A DNA stretch of 64,000 bases. Source: Argopecten irradians. Lineage: Eukaryota > Mollusca > Bivalvia > Pectinida > Pectinidae. Both the position numbers and the translations under genes were made by a program. Position 1 is the stretch's first letter, and each line of letters opens with the position of its first letter. The stretch is from contig NC_091147.1 of NCBI RefSeq assembly GCF_041381155.1, forward strand, positions 16,715,318-16,779,317. The letters run 5' to 3'. Shown here piece after piece: positions 1 to 64,000 of the stretch. The notes beneath the pieces were generated by a model. The model was given only the letters and a program-made list of their open reading frames with translations. It made no database searches and was not told the origin of the DNA.

Positions 1-510
1 GAAGGGTCGAGTTCCGTGACTTTTATATATACGTACTACTGCTATTGAAGGGTCGAGATCCATGACCTTTATATATAAGTACAGCTGCTATTGAAGGGTC
101 GAGTTCCGTAACCTTTATATATACGTACGACTGCTATTGAAGGGTCGAGTTCCGTGACTTTTATATATATGTACGACTGCTATTGAAGGGTCGAGTTCCG
201 TGACCTTTATATATACGTACTACTGCTATTGAAGGGTCGAGTTCCGTGACTTTTATATATATGTACGACCTTTTATATATATGTACGACTGCTATTGAAG
301 GGTCGAGTTCCGTGACTTTTATATATACGTACGACTGCTATTGAAGGGTCGAGATCCATGACCTTTATATATAAGTACGACTGCTATTGAAGGGTCGAGT
401 TCCGTGACCTTTATATATACGTACGACTGCTATTGAAGGGTCGAGTTCCGTGACCTTTATATATACGTACGACTGCTATTGAAGGGTCGAGTTCCGTGAC
501 CTTCATCAGA
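1..510. repeat. 46-bp minisatellite built from an ATG4 exon end plus splice donor
   Basis: About 11 head-to-tail copies of a 46-bp unit run from the left edge to about 510, with one irregular partial unit near 267-290. Read on the minus strand, each unit holds 30 nt that encode the end of ATG4 exon 10 (VTELDPSIAV), followed by the donor GTACGT and about 10 more intron bases. The right-most copy is the real end of exon 10 (donor GT at 469-470). The rest lies in the following intron and runs off the window. Some units differ slightly (gatccatgacc in place of gttccgtgacc). Confidence 0.95.
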
Positions 511-3500
511 CTAGGATACTGGCAGTGGTAACTCTGGTCATTACTGGTGGGATCGTCTAGATCTGTCATGCCTTGTGTGGTATGAGGATCGAGGAACACC
601 AACTTATCACCTACAAATAAATGAATTATTAATATTTGTCTTTAAGTCTTGTAAATAATAATGTCACAGTGGTTGTTTTACATTAATTGTAACAGCAAAA
701 GTAATTTTCATACCTATTAGGTTTAAGAAGCAGAAAAATCAGAGTTCCCTGAGGAAATCCACCAATCTACGGTCAGTGCTAGGCAACTATACCTAACATA
801 TGATTCTAACTTGAAACCAAGAGGTAGAGAGGTAGTGGTATTATGCAGGAACATCTAATTAACTACACTCTGTCACCTCATGGCATGAAGAAAGAAATAA
901 TCAAAATGATATCCTATCGATCTACACCAAGCACAGAATTTTATTTGTTCTCTATACTTACCTAAGAACCCTACAAACCAATGGGCATGGTTTGGACGAC
1001 CTCCTATAATGCCTACACTTTGTTTAAAGGTGAAACATCTCTGTAAGAAAACAAACAAAATGTCAAAACACTTTTAGTTTAAAATAAAATACTTTAAGTT
1101 CATCAACGCCTGATGATGTACGACAATGGCTGTTATTATATTCTGTATAAGTTACAGAGTTATCTGCCCTTGTAACTTGCAGTTAAGTATTGTTTGTGAT
1201 GTCATGTGTTTGCAAGATCAATGCCATCTATTTTTCAGAGAAAATGATATGTGTTTCGCTCACATCAAATATTATAAATGACTTCACAACTAATTCCTAC
1301 CCGAATGTGTAGGTAACTCTTGAAACCAATCCAATAAAGCCACGTGACATCAACAAAATTACTATTTTCTTCTGTCATTTTCCGAGGTATAAGAGAAAAA
1401 TTCTCTTTAATATGTGGATATGAAGGACAGGAATATTCTACCCTCGGGATCACAAAATGTAAAACCCTCTGCAAGCCTCATTTTTTTACAACATTCTCTG
1501 ATCCTCCGGTGGTATATCCCTATCCTTCATATCCACATATGATAGAGTTTTATATCATCTGACATATTAGCTGCTTAAGTATCAATCTGTAAATGATACT
1601 AATGTGCAGGCATCTGAAGAATATTAAGGCATTTCATTTAAATCACATCAAATAGCTTGTCACTAGGTAATCTATACCTCTACCCCATCATTTGTATACA
1701 CTTACTGCTGGTCTGATGTTGAAGCTATACATTTGTACATCATATCAGAAAATTACATAATCTTGTTCTGATAAACGTTTACTCTACTAACAGTAACCAA
1801 ATGTATCTAACTGTAGTACTTACTTTTAGATGATCAATATATACAGAGTTGATATCTAGTTAACCCCAGCCTTAGTGGTATAGATCTGTACATATAGTAC
1901 TTACTTTTAGACTATCTAATATATACAGAGTTGATATCAGTTAACCCCAGCCTTAGTGGTATAGATCTGTACATATAATACTTACTTTTAGACTATCTAT
2001 ATATACAGAGTTGATGTCAGTTAACCCCAGCCTTAGTGGTATAGATCTGTACATATAGTACTTACTTTTAGACTATCTATATATACAGAGTTGATATCAG
2101 TTAACCCCAGCCTTAGTGGTATAGATCTGTACATATAGTACTTACTTTTAGACTATCTATATATACAGAGTTGATGTCAGTTAACCCAGCCTTAGTGGTA
2201 TAGATCTGTACATATAGTACTTACTTTTAGACTATCTATATATACAGAGTTGATGTCAGTTAACCCAGCCTTAGTGGTATAGATCTGTACATATAGTACT
2301 TACTTTTAGACTATCTATATATACAGAGTTGATGTCAGTTAACCCAGCCTTAGTGGTATAATCTGTACATATAGTACTTACTTTTAGACTATCTATATAT
2401 ACAGAGTTGATGTCAGTTAACCCCAGCCTTAGTGGTATAGATCTGTACATATAGTACTTACTTTTAGACTATCTATATATACAGAGTTGATATCAGTTAA
2501 CCCCAGCCTTAGTGGTATAGATCTGTACATATAATACTTACTTTTAGACTATCTATATATACAGAGTTGATGTCAGTTAACCCAGCCTTAGTGGTATAAT
2601 CTGTACATATAGTACTTACTTTTAGACTATCTATATATACAGAGTTGATGTCAGTTAACCCCAGCCTTAGTGGTATAGATCTGTACATATAGTACTTACT
2701 TTTAGACTATCTATATATACAGAGTTGATGTCAGTTAACCCCAGCCTTAGTGGTATAGATCTGTACATATAGTACTTACTTTTAGACTATCTATATATAC
2801 AGAGTTGATGTCAGTTAACCCCAGCCTTAGTGGTATAGATCTGTACATATAGTACTTACTTTTAGACTATCTATATATACAGAGTTGATGTCAGTTAACC
2901 CCAGCCTTAGTGGTATAGATCTGTACATATAGTACTTACTTTTAGACTATCTATATATATACAGAGTTGATGTCAGTTAACCCCAGCCTTAGTGGTATAG
3001 ATCTGTACATATAGTACTTACTTTTAGACTATCTATATATACAGAGTTGATGTCAGTTAACCCCAGCCTTAGTGGTATAGATCTGTACATATAGTACTTA
3101 CTTTTAGACTATCTATATATACAGAGTTGATGTCAGTTAACCCCAGCCTTAGTGGTATAGATCTGTACATATAGTACTTACTTTTAGACTATCTATATAT
3201 ACAGAGTTGATGTCAGTTAACCCCAGCCTTAGTGGTATAGATCTGTACATATAGTACTTACTTTTAGACTATCTATATATACAGAGTTGATGTCAGTTAA
3301 CCCCAGCCTTAGTGGTATAGATCTGTACATATAGTACTTACTTTTAGACTATCTATATATACAGAGTTGATGTCAGTTAACCCCAGCCTTAGTGGTATAG
3401 ATCTGTACATATAGTACTTACTTTTAGACTATCTATATATACAGAGTTGATGTCAGTTAACCCCAGCCTTAGTGGTATAGATCTGTACATATATAGTACT

Positions 3501-6500
3501 TACTTTTAGACTATCTATATATACAGAGTTGATGTCAGTTAACCCCAGCCTTAGTGGTATAGATCTGTACATATAGTACTTACTTTTAGACTATCTATAT
3601 ATACAGAGTTGATGTCAGTTAACCCAGTCTTAGTGGTATAGATCTGTACATATAGTACTTACTTTTAGACTATCTATATATACAGAGTTGATGTCAGTTA
3701 AACCCCAGTCTTAGTGGTATAAATCTGTACATATAGTACTTACTTTTAGACTATCTATATATACAGAGTTGATGTCAGTTAACCCCAGCCTTAGTGGTAT
3801 AGATCTGTACATATAGTACTTACTTTTAGACTATCTATATATACAGAGTTGATGTCAGTTAACCCCAGCCTTAGTGGTATAGATCTGTACATATAGTACT
3901 TACTTTTAGACTATCTATATATACAGAGTTGATGTCAGTTAACCCCAGTCTTAGTGGTATAAATCTGTACATATAGTACTTACTTTTAGACTATCTATAT
4001 ATACAGAGTTGATGTCAGTTAACCCCAGCCTTAGTGGTATAGATCTGTACATATAGTACTTACTTTTAGACTATCTATATATACAGAGTTGATGTCAGTT
4101 AACCCCAGCCTTAGTGGTATAGATCTGTACATATAATACTTACTTTTAGACTATCTATATATACAGAGTTGATGTCAGTTAACCCCAGCCTTAGTGGTAT
4201 AGATCTGTACATATAGTACTTACTTTTAGACTATCTATATATACAGAGTTGATGTCAGTTAACCCCAGCCTTAGTGGTATAGATCTGTACATATAGTACT
4301 TACTTTTAGACTATCTATATATACAGAGTTGATGTCAGTTAACCCCAGCCTTAGTGGTATAGATCTGTACATATAGTACTTACTTTTAGACTATCTATAT
4401 ATACAGAGTTGATGTCAGTTAACCCCAGCCTTAGTGGTATAGATCTGTACATATAGTACTTACTTTTAGACTATCTATATATACAGAGTTGATGTCAGTT
4501 AACCCCAGCCTTAGTGGTATAGATTGTACATATAATACTTTTGACTATCTTATATACGAGTGAGTCAGTTAACCCCAGCCTTGTGTATAGATCTGTAATA
4601 GTACTTACTTTTAGACTATCTATATATACAGAGTTGATGTCAGTTAACCCCAGCCTTAGTGGTATAGATCTGTACATATATATTACTTTTAGACTATCTA
4701 TATATACAGAGTTGATGTCAGTTAACCCCAGCCTTAGTGGTATAGATCTGTACATATAGTACTTACTTTTAGACTATCTATATATACAGAGTTGATGTCA
4801 GTTAACCCCAGCCTTAGTGGTATAGATCTGTACATATAGTACTTACTTTTAGACTATCTATATATACAGAGTTGATGTCAGTTAACCCCAGCCTTAGTGG
4901 TATAGATCTGTACATATAGTACTTACTTTTAGACTATCTATATATACAGAGTTGATGTCAGTTAACCCCAGCCTTAGTGGTATAGATCTGTACATATAGT
5001 ACTTACTTTTAGACTATCTATATATACAGAGTTGATGTCAGTTAACCCCAGCCTTAGTGGTATAGATCTGTACATATAGTACTTACTTTTAGACTATCTA
5101 TATATACAGAGTTGATGTCAGTTAACCCCAGCCTTAGTGGTATAGATCTGTACATATAGTACTTACTTTTAGACTATCTATATATACAGAGTTGATGTCA
5201 GTTAACCCAGCCTTAGTGGTATAGATCTGTACATATAGTACTTACTTTTAGACTATCTATATATACAGAGTTGATGTCAGTTAACCCCAGCCTTAGTGGT
5301 ATAGATCTGTACATATAGTACTTACTTTTAGACTATCTATATATACAGAGTTGATGTCAGTTAACCCCAGCCTTAGTGGTATAGATCTGTACATATAATA
5401 CTTACTTTTAGACTATCTATATATACAGAGTTGATGTCAGTTAACCCCAGCCTTAGTGGTATAGATCTGTACATATAGTACTTACTTTTAGACTATCTAT
5501 ATATATACAGAGTTGATGTCAGTTAACCCCAGCCTTAGTGGTATAGATCTGTACATACAGTACTTACTTTTAGACTATCTATATATACAGAGTTGATGTC
5601 AGTTAAACCCAGCCTTAGTGGTATAGATCTGTACATATAGTACTTACTTTTAGACTATCTATATATACAGAGTTGATATCAGTTAACCCCAGCCTTAGTG
5701 GTATAGATCTGTACATGTAGTACTTACTTTTAGACTATCTATATATACAGAGTTGATGTCAGTTAACCCCAGCCTTAGTGGTATAGATCTGTACATGTAG
5801 TACTTACTTTTAGACTATCTATATATACAGAGTTGATGTCAGTTAACCCCAGCCTTAGTGGTATAGATCTGTACATATAATACTTACTTTTAGACTATCT
5901 ATATATACAGAGTTGATATCAGTTAACCCAGCTTATGGTATAGATCTGTACATATATACTACTTTAGACTATCTATATAAGTTGATTCAGTACGCTGTGT
6001 ATATTGTATATGATACTTTAGATATCATATAGTTGACATTAACCCAGCCTATGTATAGACTGTACATATAGACTTAATTCTATTATGAAGACGGAACGGA
6101 AAACTCGATCCAGACTTAGGCTGGAACGAAGGTGTCCGGATTAGTACTTACTTTTGACTATCTATATATACAGAGTTGATGTCAGTTAACCCAGCCTTAG
6201 TGGTATAGATCTGTACATGTAGTACTTACTTTTAGACTATCTATATATACAGAGTTGATGTCAGTTAACCCCAGCCTTAGTGGTATAGATCTGTACATGT
6301 AGTACTTACTTTTAGACTATCTATATATACAGAGTTGATGTCAGTTAACCCCAGCCTTAGTGGTATAGATCTGTACATGTAGTACTTACTTTTAGACTAT
6401 CTATATATACAGAGTTGATGTCAGTTAACCCCAGCCTTAGTGGTATAGATCTGTACATATAGTACTTACTTTTAAACTATCTATATATACAGAGTTGATG

Positions 6501-9500
6501 TCAGTTAACCCCAGCCTTAGTGGTATAGATCTGTACATGTAGTACTTACTTTTAGACTATCTATATATACAGAGTTGATGTCAGTTAACCCCAGCCTTAG
6601 TGGTATAGATCTGTACATATAATACTTACTTTTAGACTATCTATATATACAGTACCTGAACCGTTTAACGTTCCCAGCCTAACGCAAACGCAACGCAAAA
6701 AAATCGTCCGTTAGCTAACGCTAACGATTGCTAACGCTAACGATTAACGATTAACGGTAAACGATTAACGCAATACCGGCTAACGATTAACGCAAAACGC
6801 AAAACGATCGGCTATGATAAACCGGAAATACCATTGTTATAATCACGGACACGGCTTGACGGTAAATAAATTACGGATCTTGACGTTCTGAAATACAAAC
6901 GAAAGTACAAGAAAAACTGGAGTATGTTCGGGATTAAAGTTTCTGTGTATCATATAAACATTTGCCTATGAAAACTATATGGACACGATGAAGTCAAAGA
7001 CGACAGTACTCAATGCAAAGTTTCCACTTTACATGTACAAAATGTACGTTTACAAAATGAATTACATGTGCAACTGTGTGTATGGAGAAAGAATGGTATT
7101 ATTCTAAAGTGTCATTTTACCCGATATTTTAAGAAATAACAAATTATTACAACATCTCTTTACTGATAATAACACAATGAAGTCAAACACGACTGTACTC
7201 GATACGAAGTTTCCACTTCACACGTACACGTACGTTTACAAATTACGTGTACAGCCGTATGTATTAAGAGAGAATTGTATTATTCTAAGTGTCATATTTG
7301 TCCGACATTTTAAGAAATAATAAACAAATTGTTACAACAACACTTTATTGATAATATTACCGTCACATACTGGTACTTTAAATAGTATCATGGTATTGAA
7401 ATGACGAATAAAACATTTTCACACCATTTTCACACAAACACATTTAAAATGCAGTAAATCAAATTTCCATCTATATGTTTGATTTCTATTATCGATGTTT
7501 CATAACTCAACAATTGTAATAATTAACATCTTATAGTGTTTCCCGCATCAATCACAAGTTTCAGGGTTTTTGTAGATTGTCGAAAGGCTCTTCCGCTTAC
7601 CATGGAAAATTGTATTCTCGGAATATTTGTTTCATAACGGATTACACGCTGTATATTACTAGGGTGTGCATTCATAAAAGCTCATTGCTTACAATTGACT
7701 AGGCATCGATTTTAGGGTCGTACATGTACATTTACAAATGCACGTACATACGCCACAGCTACTGTAATAAAGATTGAACATTTGAATTTGTGTTTCACCA
7801 TTTGCAGTTCTCTCATTTTATAGTTCATGCATATAATAAAGATATAAAGAATGAAAATATTTCACTTCCAGTTATTTATATTCAAATTAAGTCAATTATG
7901 CATAATCATTAATAACAACGACGATGAAGATAGTGATGCACATGCATACATGTATGTACACTGAATATTATATACTGTAAAATTGCATTGCGACAATTTT
8001 CTACGTATATTTGTAACTGGTGTAAGAAATATAGTTATTTGATCACATTTCACATCAAGCAACTCTTCAATTTACAGTTTAAACAAATTAATTATTCATA
8101 CAATGGATAAGTGTAAGTTAATTCTTTCCAACGTAATCTATACTATAGGAAAGCATATTGCACACATCAAAACTTTGAAATACGACAGTACATATATGGA
8201 CGTGAAATGTACTGTCACAGTGTACGGGGCACAGGTAAGTTGGGTATAAAGTTAATCTCCCTCCCAAGAAGGTGTTAATTACAGGTGAACTCCGCCCGTG
8301 GCAAGCTACAGGGGGTCGACACAAGGTAACACCAGTCGTGACCTATATACCTGTACAGGTAAAATACCCGTGCGCGTCACGCTGGGAATTGAAGAGATTC
8401 CAGTTACAAATAACAACGGGTGCCCGTGACTGTCCAGTTTTTATTGATATGAGCTGATTTGACACGCGTACAGTATGTGTGAAGGCTTACAATGTAACGT
8501 ACCCCTGCACAGTTCGAATTATCTACACGTGTTCTACATGTAGTTGTAGGATTGCAAACATTTACATCATTTTATTCCATTTTCATATAAATAAAAGTAC
8601 TAATAACTTGCGTTTAAAAGTATGTACATGTAAATGACAAATCTCACCTATTCCTCGTGTTTAAACTCGTCATATTAATGATTTTTAAATTTCACGAATT
8701 TATGCGTTCTTCGTACATTGATAATATTTAACATAACAAGAACAATATTATGCAGCGTGTCTGTAATAACATTTTTATATTTTTATTATCTGTTTTAGCT
8801 ATTTTCTTGTGTAATCTATCAGTCGTCGTGGATACACGAAGCGGTAAACGTAATATCTTAGTAGATAAAAATGAACATTATATCCGGATCGTCAAAGCAT
8901 ATCACCGGCATTTGGTTCTATTTTTAGTGGTTAACGTTAGCGGAAGTCGGTCCTGCTAACGATTAACGCAAACGATTTCTAACGCAAACGATTGTAAACG
9001 CAACTAACGATTAACGATTGCTAACGCAAACGATAACGATTAACGATAAACGATTGCTAACGCTAACGATTGCTAACGGAAATAACGCAAACGCAAACGA
9101 AACGCAAATTTGGGAACGTTAAACGGTTCAGGTACTGTACAGAGTTGATGTCAGTTAACCCAGCCTTAGTGATATAGATCTGTACATAAAATACTTACTT
9201 TTAGACTATCTATATATACAGAGTTGATGTCAGTTAACCCCAGCCTTAGTGGTATCACAAGTAACAGAGGTTTCCAGCTGCCTCCAGACTTTCCCTTGAG
9301 CCTGTGGTTTGTTTGACTCGGGCCCCCTTCAGCTCCCTTCACATTCTGACATCCCATAATATCACAGCTGTCTGTACTACCCATACACAGTCCTCCTGGG
9401 GGTCAAGGTCAAAGGTTTCATGGCAAAGGTCATATCATACATTGTACATAAATGTATTTCAAAATTAATAAAAGAAAATGAATAAATTAACATTAACTTT

Positions 9501-12500
9501 TGTGTGTGGAAGACATACAATTTAATGAGGGTCAAGGTCATATACATTTGGTGGTGCCTTACACAACATGATACATTGGGTCAGGGCAACAGAATTTTTG
9601 TTTTTCAAATTCCTAGAAGCTCTTGATATATGACTGCATAAACATGTAATAAACTGACAACACAGGCGGAAAATAAACCGTTATGATATGGTGGTAAAAT
9701 TCAATTGAGTGTGAAGAAAAATACAAAACTGCTAATATTGGAAAAAACAGCTCCAGGAAACACATTTGTAGCTTAAGTAACGAAGGTATGAGGTGATAAC
9801 TAGTAATCTATTACCATAATCAACCCAATAACCAACATTTATGAGGCCTTAATTTCACTAACCTCAAATTAAACACAGACTGGAAATATGAAAACCATTT
9901 TCACTGTACGTAGGTTTCTTTATTTGATGTACATCTTATCCGAATCGATTGATATGACTTACTTTGTACAATATTTTTATGACAATATGGTTCTATTATA
10001 AACGCTCCCTAATTTTGTTTTCATTGTTTAAGTGTCCTGGGCGGTAATTGAGATAAACATCTTAGCTGTTGGTACTTACGGATGTCATTTTCTATCACAG
10101 TGTTGTCCATAGCTACATGGATTACTAAATTGGACCATTCGTCATAAACAGCAAGTTTTCTTCAAAGACAAGTTCAGATTGTGGTGGAAATTGGTACAAA
10201 ATATGTAAATGATAGCAATTAAGATGACTTCAAAGTTTTCGAAATGTTAGAGATGTGTTCCTAATTGTTGTTATTGATTTTTCACTCATAAAGTGCAACT
10301 TAAAACAGGAATCTATATAAACAATCAATATGTTGTTTTTGCCATTTGAAAGCAAATTAGATAATTAGAAGATATGGAAGAAATCATAAGATTTGTCATC
10401 CTTAATAGCAGTATAGACTCTCCCTAAAGATATATTCTCCCCCCTAATGCAGTAGACTCTCCCTAAAGCTGTAGTCTCCCCTTAAAGCTGTAGTCTCCCC
10501 CCTAAAGCAGTAGACTCCCCCTAAAGCTGTAGTCTCCCCCTAAAGCTGTAGTCTCCCCCCTAAAGCAGTAGACTCCCCCTAAAGCGATAGACTCCCCCTA
10601 AAGCTGTAGTCTCCCCCCTAAAGCTGTAGTCTCCACCCTAAAGCTGTAGTCTCCACCCTAAAGCTGTAGTCTCCCCCTACAGCAGTAAACTTCTCCTAAA
10701 GCTGTAGTCTTCCACCTAAAGCATTAGACTTTCCCTTAAATTGGTAGTTTCACCCGAAATGTAAGATGTATACTTACTTTAACACTTGAGCAACAGTGTT
10801 AGGTCCAAACCACTGGCCCACAGCTTTACCTTCCGACACGCCCATGGAGGCTGTTATAACAAAACTTACCATTAGCTTATCCATACTTGACAAGTTAAAG
10901 AAAGGTTGTCATTCAAAACAGGTTCTGTCAAAATCATCCATTAAATGCAAATATCCCAACACAGACACTGTAGCAAATTGCTGAATATAAGTTGTATGTA
11001 TATCTTATATGTATTTCATAGTATAAACAGATCATTACAATTATATTACTTTTATTAAGTTGTATTAAAAATGTATTGTGTATCATATCTACCAATTTGT
11101 TGAATGGAGAAGTTGGCACTTTTTTTGTCCTGAAACAAGCTAAGAACTTTCCAGTACAGTTTATCTCGCTGTCCATCATCTAACCATCGCCAGTCTGTAC
11201 AGAAACAAATACTTTCATTGATTTGGTTATTTTGACATCCTTTTAACTGCCAGGATTATTTAAGGACATGCCAGGTTTTAATGGTGGAGCAATGGTGGAG
11301 TACTATCGACCAAGAAAAACCACTGACCACAGTGACCAGTGGTCAGTACCTGGCAACTACCCTACAATGGATTCAAATTTGCAACCAAGAGGTGGAGTGC
11401 ATGTGCATGTTGGGATATCTTAATTTTGCAATTTTGAGTATTTATATTCTTCAGCTATATCTGTGCTCAAAGCATTTTCATGCCAACTAATTTTCATGGT
11501 TTCTGATCATACATAAAATCTTATCGCAATCAGAATTAAGTAGGTTTACAGTAAATGACTAAAATACAGCTGTTTTACAGTTAAGTGTTGATAATTGATT
11601 CAGATATCTTCCTTTACAGTATCAATATTTTGCATCTTTAAGGAAGATTCTCAAAATAACTTTCAAAAAGTGTTATATAATATTTACCTCTGCCACAGTG
11701 GTGAACAAGAAGTGTCTGGGCTAACATCATCTGTCCACAGCGCAACATACACCCCCAACCTGTATCTCCCGATGGTCCCGTACCACCTACATCAAACATT
11801 ACATACATGTATGCTCAATAAAAACTCAGAAACATAGGAGAGGTTATATTTACTGTGTATATCAGCCAGTCAATTTTTTTTGTGTATTAATATAAAAACA
11901 GTAAGATTTTAAAATTTAAAGAATTAAAATTTTCGATATCTGTATATAAAGGCTATAAATAATATGATAAAACTCTTTCGCAAACAAAATTTTTGAAAAC
12001 AAAAGCGATGTGATGCCAAATTGCTACAATATTATCCCTGCAAAAATACAATAGTTTTAAGGTTGGGAAACATATGTAGCTGATAATACAGTGTAAACAG
12101 AATGATTATGGTAGGTTAAAATGATGAGTCTATACATACTTACCATGACACAATATTTATAAGAATTAATTTTCAGTTTATTGTTCAATTATTTACATGA
12201 CAGGTGACCAACAGACATTACCTATAGCTGGAAAGTTTCTCCTGTATGTCATCCATAGTCGTGATACAAAATCATGGCGCAGCTCTTCTCTGTCTGAATA
12301 TAAAAACACAAACTGTCTATAACATGAATCAAAAATTAGATAAAATATTGATTGATTGGCAACACAGGTCAATTCAGGTGAGCAAACTACATGCATATAT
12401 GTCAAAGAAAAAACAAAACTCAATATATCAATCAAAATAAAATAAATGTTATGTTACGTTGGTTGGACTAATTAATAATAATGTTCTTGCATTTCATATA

Positions 12501-14205
12501 AGTGTATATCATTATAATTTTACCATGTAGAGCACTGTAGACCTTCCCTAAAATGTACACTGGCTCCTCAGTTTGTGGGAAGTCAGCAGCGGCGACAGTT
12601 CCACTCTCGTATGTAAATGTCCCTGGCAGATCAAATGCAAAAAGTCTTAGTGATGAAATTGAAAAACATAAATATATATACAAATTGTAGATACATACTT
12701 TATACACTTTCATACAAATTACTTTGATATTGAACTATCAAATTAAGTATCTACGATACAAACTTTGGATGAGGGTATATATAGGGGTGGTTTGCTAAAA
12801 ATTATATGAATTAAACTAAAAGACATACAATTTTAATGCTCTTGTCCTGTCTCCACAATGAAATATTTATAAAAGCAGGATGGGAGAGGACAAGATGAGC
12901 TACATTTGTAGGGCAGATATGGATGGGTATGTAACTACGCCATACTGGTAGATTTTTATCATCTCAAAAATAAATGCATATGTCAGAAAGGTTGAATATT
13001 AAAACAAGATATAGAGGTAAAAATTCTGTATGTTTTATGTCATTTTGGTAATCAAATCATCACGGCTTTTTATATTTTGGGTTGAATTAATTGGAATCTC
13101 ATCTAAATTAAATGCCTTTGCTGGTTCTGACTTCTAGATGTTGTGTTTATCTTTTAGTTACAAGTGTGATAGCAGAGTGCCCTGTAATATTTACATAGAG
13201 TTACTTGTAACGTTAACTGAGGCACGGGGGCACGGGTTCGCTTCCTTGCCATGGTCATGATATTCGACAGGAATATGCATTCTCCATTTCCTTCTTCACA
13301 AGTATTGCCCAGACTGCCAAGGTCTTTTTTTCGTAGGCGTCAAAGTTTGATTACAGTATGGGCCTCTGAGACTGACATTGTATATCATTTTAATCGTTTC
13401 AGTACTATTAGTTATAAAACTTTACTACAGGTAATGATAAAAGTAACTACCAATCGTGATTAAACCCAGAACTTCGATTACCATGCCATAGTCAGCAATA
13501 TATGATCCATTATAGTGTAAAAGGAGCGGGTCGGTGTGACTTGTAAATAGTGTTAAATACGGTCTCTGTCACTCAGCTGACGGAGCATGCTTCTTTGGCT
13601 CAGTCGGTAGAGCCGTAGATTTCCACGCCGGAGACCCGGGTTCGATTCCTGGTCGGGGCACTCGACAGGAATGTGTATTTTCCCTGTTCTTCTACATTGG
13701 CGCCCAACTAAATAACCCATGGTAGGTGGTTAAAGAGTCTCGGGTTGAGATTTAGGAAATCTCAAGAAAAACAGGGGGAGTAGTGTAAAAGGAGCGGGTC
13801 GGTGTGACTTGTAAATAGTGTTAAATACGGTCTCTGTCACTCAGCTGACGGAGCATGCTTCTTTGGCTCAGTCGGTAGAGCCGTAGATTTCCACGCCGGA
13901 GACCCGGGTTCGATTCCTGGTCGGGGCACTCGACAGGAATGTGTATTTTCCCTGTTCTTCTACAATAGACGTTATGTCAAATAAATGAAACTGTGATCAT
14001 GACGATCAAATAGACCCGACATTGCAGTGATGACAACAAACGAGGAAATAGACACTGGGCGACCCCGTATTGAACTCCTTCTGGGCAATTGTCCGAACTA
14101 AATATAATCGAACGTTTGAGTATGTAGCCATTTCAATGATTCCCGACACAATTAGAAACTGAGTGTGTGAATCATTTGTAAATACTGACCATCTACATAA
14201 TCCAT
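471..14205 (-). CDS. ATG4: ATG4 cysteine protease (autophagy), multi-exon, 3' end beyond the window
   Basis: ATG4 is the cytosolic papain-like protease that processes and delipidates Atg8/LC3 in autophagy. Minus-strand exons, supported by AG/GT sites and matching phase: 14190-14205 (tentative first exon, MDYVD), 12524-12622, 12222-12293, 11688-11786 (catalytic Cys in GWGCMLRCGQ), 11093-11195, 10778-10850 (GQWFGPNTVAQVLK), 10080-10159 (VHVAMDNTV), 9199-9395 (IPLRLGLTDIN), 962-1040 (GIIGGRPNHAHWFVGF) and 471-610 (catalytic Asp and His in LDPHTTQ). About 320 residues are present, close to ATG4A/B. The last roughly 75 residues should lie left of position 1. Exon 5 (11093-11195) is one base too long for the frame: four A where three are expected, at + strand 11160-11163 (tttt). 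This is probably a homopolymer error because all other exons are intact. Two introns start inside tandem arrays of exon ends. Recognition as ATG4 is firm; the first exon is uncertain. Confidence 0.93.
611..961 (-). other. ATG4 intron between exons 9 and 10
   Basis: A 351-bp intron with donor GTAAGT at 956-961 and acceptor TTTGTAG at 611-617 (minus strand). Positions 755-835 resemble 11340-11400 in another ATG4 intron (ggtcagt, then ggcaacta and aaccaagaggt), so a dispersed repeat is present. Nothing else is recognised. Confidence 0.7.
1310..1565. mobile_element. Foldback (hairpin) element, CATATGTGGATATGAAGGA family, diverged copy
   Basis: Arms near 1413-1460 and 1500-1552 are inverted copies (tgtggatatgaagga and its complement) around a core containing complementary ccctcggg and cctccgg blocks. 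The ends resemble the copies at 31845, 39267 and 54834. It lies in the 8.2-kb ATG4 intron 8. The left limit is uncertain. Confidence 0.7.
4520..4610. other. Patch of base dropouts inside the 80-bp array
   Basis: Here the unit loses many scattered single bases (for example agattgtacat, tacttttgact and gagtgagtcag against the consensus) and then returns abruptly to perfect copies. Natural decay rarely acts on one unit in this way, so unpolished long-read consensus is more likely. Confidence 0.6.
5925..6152. other. Degraded array segment with a unique 75-bp island
   Basis: Two to three units with heavy base loss (5925-6075) are followed by non-satellite sequence at about 6078-6152 containing gaagacggaacgg and gcttaggctggaacg-like text, and then perfect units resume. 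The island matches nothing else I can see in the window. It is either a small insertion or a local consensus error. Confidence 0.55.
6650..9137. mobile_element. 2.49-kb non-autonomous TA-target DNA transposon inside the array
   Basis: Perfect 27-bp terminal inverted repeats begin CAGTACCTGAACCG and end CGGTTCAGGTACTG. The element is flanked by a TA duplication (6648-6649 and 9138-9139), and removing it restores the 80-bp unit exactly. Both subterminal regions (about 6675-6815 and 8935-9105) are dense arrays of AACG words (aacgattaacg, aacgcaaacg). The centre is AT-rich and holds no transposase-like frame; the longest open stretches are about 70 codons and unremarkable. TA target and CAGT ends fit a Tc1/mariner-type mover, but the encoding enzyme is absent, so the superfamily is inferred. 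Confidence 0.9.
6985..7355. repeat. Diverged internal tandem duplication (about 180 bp, two copies) in the transposon
   Basis: 6985-7170 and 7176-7355 align along their length (gatgaagtcaaa, then aagtttccactt, cgtttacaaa, gtattattcta and attttaagaaataa), with many substitutions and small indels. It is an old duplication inside the 2.49-kb element. Confidence 0.8.
9199..9395 (-). CDS. ATG4: ATG4 exon 8, source of the 80-bp satellite
   Basis: This 197-nt exon (two bases of a split codon plus 65 codons) encodes the ATG4 segment from RGLC through GSWKPLLLV to IPLRLGLTDINSVYIDSLK. The acceptor CCCCCAG precedes 9395 and the donor GTAAGT follows 9199. Only its 5' part is unique. Its last 57 nt (9199-9255) are identical to the consensus of the 80-bp array that fills the next intron. 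Human ATG4B has a closely similar sequence here, so this segment is under protein-level constraint while also being satellite sequence. Reading past the donor meets a stop after about ten codons (VSILCTDLYH in this unit), so only the first donor gives a working protein. Confidence 0.93.
10425..10748. repeat. 20-bp minisatellite (ctccccctaaagctgtagt) in ATG4 intron 6
   Basis: About 15 imperfect copies of a unit near 20 bp, alternating tagactccccctaaagc and tagtctccccctaaagc. It ends about 25 bp from the donor of exon 6 and does not include exon sequence. Confidence 0.9.
13513..13962 (+). mobile_element. tRNA-derived SINE, two copies in tandem 268 bp apart
   Basis: Copies at 13513-13694 and 13781-13962 appear identical over about 180 bp. 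Each contains a tRNA-like stretch (13589-13660 and 13857-13928) with an A box (tggctcagtcggtagagc) and a B box (ggttcgattcc), preceded by a constant head (gtgtaaaaggagcggg). The acceptor and anticodon stems pair poorly, so this is a Pol III-type retroposon and not a working tRNA gene. A diverged relic with the same tail wording (cgacaggaat, gcattctcc) lies at 13220-13310. The near-identity suggests recent local duplication. Confidence 0.85.
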
Positions 14206-14345
14206 CTTCTACGTCTAAGTCATCTGCTTTAATATCTCTCTCGTGTTATCAGCGTGTTCTATGATAAAATCCGAGGGTACCCGAACAAATGATAACACAA
14301 AAATATTATTTGTAACGCCGCGTCTGATTGGATGAAACGTAACTC
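14206..14345 (-). promoter_or_regulatory. Probable ATG4 promoter and 5' UTR region
   Basis: Upstream of the tentative ATG (14203-14205), the minus strand carries a CCAAT box (rc of attgg at 14328-14332) about 125 bp away. No TATA box is evident. The assignment depends on the first exon being correct. A tRNA B-box-like word (gttcgaatcc, 14373-14382) just outside suggests a SINE remnant. Confidence 0.4.
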
Positions 14346-14640
14346 TGACCAAGTGATGATCAAAGTCGACGGAGTTCGAATCCTGCAGCTGGCGGTCATA
14401 CGAACGACATTTTACATTTTTATATTTTATTTCGCCTTATTTTATATTTTTCTTTCGCTTATTTTCTACTTGTTTGGCGGGATTGTTTTTTTTTTTCGTG
14501 AACTGAGCAATCTTGATATTTTAATTATAAAGTTCAAAATATACTATTTTAAGCATTGATACGTAGAAATGTCTAACACTGTAATATTTTATAGATATGT
14601 AGAGATACAGAACAATATCTACTTAAATCTATTTGGTGTC

Positions 14641-14737
14641 GGGTATGATGAACATACAACATGTACAATTTTTTAGTGTTTATTAAACAGAAACTATCTA
14701 AACTTGGGTTAGGTTATATATGGTTAAGGCAGTCTCC
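14641..14737 (+). mobile_element. LINE ORF2 fragment, left part of an interrupted copy
   Basis: The frame here reads FIKQKLSKLGLGYIWLRQSP. The same protein stretch resumes at 19066 (GQSPTDIILPPLIKQR) after 4.3 kb of inserted elements. The shared ggcagtctcc (14728-14737 and 19066-19075) is the target duplication of the MITE between them. The pattern fits the region between reverse transcriptase and the C-terminal zinc motif of invertebrate LINEs. Confidence 0.7.
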
Positions 14738-15052
14738 ATCCTCGATACTCAAGGGGTTCCGATCACTTACGATCTCTACACCCCTGGACTATCTCATAGT
14801 GAAATTGAAGGTAGCTCAGTGGAAAACATTTGACCAATCACAGGCTAGCAAAAATTTCCTTTGAAGACTACAGAGAGAGCGACGCCTAACATCAAAGCCA
14901 CACAGTCAACCACAGTGTACCGTTATACGGCTCTTTTGATGTTCATCAAAGGACTAAATTACCTGTTCTATTCTGTTGCCTCCAGTTTTACTATGAGATA
15001 GTCCAGGGGTGTAGAGATCGTAAGTGATCGGAACCCCTGGAATATCGAGGAT
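14738..15052. mobile_element. 315-bp MITE with about 60-bp inverted repeats, copy 1
   Basis: The termini ATCCTCGATACT and TATCGAGGAT are inverted and extend as about 60-bp arms (gatcacttacgatctctacacc and so on). An 11-bp target duplication (aggcagtctcc against gggcagtctcc, one mismatch) is recovered only if the 15053-19062 element is removed. A second copy of exactly 315 bp lies at 22110-22424 in the opposite orientation. Long arms with a 9-11-bp duplication fit a Mutator-like (MULE) MITE. Confidence 0.88.
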
Positions 15053-18000
15053 TAGGCTAGGCAATGAATTTCCCCCCCCACCCCATAAGGGGTTGGACAA
15101 AAATTGTAACAAAGGTTTCTCAACTGATTTAGTTAATGTAAATGTTCATCTAACCACAGAAAAAAGTCTACTCGAATCCCTGCATGGCAATGCCTCGTTT
15201 TCGACACAAATCCAAGATGGCCGCCGTTAAGTCTGATCAACTTTTGGTATGCTCATAATTTTGAAAGTAAGCGACCTATAGATATGTTTGAGGTATCAGT
15301 TTTGATGGAATTGGTGATGGCGGATCGTTTGGTAACAATAATAGAGTGATAAGAAATCAACTGAAGCGGTTAGGCTCAATATCAACATCAAAATATTCCA
15401 CTTTCGGCGTGTTGTTTTACTAGATTCTAGCCATTCGGTATTTTTGCAGTTATCTCTCTTCGTTTTGCAGCCTTGTTTCATCATGAAAAGCTAAGTATGA
15501 AATATTCATGTATGCACAAACCATATAATTGTTGATTTATCCTCGTTTCATAATTATAAATGAGTAATTATGTCGCCACAACCTACTTGTATACTGTGTG
15601 GTGAAGTGATATCTGACGGAGACTTTCAATCTGTTGGACGAAAAGGTCTCGCGACAATCAATTGATACACCGAAAAATATAACGAACTAAATCCGGAATC
15701 ACCTTTGCTAATTCATGTCTTTGATGAAAACAAAAAATAAGCGTACATGTATACTGAATGTCGGAAAAAAGCATACCAATCCCAAACGGTACGGACAGAA
15801 AAGAAAACATCAAGATGAACTCCAGCATTCGGCAAAAAAACTTCGATCGGAGGTTACACCATTTTCATTCGGAACTGACTGCTATCTTTGTGTCAAATAT
15901 GTAGATAAGGAAAAGACTAGACGTTGTCCTAAACGCGCTGAATATGAGTTCAGTCATGTGATGGTGTTAAACGTACAGAAAACGTTACTGGAACGCTGTG
16001 GGCAAAGCAGGTTAAAGATAGACTTTCTTGTATCCGCGACTTACCGGCAGAAGAAGCTATATACCATCGAAGATGCTTCCAGTTATTCATGACATCGCGT
16101 CATTTGGATTCCCAATTTGTTAAAGAGGAACCACCAAACAAGAGAGGATGTTCTAGCGGAATGTTTAACGAAGAAAAGCAATCAGCATTTGTACATGTAA
16201 TAGAATATCTTGAAAACAATGATGATGAAACAGTAACATTAGATGAATATTATGAGATAATGGAAATGTCTGGTGATGGTGAAGTGTGTTCCAGGAAGTC
16301 ACTCCAACGCCAACTGTACGCACATTATGGTGACAGAGTTTCCATCACATCATCAAAGCAGAGGCCACTCATCGTGACGCTCAACTCGAACTTGAAGCAG
16401 ATCATTCAAGATGCACACACTAAGATGAAAAACGATTCAGATGATATAGACGAGCTTATAAAAATTGTAGGCAACTACATACGGAATGACATTAAAAATG
16501 CTGACAAACATAAGGACGTCTATCCGGATGCTTCGGATATGAAGTCTATGTATCACAACCTAGCCATCATGCCTCCGTCGGTTCGTCTACGTCTACAGAC
16601 AATAATCAAGAGTAAAACAGCCGATCTGAAGTGTGCATCAATCGGTCAAGCGGCCATGAACGGTCGTGGCTTCACTGAAAGTACTCTCCAGACCGGTATG
16701 CGCTGAGGTCAGTCAATCAATCTTCGAGATAGTAGGAATCTCTGTGAATAAAGGGGATGGACATCGTGATTTATCGAAAACGCGAATTGGACGCGATAGG
16801 TCTGACATACAGAAGTTGCTGGAGATGTTCGTTAAACGGAAGCCATTTAGTAAACAAACAGACAAACTTGAAAGCCTTTCCACTGGGTTGGTTGGAAATG
16901 AATCGGTCAATGCAGCCGATGCTAAACGCGTTGGTGATCAGATCCTGCATTCCATGGTCGGACATTCGGTCGCAGAGTACACATTTTCCCAAAAGAATCA
17001 AGTGAAAACATTGGCTTCTGCTATCCATGTAAAAACAGCATCTGGTGAGAGAATAGACATAGAATGGAGCTTTAACATCTGTACCAGCGTCTCCTCATCA
17101 CGGGTATGAACGGAACTCCCGGAACTCTTCAAATATGAGATGTGTTCATTCCCTCCCTCTCTCTTCGACAAACAGATGTACTTTTACACCATCTTCTCAA
17201 ACTGGCACCGTCATGCATTACCCTGGATATGATCGACATGAGCTTACAGTTTGTCCTTGACGGAGGTGGATTGCTGCACAAGTTCTCGTGGCCAAAGAAC
17301 TCTACCTATGAGGAGATCTGTGCTATGTACACCCGGTATGTTCGAGACAGCTATACAAATGCCTGTGTTGTATTCGATGGATACCACGGTCCCAGCACTA
17401 AAGATGAGGTCCACCGTCGACGGAAAGGGAATGACATTGGCGCTCCCGTTTCAGTATCCCCCGAGACGCGACTTACCATGAGCAAGAAAGCATTCCTTGC
17501 AAACGAGGCTAACAAACAAGCCTTCATCAACCTCCTCGCAGAATACCTAACCGATGCTGGTATTTCGGTTCAACACGCGATAGGTGATGCAGACTATAAA
17601 ATATGTTAAGTAGCATGTTTGTTTGCGACACCGAAGCCAACCGCCGTCATCGCCGATGATACCGACGTGCTGTTGGTGTATCACGCAGATGCTTCTGACG
17701 AAAGTGAAAATTTGCACATGATTACGACAAAACAGACGATCTGTATCACTACCCTGAAGAAAAAACTCGATCCTCTTCTTACAGATTCCCTTCTGTTCCT
17801 TCACGCCTTCAGTTGTTGTGATACCACTTCGCGACCCTATGGAGTAGGCAACGCGACAGTATGTACAAAATATGAAGAACTACAACACTCGACATCCGCT
17901 TTTGTCTCTCCATCAGCTTCAAAGGACCAAATTGCGAAAGCGAGAATAGACGCTGTGCTAGTTATCTATGACACCTCAGCAACAGAAAGTCTAACGGATG

Positions 18001-19062
18001 CGCGGGTTGTGGAGTTCCAGCAGATGGTAGCAACATCTACTGGTTTCGTCCCACCAGAGAAACTTCCGCCGACCAACGATGCTGCAATCCTGCACAGTTA
18101 TCGGGCTTATCACCAGGTGCATGTTTGGCAGGGACATGACCTTAATCCAGAACATTGGGGTTGGACAAAATCTTCTGATGGTCTACATCCAATCCGGATG
18201 ACTCAATCTGCTGCACCGGAGAAGCTCTTCACTATTATCAGGTGCAACTGTAGTAGAAAATGCAAAAAAATGTATGCACCTGTTGCAAAAATGGCCTCCT
18301 GTGTACTCTAGCGCGCGGACAATGTAAGGGCATCACATGTCTAAATGTTCCTCCCTCAGAGAGCTGTGATGATGACGATATTGATCACAGTGATGAAAGA
18401 AATGAATAAAACTGGTTAGAACAGAGAACTGAACTAAGGAATTCACTGAATACTGCTGTCGTAAGAAAATAAAACTGAAGTGTTGAACGTAACAATCATT
18501 GTACATTATTTTATTATGTTTTCAGTGTACAATTTAACTCATTTGTTAATATTGAATAATGTGTTTATCTCTTTATATGTGAACATCACAAAATTCTTGA
18601 GGTCAAAAGATTTGTTGGCTGCTTTTACGATCATTTGGAATAGTTGTGTATACAAATAGTCACTTTTAATTGCCTTACTTGAACATATTTATTTCTGGCG
18701 AGAAAACCATCGCAATTCATGACAATATGATCCATCTCAACCACCAAATTAGCCTCAAAACTATTTTCTGCGGCATATATTGCCCTTGGAAGTGTGTCCA
18801 ATCGATTCAGCATCTCAAAATCAATTGAAATAGACACCTCAATTGTATCTTAAGGTTTAATACTTTTCAAACTATGGTCATTACCGTATTTGAAGCCATG
18901 TAGTGGCGGCCATCTTGGATTTTGATCAAAAACGAGGTGTTGCCATGGCAGGATTCGAGAAGACTTTTTTTGTGGCGACGTATACCTTCCCTGAACATAA
19001 TTCAGTTGATAAACCTTTGTTACAATTTTTGTCCAACCTAAGTTGTTTGTTACCTAGCCTAG
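15053..19062 (+). mobile_element. 4.0-kb DNA transposon with about 280-bp inverted repeats and a PIN/XPG-like nuclease gene (possibly Academ-like)
   Basis: The left arm (15053 to about 15335, starting TAGGCTAGG) and right arm (about 18795 to 19062, ending CCTAGCCTA) are inverted copies. Shared blocks include gttggacaaaaattgtaac, aagtct-ctcgaatcc and atccaagatggccgcc. Divergence grows inward. A GAT duplication flanks the element (15050-15052 and 19063-19065). It inserted at the very end of the MITE at 14738. The single gene inside (15571-18311) encodes a protein with FEN/XPG-like acidic motifs. Long arms, a 3-bp target duplication and an XPG-type nuclease recall the Academ superfamily (AcademX group), but I could not compare sequences. 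The gene is broken, so this copy is inactive. Confidence 0.7.
15571..18311 (+). pseudogene. Broken gene for a zinc-motif plus PIN/XPG-like nuclease protein
   Basis: Readable blocks at about 15571-15663, 15715-16092, 16089-16706, 16666-17109, 17142-17609 and 17619-18311 follow one another in changing frames, about five breaks. In order they hold an N-terminal Cys motif (CILCGE), a second Cys pair (CYLC), a charged helical middle, then a nuclease-like half. The nuclease half shows LDGGGLLHKF, VVFDGY, STKDEVHRRRKG, a conserved ANKQAFINLL helix, GDADYKI, ADDTDVLL and HAFSCCDTTS. The spacing of acidic residues (DGG, GDAD, DDTD, CDT) resembles FEN1/XPG active sites. Many uncharacterised invertebrate proteins share this layout. 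I infer it is the transposon's own protein because the gene lies between the inverted repeats. Confidence 0.72.
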
Positions 19063-19065
19063 ATG

Positions 19066-19530
19066 GGCAGTCTCCTACTGATATCATTTTACCTCCGTTA
19101 ATTAAACAACGAATTGATGATCAGACAAAACAACTGTTGTTGGCATCAATAAGCACTTCCAGTAAATGTGATCTCTTTAGATATCTAGTAGATGACATAG
19201 TCTCTTTCAAAACAACGTAGAATTTCTGTATCCAAACTCCGTCTTTCAGCTCATAATCTTGCAATCGAGACAGGTAGATATAGAAAGGTTGAAAGGAATA
19301 ATAGATTATGTAGAAACTGTGAACTCTTCGAAATAGAAGATGAATATCATTTTTTTATTTATTTGTCCAAAATTTTCAGATATTCGGAGAAAATACATTA
19401 AAAACTATTTTTGGGTAAAGCCATCTGTTTACAAAGTTATTGAATTGCTAAATGCACATAACATAAAAGATCTTAATTTATTAGGCAAGTACATAATTGA
19501 GGCAAACAACAGCAGAATCACTTAATCACA
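19066..19530 (+). mobile_element. LINE 3' end with C-terminal zinc motif, right part of the interrupted copy
   Basis: The coding trace runs from GQSPTDIILPPLIKQR through SSKCDLFRYLVDDIV to a CRNCELFEIEDEYHFF stretch, the Cys/Glu/His zinc motif that ends many LINE ORF2 proteins. It continues as FSDIRRKYIKNYFW and LLGKYIIEANN. Frame changes show it is dead. A related, 5'-truncated fragment lies at 54234-54640 on the minus strand. Confidence 0.75.
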
Positions 19531-19797
19531 TATGTGCATTTCAATTTGTCTATGATAATTTAATGTTTACCCTTGTTGATTGTGTATATTTTATGTTAAT
19601 ATTCTAATAATTTATATACTTACGGAAATTTCGAAGCCTAAAAGAGCTTGTGTTTCGGTAAACAATTGTAGATTGATAAAATTACATTTAATTACAGTCA
19701 ACAGCTACATAGATTACTGCAAATGTATCGCAGCTAGAGCATTATACATGTACATGTATAACCTATTGAAAATGAGGTAAGGCAACATCAACATTAT

Positions 19798-21902
19798 CTG
19801 CAATATTGTAGCTCATAAGACTTTTAGACAGATAATGGTGTCCTCTTTAGAGCTACAATTGGTGCCTTTTACTGCTAGTGGAGCAAAGTAATGATTATGC
19901 AAATCATTATTAAAACGTTTGTTTGCATTTTATCATACTTGTTTTATATTACTTACCTAAATCATAAAAAATCGATTTTGAGTTTTTTTGTTGATTCACA
20001 ATCTAGAGGTTATAAAGATTAAAATGGTGTAAAAACATTTTCAGTGCGTCAACATTTGACAATTTTACATTGAATGCATGTAACATTTGGTTTGTAAAAT
20101 GACGTTGACGTTTTTCATGACGTTGTTTTACCTCCGCTGTTTAACGTCATTTTTGACGACGTCATCATTGAAGTTAGTTGTATAATACTTCATTTTTTAA
20201 TTGATGAACGATACAGATGTATGTTACATGCTTTATATATATATATTGCATGTACTTAATTTACTTTTTGCATTTAATGGGCTACCACATGCACGTATAA
20301 GTAGCATGCCATCAAAAACTAAAACCCAACACAACTATAGTAATACATGATGTACAAGTTTCCGGTGAAGTCTAGAAAGTTTAACTAGCTATTAAATGAA
20401 TGGTAGTCAGTGGCGTAGGAAGATGAAACGTAATGGGAAGTAATTGATAAACTTTTTTCAGATATCATTACATATAATCCTCGTACACTTCTATAGACAG
20501 TGGCGTCGCTAACCGGAAATTAATGAAGACGCAAATAAATGATAACCCCTGGAAAATATTATGATAAAGTATGACTGAGATGAGTTTTACGATGGAATTT
20601 GATGATTTTGCGAGCGCCAAAGGCGCGAGATTTTGGTGTTTGGGAAGTTCGGGGGTCTCCCCCGGGGAAAGAAATTAAGATTTAGAAGGGCTTAGATGAG
20701 TTTTATGATGTATTTGATGAATTTGTGAGTACCGATCTGAACACGGTAATTTTTCGATTTAAAGTTACCTGCATTTAGAAATGATAAATGTGAGTTCGTC
20801 ATACCATTATGCAACCCAGCTCGATTTGAACATACCGGATTCACACCATCGGCACATTGCTGTGTAACTCAAAATAATAATGAATTGAAGACATAAACAA
20901 ATTAATCTTTTCAGAAGCATTTTTTTGAATAGTATAATTCCTTGATGGACATTTTTAGTCTAGTTCGTGTGTATTGAATTTTCATTATTAAAGGTTTGAA
21001 TATTACATGCTTGAACGTTTTAGGAAACGCGCCGCGCAGCGGAAAACATCTAAAATGAAGTACAAAAAAGTGCATGAATACCCTTTTTTTATTTCAAATG
21101 TGCAGTGTTAGAACATTTCACTCGGTGAAAATGGGGGGGGAGGAGGGGCAAAAAGACATGTTTGCCCCCCCCGTCCTTGGGAACGGTGGGGCTGGGGCAA
21201 TTGCCCCCCCCCCCCCATCCGCTTCCTACGCCCCTGGTAGTCATAACAAACGGAGCAACATATGTATATCTGTTGTTTAGATTCATTTATTTAGTACAAT
21301 AATTATTAACAACATATATATTTATATAATTATAACAATAATGATCCAATTACTCACAACTTCTACAGTCCTCTCATACTACCTCAGCCACATCTTTTTC
21401 ACGAATAGTTACCCTCTCACTCCCAAGTTGTACCTCTTTATGCCCTCTTACATTATCTCAACAGAATGTCTCACATTAATTTCTTAATTGACTCTTAATT
21501 CTGTGAATCAACTGAAAGGTTAAATACTTTATAGGTATTTGTAATATACTTTTGTCCAAAAAAATCATAACGACCATTCTTAATATCTACCGTACAGCTC
21601 ACAAGAGGTCAAATTCATGATTTGTAGACTTGCCGTATAATTTTCCTTCGCAAAGACCATCATAGTTACATTGTTTATATGTAAAAAGTTAATGTCTCGC
21701 TGTGAATTTGATATTTTATACGGTTCAGTTTTATTGCCTTTTAGGTAAGTGATATAAAACAAGTACGATAAATGCATACAGACGTTTTAATAATGATTTG
21801 CACGATCATTACTTTGCTCCATTAGCAGTAATATGCACCAATTGTAGCTCTAAAGACGACACCATAATCTGTCTAAAAGTCTTTTGAGCTACAATATTGC
21901 AG
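19798..21902. mobile_element. 2.1-kb element with about 120-bp inverted repeats
   Basis: The left arm 19798-19919 (ctgcaatattgtagctc to aatcattattaaaacg) matches the inverted right arm 21782-21902. Each arm is itself a small hairpin (gtagctc with gagctac). No protein is evident in it. It carries a nested insertion at 20408-21236. Termini beyond the arms are diverged (catcaaca against caccaaca), so the exact ends and target duplication are unclear. Confidence 0.8.
20408..21236. mobile_element. 829-bp hAT-like non-autonomous element nested in the 2.1-kb element
   Basis: Termini CAGTGGCGTAGGAAG and CTTCCTACGCCCCTG are inverted (14 of 15). The element is flanked by a 5-bp duplication GTAGT (20403-20407 and 21237-21241). 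CAG ends with this TIR are hAT-like, and a 5-bp duplication fits the hAT5 group. Another CAGTGGCGTCGC end-like word lies at 20498. The interior has low-complexity C tracts (21199-21217). Confidence 0.75.
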
Positions 21903-21927
21903 CGAGGGGTGTTGGTGAACAAAGACC

Positions 21928-22083
21928 TAGTCCGCTAAACCTGCCTTTATTATTAAGCTTTTCTTGTTTGTTTTTTTTTTGTTTGTTTTTTTTTTGTTTG
22001 CCTAATACATAATACATGTACATATATTAGACAAAAATATTTTTTTAGAAAAGTCTAATGATATAGGCAGGTTTGGCGGACTA
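21928..22083. mobile_element. TAGTCCGC MITE, copy 1
   Basis: A 156-bp foldback with ends TAGTCCGCTAAACCTGCC and its complement, flanked by a 10-bp duplication aacaaagacc (21918-21927, 22084-22093). Related copies lie at 23361-23629 and 34238-34407. The 9-10-bp duplications suggest a MULE-type mover. Confidence 0.88.
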
Positions 22084-22109
22084 AACAAAGACCGTGCTGC
22101 ATGGTGCTC

Positions 22110-22424
22110 ATCCTCGATACTCCAGGGCTTCCGATCACTTACGATCTCTACACCCCTGGACTATCTCATAGTAAAACTGGAGGCAACAGAATAGAACAGG
22201 TAATTTAGCCATTTGATGTACATCAAAAGAGCCGTATAACGGTACACCGTGGTTGACTGTGTGACTTTGATGTTAGACGTCGCTCTCTCTGTAGTCTTCA
22301 AAGGAAATCTTTGCTAGCCTGTGATTGGTCAAATGTTTTCCGCTGAGCTGCCTTCAATTTCACTATGAGATAGTCCAGGGGTGTAGAGATCGTAAGTGAT
22401 CGGAAGCCCTGGAGTATCGAGGAT
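22110..22424. mobile_element. 315-bp MITE, copy 2, intact target duplication
   Basis: The same family and exact length as 14738-15052, in reverse orientation. It is flanked by a perfect 11-bp duplication gcatggtgctc (22099-22109 and 22425-22435). This copy defines the ends and duplication length for the family. Confidence 0.92.
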
Positions 22425-22631
22425 GCATGGTGCTCGGCGTACCTCTGCTTTCCGTGTCGGTTCAGGTGACGTCATTTTGCCTTACAAGACCACGTGGTTT
22501 TAGATCTTCTGACATCAGCAACAGGTGAATGATATACATAATTTTGGTACAGCAATGAGCTTGGAATGCGATTGATTAGAAGTTCACATAATAATAGTGA
22601 CTCCACAATCATGATAGTTATCTGGAATGAA

Positions 22632-23152
22632 AAGCTTTCTCTGTGGAACGCTATATAGCTGTCTCGTATGGTTCAAATATACTATATGAATTTTTGTTTT
22701 TAATAAGGGGCTGCGTGACCGAGTGGTTATGCTGTTTGTGAATGATGTAAAGTAGAATCATACATTGGTAAAAGAGAGAAAAAACAACGATAAAATAAGA
22801 CAAAATAAAGATAAAATCAAATAATATAACGATTAATGAAAATTATGTAATTATAATTAACACCAAATAAAACCATGATAGATGTAAATCAAATATATAT
22901 GTCACCAAATCATATAAAAATAAAAGAATATAATAACATGGGAATTGAAAAAAAAACCCTAATGGAAGCAGCAAATGATATATTGGTAAAATCAAATGAA
23001 ATATTAATGAAATGGTATAATATTGATGGTTCAAATCATACAATGATAAATCCGTATAATATAATGAAAACACACATCCATATACACTGTAGTATATTTG
23101 AACCATATGAGACAGCTATGGCGTTCTCTCGATAAACCGAGCTTTTCATATG
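22632..23152. mobile_element. Inverted-repeat MITE of about 520 bp
   Basis: A strong inverted pair is agctgtctcgtatggttcaa (22657-22676) against its complement near 23090-23116. Weaker pairing extends outward to atgaaaagct / agcttttcat. The centre is A/T-rich with no real protein. A tRNA A-box-like word (gcgtgaccgagtggttatg, about 22713) lies inside. Confidence 0.7.
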
Positions 23153-23360
23153 GGACTTCGGTCGACTGTAATGGAATAATATATTTTTAGAGAAAAATAA
23201 CTTAACAACATACAAATTTGATGCTTCCAAAGCTTTGATAATCTGGGAATATTAATATTTTGTCTACCACCCTGTGTGTGATTGTTGGCCTTGCTAACTT
23301 ATAGAGGTCTTGAAAACCAAAAGGGGAAGAAATAAGTGCAAGGGATCATATAATCCACTC

Positions 23361-23629
23361 TAGTCCGCTAAACCTCCCTACATTATCTGGGCCCAGTTTC
23401 ATAAACATTCCTTGACATTAAAAAATCCTTAACTTAAATTTCTCCATAGAAAAGCATTACAAAAGTTAAGGAAAACATCTTAAGTTAAGGAGCATTCCTT
23501 AAAAAAGGTAATGCTTTCCTACAGAGAATTTTAGGTTAAGGTATTTCTTAAACTTAAGGAATGTTTGTGAAACTTGGCCCAGGATTTTTTAATAATAAAT
23601 GTTATGATATAAGCAGATTTAGCGGACTA
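23361..23629. mobile_element. TAGTCCGC MITE, copy 2, carrying a nested GGGCCCAG foldback
   Basis: The outer ends are TAGTCCGCTAAACC and its complement. Inside, 23389-23582 is a second foldback whose ends read gggcccagtttcataaac and gtttgtgaaacttggccca. The flanks show a decayed 9-bp duplication (aatccactc, gattcaccc). A related inner element lies at 26905-27090. Confidence 0.8.
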
Positions 23630-23639
23630 GATTCACCCC

Positions 23640-26600
23640 ATCGATATATTTAAGAAATTGACCTTTGTCCATCAGACCTATGGTAATACAGTAGTAGTTG
23701 GTCAGTTTATAGTATTATTGATCTGCTGACCACTAACCCTACCGTATATAGATACACACATACATTATGTATACGAGTGACACGGGTCAGTAATATAACC
23801 CCATACATTATGTACAGAGTTTAGGGGTTATTTAATTAGCTGACGTAAATTGACTACAGTTCTCAGGTGTGCACACATCTTTACATGATAATATTTACAA
23901 ATAAAAACAGTTCTTATAAGGTTTCTTTTAATTTTCCTCGACAACGCTTGTCTATTTAGGCTATAGGGATGACAAGGAAACATATATACATGCAGCAGGT
24001 AAAGGTAAAATGGAAATTAATATAGAGACAACGAAATGTATCTAAAAACAAGGCGAAAAAGCGAAGAAAAAAACTTAACAAAAAAGGTGAATGATAAATG
24101 CTAATCAAACAAAATAATCGCAGGGTCTTGGAAATTAGTTATAATTCATCCCGGTGTCTATATAATATATGTAGATTGTTTTTTGGTCTTTTGGGGTGTT
24201 GGGTTACACATTTAAACGTCTAAGAGTGCCCCTTTTAGGCACTATAGACTCTACCAATAATTCTTACGTAACTATACACGTGGTCGAGATTACGAAAACC
24301 GTATATGAATTTGGCTTGGCCTAATTGGGTTTACCCGAGACTCTCCCCGAGGTAAGCCCAATGGCCATCTATATTGGGTACAGCGACTGTACAGAGACCT
24401 AGACAATAGTTAATCAGTTTACCTGGATAGCGAGCACATGTACAAACTAAACAAACCATATTGGAGATATCGGGAGTAAAGGTAAGTTTTTTGTTCCTTT
24501 TCTTTCTTTTAAGATTAACACACGTTAATTATAAAGTACACACACTGTTTCATTAAAATATAAGTAGCCAGAATGATTTTGTTTAAGTTATATGTACCGT
24601 AAATGGGCGAAAAATTTGACATGTTATTTTTTCTTCAGCAATGTATTGAATACCATATGATTCGATTAATAAGGCTGTGGAAATCATTCAAATGGACAGA
24701 AAACATGTATGATGCCTTTGGTTTCAACACAGAACTAATGCATTGAATTTTGTTTTGTTTTGTATGCCTTCTGTCTGTTCAGATGGAAACATACATGCAG
24801 AAATCACTTTACAAATACAAATTTAATTACACTGTGAAAATATGAAATGAAATTTTAGACAACAATTTGGCTTCATGGTCTGACCGTATATATATGTACT
24901 CCTTTCACAAGTGTAATGGTATTTGACAGTACTGCCTCAAATCATTTTCACCTTTTATTTGTACTCGTACAATTAAAACCCATGAATTCAAAGTACTGTT
25001 GTTCTCAAAATATTGGTAACTTTTGGTGATGGATAATATATCAAAAACTTATCTTGATTTATCCAGTGCCAATAACGCATAGTATTATAAATAGAAATAC
25101 GATAAATATGAAATAAAATATGTTAATTGGTTGACTGGGCATTATGCAATCCTATTTAAAAAGATTGTACTGGATTCACACGAGCATGGACTTGATTCAG
25201 GTACCATGTGATGAATACATTGACTAACATTTTCGCCATGATGTGTACGTGACGACCAATTCATAATAAGTAGGAACAAAGTAAAAACAAATGAATAATG
25301 GAACAAACAACAGCGTCAGTTCAGACAAGCCTCATACATATAGACACAAATGGAAGAAAATACACAATGGCATTATAATCTTCGGGGTCAAAGGTTAAAT
25401 ACGAATAGGACTTTTTAAACAACGTCAAAGGCATACACCAGGGTGATGGTTTTGGTCCCTAATTATAAAACAGTCCCACGGGACAGTATGCATTCACGAA
25501 AAGTAACCCGAAAGAATTTTATTTTCTTCAAAATGTTTCTTTAATATTTTCTCACTTACACGATGTCTTACAAACATGACATTTGATTCCATACATCCTT
25601 ACATTTATATAAGTATTGAACAGTGCTTTTACAATGGTACGAACACAACGGGATACAGACGCGCTGTACGTCTGCGCTATACACGTAAAATATGCCTGTA
25701 ATCCATTGCGTTCATATATCGATAAATGATTTCTGGTATGTATTCATTGACATTGTTTTAAATATGTTGGGAAAATATAGGGTCATATTTACAGATCAAT
25801 CAACTAAATAAATGACATCTTTGCAACAAAAAGTATCAGATTAAAGTAATCTTTGACTTAAACTAAAGACAAAAACTGACATATAATATCACCAATACCA
25901 TAGCTATAAGAGATTATTTGTTTATATACTGGCTTGACAGTGTAAGTGTTTGAACTTGAACTGTTTCCCCTTTCACTCGCATATAGGCTATATATTTATG
26001 AGTCAGTTTTACTGTCGATAGTTTTACATATAACGTCGGTCCGCGTCTTTTAACTTTAAATCACGTGATACTATTTGTACAGTAAAAGCACGAGTACGCT
26101 TTAAAGTCGTAGAGGTTGGTAGGAATATAAATTTTAGTGTGCAGAATACAAACGGATATTATCACATCCAGGGGTAGGATGGTGTCAGACGTGATATTAA
26201 ATACATCTTAGTAGGGGCTTAACCCCAGTGGACTAACGCTAGCCCGTAGGATATACGTAAGTATTTCACACGCTGAAGAAAAAGAGAAACTATTATTTCA
26301 AAAAGCAGACATATTTCTTTAAAACAAAGATTAAAATTACTTATGACAATATAATGAAGTGTTTCAAAATTGGTTTGTATCTGCTTTCACTCAAGCGATA
26401 CATTGTATACATATTTACATACAAAGTTAAAGAAAATGATAAGAAAATCATATATGGATGGCAGGTGAGACTTCTTTAAATTATTGTAAATAAATCCAAT
26501 TAGATAATTTGAACACATATTTATTTAGTTTTAAAATAAAATTATAAAATCATGGTAATAAATATGTATATCTTCCTAAATCTATTGAAGACACAATGAT

Positions 26601-26645
26601 TGGGAGTAAGGACGTGGGACTCTAGTACTTCCGGCGGAGGTAAAG
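23640..26645. other. Gene-free stretch upstream of the cysteine-rich membrane protein gene
   Basis: AT-rich, no coding exon recognised. A short hairpin at 24318-24362 (attgggtttacccgag with cggggta/ttgggctt complement) is probably a small foldback. A TATA-like word at about 25987-25996 is 650 bp from the next start codon, and I cannot tie it to a transcript. Confidence 0.5.
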
Positions 26646-29600
26646 ATGACATCATCTTGGACTATTTACATCTGCTTGAGTTGCTGTCTTCCTCATGTGT
26701 CATGTAAGTGTCAAAATCACGTGTGTTTTTATAAAAATAAACAAAAAACTTGTACAAGAATTTTTTCATATGGTAAGTACAAGGAACAGTTACTATATCA
26801 ATTGATTGGTAGACAATATCATTGTGCGTTTTTTAAGGTCGATATTATGTCAGATTCAAGTTTAGTTGTTTACCAAGGACATATTTGCTCTAGCTACATA
26901 AAATCTGAGCCTAGATTCATGAACATTCCATAACTGTAAGGAATTACTTTAACTTAAAATTCTCCATAGTACAGCACTGCAGAAGTTTAGGAAAATTATA
27001 AGTTAAGGAGTCTGTCATAAAATCCGTTATGCTTTCCAATGGAGAATTTCAAGTTACGTGATTCCTTAAATTTATGAAACTGGGCCCTGCATTCTAATCA
27101 ATTGGAGATGCTTCCCTTCTTTTCACGGAATATAACTCTAGTAGATCAGAATATTATTGCTGAAGTTTGTAGGGCTACGTCAGAAGGTGAGATGGTTTGT
27201 CAGTCATTGGTTAAGGTTGTGGAAGGACTTCTAGAATCCTTGTTAGAGACTAGTATTACATGTCACCTGGTTAAGGTCATATTATCATCGACTACTTGTT
27301 CTTTAAATGAAGCAACAATCTTTCAAACTGGAATTCAGACGAAGGTGCAAGTTAGTTTGGTAATAAAAGGTTTGAAGGGGCATTGGAAATGGAATTACAT
27401 ATGGAGCGATTGCATTGTACCCTCAATATCCCAAAGGTTACTACTTTATATCCATGGAAGAAAAAATTGGCTATCTTAGATTTGTGAGATGTCAAAAGAC
27501 CACTATTTTGTGTCTGAATGAATATCTGAATGCCTGTAAGAACAAAAATTATTTTTCAAGTTACTATCATGTTGAAGTCGAGGAAAGTGACAGAGAGAGA
27601 AAACTGGTTGAACGACTTGGTTTCTCTCAGTTTTTTCGCTTATCGTTTGGACTTTACAACGGGGAAACATGGAAATGTTTTGGGGGATTACTGTATGATT
27701 GAATAATTCATTTTTGTAAGATATTTTGATTTTTTCCCCGAAAACCTTTAACGAGCACTTGGAAAGGCTATGAGGGGTGTTTGAAGATGGGGAATTTATG
27801 GGTTTCATCTTAAATCCTTAAATGTGATTTTATCTTTCAAACGAAGAGTTCATTTGGGTCATATTATCAATAAACACGGTTAAAGTACAGATAAAGGAAA
27901 AATATAAGTTCTTTAATCCTGGAAGTTATGTCAGTTTGTAAAAGAGATGAGGAAAGCCTTTGGTCAGTGAATTCCTGACTACTACAGGATGTTTGTGAAC
28001 TACTATGCAGATTCGACAGAAAATAGTAAGGTTAAGAATAAGAGTTCTCCTAGAGTAGTAAAGAATGCTTAGTAGCTTTAGAGACTTTTATCTCAGTTTT
28101 GAAGTTTAAATGACTGGCAGGGCAAGGTAAGTTTAGACTGGTGTGTCTAGATAGGCCTATGGAAGTAGATGTTTGAGGCTCAGTTAGAAACTTCATTTAT
28201 CACGCTTGTTAGCTAGTATTGTGTGTGTCTGGGATCAGCAGTCAGTGAGAAATTTACAATATAAAAAGTGATTTACTAAAGGGTTCCAGTATCTCCAATG
28301 CGAGCTTCTAATACTGAATATTGTACCATGTATTGTTCTACATGTGTTCTGGCCTCGATTTCTCGAAACAAACTCAAAAACTAACTTAAGTCACATATTT
28401 TCAGATAATTGAATTACATAATGAGTAAGTTTTGACTTTTAAGTCTGCACTTTTGTTTCGAGAAGTCGGGGCCTGAATGACCATCATGGTAAACTGAAAT
28501 CTCAGTGTTTTACATGAGTCACTTTCTGTTCATGCTAGCATTCGTGCCGTGTAACAATGCCTCGTTGCCCGGTTACTGTTACGATGGCTGGCACTGCTGT
28601 GACAATGGCTGGTGCTGCTCAGACGATTTTATATGTGGGGACAACAGATGTATCTACCTCAAGTAAGTAGCTAGTCACACATATATCTCTACTTCAATAA
28701 CAGGTATGTATACATATTGAAGTAAAATTAACTGGACTTTCGGCGTTTTACAGCACACCTATCATTCATATCCCCTTATGAAAGCGTCTTATACACAGAC
28801 ATACACAGGCAATATGTCTTCAGGTCAATTTGACCTGAACAAATCTTGACCTGATATTGACCTAAAATTCACCTGAAATTGAGGCCAATTTTACATGAAG
28901 ATTTTTTCAGGTCAATTACAGGTCAAAACCTTGACCTGAAATTGAACTGAATTTCAGATTAAGATTTTTCAGGTAAATTTCACCCGAAACAGATCTGAAA
29001 TTGACTTGAAGTTTTCTTTCTATATGTGAAATTGATCTCAATTTCAGGTCAATTTCAGGTCAAGATTTATTTCAGGTTAAATTGACCGGACGATATATTG
29101 CTTGTGTAGTAGTGTATTATCCATATGTCTTATGATGACCTGGTACTATGTCCGTTGTCTTATTGTTTTCTCATGCGGTCTGTAATCGTATTTTGACCTA
29201 ATACCATTGCCTATTGTTTTATTATGTTTCTCAGGTGCATGTACCTCATTTTTCGATCTGATACCAATGCCTATAATATTTATTTAGTTCCAAGGGGCCT
29301 GTATGTACCTATTGTGATATGTTGTTTTATAGTATTTCCCAGGCTCTGTACGTAACTGTGATATTATACAGTTAAAGTATGGGGTTAAGGGATATAGCAA
29401 GTTTTTGGTTTCCCGAGTCTATTTCTCGAGGCGGATAAATAACTTTTATATAGTGTAAACAAAGTAGAGGTATAATAAATTGTTTTATTGTATTCCCCAG
29501 GGGCCTGTACGTACCTATTGGAATAGGTGTGATATCTATATGTGTTGGATTGTTTGTCTGTCTTCATCAGTTACGTAAGTAAACAATAAGTATAAAACTT

Positions 29601-30494
29601 TTGTTATTATTATGTTAAACACTTGTATCTCATATTCTGTTTAACGTTAGTAATAATGGATATAAAACATAACTGTTTTATTTCCTTAACACAGAAATTA
29701 AAAATCCAATAAATATGTTAAGATTGTCATAAGGCTTTGCTCTGTAGCTCTCTTTGTTCGGTTATTCCTATTAACCAGAGTCAGTTCCCTCCGTTTCAGT
29801 CCGTCAGTACTGATGGAGTGACTAACGGACTGAAACGTTAGGAAGTGACTCTGGTAGATCAGAAATGTTCAAATTTTGTGTCTTCGTTGAAAATTTTGGC
29901 CTTTTTCTGGCGACGTGAAGATACTAAAGATCGGGTGGAAATTATTCCTTTCGGTACATCAGATTCAATTCTTCTTGTAGACTGGGTTGCCTGCCGTAGT
30001 TATTTTCGCCCTGCTAGTATAAGTTCCAAAAATTAAAAAAAAACAAACATGTACATGTATATAGTATTATGAGAATAGTTAAGCGGAGACCTTTGCTATC
30101 CCTCTTGTTTCTTTTAACCAGTCAATATTTATTTTGTTTCTTTCATTTTAATCGATTTGACTAGGGGTTATGCTGATGCCAGACGGCAAAACAGTGAAAT
30201 GAATCTCTACAGTTATCATACATCACTCAGGAAATCTTGCATATATTTGGTGTTGTTAGTTAATCTTAGGCCATCAATATATATTTTCTTATGTTATAAA
30301 GGTTTTTACGAAACCTTTAAATTTTGCTCCGGAAAGATAGTGGGCCTTTAAGCCAGTAAATGTTTTTTGTGAAATGTGATGCGCGTTTTTGTATTGTAGG
30401 TAAAAAGAAAAAAATTGACCTGACTAGTAGATTGAAGGAAAACTCAGAAGAGAAACTCAGAGACCCTGAAGACGTCTTCAGTGAACATTATTGA
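26646..30494 (+). CDS. Small cysteine-rich type I membrane protein, four exons, complete
   Basis: Exons 26646-26703, 28539-28662, 29501-29574 and 30400-30494 (TGA at 30492-30494) join in phase with GTAAGT donors and good acceptors, giving about 115 residues. Order: signal peptide (MTSSWTIYICLSCCLPHVS); short ectodomain with an NAS glycosylation site and eight cysteines spaced C-x8-C-x5-CC-x4-CC-x5-C-x4-C (GYCYDGWHCCDNGWCC); one membrane helix (VPIGIGVISICVGLFVCL); a basic stop-transfer (RKKKK); and an acidic tail ending EDVFSEHY. Exons map neatly to these parts. The layout recalls CYYR1/shisa-like small Cys-rich membrane proteins, but I do not assign it to a family. A polyadenylation signal ATTAAA lies at 30765. 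Intron 1 holds a MITE and a Ty3/Gypsy fossil, intron 2 another MITE and copies of the exon 3 acceptor. No function is claimed. Confidence 0.85.
26905..27090. mobile_element. GGGCCCAG foldback MITE in intron 1
   Basis: Ends tgagcctagattcatgaac and aatttatgaaactgggccc are inverted. Inner arms (aacttaaaattctccat and atggagaatttcaagtt) also pair. It is the same family as the element nested at 23389-23582. Confidence 0.75.
27095..28110 (+). mobile_element. Ty3/Gypsy-type retroelement fossil (reverse transcriptase region)
   Basis: Decayed traces of the pol reverse transcriptase region can be followed across this stretch, including a VEVEESDR motif and an SFGLYN motif near 27570-27660 that match the family's palm region. 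No long terminal repeats are seen, the piece is a fragment, and it carries several breaks, so it is old. It lies in sense orientation inside an intron of the cysteine-rich membrane protein gene. Confidence 0.65.
28351..28472. mobile_element. GGCCTCGATTTCTCGAAAC foldback MITE
   Basis: Inverted ends ggcctcgatttctcgaaac and gtttcgagaagtcggggcc with weaker inner pairing. It is 122 bp, in intron 1, close to the exon 2 acceptor. Confidence 0.75.
28804..29106. mobile_element. 303-bp TA-flanked MITE made of AGGTCA-type repeats
   Basis: Ends cacaggcaatatgtcttcag and its diverged complement (attgcttgtg at 29097-29106) are flanked by TA on both sides. The interior is a patchwork of tcaggtcaattt / cttgacctgaaat words, so it carries about a dozen AGGTCA or TGACCT hexamers. 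These include the perfect palindrome AGGTCA-ATT-TGACCT at 28822-28836. It lies in intron 2 of the membrane protein gene. Confidence 0.8.
29141..29350 (+). repeat. Diverged tandem copies of the exon 3 acceptor junction
   Basis: Three to four copies of a unit near 60 bp: gacctggtac, gacctaatac and gatctgatac starts, each followed by a T-rich tract, an AG or near-AG, and text like GGGCCTGTACGTACCT. Junction-like points are about 29174, 29233, 29295 and 29342. The true acceptor is at 29500. Copies at 29295 and 29342 keep an AG and exon-like text. Confidence 0.65.
29774..29853. mobile_element. Short foldback (accagagtca) in intron 3
   Basis: Arms accagagtcagttccctccg and its near complement pair around a cagtccgtcagtactgatgg centre, giving an 80-nt hairpin. 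It is probably a small MITE. Confidence 0.65.
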
Positions 30495-30764
30495 ATTTTG
30501 GAGGATACTTTCGTTTTACTACCGAAATTCGCTTTAAAACAAGTGACATAATGACATTGTATCCTATTGTATCATTTAGAGTGCAATTCTGTCCTTCGCG
30601 ATCAATTTCACTCCGTCAGAAGGGAAGCAACTATGACAGATCGGAAGGTGTATCACCTACCCGTAGTAAACACATTATAAGACATAACTTATGTTCTTTA
30701 ATGTCCGTGAATGGAAACACATGTATCGGTTCATCTAGTTGTAATATATTGGAATGTATATGTA

Positions 30765-30770
30765 ATTAAA
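30765..30770 (+). terminator. Polyadenylation signal ATTAAA
   Basis: A variant poly(A) signal 271 bp past the stop codon of the cysteine-rich membrane protein gene; the only good candidate nearby. Confidence 0.5.
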
Positions 30771-30843
30771 TATTAAACTAAGTGCTGATTAAGTTTGAAA
30801 AAAGTTATTTTTGTTCGTGTCTCCGGTGGTATGATTCAATGAG

Positions 30844-30942
30844 ATAACGCTGCAAAAGGGCAACAACTCCACTTTTACAAAGAGACACAACACGCACGCG
30901 TTTCACACACGCAATGCCTTGCATACACGTGATGCCGTCCTT
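30844..30942 (-). repeat. R1 dispersed repeat, truncated copy
   Basis: Matches the reverse complement of one end of the repeat at 40107, 44325 and 48128 (aagggcaa-aactccac, agacacaacacg, gatgccgtcctt). About 100 bp remain. Confidence 0.6.
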
Positions 30943-31284
30943 AAAAGACTCTGTTTTAAAAAGGACTTTAATTTTATCAATTAACCAACCGATCTATTTT
31001 CAATAATGTGTACTATGAAATGACAGATAAGGTGTTGTATATTACAGTTTAGCAAACACCGGGAAAATTGCTGACGAGAACAACTATCTAAAGGGGACGA
31101 TTTCACAACATGTCATTCTATTTTAAAGCAATATGCATAATAATTGTGTCCTACAAACTATGATTATATTTTACTGATACAAAGTTGCTATAAAAATTAT
31201 GATTCCTTTTATTAAATCAAATTTAATTCTTTAGTATAAAACATGAGGAAGTAGTGTTGAGAATCTATGTGCAGAGCGCACGAT

Positions 31285-31360
31285 TTTTACAATCACTACG
31301 TCTGCTATGGATCAAACCCAGGACCTCTAGATCAACTGATGCAGGTAAAGCAAACATCTT
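31285..31360 (-). mobile_element. Possible tRNA-derived SINE remnant
   Basis: On the minus strand a B-box-like ggtttgatcc (31310-31319) follows a ttgatctagaggtcctggg stretch, as in tRNA-headed SINEs. The A box is poor. A low-support call. Confidence 0.35.
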
Positions 31361-31844
31361 TTCTGCCGGGAGGTACACACTGATGTACATTTATATATTA
31401 TATTGCGGATAGTACCTACAAGGGTTATATACATTTTCCATGAAAAATGTTGCCATCGAATCCCAAGTGGTTTATTAGGGCACATCTCTAGTGGGTCATT
31501 TAAACAAACGAATACTTTATATAATCCGTTAAATCGCAGCATTCACTCAGAACCTTTGAATTACTAGTTGAACGCTCAAATAATCGAGCTGTTTACTAGG
31601 GTAAAAGTATCTCAAAACAAATCCGATATGGAACAATGAATTTATAACAGCATATTCCCCAAAACACCAAACACGTACGACTGCAAAAAATAAGCAGATC
31701 TTTTAGTTTCAATTACGGATATATTTACAGTGACGTGAGTCTGCATATATTATTTACATGGACATGACATTTCACATTGGCGAGGGAAAATCACCAACCA
31801 CGATTATCTTGTCTGAAATTTATACTGCAATTGAGAGATTATAT

Positions 31845-32395
31845 GACTCTTTCATATGTACATATGTAGGATAGAACTATTCCACCCGAGGGTACAGAAT
31901 TTTGGGTCAGAACCGAGGCTTGCCGAGGTTTCTGACCCAAAATTCTGTACCCGAGGGTGGAATAGTTCTATCCTACATAATTTACATATGAAAGAGTTAT
32001 TTTCTCACATTGCTTGTCGAGTTACTTGCACGAAAGGTGAGGCAGCCATTTTGTTACAAAATCTTAACTTCTTAAATAATTGATCGATTTTAAAAATAAG
32101 AACGCCATTCGAAAGAGCTCATCAAAGTTTGGTTTATATTTATAAACATAAACAAGAAATCTTAGGTAAAACGGTTTGAAATGCAAATTAAACAAATGAA
32201 ATGGTAAATAAATCCGGCAAATCAATCGAAATAGAAGAAAAATGACGTCAACTTTGGCTGATATGACGTCATCTGATTGTTCGGCAATTGTGACGTCACA
32301 GCTATGTAAGATAGATTTATCTTACATAGCTGTCTTTCATGGGACAACTCTATCTTACATGGCTAGCTATGTGAGAAAAACTGTTAGTGTCTATT
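31845..32395. mobile_element. Foldback element, ACTCTTTCATATG family, with a different hairpin core
   Basis: An almost perfect long hairpin occupies 31849-31992 (gactctttcatatg... gttctgacccaaaattctg and complement ...catatgaaagagtt). The body has TGACGTCA-type words (about 32243-32298) and a second hairpin near 32300-32340 (gctatgtaagataga / cttacatagc). The tail gctatgtgagaaaa resembles the tails of the copies at 39267 and 54834. Same architecture as those elements, diverged sequence. Confidence 0.75.
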
Positions 32396-33950
32396 CCTAA
32401 TTATATTTAAATGCGAATTTTTCATATGAAATAAAGTTATATCCTGATGTGTGAATGAATAAAGTGGTTGAAAGTTGAATGGATTTCCTCCTGTGCGAGG
32501 TCACTTTACTTTAAAAATATATTGTATACAATTCTTACAGCGACATGTTTAATATACAATACTCGGCGCTCCTCAGTGATTCCGCATCAGCAATATAACT
32601 TAATTAGTAAATATTAGAATGATTATCATTTACCTTAATTTAGACAAGTTTTGTTTTTGTCAATTCAATAGATGTATGAATGAGTTGATGAATGCGTTTT
32701 ACCTGGTAAGTTTTGGTAAGTATATGATGATATACCTTCATCGTATTAACTACGTAAATCCTGCACGTGCTGGATTAACTAAAATTACGGTTGACAAATC
32801 ACTAAATACCGGGTTTATAAAAACTCCTGATTGGCACAATCATACAAACAATCACCCAATCTCTGCCAGGGTTCATTGTGGTTCATGCATTTATGGCAAT
32901 GAACTCTGGAAGAAATAGCCCACCATCATACATATTTATTTATGAACAACTAATAACGTGATTGTTGGCAAAATAAAGATATAACAATTCTGAGAAAAAA
33001 AAAATCAAAAAAAAAATCAATAAAGATAATAAAAGAAAAAAATATTAATTTGTATAAATATTCAATAAAAATACTTCATAAAATGGATTAATAGTTAATA
33101 AAATCAAAATACCATAAAACAGAAATGGGATAACTATTTGTTAAAGACCAAATTATACTGAAATATTGAAACCATACAGTGTACGTTTACAAGTAAACTA
33201 ACAAGAGTTTAATAAGTGTCATGATGTTTTCATTAAACCTGGATTAAGAGACCATCTGTCATATTTGACATGCTATTGCTTCCCTTGGAGGGTCATATAT
33301 GACAGGTTTGACTGTAACATATTAAGGAGAAGCGATAGTACGAGTAAGTCAAACCTATCACCAACTTCTTACGAAACAGTTTGCTTGTAACGAGCATTTT
33401 CATTGGCTTAAATATTTATGTTTGATATAATCTATAACGTAGAAAATGCCGTTGTCGATTCTAACATTACATTTGAAACAATGGTGTAATGTAAAAATTT
33501 GAATGTCATAATGAATAATACGGGTTATTTTAAATCTATTTTTTTATTTTATGGAGCTATAACACAAAAAAGCTTTGTGGTTTTGTTCGAGTAATATAAA
33601 CGTATATACAAGCTAATGACATTGTTCAAGCACATTTATAATAGAAAAATTAGTACAAAAACATAAATTAACATGTTTCTGACAAGAAAAACTGCAAAAT
33701 TATTTTGACATATTATTTTTAAGTGATCTATTTTCATTGTACCTTTTCGAACTACGATGGCTGGGAATGAATGTGAAAAATGAATTATTGCATGAAAACA
33801 TCTCTATGACGTTAATTTAGATGTAAATCTCGACCAGATTTATCAAACTATATCAACATTATCTATCTAAATGTATCAGACCATATATCTATTTTGGAAC
33901 TTCATTGCAACTACATCCAGAGCTCAATCGTCTATACATAGGGGACTTTT
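32396..33950. other. Gene-free AT-rich stretch
   Basis: No exon, RNA gene or clear repeat seen, apart from an A-rich tract at 32994-33060 and a short inverted pair around 33255-33315 (tgtcatatttgaca, gtcatatatgac). Confidence 0.45.
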
Positions 33951-33952
33951 CA

Positions 33953-34022
33953 ATAGTCTATTTCGCTATTGGTACACAATGTAGGTTGATCCCTCAAGAT
34001 ATTCAGTGTTAACTGAGATGAG
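33953..34022 (-). repeat. Inverted copy of the 3' flank of the plus-strand peptide gene
   Basis: Its reverse complement matches 39193-39262 (ctcagttaacactgaa, caat-g, aaatagac, cccctatgtatag). It marks the outer limit of the inverted duplication that contains the two peptide genes. A third relic lies at about 53240-53282. Confidence 0.7.
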
Positions 34023-34237
34023 ATGATAGACGTATGATCAACATGATAGAGTTATAAAAGAGAAAATAGAAAGTAAAACATACAATTGTTATAGAATACA
34101 GTTTGATAGTTTTCATTCAAAGGTGATATACAACATTTCCGACAGAAACGATGTTTTTCAAACGATTAGAGTGCTTTTTTCTTCACCGAATATAGCTCGT
34201 ATGTTGTTTTTGGGCCTGAAACAAACACGGTAATTAA

Positions 34238-34407
34238 TAGTCCGCTAAACCTGCCTGTATTATTAGGCTTTTTTAATTAATTTTTTTGCCTAATTGATAG
34301 TCAGCTCGCGGTACCTCTTAAAAATGTTCACATTTTTAAGAGGTATCGCGAGCTGACTATATATTAGGGGAAAAAAGCCTAATAATATAGGCAGGTTTAG
34401 CGGACTA
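34238..34407. mobile_element. TAGTCCGC MITE, copy 3, with inner palindrome
   Basis: Ends TAGTCCGCTAAACCTGCC and complement, with a 9-bp duplication ggtaattaa (34229-34237 and 34408-34416). The centre holds a near-perfect palindrome of about 64 bp (agtcagctcgcggtacctct and complement, 34298-34362) absent from copies 1 and 2. Confidence 0.88.
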
Positions 34408-34554
34408 GGTAATTAACACATCTTCGCAGCGTTAACATATTAAATACATGTAGATGCCAAGTTTATAACGGAATAGTAATGGCTGAAATGTTGAATTCTA
34501 AACATACTATACATATGTTTATAAAACAGTAATTACAAGGTTTTTTTAAAAATA

Positions 34555-34632
34555 AATAACCTTGACCTTTATTCAAGGTCATACGGGTCAAATAGACTAA
34601 AATCCTGATATGAATTCAAACTATTTAAGATA
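34555..34632 (+). repeat. Fragment of the dispersed element seen whole at 58685-59140
   Basis: The text gacctttattcaaggtca-acgggtcaaatagactaaaatc parallels 58863-58912 (gacctttaccttcattcaa, gggtcaaataggccaaaatc). Fragment only. Confidence 0.55.
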
Positions 34633-34717
34633 TAAAAAATATTTTCCATAACCTAATGAAATTGGTCCCGTTAAAGAATAACATCAAGAGTTACCTCCAA
34701 TTTCTCTTCTCTTCATT

Positions 34718-35097
34718 TCATCCGCGACACTCCTTCAGGTGTCGCCCAACTAGTAAAACAGTAATTATATTGGTGTTAATTAATAATGAATACAATAATC
34801 ATGATATGGAACTATAACACAAATATTCTAAATAATCCGATGAGTGAACAATCTGATGTTAACATTTTTGCTCAATACAGAAACAACAAATTTCAGTCAT
34901 TCTTCATACTTTAATGTTTCTCAGTAAAGTTCTAAATTTCCTGGAGGTCTATGTAATAGAGATGTAACTCTATCACAGTGTATTAGTTAAATATATTCCC
35001 TTGAATTACCTGCCGCCATTGGGACGTTAAATGCAGTACCCGGTACAATGGTTTTTATCGTAGCGGATAATACTGCAACTGTCAGCAGCAGAACCAT
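34718..35097 (-). CDS. Small secreted peptide gene, minus-strand paralogue, exon 1 firm
   Basis: Exon 1 (35010-35097) encodes MVLLLTVAVLSAT then IKTIVPGTAFNVPMAA and ends in phase 1 at a GTAATTC donor. It is the inverted partner of the gene at 37759: 24 of its first 29 codons match, and the donor plus about 20 intron bases also match. The candidate second exon (34695-34749, acceptor TTTTACTAG) adds VGRHLKECRG and a stop at 34718-34720. It does not resemble the partner's exon 2, so the C-terminus is doubtful. A hydrophobic signal peptide is clear. This copy may be a truncated or decaying paralogue. Confidence 0.5.
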
Positions 35098-37758
35098 GAA
35101 CCAGAACTTATAATGGCGGAAAGGTACGCATAAGGATAACTCTCCCATGGATAAATTGGAAATATATGATTGTCCCTCTGAGGAATTATAAACCACAGCT
35201 AAAGTCATATTAACAAGAAGTGCTATCATAACATTTTTAAAACAACACTTTAATTAGGTAAAGTTTGATGTGCTGTTTAACAGAAACATTCTTGTGCATA
35301 GTCATTGTATATAGGTATGCTTAGTTACCCAATTCATTTGTTATATTAGACAAGTTTGTAAAATGCTAAACCTTATACAGACATTCTAGTTTCATTATTA
35401 TTGATATTAAGAGATATGAAACGTTTCACAAACACTTGACAAAGAACATCGATAAGAAATATAATTGACTGGGGTAAAATGCGTACAGATCAGCTTTATA
35501 TAACTAGCATTTGTTTTGCTATGTTCTACAATATGATGTTATAACACATTAAGTAGATATAAACAGTCGTGTTTTGAAATGTCATCATACACTACATGTA
35601 CTCACATACCTAAATTGTTTTCTGCATCTGGCACCACATAGTACGTTCTTTACTTCGTTAAAATACCTTGATAAAACCTGAATAAGATACATGCATATGG
35701 GTGATTTATTGTTGATTAGACTTTGGTAAGCAATCATATTTTATCTGAAAAAAATTATTTCTTGGCAACTTTGATGTATGATAATGTATCAGATATAGTC
35801 TATGCTTCAGCGAAAATTTTATTAGAATCTGCATTGGCAATTCAGGAAAACTTATAATGTAATGTTTTATTTCGTCAAGTGATACATTTGAGGTTCTTAA
35901 TGTCTTCAATCTGAAGAAGATGATAAATAATCCTATTAATTGTGAAAGTGTTAATTATAAACTTATTTGTTTCAGTCGCATGATAAATAATCCTATTAAT
36001 TGTGAAAGTGTTAATTATAAACTTATTTGTTTCAGTCGCTGATGATCCACTTCTATTACACACGTTCATCATTTAAATAATAGTATGTCCCACCAACTTT
36101 CGGTATTTTGGACAGATACTACATACGTTTTTTTTATTAACGGTTGTTTCGTTGTTAACAGTTTGTCTGATCGTTTAGACAATGCAGATGATGCACAAGT
36201 TATATACCGTTAATGGCTGATATACACTGTTTCTGTTAAAAGCGCCATTTAAACAAAAATAAAGTGTTTTTTTAGAGTGTGTTTACAAACGCATGTTTCA
36301 ACATTTTTGATAGACTACATTTTAAGTAAGTGCATGACACAATGTTTACCGTTACGACAATGGTATGGCGCAAACTCGCATCGATCTGTCTCTTGGAAGA
36401 AAATCCATCTTCCACATATCTGGAAAAATTGAAAAATCAAAAATAGTTTTTAAAATTTATTAGATGATTGGAACAACCTTCTTTACACAGTATGTTCTTT
36501 TTACATCATTTAGAAATTAGCAAAGTCTGAACTTATGTTCTTGACATGATCACATAGGATAAATTAGCATTTCAATTTTTAGCTGCACATGTCGTTGTGA
36601 TGATAAAATGATTATAAAGGATGTTCTGTAAATATATTATTTAAGTTGTGATTGATCATTTATGATATCAATTTATACGTTAGTTTTAAGACTATCTGCA
36701 CAGAACAAATTGCGCTTTGTTAAAGACGTTGCACCGACGACGAATGGTAATATTAACTGTTGTAGACGAATAAGTATTTTTATTTGTTAACAAAACAAGA
36801 CAATTCTAAACTAATACCGTCAATAGCTTGAGCATCTTATTTTCTTCAGATATGAATATATTTCAAATAATTGTATCCCGGAGAAAATCCATGGCAATAT
36901 GCCATATTTGGAATAAGGTACTGATTGTGCAGACAAAAAAAGTAAAACAAATTCTAATTTATATATTTTTTTATTCTAATTATACACGTATTTACGCGAC
37001 TCAGCATCTAAATAATTAAATACTATAAAATGCCCGTGATTAATTGCCGATGCAGATTAAATGAAACGTTCGCTGGATGATGCGTTATTTTTTCTGTTAA
37101 ATTATCAAAGCAGCCAAAATATCACAATTTCAGACAAGACTAAAGTATAATTAACAATAAATCATCCATATACACGTGTCTTAATCAGGTTTAATTGTGT
37201 ATTTGAGGTATTTAAAGAAAGGAGAGAACGTGTGTGGTACCAGTTACAGAAAACACTCCCGATAGGTGAGTATTACATGATAACACTTCAGAACATGACT
37301 TTTTATATATGCTGTTTTTTATAACATGGTTTTGTAGACCATAGCAGAAGTACTACTTATACATAGCTGATAACTATCTATTTTACCTCCAACAAATTTA
37401 TTTCATATCCATATCTTCTTTCCTTAGCTTGATCACCAAAAAAAGTGAAAATGTGATAATTATGGAACCGAATTAAGCCGGGGTTGTGTTGTACAGTAAT
37501 ATGCTATTCATATATTGCAAACTTGTTTAATTTAATAACTTTAAATGTTATTTGTCGCGCTATCAGAACTTCGTTTAAAAGAAAAGAATATTCACATTTT
37601 TAGCGTGTTGTTTTAATATGAATATATCAAGGTATTGTTTTACCTGTGGTGTATATGATTATGTATTGCTAACGTATCTGAGGGAGGTGTTATCATTACG
37701 TGTACTTTGTATTACTCTTGATTAGATTTTCCTTTCTCTACTGACGTATATAGTAAAT
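35098..37758. other. Intergenic region between the divergent peptide genes
   Basis: AT-rich 2.7 kb. It holds a 60-bp perfect tandem duplication (35920-36039) and, on the plus strand, a possible noncoding first exon near 37218-37266 (tatttaaag TATA-like word at 37208, donor gatag/gtgagt at 37267) for the gene at 37759. The acceptor would be the tatatag at about 37753. This 5' exon is a guess from signals only. Confidence 0.4.
35920..36039. repeat. Perfect 60-bp tandem duplication
   Basis: Two identical 60-bp units starting atgataaataatcctatt and ending tttgtttcagtcgc. Each ends in a pyrimidine tract plus CAG that looks like a plus-strand splice acceptor, but no exon is recognised after it. 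The identity points to a very recent event. Confidence 0.9.
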
Positions 37759-39077
37759 ATGATAAATCTGAGAGTTGTGGTTCTGCTGCTGACGGTAGCG
37801 GTATTATCCGCTACGGTACAAACCATTGTACCGGGTACTGCATTCAACGCCCCAATGGCGGCAGGTAATTCAAGGAAATATATTTACCTGGAAATATGTA
37901 ACGCCAAATTCATTCATAGATGAGGAAAATTTGTTAAACTAATTACATTTTGAATTGAAACATTTATATTTGTACAAAAAGAAAATTCATAACATAATTA
38001 AATATCTAAATATTTTCATATTGAGTACCTATTTCCAAAGCTCATATGTATAATAATTATTGGACGCAAGAAAATTAGGGAAACAGCAGGATTATAGAAG
38101 GTGTTATTAAGTGAATAGTCGGGATTAAGTTAGTCAAAATGGTGTTTGTTATATCCAGTATAATTTTTTATGCGATAGAAAAATAAAATGTCAAAATCGC
38201 TCTGCATGGAAAGAAATCAATTTCAATTGATTTCTATTATAGGATTCCTCCCGGCTGGCTATGACCATGTTGACATTTCCACGCAGCCTCGATTTTAAAG
38301 AGTTGAGCAAGTTTATTTTTAGAACTGTGTTAAATTAACACGGGGCTTTTCCAAAATTTCAATGGTTAAAACTACAAAATGTAAGCAGAACTTGACAGTT
38401 GTTTGGATATATAAGGTTCATAATCCACGAGACTTCGAAAAGTTGCATAACTTTGCAAATCCATTTCTGCTAAATAATTTTTTGTTATACATATACCGTT
38501 CATTTATGAGTAAACGACTTTTGTAGATCCTTTCCCCCGGCTCCTGCCCGTGCAAACATGCTCCCTTTACAGTGTTATTGTAGACGAAAAACTGCTAGTG
38601 AGCGGGCCACTTACTACGGGTGATTCAAAACAACGATATCAAAAGGTAAATTAAACATGAATGGAAATAAAAGACTGCTTTTTTCATTCGTATCCTGACA
38701 AAAATGAATAGATTTGGGTCCTATTATAAATATTACTGTGATATTTCGGCTGACTAGAGCATTTGATTGGTTGAAACAACGGCGTAGTGATACATTCTTG
38801 CTGAAAATATACATTCATTGGCTGTTTCTGGGCTTTAACGTCAGAGCGTACTCTCAACATAATTCGCTTCGCGGTTTATTTGAAATTTTTCTGCTACATT
38901 TTTGTATAGTCGATGCCACAGTAGTCTTATCAAGTTGGATTTTAATAATCACCAATATTTACCGCGTTCATTAATAGTATCTAACAGAATTTTTGTAAGA
39001 AAAATTGCTATTCTGTTATTATTGTTATGAAATATATTATTTACCTGTGTTTTTAGGCCAGACCAGAAACGATATAA
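37759..39077 (+). CDS. Small secreted peptide/protein, three exons, complete
   Basis: Exons 37759-37864, 38527-38645 and 39057-39077 (stop TAA) join in phase: GCA-G/GTAATT to TGTAG/AT, then AAG/GTAAAT to TTTTTAG/GCC. The product is about 80 residues: signal peptide (MINLRVVVLLLTVAVLSAT), a hydrophobic linker (IVPGTAFNAPMAAD), then a mature part with a single cysteine (PFPRLLPVQTCSLYSVIVDE) and a basic C-terminus (SKQRYQKARPETI). A poly(A) signal AATAAA lies at 39153-39158. I do not recognise the family. One cysteine, dibasic-poor sequence and small size give no clear class. Its inverted paralogue starts at 35097. Confidence 0.75.
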
Positions 39078-39192
39078 ATGAGAAGAAGAAACAAGCTCTA
39101 ATGGTTTGAAATTCAACACCATTACTGTCGGATATGTTGTATATCATCTACGAATAAAAACTAATAATATCAAACTGTATTCCGAGTAACAT

Positions 39193-39262
39193 TCATCTTT
39201 GAGCTCAGTTAACACTGAACAATCAACCAATTGCAAATAGACCTTTGAAATATCCCCTGTGT
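39193..39262 (+). repeat. 3' flank shared in inverted orientation with 33953-34022
   Basis: Contains ctcagttaacactgaacaat and cccctgtgtatag. The conserved order shows that the inverted duplication reaches past the transcript end. Confidence 0.7.
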
Positions 39263-39266
39263 ATAG

Positions 39267-39720
39267 TGTATATATATTCTCTCATACCTACACGTGTAAT
39301 ACTGGCTGGTCTAGGGCAATACAATCATGTCGCCTGAAGCTGTATTGCATTTCTGCCAACAAATCTAATATTTTCTCGGTACAATTTTAACCATTCCTGT
39401 GTCAGAAACTATGCTGGGTTTACTTTAATGATACAAACAACAGAATTTCCGTTAAAATATCACGCAATTTTTATGAATGGATAATTGTCTTGCAGGCGCG
39501 GTTTCTTTTTTATTAATTTATTTCAAAAAGGCGGAAAATCGTAGTAGAAAATCGTAATAAAACGTCGAGGTATGAGAGAAAATACTCATACGTGGATATG
39601 AAGGATAGGGATATTCAATCCTCGGGATCACAAGCCTCGGGTTTAACAACATTTTGTGACCCTCGGATACAATATCCCTATTCTTCATATCCACATATGA
39701 AAGAGTCTTATAGTATATAC
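39267..39720. mobile_element. 454-bp foldback element with a 13-bp target duplication
   Basis: Flanked by cccctgtgtatag on both sides (39254-39266, 39721-39733). One end reads ctctcatacctacacgtgt; the other is a hairpin (39590-39705, tggatatgaaggatagggat and complement) followed by an AT tail (gagtcttatagtatata). Same family and, in reverse, the same layout as 54834-55334. No coding capacity. Confidence 0.85.
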
Positions 39721-39789
39721 CCCCTGTGTATAGAAGATTGAGCCTCAGATGAATGTTTGGCTGACCATTCATTCAGTGATTCGCCAATA

Positions 39790-41000
39790 TGTAATGAAGT
39801 TTCAAAGTAGATATACAGTCTGATAGACAAATTTTGATAGATAATGATGATATCAATTTGATAAATGTAGTTGAACTTTTCGTACAAATGAAAGGTCATA
39901 GAAATTGATACAGTAAACTACATTATTTTCGCGAGAGAGGTCAAATGTCACATGAATAATTTATAAATCTATATTGAAAATAACTAAGACGCGAACTATA
40001 ATTAGTGATTCATAATAGGTGACATTTCAGTATTTTTGAAGATGTTTCCTGCTAAAATGATCCAATTTCAATATGGCTACCATAAAAAAAGTTTGAACAG
40101 CCTCCATGTATGCGGTCTATTGGGTGTATGTCGTGCGTGGTGCGTGTTTTGGGACACTGCGGTATATTCATGTTGTGTCTTCTTGTATAGTGGAACTCTT
40201 GCCCTTTTTATAGTGTTATGTCACTGAAGCATGCAATCGAAGACACCAAACACCCGGTCACATTATACTGACCATGGGCTAACCAGTCGTCCCAAATCAT
40301 TAATACTGAGCACTAAACAGGAGTAGAAACTACCACTTTTATAGACTATAGTGTGTCTCGGTAACAGGGGGCAAAACCAAGCGACTACCTCACAGGGGTG
40401 AGCGCTCAACTCAAGGCCAAAACTGAGGTGGTGTCATGGAAAAATCCTAAATTTAGTCGACTTTTTACGATCATGCAATATGTACAATTCTAACGCCCTA
40501 CCAGCAGGGATAACCTTAAACTTTATTCATACTTTCCTAACTAATTTAATCTTAGTGTTTTAATGATAAACACTAAAACAGTAGTACTATGGTCTGGAGT
40601 ACAGCAATTGGGTGATTGATCATAAACCAACACTTACCCAAAACATAGCAACATCAGCATTGCTAAACGCGCGGTGAAAACCTTATCGTCAGGATTGAAC
40701 GTACAAATGCTTTATCTTAATTATTTATTACACACAGTGAAATAACCTCTTCAACGGTATGATATACATACCTACATACAACGAAAACTAATGATAGAAG
40801 TAATCAAGATAGAATCTGGTAACACAGGTAATATCCCATCGAAGTATAATCTTTATCAATATTTTAACCGCATCATCATTTTATTTTTAATTTCTTATTG
40901 TACAATTCTTAAACCATAAAAGATTAATGGTGCTTTCAAGCGTTTTAAATTAATACAATATACCTTTTGCAATGTCGTCTTCCATTTGTCAAAGAAGTCT
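39790..41000 (+). repeat. Segmental duplication block A (upstream of methyltransferase copy 1)
   Basis: Aligns with 53555-54780 (block B), for example ggtcatagaaattgatacagtaaac, atgatccaatttcaatatggctacc and gcatcatcattttat. Block A carries an R1 repeat insertion (40107-40503) missing in B. Block B carries a LINE fragment (54234-54640) missing in A. Confidence 0.8.
40107..40503 (+). repeat. R1 dispersed repeat, copy A
   Basis: About 400 bp from catgtatgcggtc to aacgccctaccagcaggg. It shares gcgtggtgcgtgttttggga, tgtgtcttcttgtatagtgg and aaactaccacttttatagac with 48128-48612 and, reversed, with 44325-44762. No Pol III boxes or coding seen. Confidence 0.85.
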
Positions 41001-41214
41001 TCAACACCAGGTAGCCTATAATGATTGGCTCCCATTTTATTACAGCAGCTCTTACGTCGATTTCACACATCCCTACCCCATTCGTGGACATGACATCCTA
41101 ATTGATAATAAAGGGGAGTATGATACGTTTCAAGCTCCTTTATGGCCATGTAATCATGATTGGTAGTGAAAGGGAATTATTTTTGAAGTTGATCGAGATA
41201 GTAAGTAATACTTA

Positions 41215-41830
41215 TCCAGCCCCTTTTATGACCATGCAACCCTGATAGGTAATGCAAGGGAAGTATATGTGCAGTTGACTGTGGTACCAAGTGATACATC
41301 ACCCGCCCCTTTTATGGCCATGCAACCCTGATAGGTAATGCAAGGGTAGTTTGTGTGCAGTTGACTGTGGTACCAAGTGATACGTCACCAGCCCCTTTTT
41401 TATGGTCATGCAACCCTGATAGGTAATGCAAGGGTAGTATGTATGCAGTTGACTGTGGTACCAAGTGATACGTCACCAGCCCCTTTTTATGGTCATGCAA
41501 CCCTGATAGGTAATGCAAGGGTAGTATGTGTGCAGTTGACTGTGGTACCAAGTGATACGTCACCAGCCCCTTTTTTATGGTCATGCAACCCTGATAGGTA
41601 ATGCAAGGGTAGTTTGTGTGCAGTTGACTGTGGTACCAAGTGATACGTCACCAGCCCCTTTTTTATGGTCATGCAACCCTGATAGGTAATGCAAGGGTAG
41701 TATGTATGCAGTTGACTGTGGTACCAAGTGATACGTCACCAGCCCCTTTTTATGGTCATGCAACCCTGATAGGTAATGCAAGGGTAGTATGTGTGCAGTT
41801 GACTGTGGTACCAAGTGATACGTCACCAGC
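41215..41830. repeat. 86-88-bp minisatellite, seven copies, upstream of methyltransferase copy 1
   Basis: Unit text: cccctttttatggtcatgca, accctgataggtaatgcaag, tgtgtgcagttgactgtggt, accaagtgatacgtcacc. Length varies by the T run. Single diverged units flank it (about 41140-41200 and 42605-42660), and one lies at 55405-55490 in block B. The array therefore expanded in block A only, after the duplication. Overlapping open frames here are an artefact of the repeat. Confidence 0.95.
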
Positions 41831-41849
41831 TCTTCAAGCATTGGAATGA

Positions 41850-42720
41850 CCGAGATTTGACTTTTATGAATAAATTATTTTATTAATTTAAAAAAAAATA
41901 ACAACATTTATTATCTCATCAGCCTTATATTGATTTTTAATGGTTAATATATCTTAATCAAATATTGTTATTTGTTTGAAAATTAAAAGTATTGACATCT
42001 GGGCTGTTTTGTAACAGGAGAACCTATAGTAAATTCGTAAAAAGTAATAGGGAAGATAACTCTATTATGATTAACGTCCTTTTCAATGAAACATGCTCTA
42101 TCTTGAAAAACTGTGGTTCAATTTTCTTGAAAATTGGCTTAACAAAATTAACTAGGTCACTTTTTAGTCTATTATTATTCTATAAAAATTGAACTTCACA
42201 ATTTCGATCTTTTTTCATTTTTGTGAGAATGTTTTAGGTAATTTACATGCATTTTTTACCTAATTTCCACCAAAAATTATCACTAAAAATTAAATATGAC
42301 GAGAAGTAAAGCATTTTTTCTTGAAAAAGCAACGATATATGTCACATCAATTAAACAAAACATATATCATAGCACATTTTGTTAAAGAATTTTATTTACC
42401 TGGCGGATTTTGTGCAGACTAATGCTGTTTTTTAATGTGTAGAAACTACTCAAAAATGACAAATTTGAATATTGATTGAGAAAAAAAAGAATGGTTCAAT
42501 TTCTTCGAAACTGAAGATGCATATCAACATATTTACTTCATAAAACAATTTTTTTAAATATTGAACTGCGGGAAAATTTTGGGGATGTTAGACTACCACC
42601 TGAATCCTGATTGATAATGAATGGGGAATGTGTGTGCAGCTTATCGTGGTACCAGGTAATTCATTGTCCATTTATATTTCCCTTATCAGAGGTTTCGGCT
42701 TTGTTATATTAGTGTGTAGC
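41850..42720. other. AT-rich gene-free stretch before methyltransferase copy 1
   Basis: No exon or named repeat beyond the single minisatellite unit at 42605-42660. Several long A or T runs. Confidence 0.45.
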
Positions 42721-42741
42721 CGTGTTTGAGATCAGACGTCC

Positions 42742-42749
42742 TATATATT
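42742..42749 (+). promoter_or_regulatory. TATA box of methyltransferase copy 1
   Basis: TATATATT lies about 90 bp before the ATG at 42840. The surrounding text (cagacgtcctatatatttaccttttca) matches copy 2 at about 55590-55615 (cagatgacctatatagattgaccttttca), so the core promoter was duplicated with the gene. Confidence 0.6.
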
Positions 42750-42839
42750 TACCTTTTCATGTGCGTGTCAGAACACCCGTAAGTATCACCACAACACTTG
42801 GACTAAATATTCTGATCCCGTGAACAACGCACAAACAAC

Positions 42840-45800
42840 ATGGATCTAGACCAGTACAGTGCTAATGTTTACAACCTCGTGGCCGGAGGGTTTGTCACCA
42901 CGGCTCTCAGTATAGGGAAGGAGGTGGGCCTCATCGACACCCTGATAAAGCTAACTACACCAGTGACATGTCAGCATCTCGCCGACCTGTGTAATCTGAA
43001 GGAAAGGTATGAATCTCCATTAGACATCGACTTCCATCCGTCAAGAACATAAACAGTAGCTTATATTAACAATGATTAAAGTGAATAGTCAGGCAAAGAA
43101 AACCAGTCTAAATGCGTTCATTGGCCTTCCAAAAGTTCTCACATATTAATACGACTGCCAAGTTCTGCTTACGTTTCCCAGTTCTGACCATTAAAGTAAA
43201 GGAAAGTTAAAAGCATTGAAAGCGAGGCTGCGTGTAAATGTAACCACGGACATAGTCAGCCGGGAGGACGTTTTAGGATTCCTATACTTTAAATTAATTT
43301 TTTCTTACGCAGACAGATTTTGGCGAGAGATTTTATTTTTCTATTTCATAAGAAGTTATACTGGATACATTCACACCATTTTTACCGACTTTAGCCATCC
43401 TTGCCCGACTGTTCACTTTAATGATGTAATAGTTTTTAAACGCCATTGTTAATGAAAATCATGCTAAGTCATGTACAACGCCAGGGGACACAACTCGTAC
43501 TATAAACGCTTTTGGATATATATCTATTTACTATTTGAAGTATTGTTTATTGGGTATACAGTCCTTGTTAAGATTACAACCGAGCCTAGCTTGGATATCT
43601 TAAAACGTATTCAGCATAATTACTGTGGCAAATTTTAGTTAATATTTTATTTCTTGTAATTCACACCATCACAAACAGTTATAAAACATACGATGTGTGA
43701 ATATGGATGCTTATATATGATGCTTGCCATAAAAGCATCAATATGCTATTGATATATTGGTAAATATCGATGAAATATCACAAGTTTTGAAAAACCGTAC
43801 ACGTTAAAAATCAATATTTAAATTTAATTGTGAAATAACATCGCGAATACGAACTTTACAAAAGTCGGTACATATAGAAAGTTTTAAAGAAAGAAAAATA
43901 TATAGAACACTTTGAATACTTTTTCTATGCGAAAAATACAGCAAGTCACAGACCATACAACTTTGAACTAGATAATGCTTACATTATTTTTTTATAATGA
44001 CTCATGCTAGACTTGTACAGTTGTATGATTGTTATATTTACTTATTATACATATTATTTATATGATATATATTATATCTAAAGTTAGTGTACAAGTGAAG
44101 TGAAAACAAAAACCCAAAACAATGACGAATGTCTTATTTGCAGTTCTCGCCCTCCTGTGTACTGGATCATAAAGCTGCCAGTAAGACATTCGTCAAATTA
44201 GTGTTAGAAACTAATTTCTTTCGTATGATCAAAGTGCACTTCGGTTTGCGATATACACATTGATACAAATACCAATAATTATCACGTTCAATCCTTTCAT
44301 TTTCCTGTCCTGTAGGTTGGCCGATTGAATGCACTAAATTAAGGATCTAATCTTTTCCTTCTTCTTAACTTACCTCCTTCTTCCTAACGTCTCCCATGAC
44401 ACCACATTTGGCCCACACTCGGAAGAGCAGTTTCCGAGGGTAGGCTGGTTAACGTGGGTAATTGATGTATTTCGCCTAGAGATGAACGTTCATCCCTGTG
44501 ATGAAGGCTCCGGCTCCTTTCCCCTAGCCAAGACACACCAAGTCTATTAAAGTAGTAGTTTCTGCCCCTGCTTAGTGTTCAACGTAAAGAGAGTAGGACG
44601 ACTATTTTGTCCGTTGTCAGTATGATGTTACCGGATACGATGTGTGTGTTCGGAGTCAATGGCACTATAAAAAGAGTAACAATTCCTCTTTTACGAGGAG
44701 ACACAACACGAATATTCCACAGCCTCCCAAAACATACATCCACACACCGTAACACATGGTACACATGACGGACCGCCCTAAAATGACACTGGGTGTTAAT
44801 AGGACGTTAATCCAAGGAACCAAACTAACACTTATCTTTGTAGATACGTCAGAGAATGGTTGGGTTGTATGGTGGCCAGTAGAGTTGTCTCCCTTAATGA
44901 TGAAGATAAATATTTCATCCCAGAGCATTGTAAACCTGGCCTGGGAGTCGCTGGTATACTTGGAATATACTCTACAGTGAGCGCTATGAGCAAAAAGGCC
45001 ACGGAATGCTTCAGGAAAGACGGACCTAGTGGTGAGCTCAATAAATGTTATTACTGGAAATCACTTTATTTTCGCGAAATGCAAATTTTGGCATAATTTC
45101 ACGAGCTTGATCACAAATTTAAATATTTCGCGATTAATTGTAATAAACGTATGTATAATTAAAACTTATGAGACAAGACTTGGATATGGGGTCAGAAAAT
45201 GACCAACGTTTTTTTCATTCATTTAAAAAATATAAAAAATCCTAACGTAACAATTACAAAAATGATTCTGAGTCTCTCCATGTTATCATCGTTACTCCAG
45301 GGGTAACCATCACTGACGTTATATCCAGCGCTCTCTGGGAGATATTGCAGACAAATTGATAACGCGTGTTAGCGCATTATGATTAATTTGTCTGCAATCC
45401 TGGGAGAATTATATGACCATAAATTCCTCAAGACGGCAATTTAATGCTTGTATTTCCGTTTTATGTTAATATTAAGCCAATTTGTAATGTACACTGTTAT
45501 CGCTATTATCAATTCAAATTTCCCGCTACTCCCGTCAGTGGAGCCTCTTCTTGTGACGTTATAAGTACCTTTGACGTCATAAAAAACCCCGACGTCATTC
45601 GCGGTAAAACAAGTCCATGGAAATAAACATAAAATCATCAGTACACTTCCAACATTATAATGAATATGATCAATCTTTAGGACATTCAATTTTTTATAAT
45701 CATAACTACAAATGCTCTTGCAAATAATATAGAACAATTGGGTTTTTTCATTCAAGTAGCATGCAAGTACGTACAAAAAAATGCGCATTGCGTCATTACG

Positions 45801-47753
45801 TCATGACGTCGTTCAGAACGACGTCACAATACATGTTTAATATATCACTACACCAACGGGAGTTATAGGAGAATAATGATCTCATAAATTCCCTTTTTGT
45901 TTGGTAAGGTTATATAGTGCCAGTCCCGAGCAAATGGAAATATATATATAATAAAGATTACCGCTAAAGTTTACAGTAATATGTTGATAAATCAGGCTTT
46001 CTTGACTCTCTGACAGGATATGGATTCGATGATATGCCGAGAGAGATTGTTGATGCAGTAGACAACAGAATGGGAGATGAAAGTGCTGCTAGAGAGGTGG
46101 AACTTCTGCTAGAACCTATCAACAAAATCAAAGGTAAACTTTTCATATTAATGTACTATAAACCATCTTAGTTTCGCGGCTAAGTTGTTCAGCGTTTTCA
46201 TACATAACGACGAATTGGTGTCGATTTGATTTCGCGAATAACACTCCTATTGAAATAATTCATTTACCACTTGATACCCGATAACATTTGTGCGGTACTA
46301 GTATCTCCAATGGTGATGGAACATATTAATTTGCAGTCTTTCTGCAGAAATGACGTTAGCGCGGGATATCATCTTTTGACGTCATTATATCACCAATAGA
46401 AACAATAGTCCCGCACAAACGTTATTGGGGATCACGTGGTTCGTGAATATTTCCCAATGTTTTACACTGTCCTGATACATTTTGATGGTGATTTGAAATT
46501 AATGGTGAAATACGTGATTCATAATCGCGAATATAAATACGTTAATTGTTACATTAGTAGTAGTAGTAGTACATGGTTTTGGTAACAATCGCCATTGTAA
46601 TATGGTAATGTATTGGCAATTGTCTTGAGAAAAGTTACCTTCTATCTTTAGCCATACAATGACCTTTGTCGGAAACTAAAAGGCTGGAAACCTGGGTATT
46701 GCATTTGATATTTTCTTATTTGGTAGGCTTTATTTTACATTACTATATTATGAAATGTATCCTAGCTTTTAAGTTAGTAAAACGCTAAAATGTATTTGAA
46801 AAAACTATTGTTATCAATGTCAAATATCCATTTGTTTTCTGAAATTTGGAACGCCACTCAATCAAAATTACGGAGATATAGCGCTAAATGCTGTAGGACG
46901 ATCTTCCGCATTTGAGATATGATGATAATAAATCCGATATTTGTAATGACGTTATGAATGTTCAAGCACGCCAAACTACAAGTGGAATTACAGTATAACC
47001 CCTCAAACTCGAACCCGGATTCCTCGAATACCCCCATTCGTCGAACTGGTCGTACGGTCCCGACCGTGTCTAAAGCTATATAATCTATGTAACAAAACCC
47101 CAGATAGCTCGAACAGCTATTCGTCGAATACCCCTTATTCCTAAAACAGAAATATGTTTAATATCTGGTACAATGTATGATAAATTTCAGAGCTATCTTC
47201 TTTGCTGAATGTTCTTGACCTTGGATCAGGTGCGGGTGTTTTGACACGAGCACTCAGCAAACGTTTTCCTGACGCCGAAGTCTTTGGTGTCGACTTCAAC
47301 GAGCTGGCCATTAAGAAAGCAGATGCTCACACGGACAATCCCTCAAATGTAAAGTATCTCAAAGCAAGTGTAGCGAGCTTACCAGCAGATTGGACAAATA
47401 AATTTGATTGGGTTGTGATCTATGACGTGTTGCATGACCTTCCGTGTCCCGAGGAATGCATGCGCGAAGTTGCGCGTGTGTTAAAAGATGACGGATTAGT
47501 GTCAATTACCGATCCTCACGTACACAGTAACCATAGGGACAATGTGGATGACTTGGCGGGTGCAGGGATCAGATATGCCATAAGCTCCGTGGTTTGTTTG
47601 CCGAGTAGTATGTCGGCAGATGGCGCTGCAGGACACGGTATCGGCTGGGGCACCGAGAACAGGGAAACCTTTTTAACTAAGGCAGGCTGGTGTATCGAAG
47701 ACAAACGCATACAGGGAACCAATTCCAATTTCACTTGCTCTAAATGTAAATAG
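42840..47753 (+). CDS. SAM-dependent methyltransferase (Rv2258c-like), copy 1, complete
   Basis: Exons 42840-43006, 44844-45031, 46017-46133 and 47191-47753 join in phase to 344 codons plus stop. The first two exons form an N-terminal winged-helix part (VTCQHLADLCNLKER, then YVREWLGCMVASRVV). Exon 3 is a linker (FDDMPREIVDAVDNRM). Exon 4 is a class I Rossmann methyltransferase: motif I VLDLGSGAG, acidic ribose-binding Asp in VFGVDFNELA, motif II/IV WVVIYDVLHDLP, then VARVLKDDGLVSITDP, ending CSKCK. Substrate is unknown; the fold and an Rv2258c-like annotation are what such animal proteins usually receive. All frames are open. It has a tandem paralogue at 56503-62126. Intron 1 carries R1 and a small hairpin (44112-44193). 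Confidence 0.92.
44112..44193. repeat. Small hairpin in methyltransferase intron 1
   Basis: gacgaatgtcttatttgcag pairs with ctgccagtaagacattcgtc. A decayed version is at 57087-57166 in copy 2, so it predates the duplication. Confidence 0.7.
44325..44762 (-). repeat. R1 dispersed repeat, copy B (intron 1 of copy 1)
   Basis: Reverse complement of the R1 text (tagtagtttctgcccctg, gaggagacacaacacgaata, cctcccaaaacatacatcca). A decayed counterpart sits at the same place in copy 2 (57275-57560), so this insertion predates the gene duplication, unlike 40107-40503. Confidence 0.8.
45325..45412. repeat. Hairpin in intron 2 of methyltransferase copy 1
   Basis: ctgggagatattgcagacaa and ttgtctgcaatcctgggag are inverted around gataacgcgtgttagcgc. 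Probably a small foldback MITE. Confidence 0.65.
46275..46440. mobile_element. Foldback MITE in intron 3 of methyltransferase copy 1
   Basis: acccgataacatttgtgcgg and its near complement cccgcacaaacgttattggg form the ends of a stretch of about 165 bp. A TGACGTCA-like word lies in the middle (46375-46382). Confidence 0.6.
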
Positions 47754-48049
47754 ATGTGGTTGGTGAACATGCACCGCAACATATTTCTTTTTAAGTGATC
47801 GGAGGAAATAATTTACACGCTATGCATTTATACAGATAAACTTCCATATAAAGACCCAGTTTTAAATAAGGTTTAATCAAGTATTCATGAATTATCCAAG
47901 GTGAAGCTAATATATGTTTTTTTTAAATATATTCCATTGGTACAACACCAAAAATTGACATTATTCGTATTATATATGATGGTCATCCAAATTTATTGTC
48001 ACGTGATACGTTTTATAATGTACTATGTTTTTCCTTAATATTCTTTTAA

Positions 48050-49580
48050 GGATCTGCTCTGGTAAGGTTTCAGTCACGTTGGAGTTTCATGTCATTAGTT
48101 GTTGTTTGATTAATAAACGTCCTTTTGACAGTCATGTAAGGACGGCCTCCCATGTATGAGGTGTGTAGCGTGAATGAAATGCGTGGTGCGTGTTTTGGGA
48201 GACTACGGTATATTCGTGTTGTGTCTTCTTGTATAGTGGAACTCTTGCCCTTTTTAAAGTGCTATATCACAGAAGCATCCCGCCGAAGACACTTAGCAGC
48301 ACGACCCACTCGGTCACATTATATTGATAACGGGCTAACCAGTCGTTCCGCTCTATTAATGTTGAGCGCTAAACAGGAGCAGAAACTACCACTTTTATAG
48401 ACTATGGTGTGCTTGGACATGGGACAGAACCCAGAGCCTGCCTCACAGGGGCGAGCACTCAACAGAAGGCTAAAAGTGAGGCGGTGTCAAGGGAGACGTT
48501 AGGAAGAAGAAAGACAGTTAGGATGAAGAGAAAAGATAAGATCCTAACCTTGGTCGCCTTTTACGATCATACAATAGGGGCAACAGGTTAAAATTCTAAC
48601 GCCCTACCTGTAGGACAAGTTTCGTTTCAACATTAAGTTTTTTTGTGACTTAAAACAAAAACTAATTTTCTTAATTTCTAGCATATTACCATATCAAATT
48701 AGACTTTTATTACTTGCAGATTTTTTTATCCAAAATTAAGGAATTGGTCAATTTGGCGACAATTTTGAAAAGGCGCATATCTTACGGTTTGTAGAGAGAT
48801 GCAATTTTACCTTTTTTACTTAAATATTTTTACTTGACTCGCTGGTGCGAAAAATAACAAGCTATATCAAGTTAATCGATGCTGTAAATCTTTTTTTAAG
48901 TTTACTGAAATAAAATCGATAACCATTTAAGATTAGAATCATAACTTATTGGCTTATATTTATTTTCTATTTTAGTGAAGATAATTTTAATTTCATTTTT
49001 AGCAAGAAATGCTGAAAAATAACAAATTTTATATCGGGACAAAGAATCATGGACCATGACCACCTATTTTTATAATGGTTTTTGAAACAGAAATTTATTT
49101 TCCTTTTGAACTACAAAATTTAAGAAAAAATTATTCATCAGATTTTTTTTCTGTGAATCTACAGTTTAATTTGACAAAAATTGAAGGGGAAAAAAACAAA
49201 AACCGAGGTACACATGTATTTTTATGGGAAAGGGGAGACTAACACAACTGTCTGAGCAAAAAAAAATGGGTTGACTGGGTGATATTATTATTTTCTTAAA
49301 GAAAACATTACTTTTGTCAATTTTACGAATATGTATACTTATTAGACTACTAATTTGCAAAATATTGCTCCAGATTGATTTAAGTATGCTCAAAATAGTG
49401 AAATTCCGGTAAAATCACAATTTACGTCAAATCGCTTTCTCTGATTCTCAATAGCTCAAACACATCGCCATATTATTTTTATTACATTTTTAACTTTGGT
49501 TTGAATTCCTATTTTCAAAAACCTATGTTAGAAAAAAAGTTACTCCTCAGAAAGTTTTGAATTTTTACCAGAGCAGATCC
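48050..49580. mobile_element. 1.53-kb element with inverted ends flanked by TTAA
   Basis: gatctgctctggtaa (48051-48065) and ttaccagagcagatc (49565-49579) are inverted, each bounded outside by TTAA (48046-48049, 49581-49584). TTAA borders recall piggyBac-type insertion, though the palindromic TTAA could simply be part of the inverted end. No transposase. An R1 repeat (48128-48612) is nested in the left third; the rest is T-rich. Confidence 0.7.
48128..48612 (+). repeat. R1 dispersed repeat, copy C, longest
   Basis: Runs from aaggacggcctcccatgtat to aacgccctacctgtaggac. It contains a purine-rich part (ggaagaagaaagacagttag) that is also present, reversed, in copy B. It lies inside the 48050-49580 element, so it inserted later than that element or was carried by it. 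Confidence 0.85.
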
Positions 49581-49584
49581 TTAA

Positions 49585-52500
49585 CTGATTTCAAAGAATT
49601 GATATCACAAATGAATCCAGAAGATACCTGTATTGTTTTCTAAAAATCGTATTGAAGCCATATTTGGCATTAATACTTTAAAATGCAATTGATAAGGGTT
49701 TCATTCTAGTTGTAAAAAAATATTTTTGCGGCGAATTGATTTGTGTTTCATGCTAAACGATTTTGTCTATAGTATTGCTGTTTAGCGAGATGAGACCCTA
49801 TACCAGAACTATATCAAATTCTTTTAAAGATCTTGTACTTAGGAAATGAAAAATATGTTATCAGTCTACAACATTCTTTGTTGAGGAAGATTCCATTTTG
49901 TAAAAATCGTAGGTTTTCTGTCACTAGGGAGTCGGAAGACATAGACCAATATTAAGATAGAAAATTATTTTCTTCTCTACGCCATAAAAACTTGATTATA
50001 AGCTGTTGGACGGGCCAAACAAAATTTCGAGTCCAATATTAGAAGGCATTATCACACTTTTGTCTTTGATAATGAACGTTTTGCCCATGCGATATTAGTG
50101 TTGTCCGTGCCGTCATATCAGCGCCCGGGCTGATATCACATTATGGTTTTCACTCCGGATTTTAGAGTTGCCGCTTTGATTCAGTTTCCTACAGACGATA
50201 AGTTGAATAACGGATACAATTTTCAATTTCAAAATAGCTCTCGGATAAACGTATTGAGAAAGATATCAGAAATCAGAAATAGTCTGTTTCATGATGATTT
50301 TACTGGAGATATTGTCTTAAGTAAGATCAGGTTGAAATGAGTTTTGTCCACAGTGCCGAAAACTAAGCATCGCAATTCACATAATTATAACACGAAAAGA
50401 ATGTATTCGGTATAAATGAAATCAACGACATGCGTTTGTCAACAAGAAGAGACACAGGAATAAATTAGACAGTTTAATACGTGTAGTTTAATTTTCCCGT
50501 CGAATTCATAATTCATGTCCGTTGTAAAACTGATAATTCTGAAATGAACCCGCTTTGCCGGAATTTGTTGAACATTATCATTTTTTAAGTGATAGTTAGC
50601 CTTCAATAGGATCTTGTTAATTTTGCTTAAAATATATGTTTCACTTCGTTCATTTAACCGGGGATTATGTATTTGTTAAAAACATACACATGTACATGTA
50701 ATGAAGTTTTTCCACTGTTTCAATATTAAATTGGCCTATTATGACCAGTGGAATATCGGTCGATCAATACATTTTAATACATGTTTTTAAATTGTTAAAA
50801 AAATTTTCTCTTTTTTTTTCAAAATGTGTGATAAAAAGGTTATGATATGTCAATTTTGATATCGCACCCTTTATCAGCCCTTGACCTGATATCAGCCCTC
50901 GGGCCTGCGGCCCTTGGGCTGATATGGCGGTCTCGGGCTGATAAAGGGTGCGATATCAAAATTGTCATATAATAACCTCTAATTATAGTATTAGAGTAAA
51001 CTATTATGTATATGATTTAAAACGTTTAATGTAATTAGAGAAATAAGTGAAAATGTAAAATGATGTAAAATAAAAGAGAATGGTTTATGTCATAACATAT
51101 AATTAAAAAATTAGGGAAGAACCATACAAAAGGAGTATGTATGTATGTGTATGTGTGTAAGAAAAGAAAAAAAATGTAAAATATTTTTAACTATTTATCG
51201 TTATCGGAATAGGTTAAGTGGTAAGTTATAATTGAAATATAAGAAGGAATATGTGAAAAATTGAAGATGCGTACGTGACAGAATGATGACCATGATTACA
51301 AACTATTTTATGTAATAAGATACAATTGAAATGTATTTGAGCCACGTCGTGAAAGGTATATGAGTATGGTACCATGTAAATAAGGATATACATGTATGTA
51401 GAATGAGAGATATGTAAGAGAAAAAAGGATGATCATGCACATGCATTGTTATTTAACTGTAAAATAAAATTAAAAATAAATCAGGTTCAATATCTGACCG
51501 CTGTACTCTTGTAAGAACGTTACATTTGCCGTCCCATCAGGTTGTTTTGAAACATGTAGTTATGGATGGATGGAATAGGCAAGGCTCCATTGGTAAATCT
51601 CGAGCATGTTGAGATCACGTTTTAAACCGCGGGATCTCAACTGCTTAGGCTTCTACTATTTCATGACGTATAGGATGACCTGACGGGTCAGTCGGTTTAT
51701 GTAACCTATAATATCTAAAACCCGGGCCAATCGGGGAACGTTGGATGAGTTTACAAAACTGGAGTCAAAAATTTTAAAGGCATCTACTTAGTAACGAAAA
51801 TTGTATGGCCCGTGTTGATGTGAAAACGCTTTCATTGATGTACAGTTCATGATACATTCGGTCTAATTTAACAAAAGTTATCCATCCTGTTATGTTGCAC
51901 TAGGTACCAAAATGGATCCACTTATTTTTGCGCCTTGTCCCATATTCGACGTTTTTTTATGGCGGGATGGCGTGGAATAAGAACGCTTTTTCTTCCTGAG
52001 TTACTGATTCTGTCATCTCTACATCATTTAAAGTAAGATCTACACAGTGGCTTATTTTCTATTTTCTATACATATGGCAAAAGTTTCATTAGAACAAAAA
52101 TTATATATCACAACGTAATAGTGACGTCGCCGTATGTATCCTATTGGCTAATACATCAATTTCCTTTGTTACGGGCATTTCCATTGGCTTTAAAATTTAC
52201 TTTATTAGCCCATATTGGAAAAATGGCGTCGCTGTAACGTAATTTTTTCTAATTGACTTGAAAAAATACTTATTAATCTTCTCCTGTTTTTAGAAGATAA
52301 ACATTTCCATACGTCGGTGGAGTACATATCTAAGTTACTTTATAAACAAATCATGTTTGTCCCAAAATATTTTACCCAGATTTTAAGCTTTGAGAGAAAC
52401 AGAATTTAACTGTACTGACAAGGGCTACATACACCCAGATGTCGTCATCGAGATTCAAGAAATAATAAAGGACGTTTTAGGGCAAATTATAATTCCCTAA

Positions 52501-52590
52501 TTGCTATTTCATCTTTGCATATTACGGAGTAAGCTTCCTTGCGGGTAGGTATACATAGTGACGTTATTATTTTTGTGAGCGTAATCTCTC
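49585..52590. other. Gene-free stretch between the duplicated blocks
   Basis: No exon recognised. It contains the foldback at 50855-50978 and a short relative of its core at 50122-50146 (atatcagcgcccgggctgatatca). 50990-51470 is A-rich low complexity. A reversed copy of the dispersed repeat at 62185-62345 is seen at 52500-52600. Confidence 0.5.
50855..50978. mobile_element. Near-perfect 120-bp palindrome (foldback element)
   Basis: tttgatatcgcaccctttat and ataaagggtgcgatatcaaa are exact complements. The centre repeats gggctgatat and cccgagac/ggcctgcggccc words. Such a long perfect arm implies a young foldback. Confidence 0.85.
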
Positions 52591-52599
52591 CTAAACTTA

Positions 52600-53155
52600 T
52601 GACGTTATGCTCGTAAATACATGACACCACAATCAATACTACCACAAGCAAGTGTGGATATTGTTCCCATCAACCTCAGACCGGATATGGTTCTATGGTC
52701 ACCAGGAACAAAGAAAGTCATCATTATCGAACTAACAGTCCCATGGGAGGAAAGGTGCAGTGAAGCACATGAAAAGAATACGGCGAAGTACGAGGCACTG
52801 CTGACGGAATGCAGGGAGCAGGGCTGGCATACATGGAACTACCCTGTTGAGGTTGGATGTAGAGGCTTCCCCGCACAGTCTGTGTGGAGAATGCTATCTG
52901 CATTAGGGTTGTCGGGCAGGACCAGAAGGACAGCAGTGCAGAGGATGGCTAAGGCAGCAGAACGATCTTCATGCTGGGTGTGGATGAAGAAGGACACCAG
53001 TAGCTGGACACCCACCACCGACGCGCAGTGACTGATCATCACTGTGGACCCCCCATCCTGAGAGTGTACCGAGTAAGGGGTCGAAACGCAATGAGGGATG
53101 GCATCGGCTGAGGACGTCGGCGGTGCTGCAGTATACCATCACAGCTGTATTTACA
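52600..53155 (+). mobile_element. LINE-type retroelement C-terminal domain with 3' tail
   Basis: An open frame of 136 codons (52621-53031) reads PDMVLWSPGTKKVIIIELTV, then WHTWNYPVEVGCRGF and SGRTRRTAVQRMAKAAERSS. This domain is familiar as the C-terminal end of many invertebrate retroelement polyproteins. The D...IIELT pattern recalls PD-(D/E)xK nucleases. No reverse transcriptase precedes it, so this is a 5'-truncated copy. The unusually GC-rich, still-open frame suggests a fairly young insertion. Confidence 0.7.
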
Positions 53156-53554
53156 TTATGTAGGTAATGGATAATTACTTATTTGATGCATATTTATTTT
53201 TGAACTTCATTGTATATACGCCAATCAGGGATAGTATTTTCTACACACGGATTATTTCAATAGTCTATGTTGCTATTGTTTGGTTTTTCCATAGAGAGAT
53301 TAAAGCTAATAATGCAGGTTAAAAGTATGCATTTGGGATTTAAAAAAAACACTAATAACGTATTTTTGTTTTCAAAATTCGTTTTTGAGACAATCCTTAG
53401 CGTTTCTAAGGAATGCTTTCGCCATTTCTGTTTTACTCTGCTTGGAACCGACACATTTGCCGACCCCTTTATACAGCGCAAACCACACACACGTATAATA
53501 AGTCGGAATACTGGTAGAAAGAAAAACAAAACAAAATGGCACGACAGGAGGATG

Positions 53555-54780
53555 TTTCAAAATAGATTTGTAGTCTGATAAATAATGTTGATATCAATTT
53601 GGTAAGTCTAGTGTAGCTTTCTATCTAAATTATAGGACGAAGGTCATAGAAATTAATACTGTAAACTTGTTGATTTTCGCGAGATTCAAATTTTCGCGTA
53701 AGTCTCATCCAAATAATTGAATAAGCGTAAGGTGAAAATAACGAAGACGCGAAATATAGTGAATACAAAGTGGTTCAGATTTTTCTGCGAAAATGATCCA
53801 ATTTCAAAATGGCTACCATAGAAAAAGTTAGAGCTGAATAACTCCCGACTTCTATAAATTGTAATATATGACCTGAAACTTTATTCATAATATCAAAACT
53901 TATTTAATTCGGGTGTTTTAATTATATACACTAAAACACTAGCACTATAGTTTGTGAATAAGTAATTGGGTGATTGATCCTTACATATATGTTATACGTC
54001 CAATACTAACCCAAAACGTACCATAGACGTAGGACATTGCAAAATGCGCGGTGAAAAGCTTATCGCCAGGAATTTATCATAATGTACAAATGCTTTATCT
54101 TACTTTTGTATTGTACGAGGTGAAACATCTCTTAAACGGTATGATAAAATCAGCTATAACCCTGTGCAGCACACAACTACCTATATGTAATGAAAAGTAA
54201 TGATTGTGGTAGTTAAGACTTCAAATCAATTTTTTATTCCTTGATCCTTACGGTTCATCAGAAAAAGTGCATTAATATATACAATGCAACAATATACAAT
54301 CACATAGATATTTAACACACAGACACACATACATAGTACAGATACACCCAACACGTGCACGACCACTACGCTAGTGTAGAGGGTGTTTCTACATTTGTTT
54401 CAAACAGTATTTATTCTTTTTTTCATGGCCAAAACTATAAATTTTCCTAAATTAGATAATTCTTTATTATTCCTTGTTTCAAGAAGTTGAATAAATTTGA
54501 CCATGCTAGGTTTATTATGATAATATTTTTTGATAAAACGGTTTCTAATATCTGAGTAATTATTGCATTTAATTATGAAATTATCAAATAAAAAGAGAAT
54601 CCTGCAACACGTGATAATCAATTAAAGTATAATTTGGCGATATAAATCTTCATTGATATTTTAGTCGCATCATCATTTTACTTTTAAGCTCTTATCATAC
54701 AACACCTAGGTAAACAATTATTGGTTAAGCTTTCAAACGTGTTAAATACACATAATTATACCTATTACAGTAACTTCCAT
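53555..54780 (+). repeat. Segmental duplication block B (upstream of methyltransferase copy 2)
   Basis: Counterpart of 39790-41000; shared blocks include ggtcatagaaatta, tacagta/tactgtaaac and tgatccaatttcaaaatggctaccat. Interrupted by the LINE fragment at 54234-54640. Confidence 0.8.
54234..54640 (-). mobile_element. 5'-truncated LINE 3' end
   Basis: On the minus strand, SDIRNRFIKKYYHNKPSMVK and LSNLGKFIVLAMKKR resemble the end of the LINE at 19066-19530 (SDIRRKYIKNYFW, LLGKYIIEANN). atcaatt repeats flank it (about 54227 and 54617), a possible target duplication. Absent from block A, so it inserted after the segmental duplication. Confidence 0.7.
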
Positions 54781-54833
54781 TCGTCAAAGAAGTCTACGAT
54801 GGACGTGACCAATGCAATATAAGGGAGCATAAT

Positions 54834-55334
54834 TATATAAGACTCTTTCATATGTGGATATGAAGGATAAGGATATTCTACCCGAGGGTCACAAAATGTA
54901 GTAAAACCCGAGGCTTGCCGAGGGTTTTGCAACATTTTGTGATCCCGAGGGTAGAATATCCCTATCCTTCATATCCACTTATGAAAGAGTATTTTTCTTT
55001 CATAAATCGATGTTTTATTGCAATTTTACAACTATAATACCCCGCCATTTTGAAATAAATTCGGAGAAATTCACGACTGAAAGTCAAATTTTCATACATG
55101 AAAAATTACATGATATTTTCGACAAAAATTCCGTTGTTTGCATCTTTTATAGAACACCAGTCAAGTTTGGGGGGAAAAAGTGTTAAAATTTTACAGAGGA
55201 AATAGAAATTTTGTTGACGCTATAACGTCACGAAGCTTTATTGCATACATACAGGTAACCATGCAATACAGCCTCAGGCGGTATGAGTGTATTGCCCTAG
55301 ATCAGCCAGTACAACATGTGTTGGTATGAAAGAA
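54834..55334. mobile_element. 501-bp foldback element with a 13-bp target duplication, second copy
   Basis: Flanked by aagggagcataat (54821-54833 and 55335-55347). The hairpin end (54841-54990: tgtggatatgaaggata..., acccgaggcttgccgagggt) is followed by a body and then ttgccctagatcagccagta and ggtatgaaag. It is the reverse of the 39267-39720 layout. The hairpin side again carries agtcttata AT-rich text at the border. Confidence 0.87.
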
Positions 55335-55649
55335 AAGGGAGCATAATGATTATCTCTCCTTTATTATAGCATCTGTTACCACAGTCTATTGCACACAACT
55401 CCAGCCCGTTTCATGGTCATGTAATCCTGGTTGGTAATGAAAGGGAAAAGTATATGTGCAGTTAGTTGTGGTATCCAAATAACTCATTATCATATATGGT
55501 TCCTTTGTGAGAGCTTCAATGTATACAGCGACCTGTATATTCATCGTTTTTATAGTGTACAGCTGTGTCTATCCATGTGTAGTCGAACTCAGATGACCTA
55601 TATAGATTGACCTTTTCAAGTGAACAGTTTTACTCCTACCTACCGTCCT

Positions 55650-56440
55650 ACCACTGCTCGGTAACTACTGATCGCGATCGGTAACTACCAATGCTCGGTA
55701 ACTACCACTGCTTGGTCACCTAGCATATTTTCCCGCATAGTTTTGAAAATTATCATAACTTGTTCCCATAATCATTTTTATTTCTTTTTATCGGTTGTTT
55801 TCTTCTTCCAATCGATGGAAAGTTTCATTTTGGGACGTACGATATTATCTCAAAGTAGACGGTAACATCGAACAATCCGTGTCATTTTAGATGTACAATT
55901 TGAGAAAAAAAAGTCGAAGAAAAAGCAAAAAGGAATCTCATCATACAAAATGACACTATCACTATTACAATCATAAATGTGTGAGTAAAAGAATCAGTTT
56001 CAAAAATTCCGTTTTATCACTGCAGGTCAATATTTAGTGTATGCTTTTTGAATTATCGAAAGCGGCCGTCGGCATGTGAAAAGGCGAAATTCTTTTCGAT
56101 TATCTCTTGATTTTTAATGGAATTTTCTGTTTACTGTCTAAAACCATCTCATTTGTTGATATTTGTATTAGATTTAGATAACTTTAATCGCACGGCCGTC
56201 CCTTTCATTTATTTTCTTACTATTGCTTTGTTAAAAAATGGTTCACCGAGCATTGGTATACATTGCTTAAAAAATAAATATTTGACCTACTAACACTTGG
56301 TTGGTTACCAAAAATAGATGCAACGTGTCATATGATCTAATTCTCTCAGGGGTTGCCAATCCGGAGTTTAAATATTCTCCAGCTATCGATTTAGAGTCTC
56401 CAAAATCAAACAGCATTGTTTCTGTACCCATGATTTGGTA
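55650..56440. mobile_element. Insertion of about 0.8 kb between promoter and ATG of methyltransferase copy 2
   Basis: In copy 1 about 60 bp separate the ccttttca motif from the acttggacta-like text; in copy 2 about 830 bp do. The extra DNA begins with repeats of gctcggtaactacc (55660-55720) and includes an inverted partner ggttcaccgagcattggta (56240-56258). It is probably a transposable element; the ends are not exact. Confidence 0.6.
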
Positions 56441-57274
56441 CACCGAGTCTTCCTCAACTCTTGGACTATATCTTCTGTTCCTGTGAACAGCGACCCAACA
56501 ACATGGATCTAGGCCAGCACAGTGCTAATGTTTTCAACATCGTGGCCGGAGGGTTTGTCACCACGGCTCTCAGTATAGGGAAGGAGGTGGGCCTCATCGA
56601 CACCCTGATCAAGCTGACTACACCAGTGAGCATGTCAGCATCTCGCCGACCTGTGTAATCTGAAGGAAAGGTATGAATCTCCATTAGACATAAACAGTAG
56701 TATATATATATATATATGTTCAATGATTTATGATGTAGTAGTTTATACGCCATTGTTATTTGTAATTAATTAAGTCACGTACAACGCCAGGGGACTTAAC
56801 TCGTACTATTGAATACTCGGCATAGCGTGGACAGCCAAAAAATTATTCAGCATAATTAATTGTCGCAAAACTTAATTAATGGATAATGGTTTGGTTAATT
56901 AATATTAATGATATTATATGCACTTATTATTTGAACTTGATATGTATGCATTGGTACTTTGTTCGTGCTTGATTGGTACAGTTGTATCATTGTTATATTC
57001 ACCAATTATATTTATCATACATAGGATATCTATTTAAAAGGTTAGTGTGTAAGTTAAAATAATAAAAAAAAAACATAATAACTAAACAAAGACGAATGTC
57101 TTACATGCAAATCTCACCCTTCTGTAGACTCGATCACAAACCTGCCAGTAAGATATCCATCGACATTGTAAGATATTGTTTTCTTTTGTACTATCAAAGT
57201 GCACTTCGGTTTTCGATCTACATTATCATACACCAAGTAATTGTCATTTTCAACACTTACATTTTTCTGCAGAT

Positions 57275-57560
57275 TGGGCGTAAGCATTATGCCTGCCGGC
57301 CCTCAATAATGCTCTTAATTTGGGGGTCTTATCCTTTCTTTCTCCCTAAGTTACTCTCTTCTTTCCAACATTTCCATTGACACTACGTTTAGCATGTAGT
57401 TGAGCGTTTGCCCATGGGTTGTGTACCTTGGAAGCGACGCACCATCATATTCTATGAAAGTAGTGTTTGAACGAGTGGGACGACTGTTTTGCACTTTGTC
57501 ACTATAATGTGACCGGGTGGGGTACTCTCGCTTTCTTCCACTAATAAACATGGCTTGCCG
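57275..57560 (-). repeat. R1 dispersed repeat, decayed copy D
   Basis: Weak match to 44325-44762 in the same intron position (ttctttctccctaagttact, gagtgggacgactgttttg, ataatgtgaccggg). Confidence 0.55.
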
Positions 57561-58684
57561 TTTTAAAATTGACTCTGGCTGTTCATAGGACGTTAATCTA
57601 ATATGCCAAATAAAAACGAAATACATTTTCTTACCTTGGTAGATATGTCAGAGAATGGTTGGGTTGTATGGTGGCCAGTAAAGTTGTCTCCCTTGATGGT
57701 GATGATAAATACTTTATCCCGGAACACTGTAAACCTGGACTGGAAGTCGTTGGTTTTCTTGGAGTATATTCTACAATGAGCGCAATGAGCAAAAAGGCCA
57801 CGGACTGCTTCAGGAAAGACGGACCTAATGGTGAGCAGCTCAATAACTGTTATTACTGTCAATCCTTACGAAATACACATTTTCGATTAATTTTACAAGA
57901 GAGCTCGAATACTTTAGATATTTCGCGATTAAATCACACGGTGAAAGGGCTAAAGGATATGTCGATTTTTATTGTGTTAGATTTTCCTCAAAATTCCCCT
58001 ATGATAATAATTTTCTGAAAAAGGGCCCATATACCTTCATTTCAATTTGTGAAATGTCTCATTTGGCCCCATTTTAATAAACCATGCGCAAATTGTACCT
58101 ATTCACCAAGTTTCATTATAATATGCCAAAGCGAGAAGACATATTTGACATGATTTGCGATCAGACGCTATAGAAGACGTCTTTGTTGTTTAAATTGCTT
58201 ATTTAAAATTCCTAGAATAGAACACATGAGTTATATGTTATGCAAATATATCATTGGTCACTGTGCTCTAGCTCATAATGTTATATTGCACGAAGCCATA
58301 GGCTTTTTGGGGTGGTTTTTTTGTTGTTGTTTCCCACCTCCAAAAAAATATAAAATAAAGTAAAAATATATTCAATAGACATGTAAATAACAATATTTTC
58401 CTTTCACAGATGGAATCGCACACAAATTTCCATTTCGAAATTTTAAACACAAACTTCCGTCACTTTCACATTAGTTACAGATACATTGTATATTCGTCTT
58501 ATCTCATTAATACCTCTCAATCATTCATTTCCATTCAAAATAAGCTATGATAGATGGTAAAGAAATTGATACTGGTATATAAGTAATTCAGTTAAAGGGA
58601 AAATATGACATGGAACACAGTAACCCAAGAAATATTTGCTTTATTACATAATCAATGAATCGCCAGTTTTTTTAATTGAATTTT

Positions 58685-59140
58685 AGTTCACCTGCCCAAA
58701 AGGCAACTAATCTTATGCCGTTGTGTAGCGTCCGTCGTCCGGTCGTCCGGCCATCCAACGTTAACATTAAAAAACATCTTCTCCAAACGTAGGAGACCTA
58801 AAATCCTGAAAATTGGCTTATAGCATGCTGGGATGAAGGGCTACTGAGTTTGTTAAAATGAATGACCTTTACCTTCATTCAATTTCACATGGGTCAAATA
58901 GGCCAAAATCTTTAAACGACTTATACCAAGAGGCCTATAGACCTGATATTGGGCCTGTGACACGCTTGGAGGAATGTTTGTACAAATGAATGATCTTGAA
59001 TTTCTAATCGGGAACCAAGAGGCCTAGACACCTATTATTTCCTGATTCAAAATATATATATTATTATTGACTCTTTTATGTCTTAAGTATGCAACGTTAT
59101 TACCATATAGCAGGTGAAAGATTCAGGCACATTGGGCTCT
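58685..59140 (+). mobile_element. Dispersed element in intron 2 of methyltransferase copy 2
   Basis: Starts gttcacctgcccaaaaggca, has a tagcgtccgtcgtccggtcg tract and ends gcaggtgaaagattcaggca followed by cattgggctcttgttt. The ends are partly inverted (cacctgccc, gcaggtg). No coding. A fragment is at 34555-34632. Absent from copy 1. Confidence 0.65.
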
Positions 59141-59463
59141 TGTTTAATGAATAGGAAAATCAAATCTTCAACACTGTACCGTAAGATTGACGTCTAGTCC
59201 ACGTTGTAACTCCACTTTTCATGTCGTATTGTTTTCTTTTACGTGATCGGACTTGTATGCAACCTTTTAATCTAATGCTTTCGCCGTGTTGATCATAAAA
59301 CAACTGTCGATCATAGAGAGCAACGTCTATGACGTGCTTGATTCGGGGTTTATAAAACTAGCGCGTAAGTGAACCTTTGTAATGTCATAATCACGTAACT
59401 CACTGTTACGCGCGATTCCTAAGAAGTTAAAACTAGACAACAACGGCGTGGTGTTCCTAAAGA

Positions 59464-59545
59464 CGTGCAATATAACATTTTTAACCGTGCAATATAAAGT
59501 TCCATGGAAGCGTGCAATATAACTTCGAACTGTGCAATATAACAA
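59464..59545 (+). repeat. Four spaced cgtgcaatataac words
   Basis: The 12-13-mer (c/t)gtgcaatataa(c/a) occurs at about 59465, 59489, 59513 and 59533, spaced about 20-24 bp. Origin unknown. Confidence 0.7.
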
Positions 59546-59627
59546 GGTTTTATTGAACGGTCGGGTAATAGTTGAAAATATTATATTTCCTCATATATAG
59601 ATTGGTTTAAACAAATTATGTAATATT

Positions 59628-59631
<4 letters not shown>

Positions 59632-59680
<49 letters not shown>
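59632..59680. repeat. (GT)n microsatellite
   Basis: Uninterrupted GT run of about 49 bp, in intron 2 of methyltransferase copy 2. Any open frame here is an artefact. Confidence 0.97.
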
Positions 59681-59683
<3 letters not shown>

Positions 59684-60375
59684 ATGGGTAAGGTTAAAAA
59701 TGGAGTAGCAAATGCCACCGACCATTTTCAATATATAAACCATAACTGTTATACAAACAATGCTAACACAATTGTACTTAAGCGCCATAGCGTTTGTGCG
59801 AAAAGCGCTAAGATAAAGTTACCGCTAAAATTTACAATAAAGTGTTGATAAATCATTCTGTCTTGACTCCATGACAGGTTATGGATTCGATGACATGCCG
59901 AGAGAGATTGTTGATGCTATCGACAATAGGATGGGAGTTGAAAGTGCAACTAGAGAGGTGGAACATCTGTTAGAGCCAGTCATCAAAATCAAAGGTAATA
60001 TCCATGAATATTAGGATGTCTTTATAATATACTTATGTAAATTAATTTATTCGCATGCAGAGCGATTTTGATTGGATACGCAGATTCACACAGTTTGCAA
60101 ACAAAATTTCTTTTATACCCAGATGAAGTTAAAAATAGTGACATCAATGCTTAGTTAATAAATACGACATTATACTGGATATATTAAGACCATTTAACCG
60201 GCTTTGGCCTTCATTTAGCCTTCTTTAGCCTTCCTTCGCAAGAATCTTCACTTTAAGATTCATTATTATTTTACACTGTCGTGGTCTTGGTACATTTTAT
60301 GATGATTTGAAATAAATCTCGATATACGTGAATTGTAATTGCACCCAAAAGTGACTTTGTTAACAGTAGTAGTTA

Positions 60376-60528
60376 AAGTAGAGCATCCAGTAGGCCCCTG
60401 AGAGTATGTTTTTGACTCTTGATTTGGAGTTTATGTCTATTTGTGATATATATTTGACTCTTCATATTTCTCAGATATGATGGTTTGACTTCTGAAAATG
60501 CTAAAAGTCAAGGGTCAACTGGATGCCC
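60376..60528. mobile_element. Foldback of about 150 bp in intron 3 of copy 2
   Basis: gagcatccagt and actggatgccc are inverted ends, with inner tgactcttgat against agtcaagggtca. Two further tgactctt words lie between. Confidence 0.6.
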
Positions 60529-62184
60529 TGTGTAGTTCATGCTCCTGGAAGCAATCTCCATTGCAATTTTTGATATGGAATGATCTTGAGGAATGTTGAC
60601 TTCTATCTTTAGCCATACGATGACCTTTGTCGGAAACTATAAGGCTGGAATTATAATCTCGCTCAATTTTGTAAGGAGATCTTCAGCATTCGAGATAAAT
60701 GATGATACAAATCTGATGTTTGAAATGACGTTATGAGTGATCAAGCATGAAAAACGATGAATGGAATTACTTCAAAAAACTAGCTATCATGACTTATTAA
60801 GGTGGTAAGTCGGTCAAATATTCGTATCTAAACCTGAATTATGATATGGAAGCCGGATTGATTGAACAATGGTCGTTGTACATACCCAAAGATTCTTCAA
60901 ACATCTTTAATTTGGATTGCATTGATGGTGTAAATACAGTTAAAGCCTTGCCTCATTATTGGTTTATGGACAAGTTAGTAGAAAGAATAATTGGTTTGTG
61001 TTTGTTTAATGTCCCCGTTTTATTCATTTGTAGAATTTGGTCCTTCAACCCATCCCGCTAGTCTGTCTGACTGTTCCTGTTCTTTTATTGTACAAATAAT
61101 AACAATATAAGTTTAAACATTCGTACTAAAATAATAAAAAAAAAATAACGGTTTAAATGGTTTGCAAATGACCTCTATATGTCGTGTATGTCTCTAGAGA
61201 GGTTTAGTGGTTGATTTACACCTAGTTACCGCTTCTTCTTTTTTATATCTCAACATGAATGTTTAACTTGTATTTATAACTTTAAATCCACACGCTTTAC
61301 TGTAGATATCCGTATATTGTTGTACTATTGTTGGTTATGAACCCCCATTTTCCCAGTGTAAAACCATTTGTATCCATCGATGTCATTTGTTGGTCGGATA
61401 GAAACTACTTGACTGAAAAAGCAGATAAAACGGATATGCTGGGTAGCTGTGTGAGGGATATTTGAACAATAGATACATTACTACATATGGTATAAAAATT
61501 CTTTACACTTGCATATGTCAATTCTAATATTTTATCGCTGCTGTAAAGTATGATACATTTAAGAATCATCTTCTTTGCTGAACGTCCTTGACCTTGGATC
61601 AGGTGCGGGCTTTTTGACACGAGCTCTGGGCAAACGTTTCCCTGACGCTGAAGTCTTTGGTGTCGACTTCAACGAGCTCGCCATCAAGAAAGCAGATGCT
61701 CACGCGGACCATCCCTCCAATGTAAAGTATCTCAAAGCAAGTGTAGCGAGCTTACCAGCAGATTGGACAAATAAATTTGATTGGGTTGTGATCTATGACG
61801 TGCTGCATGACCTTCCGTGTCCCGAGGAATGCATGCGTGAAGTTGCGCGTGTGTTGAAAGACGACGGATTAGTGTCCATAACCGACCCTCACTTACACAG
61901 TAACCAAAAGGACAATGTGAGTGACTTTTTAGGTGCCGGGATCAAATATGCCATAAGTTCCGTGGTGTGTTTGCCGAGTAGTATGTCAACAGATGGTGCC
62001 GCTGGAAACGGTATCGGCTGGGGCAACGAGAACAGAGAAGCCTTTTTAACTGAGGCAGGCTGGTGTATCCAAGACAAAAGCCAACAAGGAATGAATTGTA
62101 ATTTAACTTGCTCTAAATGTAAGTAAATGGGGTTGGTATTCCGTCGTTTCAAATTACAGAGTTACCTCCCTTGTCAGTACATTG

Positions 62185-62345
62185 TAGGTATCAATTGTGA
62201 CGACTTTATTTTGTGCGCGCAATTTACGTCGTTTTCTCCGAAAATTATGTCGGTACGCTCGCAAAACCCATTGCGTCACAATCAAAACCAACTCGCAAGG
62301 GCAGATTACTCTGTAATATGCAAATACGGAATAACTGGTGAGGAA
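62185..62345. repeat. Dispersed repeat (ctcgcaagggcagattactc)
   Basis: Shares gtgacg, acgctcgcaaaa, cgtcac and aactcgcaag-cag-ttactctgtaatatgcaaa, in reverse, with 52500-52600. It lies just past methyltransferase copy 2. Confidence 0.6.
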
Positions 62346-62389
62346 ACTGCTTTAATTAGTTGTGTCTATAGGGAAAAGTAACATTACGC

Positions 62390-62715
62390 ATGCGCTGGTG
62401 TAGGGGACTTCCGGTATAAAGTCTTGAGCCGGGTATTGTCGATTACACTAATAGTTCATCTCGCCAGGTGTATACTAGGCCCCTACACCAGCTTCATCCC
62501 AAATACACATTTATGTATCTACATTATGCATTTAAGAAGTAACATGTATTTTAAAAGTTACCATATAAGAAGAAGTATGTATTATATCTATAAGTTATTA
62601 ACTGGAAAAAATAACTAAACGAATGCGCTGGTGCAGGGAACTTTCGGTAAAAAGTCTTGAGAGGGATCAGCTTGCTGTCAACTAGATATTTTTGTTAACT
62701 ACACTAATAGTTAAG
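62390..62715. repeat. Two diverged direct repeats of about 80 bp with an inverted partner
   Basis: gcgctggtgtaggggacttccggtataaagtc (62396-62423) recurs as gcgctggtgcagggaactttcggtaaaaagtc (62627-62657). Both are followed by acactaatagtt. A reversed gcccctacaccagc lies at 62479-62492. Confidence 0.65.
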
Positions 62716-64000
62716 CCTGCCAGTCATGTTAAGAGCGTTACCTTTCAACAATACAACTGCAAAGTTTTATCATGTAACATTATAATTATATTTATAAATT
62801 CAACTCTACATGGACACGTACTTTTTTCTAGTTATAAGCATTTGACGTATCTTTAACAATGATTTATAGAAAATGGGATCTACACGGTATATAATGGAAT
62901 TATCATATAAATCCAATATTTGATTTGCAAATAGTTAAAGATGCTCCACCGCTGACGAATGGTATTTTTCTCTGTCAAAACAGGAGCAGAAAAATTAGTA
63001 TTTTCCTTCAGTTACAAAAGTTACTTATTTTATACTATTACCATTATCGAAAAATTTGAGCTTCATAAAAACTTTAAAAATAATAATTGCGTCCTGAAAA
63101 TATAGCACTATGCACTGTTTTGAATGAAATAGTAATTGTGTATGCATCAAAAGCAAAATGAATCATTTTATGTATATGATTTTTGTGTTACTGTAATCAG
63201 ACACATATATACACATTCAATAAAGCATCAGCTATTGTTCACATGATGTGTATCGCTTATGCTCTTTCTGTGGTGGAACATCTTAGGAAGATAATATAAA
63301 TTAATTCTTACAATTATTTAGTCAAGATTATGAGAAGAATTTGAAAAAAGCTGTATCAAATAACAAAAACTATAAAGGACGGTAAAGCTAAATTATAGCT
63401 TGATTGTATATATACTATATGATAATAAACATTATAAGCTGTTTACCTTTTGTGGTCTTTATCACTGAGCGTTTTCCATTACTTTATACTTATACACCCA
63501 ATTGTGAGTTTTACAATTTTATCCCGACTTTCATATTGCCTGAAAAATACTTTTTCAAGTTATATACACAATTTCAAAATACATGTAATGCATTTTTCAT
63601 CAAAAGGTTTTGTAAAAGTCACAGGTCGATCTGGTATATCTACTATAAAACTGTTTGGCTATGACAGGAGAAATGTCTGATTCAAGTCATCAGGTCGTCA
63701 ACATAATTGTCAGACCTCGTTCTTTGGACAAAAAAAATATTTGAAATTGATGGTTTTCCTCTTTACAGTATTATAATACATTTTGCTGTATTTACAAACA
63801 CATCAACACTAACGCCTTTGTGATGCATACTCTTATTTTTCCTATAGATAATATTTACATTGCCACTGCACAGTACCCATATGTTGCTACTAAGCCCAAT
63901 GTATGTTATTTTCCAATATTAACATTGGCAGTTAGGCTCTGGCACACTTATACCACAATCAGAGTTCAAGAGTTCATGAAAACACTGGGTTTTATTCAGT
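62716..64000. other. Gene-free right end
   Basis: AT-rich. No exon, RNA gene or repeat that I can support. Confidence 0.5.

Follow-up and report, generated by a model that had tools for sequence, protein, structure and literature searches.

Amphioxus mirages are reportedly the subject of a 2002 study by Canestro et al., and Turri et al. are said to have described, in 1995, a minisatellite with multiple splice donors in the human gene IFI6 (6-16), whose unit is reportedly 12 bp long and resembles the donor consensus. Mirages, i.e., minisatellites spanning exon/intron borders, form a named class in amphioxus according to the available text of PMC3087553. This source and the accessible portion of PMC3902484 name Adh3, the globin genes BflGb6 and BflGb9, troponin C and PGBD5 as genes with mirages, and RT-PCR suggests that regular splicing continues despite them (PMC3087553, same portion). 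Human genes within segmental duplications carry internal tandem repeats at exon-intron boundaries which consist on average of about four units of 30 bp, as stated in the part of PMC2812944 at hand. The available parts of PMC3862624 and PMC12783039 describe no comparable exon-end arrays. Here we describe two arrays across exon/intron borders of one gene in a stretch of 64,000 nt of Argopecten irradians, referred to as the window (GCF_041381155.1, NC_091147.1:16,715,318-16,779,317, forward strand).

Results

Judged from the deduced protein, the array-bearing exons belong to an ATG4 protease gene on the minus strand. A peptide joined from several exons of this gene matches Pfam Peptidase_C54 at 1.5e-40, the reading frame is open upstream of the exon end at array 1, and the ATG4 frame is open up to both exon/array borders. 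The proposal of an earlier note on this DNA that the exonic part of the repeat unit is conserved ATG4 coding sequence is supported. The features are as follows:

9199..9255, minus strand: ATG4 exon end IPLRLGLTDINSVYIDSLK, the genuine copy, with which array 1 opens (open frame, Peptidase_C54, exact 57-nt match to the units)
9193..9198, minus strand: authentic 5' splice site GTAAGT of the array-1 exon (from the sequence; exon end in phase 0)
1814..9255, minus strand: array 1, an 80-bp unit (57 nt of exon end, GTAAGT and 17 nt of intron) in about 63 copies, split by a transposon
6650..9137, no strand assigned: DNA transposon of 2.49 kb within one array-1 unit (from its ends and the TA target duplication)
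962..1040, minus strand: next ATG4 exon, RCFTFKQSVGIIGGRPNHAHWFVGFL (boundaries by eye; start at about 1040 behind TTACAG)
471..610, minus strand: following ATG4 exon, DKLVFLDPHTTQ...SLMKVTELDPSIAV; array 2 opens with its end (boundaries by eye)
465..470, minus strand: authentic 5' splice site GTACGT of the array-2 exon (from the sequence; downstream exon GFYCRNEDDF... in L009)
1..503 in the window, minus strand: array 2, 46-bp unit with 30 nt of exon end, GTACGT and 10 nt of intron, 28 full units including the exon copy
10414, 41139, L009:821, L009:5472 and L010:4810: five other arrays

Array 1 and its insert occupy most of an intron of about 8.16 kb, on whose acceptor side TTTTCTTACAG is followed by the next exon from about 1040. 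Tandem Repeats Finder reported the 80-bp repeat in two blocks, one at 1814-5979 with 52.3 copies and 97% matches, the other at 6142-6652 with 6.4 copies and 98% matches. By wrap-around alignment, array 1 comprises the exon copy (9255-9176), a unit cut by the transposon into halves at 9175-9139 and 6652-6607, and 61 further units ending at 1814. Three units at 6125-5942 are degenerate (66-76% of consensus) and form part of a degenerate stretch at about 5929-6140. Each unit spans the exon/intron border and carries copies of splice signals, and the intact authentic exon lies at the edge of the array.

The 57-nt tail at 9255-9199 that encodes IPLRLGLTDINSVYIDSLK was recovered exactly in 39 of 41 non-overlapping fuzzy matches and was directly followed by GTAAGT in 40 of the 41, in a greedy scan that skips variant units. 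Counted over the whole array, 58 of 63 units keep GTAAGT, namely the exon copy and 57 of the 62 far-side units. The 39 exact 57-mers exclude a chance origin, and the earlier note was right to describe the array as made of a true exon end and its donor. Departure from the column consensus, based on substitutions only in units that are all very alike, averages 0.3% in the donor columns, 0.7% in the exonic and 1.9% in the intronic ones. Translation past the first donor runs into a stop after ten codons (VSILCTDLYH*), the early stop that the note had anticipated. With regard to a possible dispersed satellite family, a query with about one and a half array-1 units listed, for that part, its own place and not even the other units of the array (40 of 259 candidates scored), so that copies at other loci may have been missed.

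The note had further pictured the array as extending over 1813..9255 and filling the next intron. It does start at the exon's own donor and takes up most of the intron, but it is interrupted by the transposon, which rules out one continuous array, and by the degenerate stretch. The transposon has CAGTACCTGAACCGTTTAACGTTCCC at both ends in inverted orientation and is flanked on either side by a duplicated TA target (6648-6649, 9138-9139). Its right end matches at least 39 further places of the genome at 96-100% (40 of 259 candidates scored), and TA precedes CAGTACC in all seven other transposon loci inspected.

Array 2 runs 817 bp past the left edge of the window (L009:9184-10000). Like array 1, it consists of units across an exon/intron border with copies of the splice signals. 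Its 28 donors read GTACGT (18), GTACTT (6), GTACAT (3) and GTAGGT (1), so that 27 are of the GTAC type. Array 2 is more divergent than array 1, and departure amounts to 6% in the donor columns (mostly in one column), 2.7% in the exonic and 1.5% in the intronic ones; donor columns are thus the worst kept in array 2 and the best kept in array 1.

Besides the two ATG4 arrays, the window, L009 and L010 hold the five other arrays listed above that scored >300 outside the transposon. Inspection revealed no coding exon at 41139 and L009:821, where both relevant edges were read, at L009:5472 and L010:4810, where the minus-strand edge was read, or at 10414, inspected by eye. The idea that every nearby array is exon-derived is contradicted by these five at the edges read.

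Elsewhere in the genome, ATG4 apart, 10 of the 19 donor-word arrays found among the matches listed start at what looks like the donor of a coding exon, and nine show no coding exon; in the three complete word lists the proportion is 8 of 14 arrays. By homology, two of the ten coding-exon calls are strong, one is moderate (an EGF-like exon, FXa_inhibition at 3.2e-4, below Pfam's cut-off) and seven are weak or have an open frame alone. The strongest array exons encode MGAT5 (4.5e-12) and sepiapterin reductase (2.1e-10). Searches with array peptides gave nothing useful in PDB (L063, L061) or in NCBIfam (L063, L061, L062, L044). The general statement in the note that conserved coding sequence rarely seeds satellites is at odds with the second ATG4 array, with these other genes of the genome and with the amphioxus mirages.

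The donor word AGGTAAGT has 52,563 single places versus 45,462 for its reversed control, a ratio of 1.16. In threefold tandem it has 9,086 versus 898, about tenfold, an excess that is inflated because places rather than arrays are counted and 97 of the 100 places listed come from one array. When distinct arrays are compared, donor words outnumber their matched controls by 6 to 2 and by 5 to 1; a third donor word gave 3 arrays versus a control of 7 places, which again are places, not arrays. The ATG4 donors lack AGGTAAGT, and both ATG4 arrays lie outside these word counts. The acceptor word TTTTGCAG has 41,029 single places versus 39,336 for its control and is depleted in tandem (184 versus 1,042). 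Acceptor-side arrays made up three of eight hand-picked arrays; a tetraspanin-like and a P450 case are of this type. In three of 12 exon-end arrays, a set comprising both ATG4 arrays and ten more, the first donor (GTAAGA, GTTAGT, GTCAGT) is weaker than the GTAAGT of the array, a difference which sampling by a consensus word alone would yield.

Discussion

We propose that the ATG4 arrays are mirages, that is, tandem duplications across an exon border which expanded neutrally while the exon-proximal donor remained in use, and we put the probability of this reading at roughly three in four. It is supported by the exact exon tail within the units, by the start of the array at the exon's own donor and by the second array in ATG4, as well as by the donor-word arrays at other apparent coding exons, the donor-word excess in tandem and the amphioxus precedent. 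The duplicated segment would have run from the end portion of an exon across its 5' splice site into the beginning of the intron. With splicing from the exon-proximal donor, all additional copies leave with the intron, and the array could lengthen or shorten through unequal exchange or replication slippage at next to no cost, whereas the first copy would be anchored by selection on the protein. Two ATG4 exons would have undergone such a duplication, and other genes carry arrays of like design. Since a purely neutral model predicts no tandem excess beyond about 1.16, donor arrays may be fostered or retained by something in addition to tolerance.

Possibly, although this is a minority view among the readings considered, donor sites are mutational hot spots: a property of transcribed exon ends, such as R-loops or nascent RNA bound by U1, would promote local tandem duplication, and arrays would arise at donors far more often than at other sites, a model that is compatible with mirages. 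The tandem excess above single-word frequency and the apparent coding-exon ends at 8 of 14 completely listed arrays point in this direction. On the other hand, arrays also occur on the acceptor side, as in the tetraspanin-like and P450 cases, and the same asymmetry would arise from differential survival, in which the first donor prevails and so would the first acceptor.

We consider it unlikely that the repeated donors are functional and kept by selection, many U1 sites at the beginning of a long intron recruiting U1 snRNP, suppressing premature polyadenylation or strengthening recognition of the first donor. Such a role is consistent with the large tandem excess of the donor word over its reverse and the lack of one for the acceptor word, with the well-kept donor columns of array 1, although all its columns are nearly uniform, and with the weaker first donors in 3 of 12 arrays, although consensus-word sampling gives the same. 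Array 2 speaks against it, as conservation there is lower in the donor columns than in the others.

Just as improbable in our opinion is the use of internal donors for alternative ATG4 transcripts, be they regulated or nonsense-mediated decoy isoforms, as in human IFI6, where two downstream repeat units serve as donors and three mRNAs result according to the available text of PMC4526556. The preservation of GTAAGT in most array-1 units would suit this model; however, the unit length of 80 is not divisible by 3 and readthrough soon stops, so that such isoforms would be non-productive. A copy number inflated by the assembly is very improbable, as the noisy, indel-bearing stretches near 4524-4600 and 5929-6140 are outweighed by distinct unit variants in runs, by the transposon within the array and by the like design of array 2, whose sequence differs.

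Beyond ATG4, recurrence, tandem donor excess and acceptor deficit suggest that mirages may commonly make introns grow in some genomes. With less than even confidence, we extend the mirage reading to the proposal that intronic satellites of the A. irradians genome are seeded preferentially at 5' splice sites. On the order of hundreds to a thousand introns, a figure roughly extrapolated from the 14 arrays of three word contexts, would then open with tandem copies of the adjoining exon end and its donor, since donors would both provoke duplication and, as the first one wins, tolerate it, and acceptors would not. If this is true, donor arrays represent a route of intron growth and, for splice-site choice, a natural experiment across the whole genome. 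As one correct donor is followed by dozens of near-identical copies, the choice made by the spliceosome could be read from long-read RNA, and first-come, first-served and exon-definition models could be tested in nature.

Comparison with known systems

The arrays resemble amphioxus mirages in that both 5' and 3' borders are affected in several genes of one genome, as far as the available amphioxus reports go. In these reports BflGb6 carries three or six 150-160 bp units and BflGb9 a single duplicate, as opposed to about 63 and 28 units in ATG4, and units of the Adh3 mirage measure 10-72 bp, compared with 80 and 46 bp here. The donor excess measured in this study is a further difference. With human IFI6 the arrays share a minisatellite at an exon end whose units supply splice donors; the ATG4 units, by contrast, are 80 and 46 bp long and mostly exon, with up to 57 coding nucleotides, and are not essentially a donor consensus. 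The repeats in segmental-duplication genes likewise alter intron structure by minisatellite expansion at an exon/intron boundary, but the accessible part of PMC2812944 discusses them as a source of novel introns and does not describe their units as an exon end copied together with its donor. Tandem genomic duplication of AGGT segments, a reported route of intron gain, also involves splice signals, whereas here an existing intron grows and no new intron arises. While the kind of array is already in print, what is new, as judged from openly licensed papers, is its scale, with about 63 and 28 units at two exons of one gene, and the bias towards donors.

Two donor arrays in ATG4

A peptide joined from exons of the ATG4 gene matched Pfam Peptidase_C54 at 1.5e-40. 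A query of 68 residues, taken from two of these exons, gave three matches in total in the 846-Mb genome; both exons were recovered on C14 (window C14:16715318-16779317), and the third match is a distant relative on C6 with 42% identity. Two ATG4 exons carry tandem arrays of exon end plus 5' splice site.

Features of the ATG4 locus (L009 is the stretch adjoining the window's left edge)
Ends at 9199, minus: exon IPLRLGLTDINSVYIDSLK, from sequence, open frame
9255 to 1814, minus: array 1, about 63 units of 80 bp, interrupted by an insert
6650-9137, no strand assigned: TA-flanked DNA transposon, 2.49 kb, inverted ends CAGTACCTGAACCGTTTAACGTTCCC, TA target duplication
About 1040-962, minus: exon RCFTFKQSVGIIGGRPNHAHWFVGFL, from sequence
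610-471, minus: exon DKLVFLDPHTTQ...VTELDPSIAV, from sequence, open frame
1-503 plus the adjoining 817 bases (L009:9184-10000), minus: array 2, 46-bp units
In L009, past the left edge, minus: exon GFYCRNEDDFTDFCCQ..., from sequence
In L009, past the left edge, minus: final exon, end EEFELVG*, by eye

The earlier note had described array 1 as some 60 units of 80 bp, built from the ATG4 exon end plus GTAAGT, at 1813-9255. The units were confirmed: the exon copy, one insert-split unit and a further 61, of which three are degenerate. Each is made up of the exon's final 57 nt, the donor GTAAGT and 17 intronic nt. The interval is not array throughout, as the transposon at 6650-9137 interrupts it. 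Also borne out was the proposal that reading past the first (exon-proximal) donor shifts the frame and soon meets a stop, as 80 is not divisible by three and readthrough yields VSILCTDLYH, then a stop. The exon copy keeps an unchanged GTAAGT, as do 57 of the 62 far-side units. Counting substitutions alone, columns depart from the consensus by a mean of 0.7% (exonic), 0.3% (donor) and 1.9% (intronic); the array regions probably include some sequencing noise. Positions 5929-6140, inside the array, are degenerate and indel-rich with unrelated bases; either noise in the assembly or an old insertion could account for them.

The transposon's inverted ends are 26 bp long, and inside it lie repeats of the TAACGATTAACGC type. 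Its right end recurs at at least 39 other genome places at 96-100% identity (best 40 of 259 candidates scored), with TA outside the end at all seven other loci fetched. Since it lies within one array 1 unit, that unit predates the insertion.

Array 2 was absent from the earlier note. Its unit joins the last 30 nt of the VTELDPSIAV exon to the donor GTACGT, followed by 10 intronic nt. Counting the exon copy, 28 units are full, and their donors are GTACGT (18), GTACTT (6), GTACAT (3) and GTAGGT (1). Variation amounts to 6% in donor columns, concentrated mostly in one of them, 2.7% in exonic and 1.5% in intronic columns. Donor columns are thus best kept in array 1 and worst in array 2, and neither alone is evidence of selection.

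Another ATG4 intron holds a 19-bp array (TAGTCTCCCCCTAAAGCTG, 10414-10730), by eye without a donor. Elsewhere in the window are an 88-bp tandem array of about eight units (41139-41830; edges read without a coding exon) and two similar methyltransferase genes (47184-47750 and 61563-62123; Methyltransf_31 at 1.6e-22 and 6e-23), alongside a winged-helix match at 57614-58015.

Splice-site words in tandem across the genome

A strong donor word was sought in threefold tandem, with the word backwards as control. AGGTAAGT (gaps of 22-52 bases) occurs so at 9,086 places versus 898 for the control, and singly at 52,563 versus 45,462, which corresponds to 17% in tandem versus 2%; these are places rather than independent arrays, and one C1 array supplies 97 of the 100 among the matches listed. 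AAGGTAAGTA (gaps 51-81) gave 314 tandem places versus 32. By contrast, the acceptor word TTTTGCAG was found in tandem at 184 places versus 1,042 for its control (singly, 41,029 versus 39,336). In the fully listed words, distinct arrays numbered six (CAGGTAAGTTT), five (GAGGTAAGTAT) and three (CAAGGTAAGTT), versus two and one for reversed CAGGTAAGTTT and GAGGTAAGTAT at nearly equal gap limits; reversed CAAGGTAAGTT had 7, counted by place. Counted by distinct arrays, the donor excess points in the same direction and is smaller (11 versus 3, a small sample). The counted word is absent from the ATG4 donors, and they lie outside these tandem counts.

Where the arrays begin

Upstream edges were read in 19 donor arrays: the 14 fully listed, plus three AAGGTAAGTA and two AGGTAAGT arrays among the matches listed. 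Ten start where an open frame with the look of a coding exon ends, most with an acceptor-like AG upstream: three of six for CAGGTAAGTTT (L044, L047, L049), two of five for GAGGTAAGTAT (L055, L057), all three for CAAGGTAAGTT (L061, L062, L063) and, among the matches listed, two of three for AAGGTAAGTA (L051, L056) and neither for AGGTAAGT.

Matches of apparent coding exons in stretches fetched from elsewhere in the genome
L055: MGAT5, 4.5e-12
L051: sepiapterin reductase, 2.1e-10
L049: FXa_inhibition, 3.2e-4, under Pfam's cut-off
L061: PMT_4TMC, 0.012, weak
L056: perlecan, 0.22, weak
L057: DHX36, 0.33, weak

Homology searches with the L044, L047, L062 and L063 exons gave no useful match. No coding exon was seen at the upstream edge in the other nine (L041, L042, L045, L046, L048, L052, L053, L054, L058); the L045 edge may belong to a first exon, and in L042 an open frame ends in a stop ahead of the first donor. 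The exonic sequence common to exon and array, with at most two mismatches, is shortest in L047 (4 nt) and longest in L055 and ATG4 (57 nt). Finding eight of 14 at coding donors has a chance of 3e-4 if 15% of words are true coding donors, a share that we assumed, and of 0.03 if 30% are. Extrapolation to hundreds of introns would be based on 14 arrays from three word contexts.

The first donors of L049, L051 and L057 (GTAAGA, GTTAGT, GTCAGT) are weaker than the GTAAGT copies in their arrays, for which sampling by a consensus word may be responsible. In L062, a 27-bp array with 14 copies and donor-like ACAG/GTAAGA (minus strand, 266-651) lies directly upstream of the 37-bp donor array; perhaps both belong to one gene, as in ATG4.

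On the acceptor side, about 25 arrays were present among the matches listed (100 of 184 places). Eight were picked by hand, some for a coding-looking unit, so that this sample is not unbiased. Three run into a likely coding exon: L067, L050 and L066, the last without a family match.

Mirror-image arrays, built of an acceptor and the start of its exon
C12:40461516-40461613 (L067): cytochrome P450, 3.6e-12
C15:14292659-14293634 (L050): tetraspanin-like, 1.5e-4, with a query peptide that we put together because the assembly has the last copy out of frame

The other five showed no likely coding exon (for L070, the stretch ends inside the array). Both exon borders can thus be involved.

Possible origin of the asymmetry and relation to known systems

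The donor arrays most probably arose by tandem duplication over an exon's 3' border, which would place a second donor within the intron; provided that splicing takes the exon-proximal donor, the duplicate would become intronic and free to expand. The mirror duplication at an acceptor would leave the extra acceptor ahead of the original in the transcript, a position in which its use, with harm to the protein, would be more likely. Because the first donor would spare the protein and an extra first acceptor harm it, differential survival of duplications would explain the donor/acceptor asymmetry. Array birth favoured at donors would account for it too, and the same data fit both. Under strict neutrality without any bias, a ratio of only 1.16 would be expected.

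The openly licensed literature that we searched yielded no mirages by name outside lancelets, no measured genome-wide donor bias and no arrays as long as those of ATG4. Related arrangements are on record. Human IFI6 carries a donor minisatellite, and its downstream units serve as donors (PMC4526556); internal tandem repeats at the exon-intron boundaries of human genes are discussed as a source of new introns (PMC2812944). For the mirages of amphioxus, minisatellites spanning an exon/intron border, PMC3087553 and PMC3902484 report RT-PCR results suggesting that regular splicing continues. Both ATG4 arrays, known here from the sequence of one assembly, have the anatomical features of mirages, and by anatomy they most likely belong among them.
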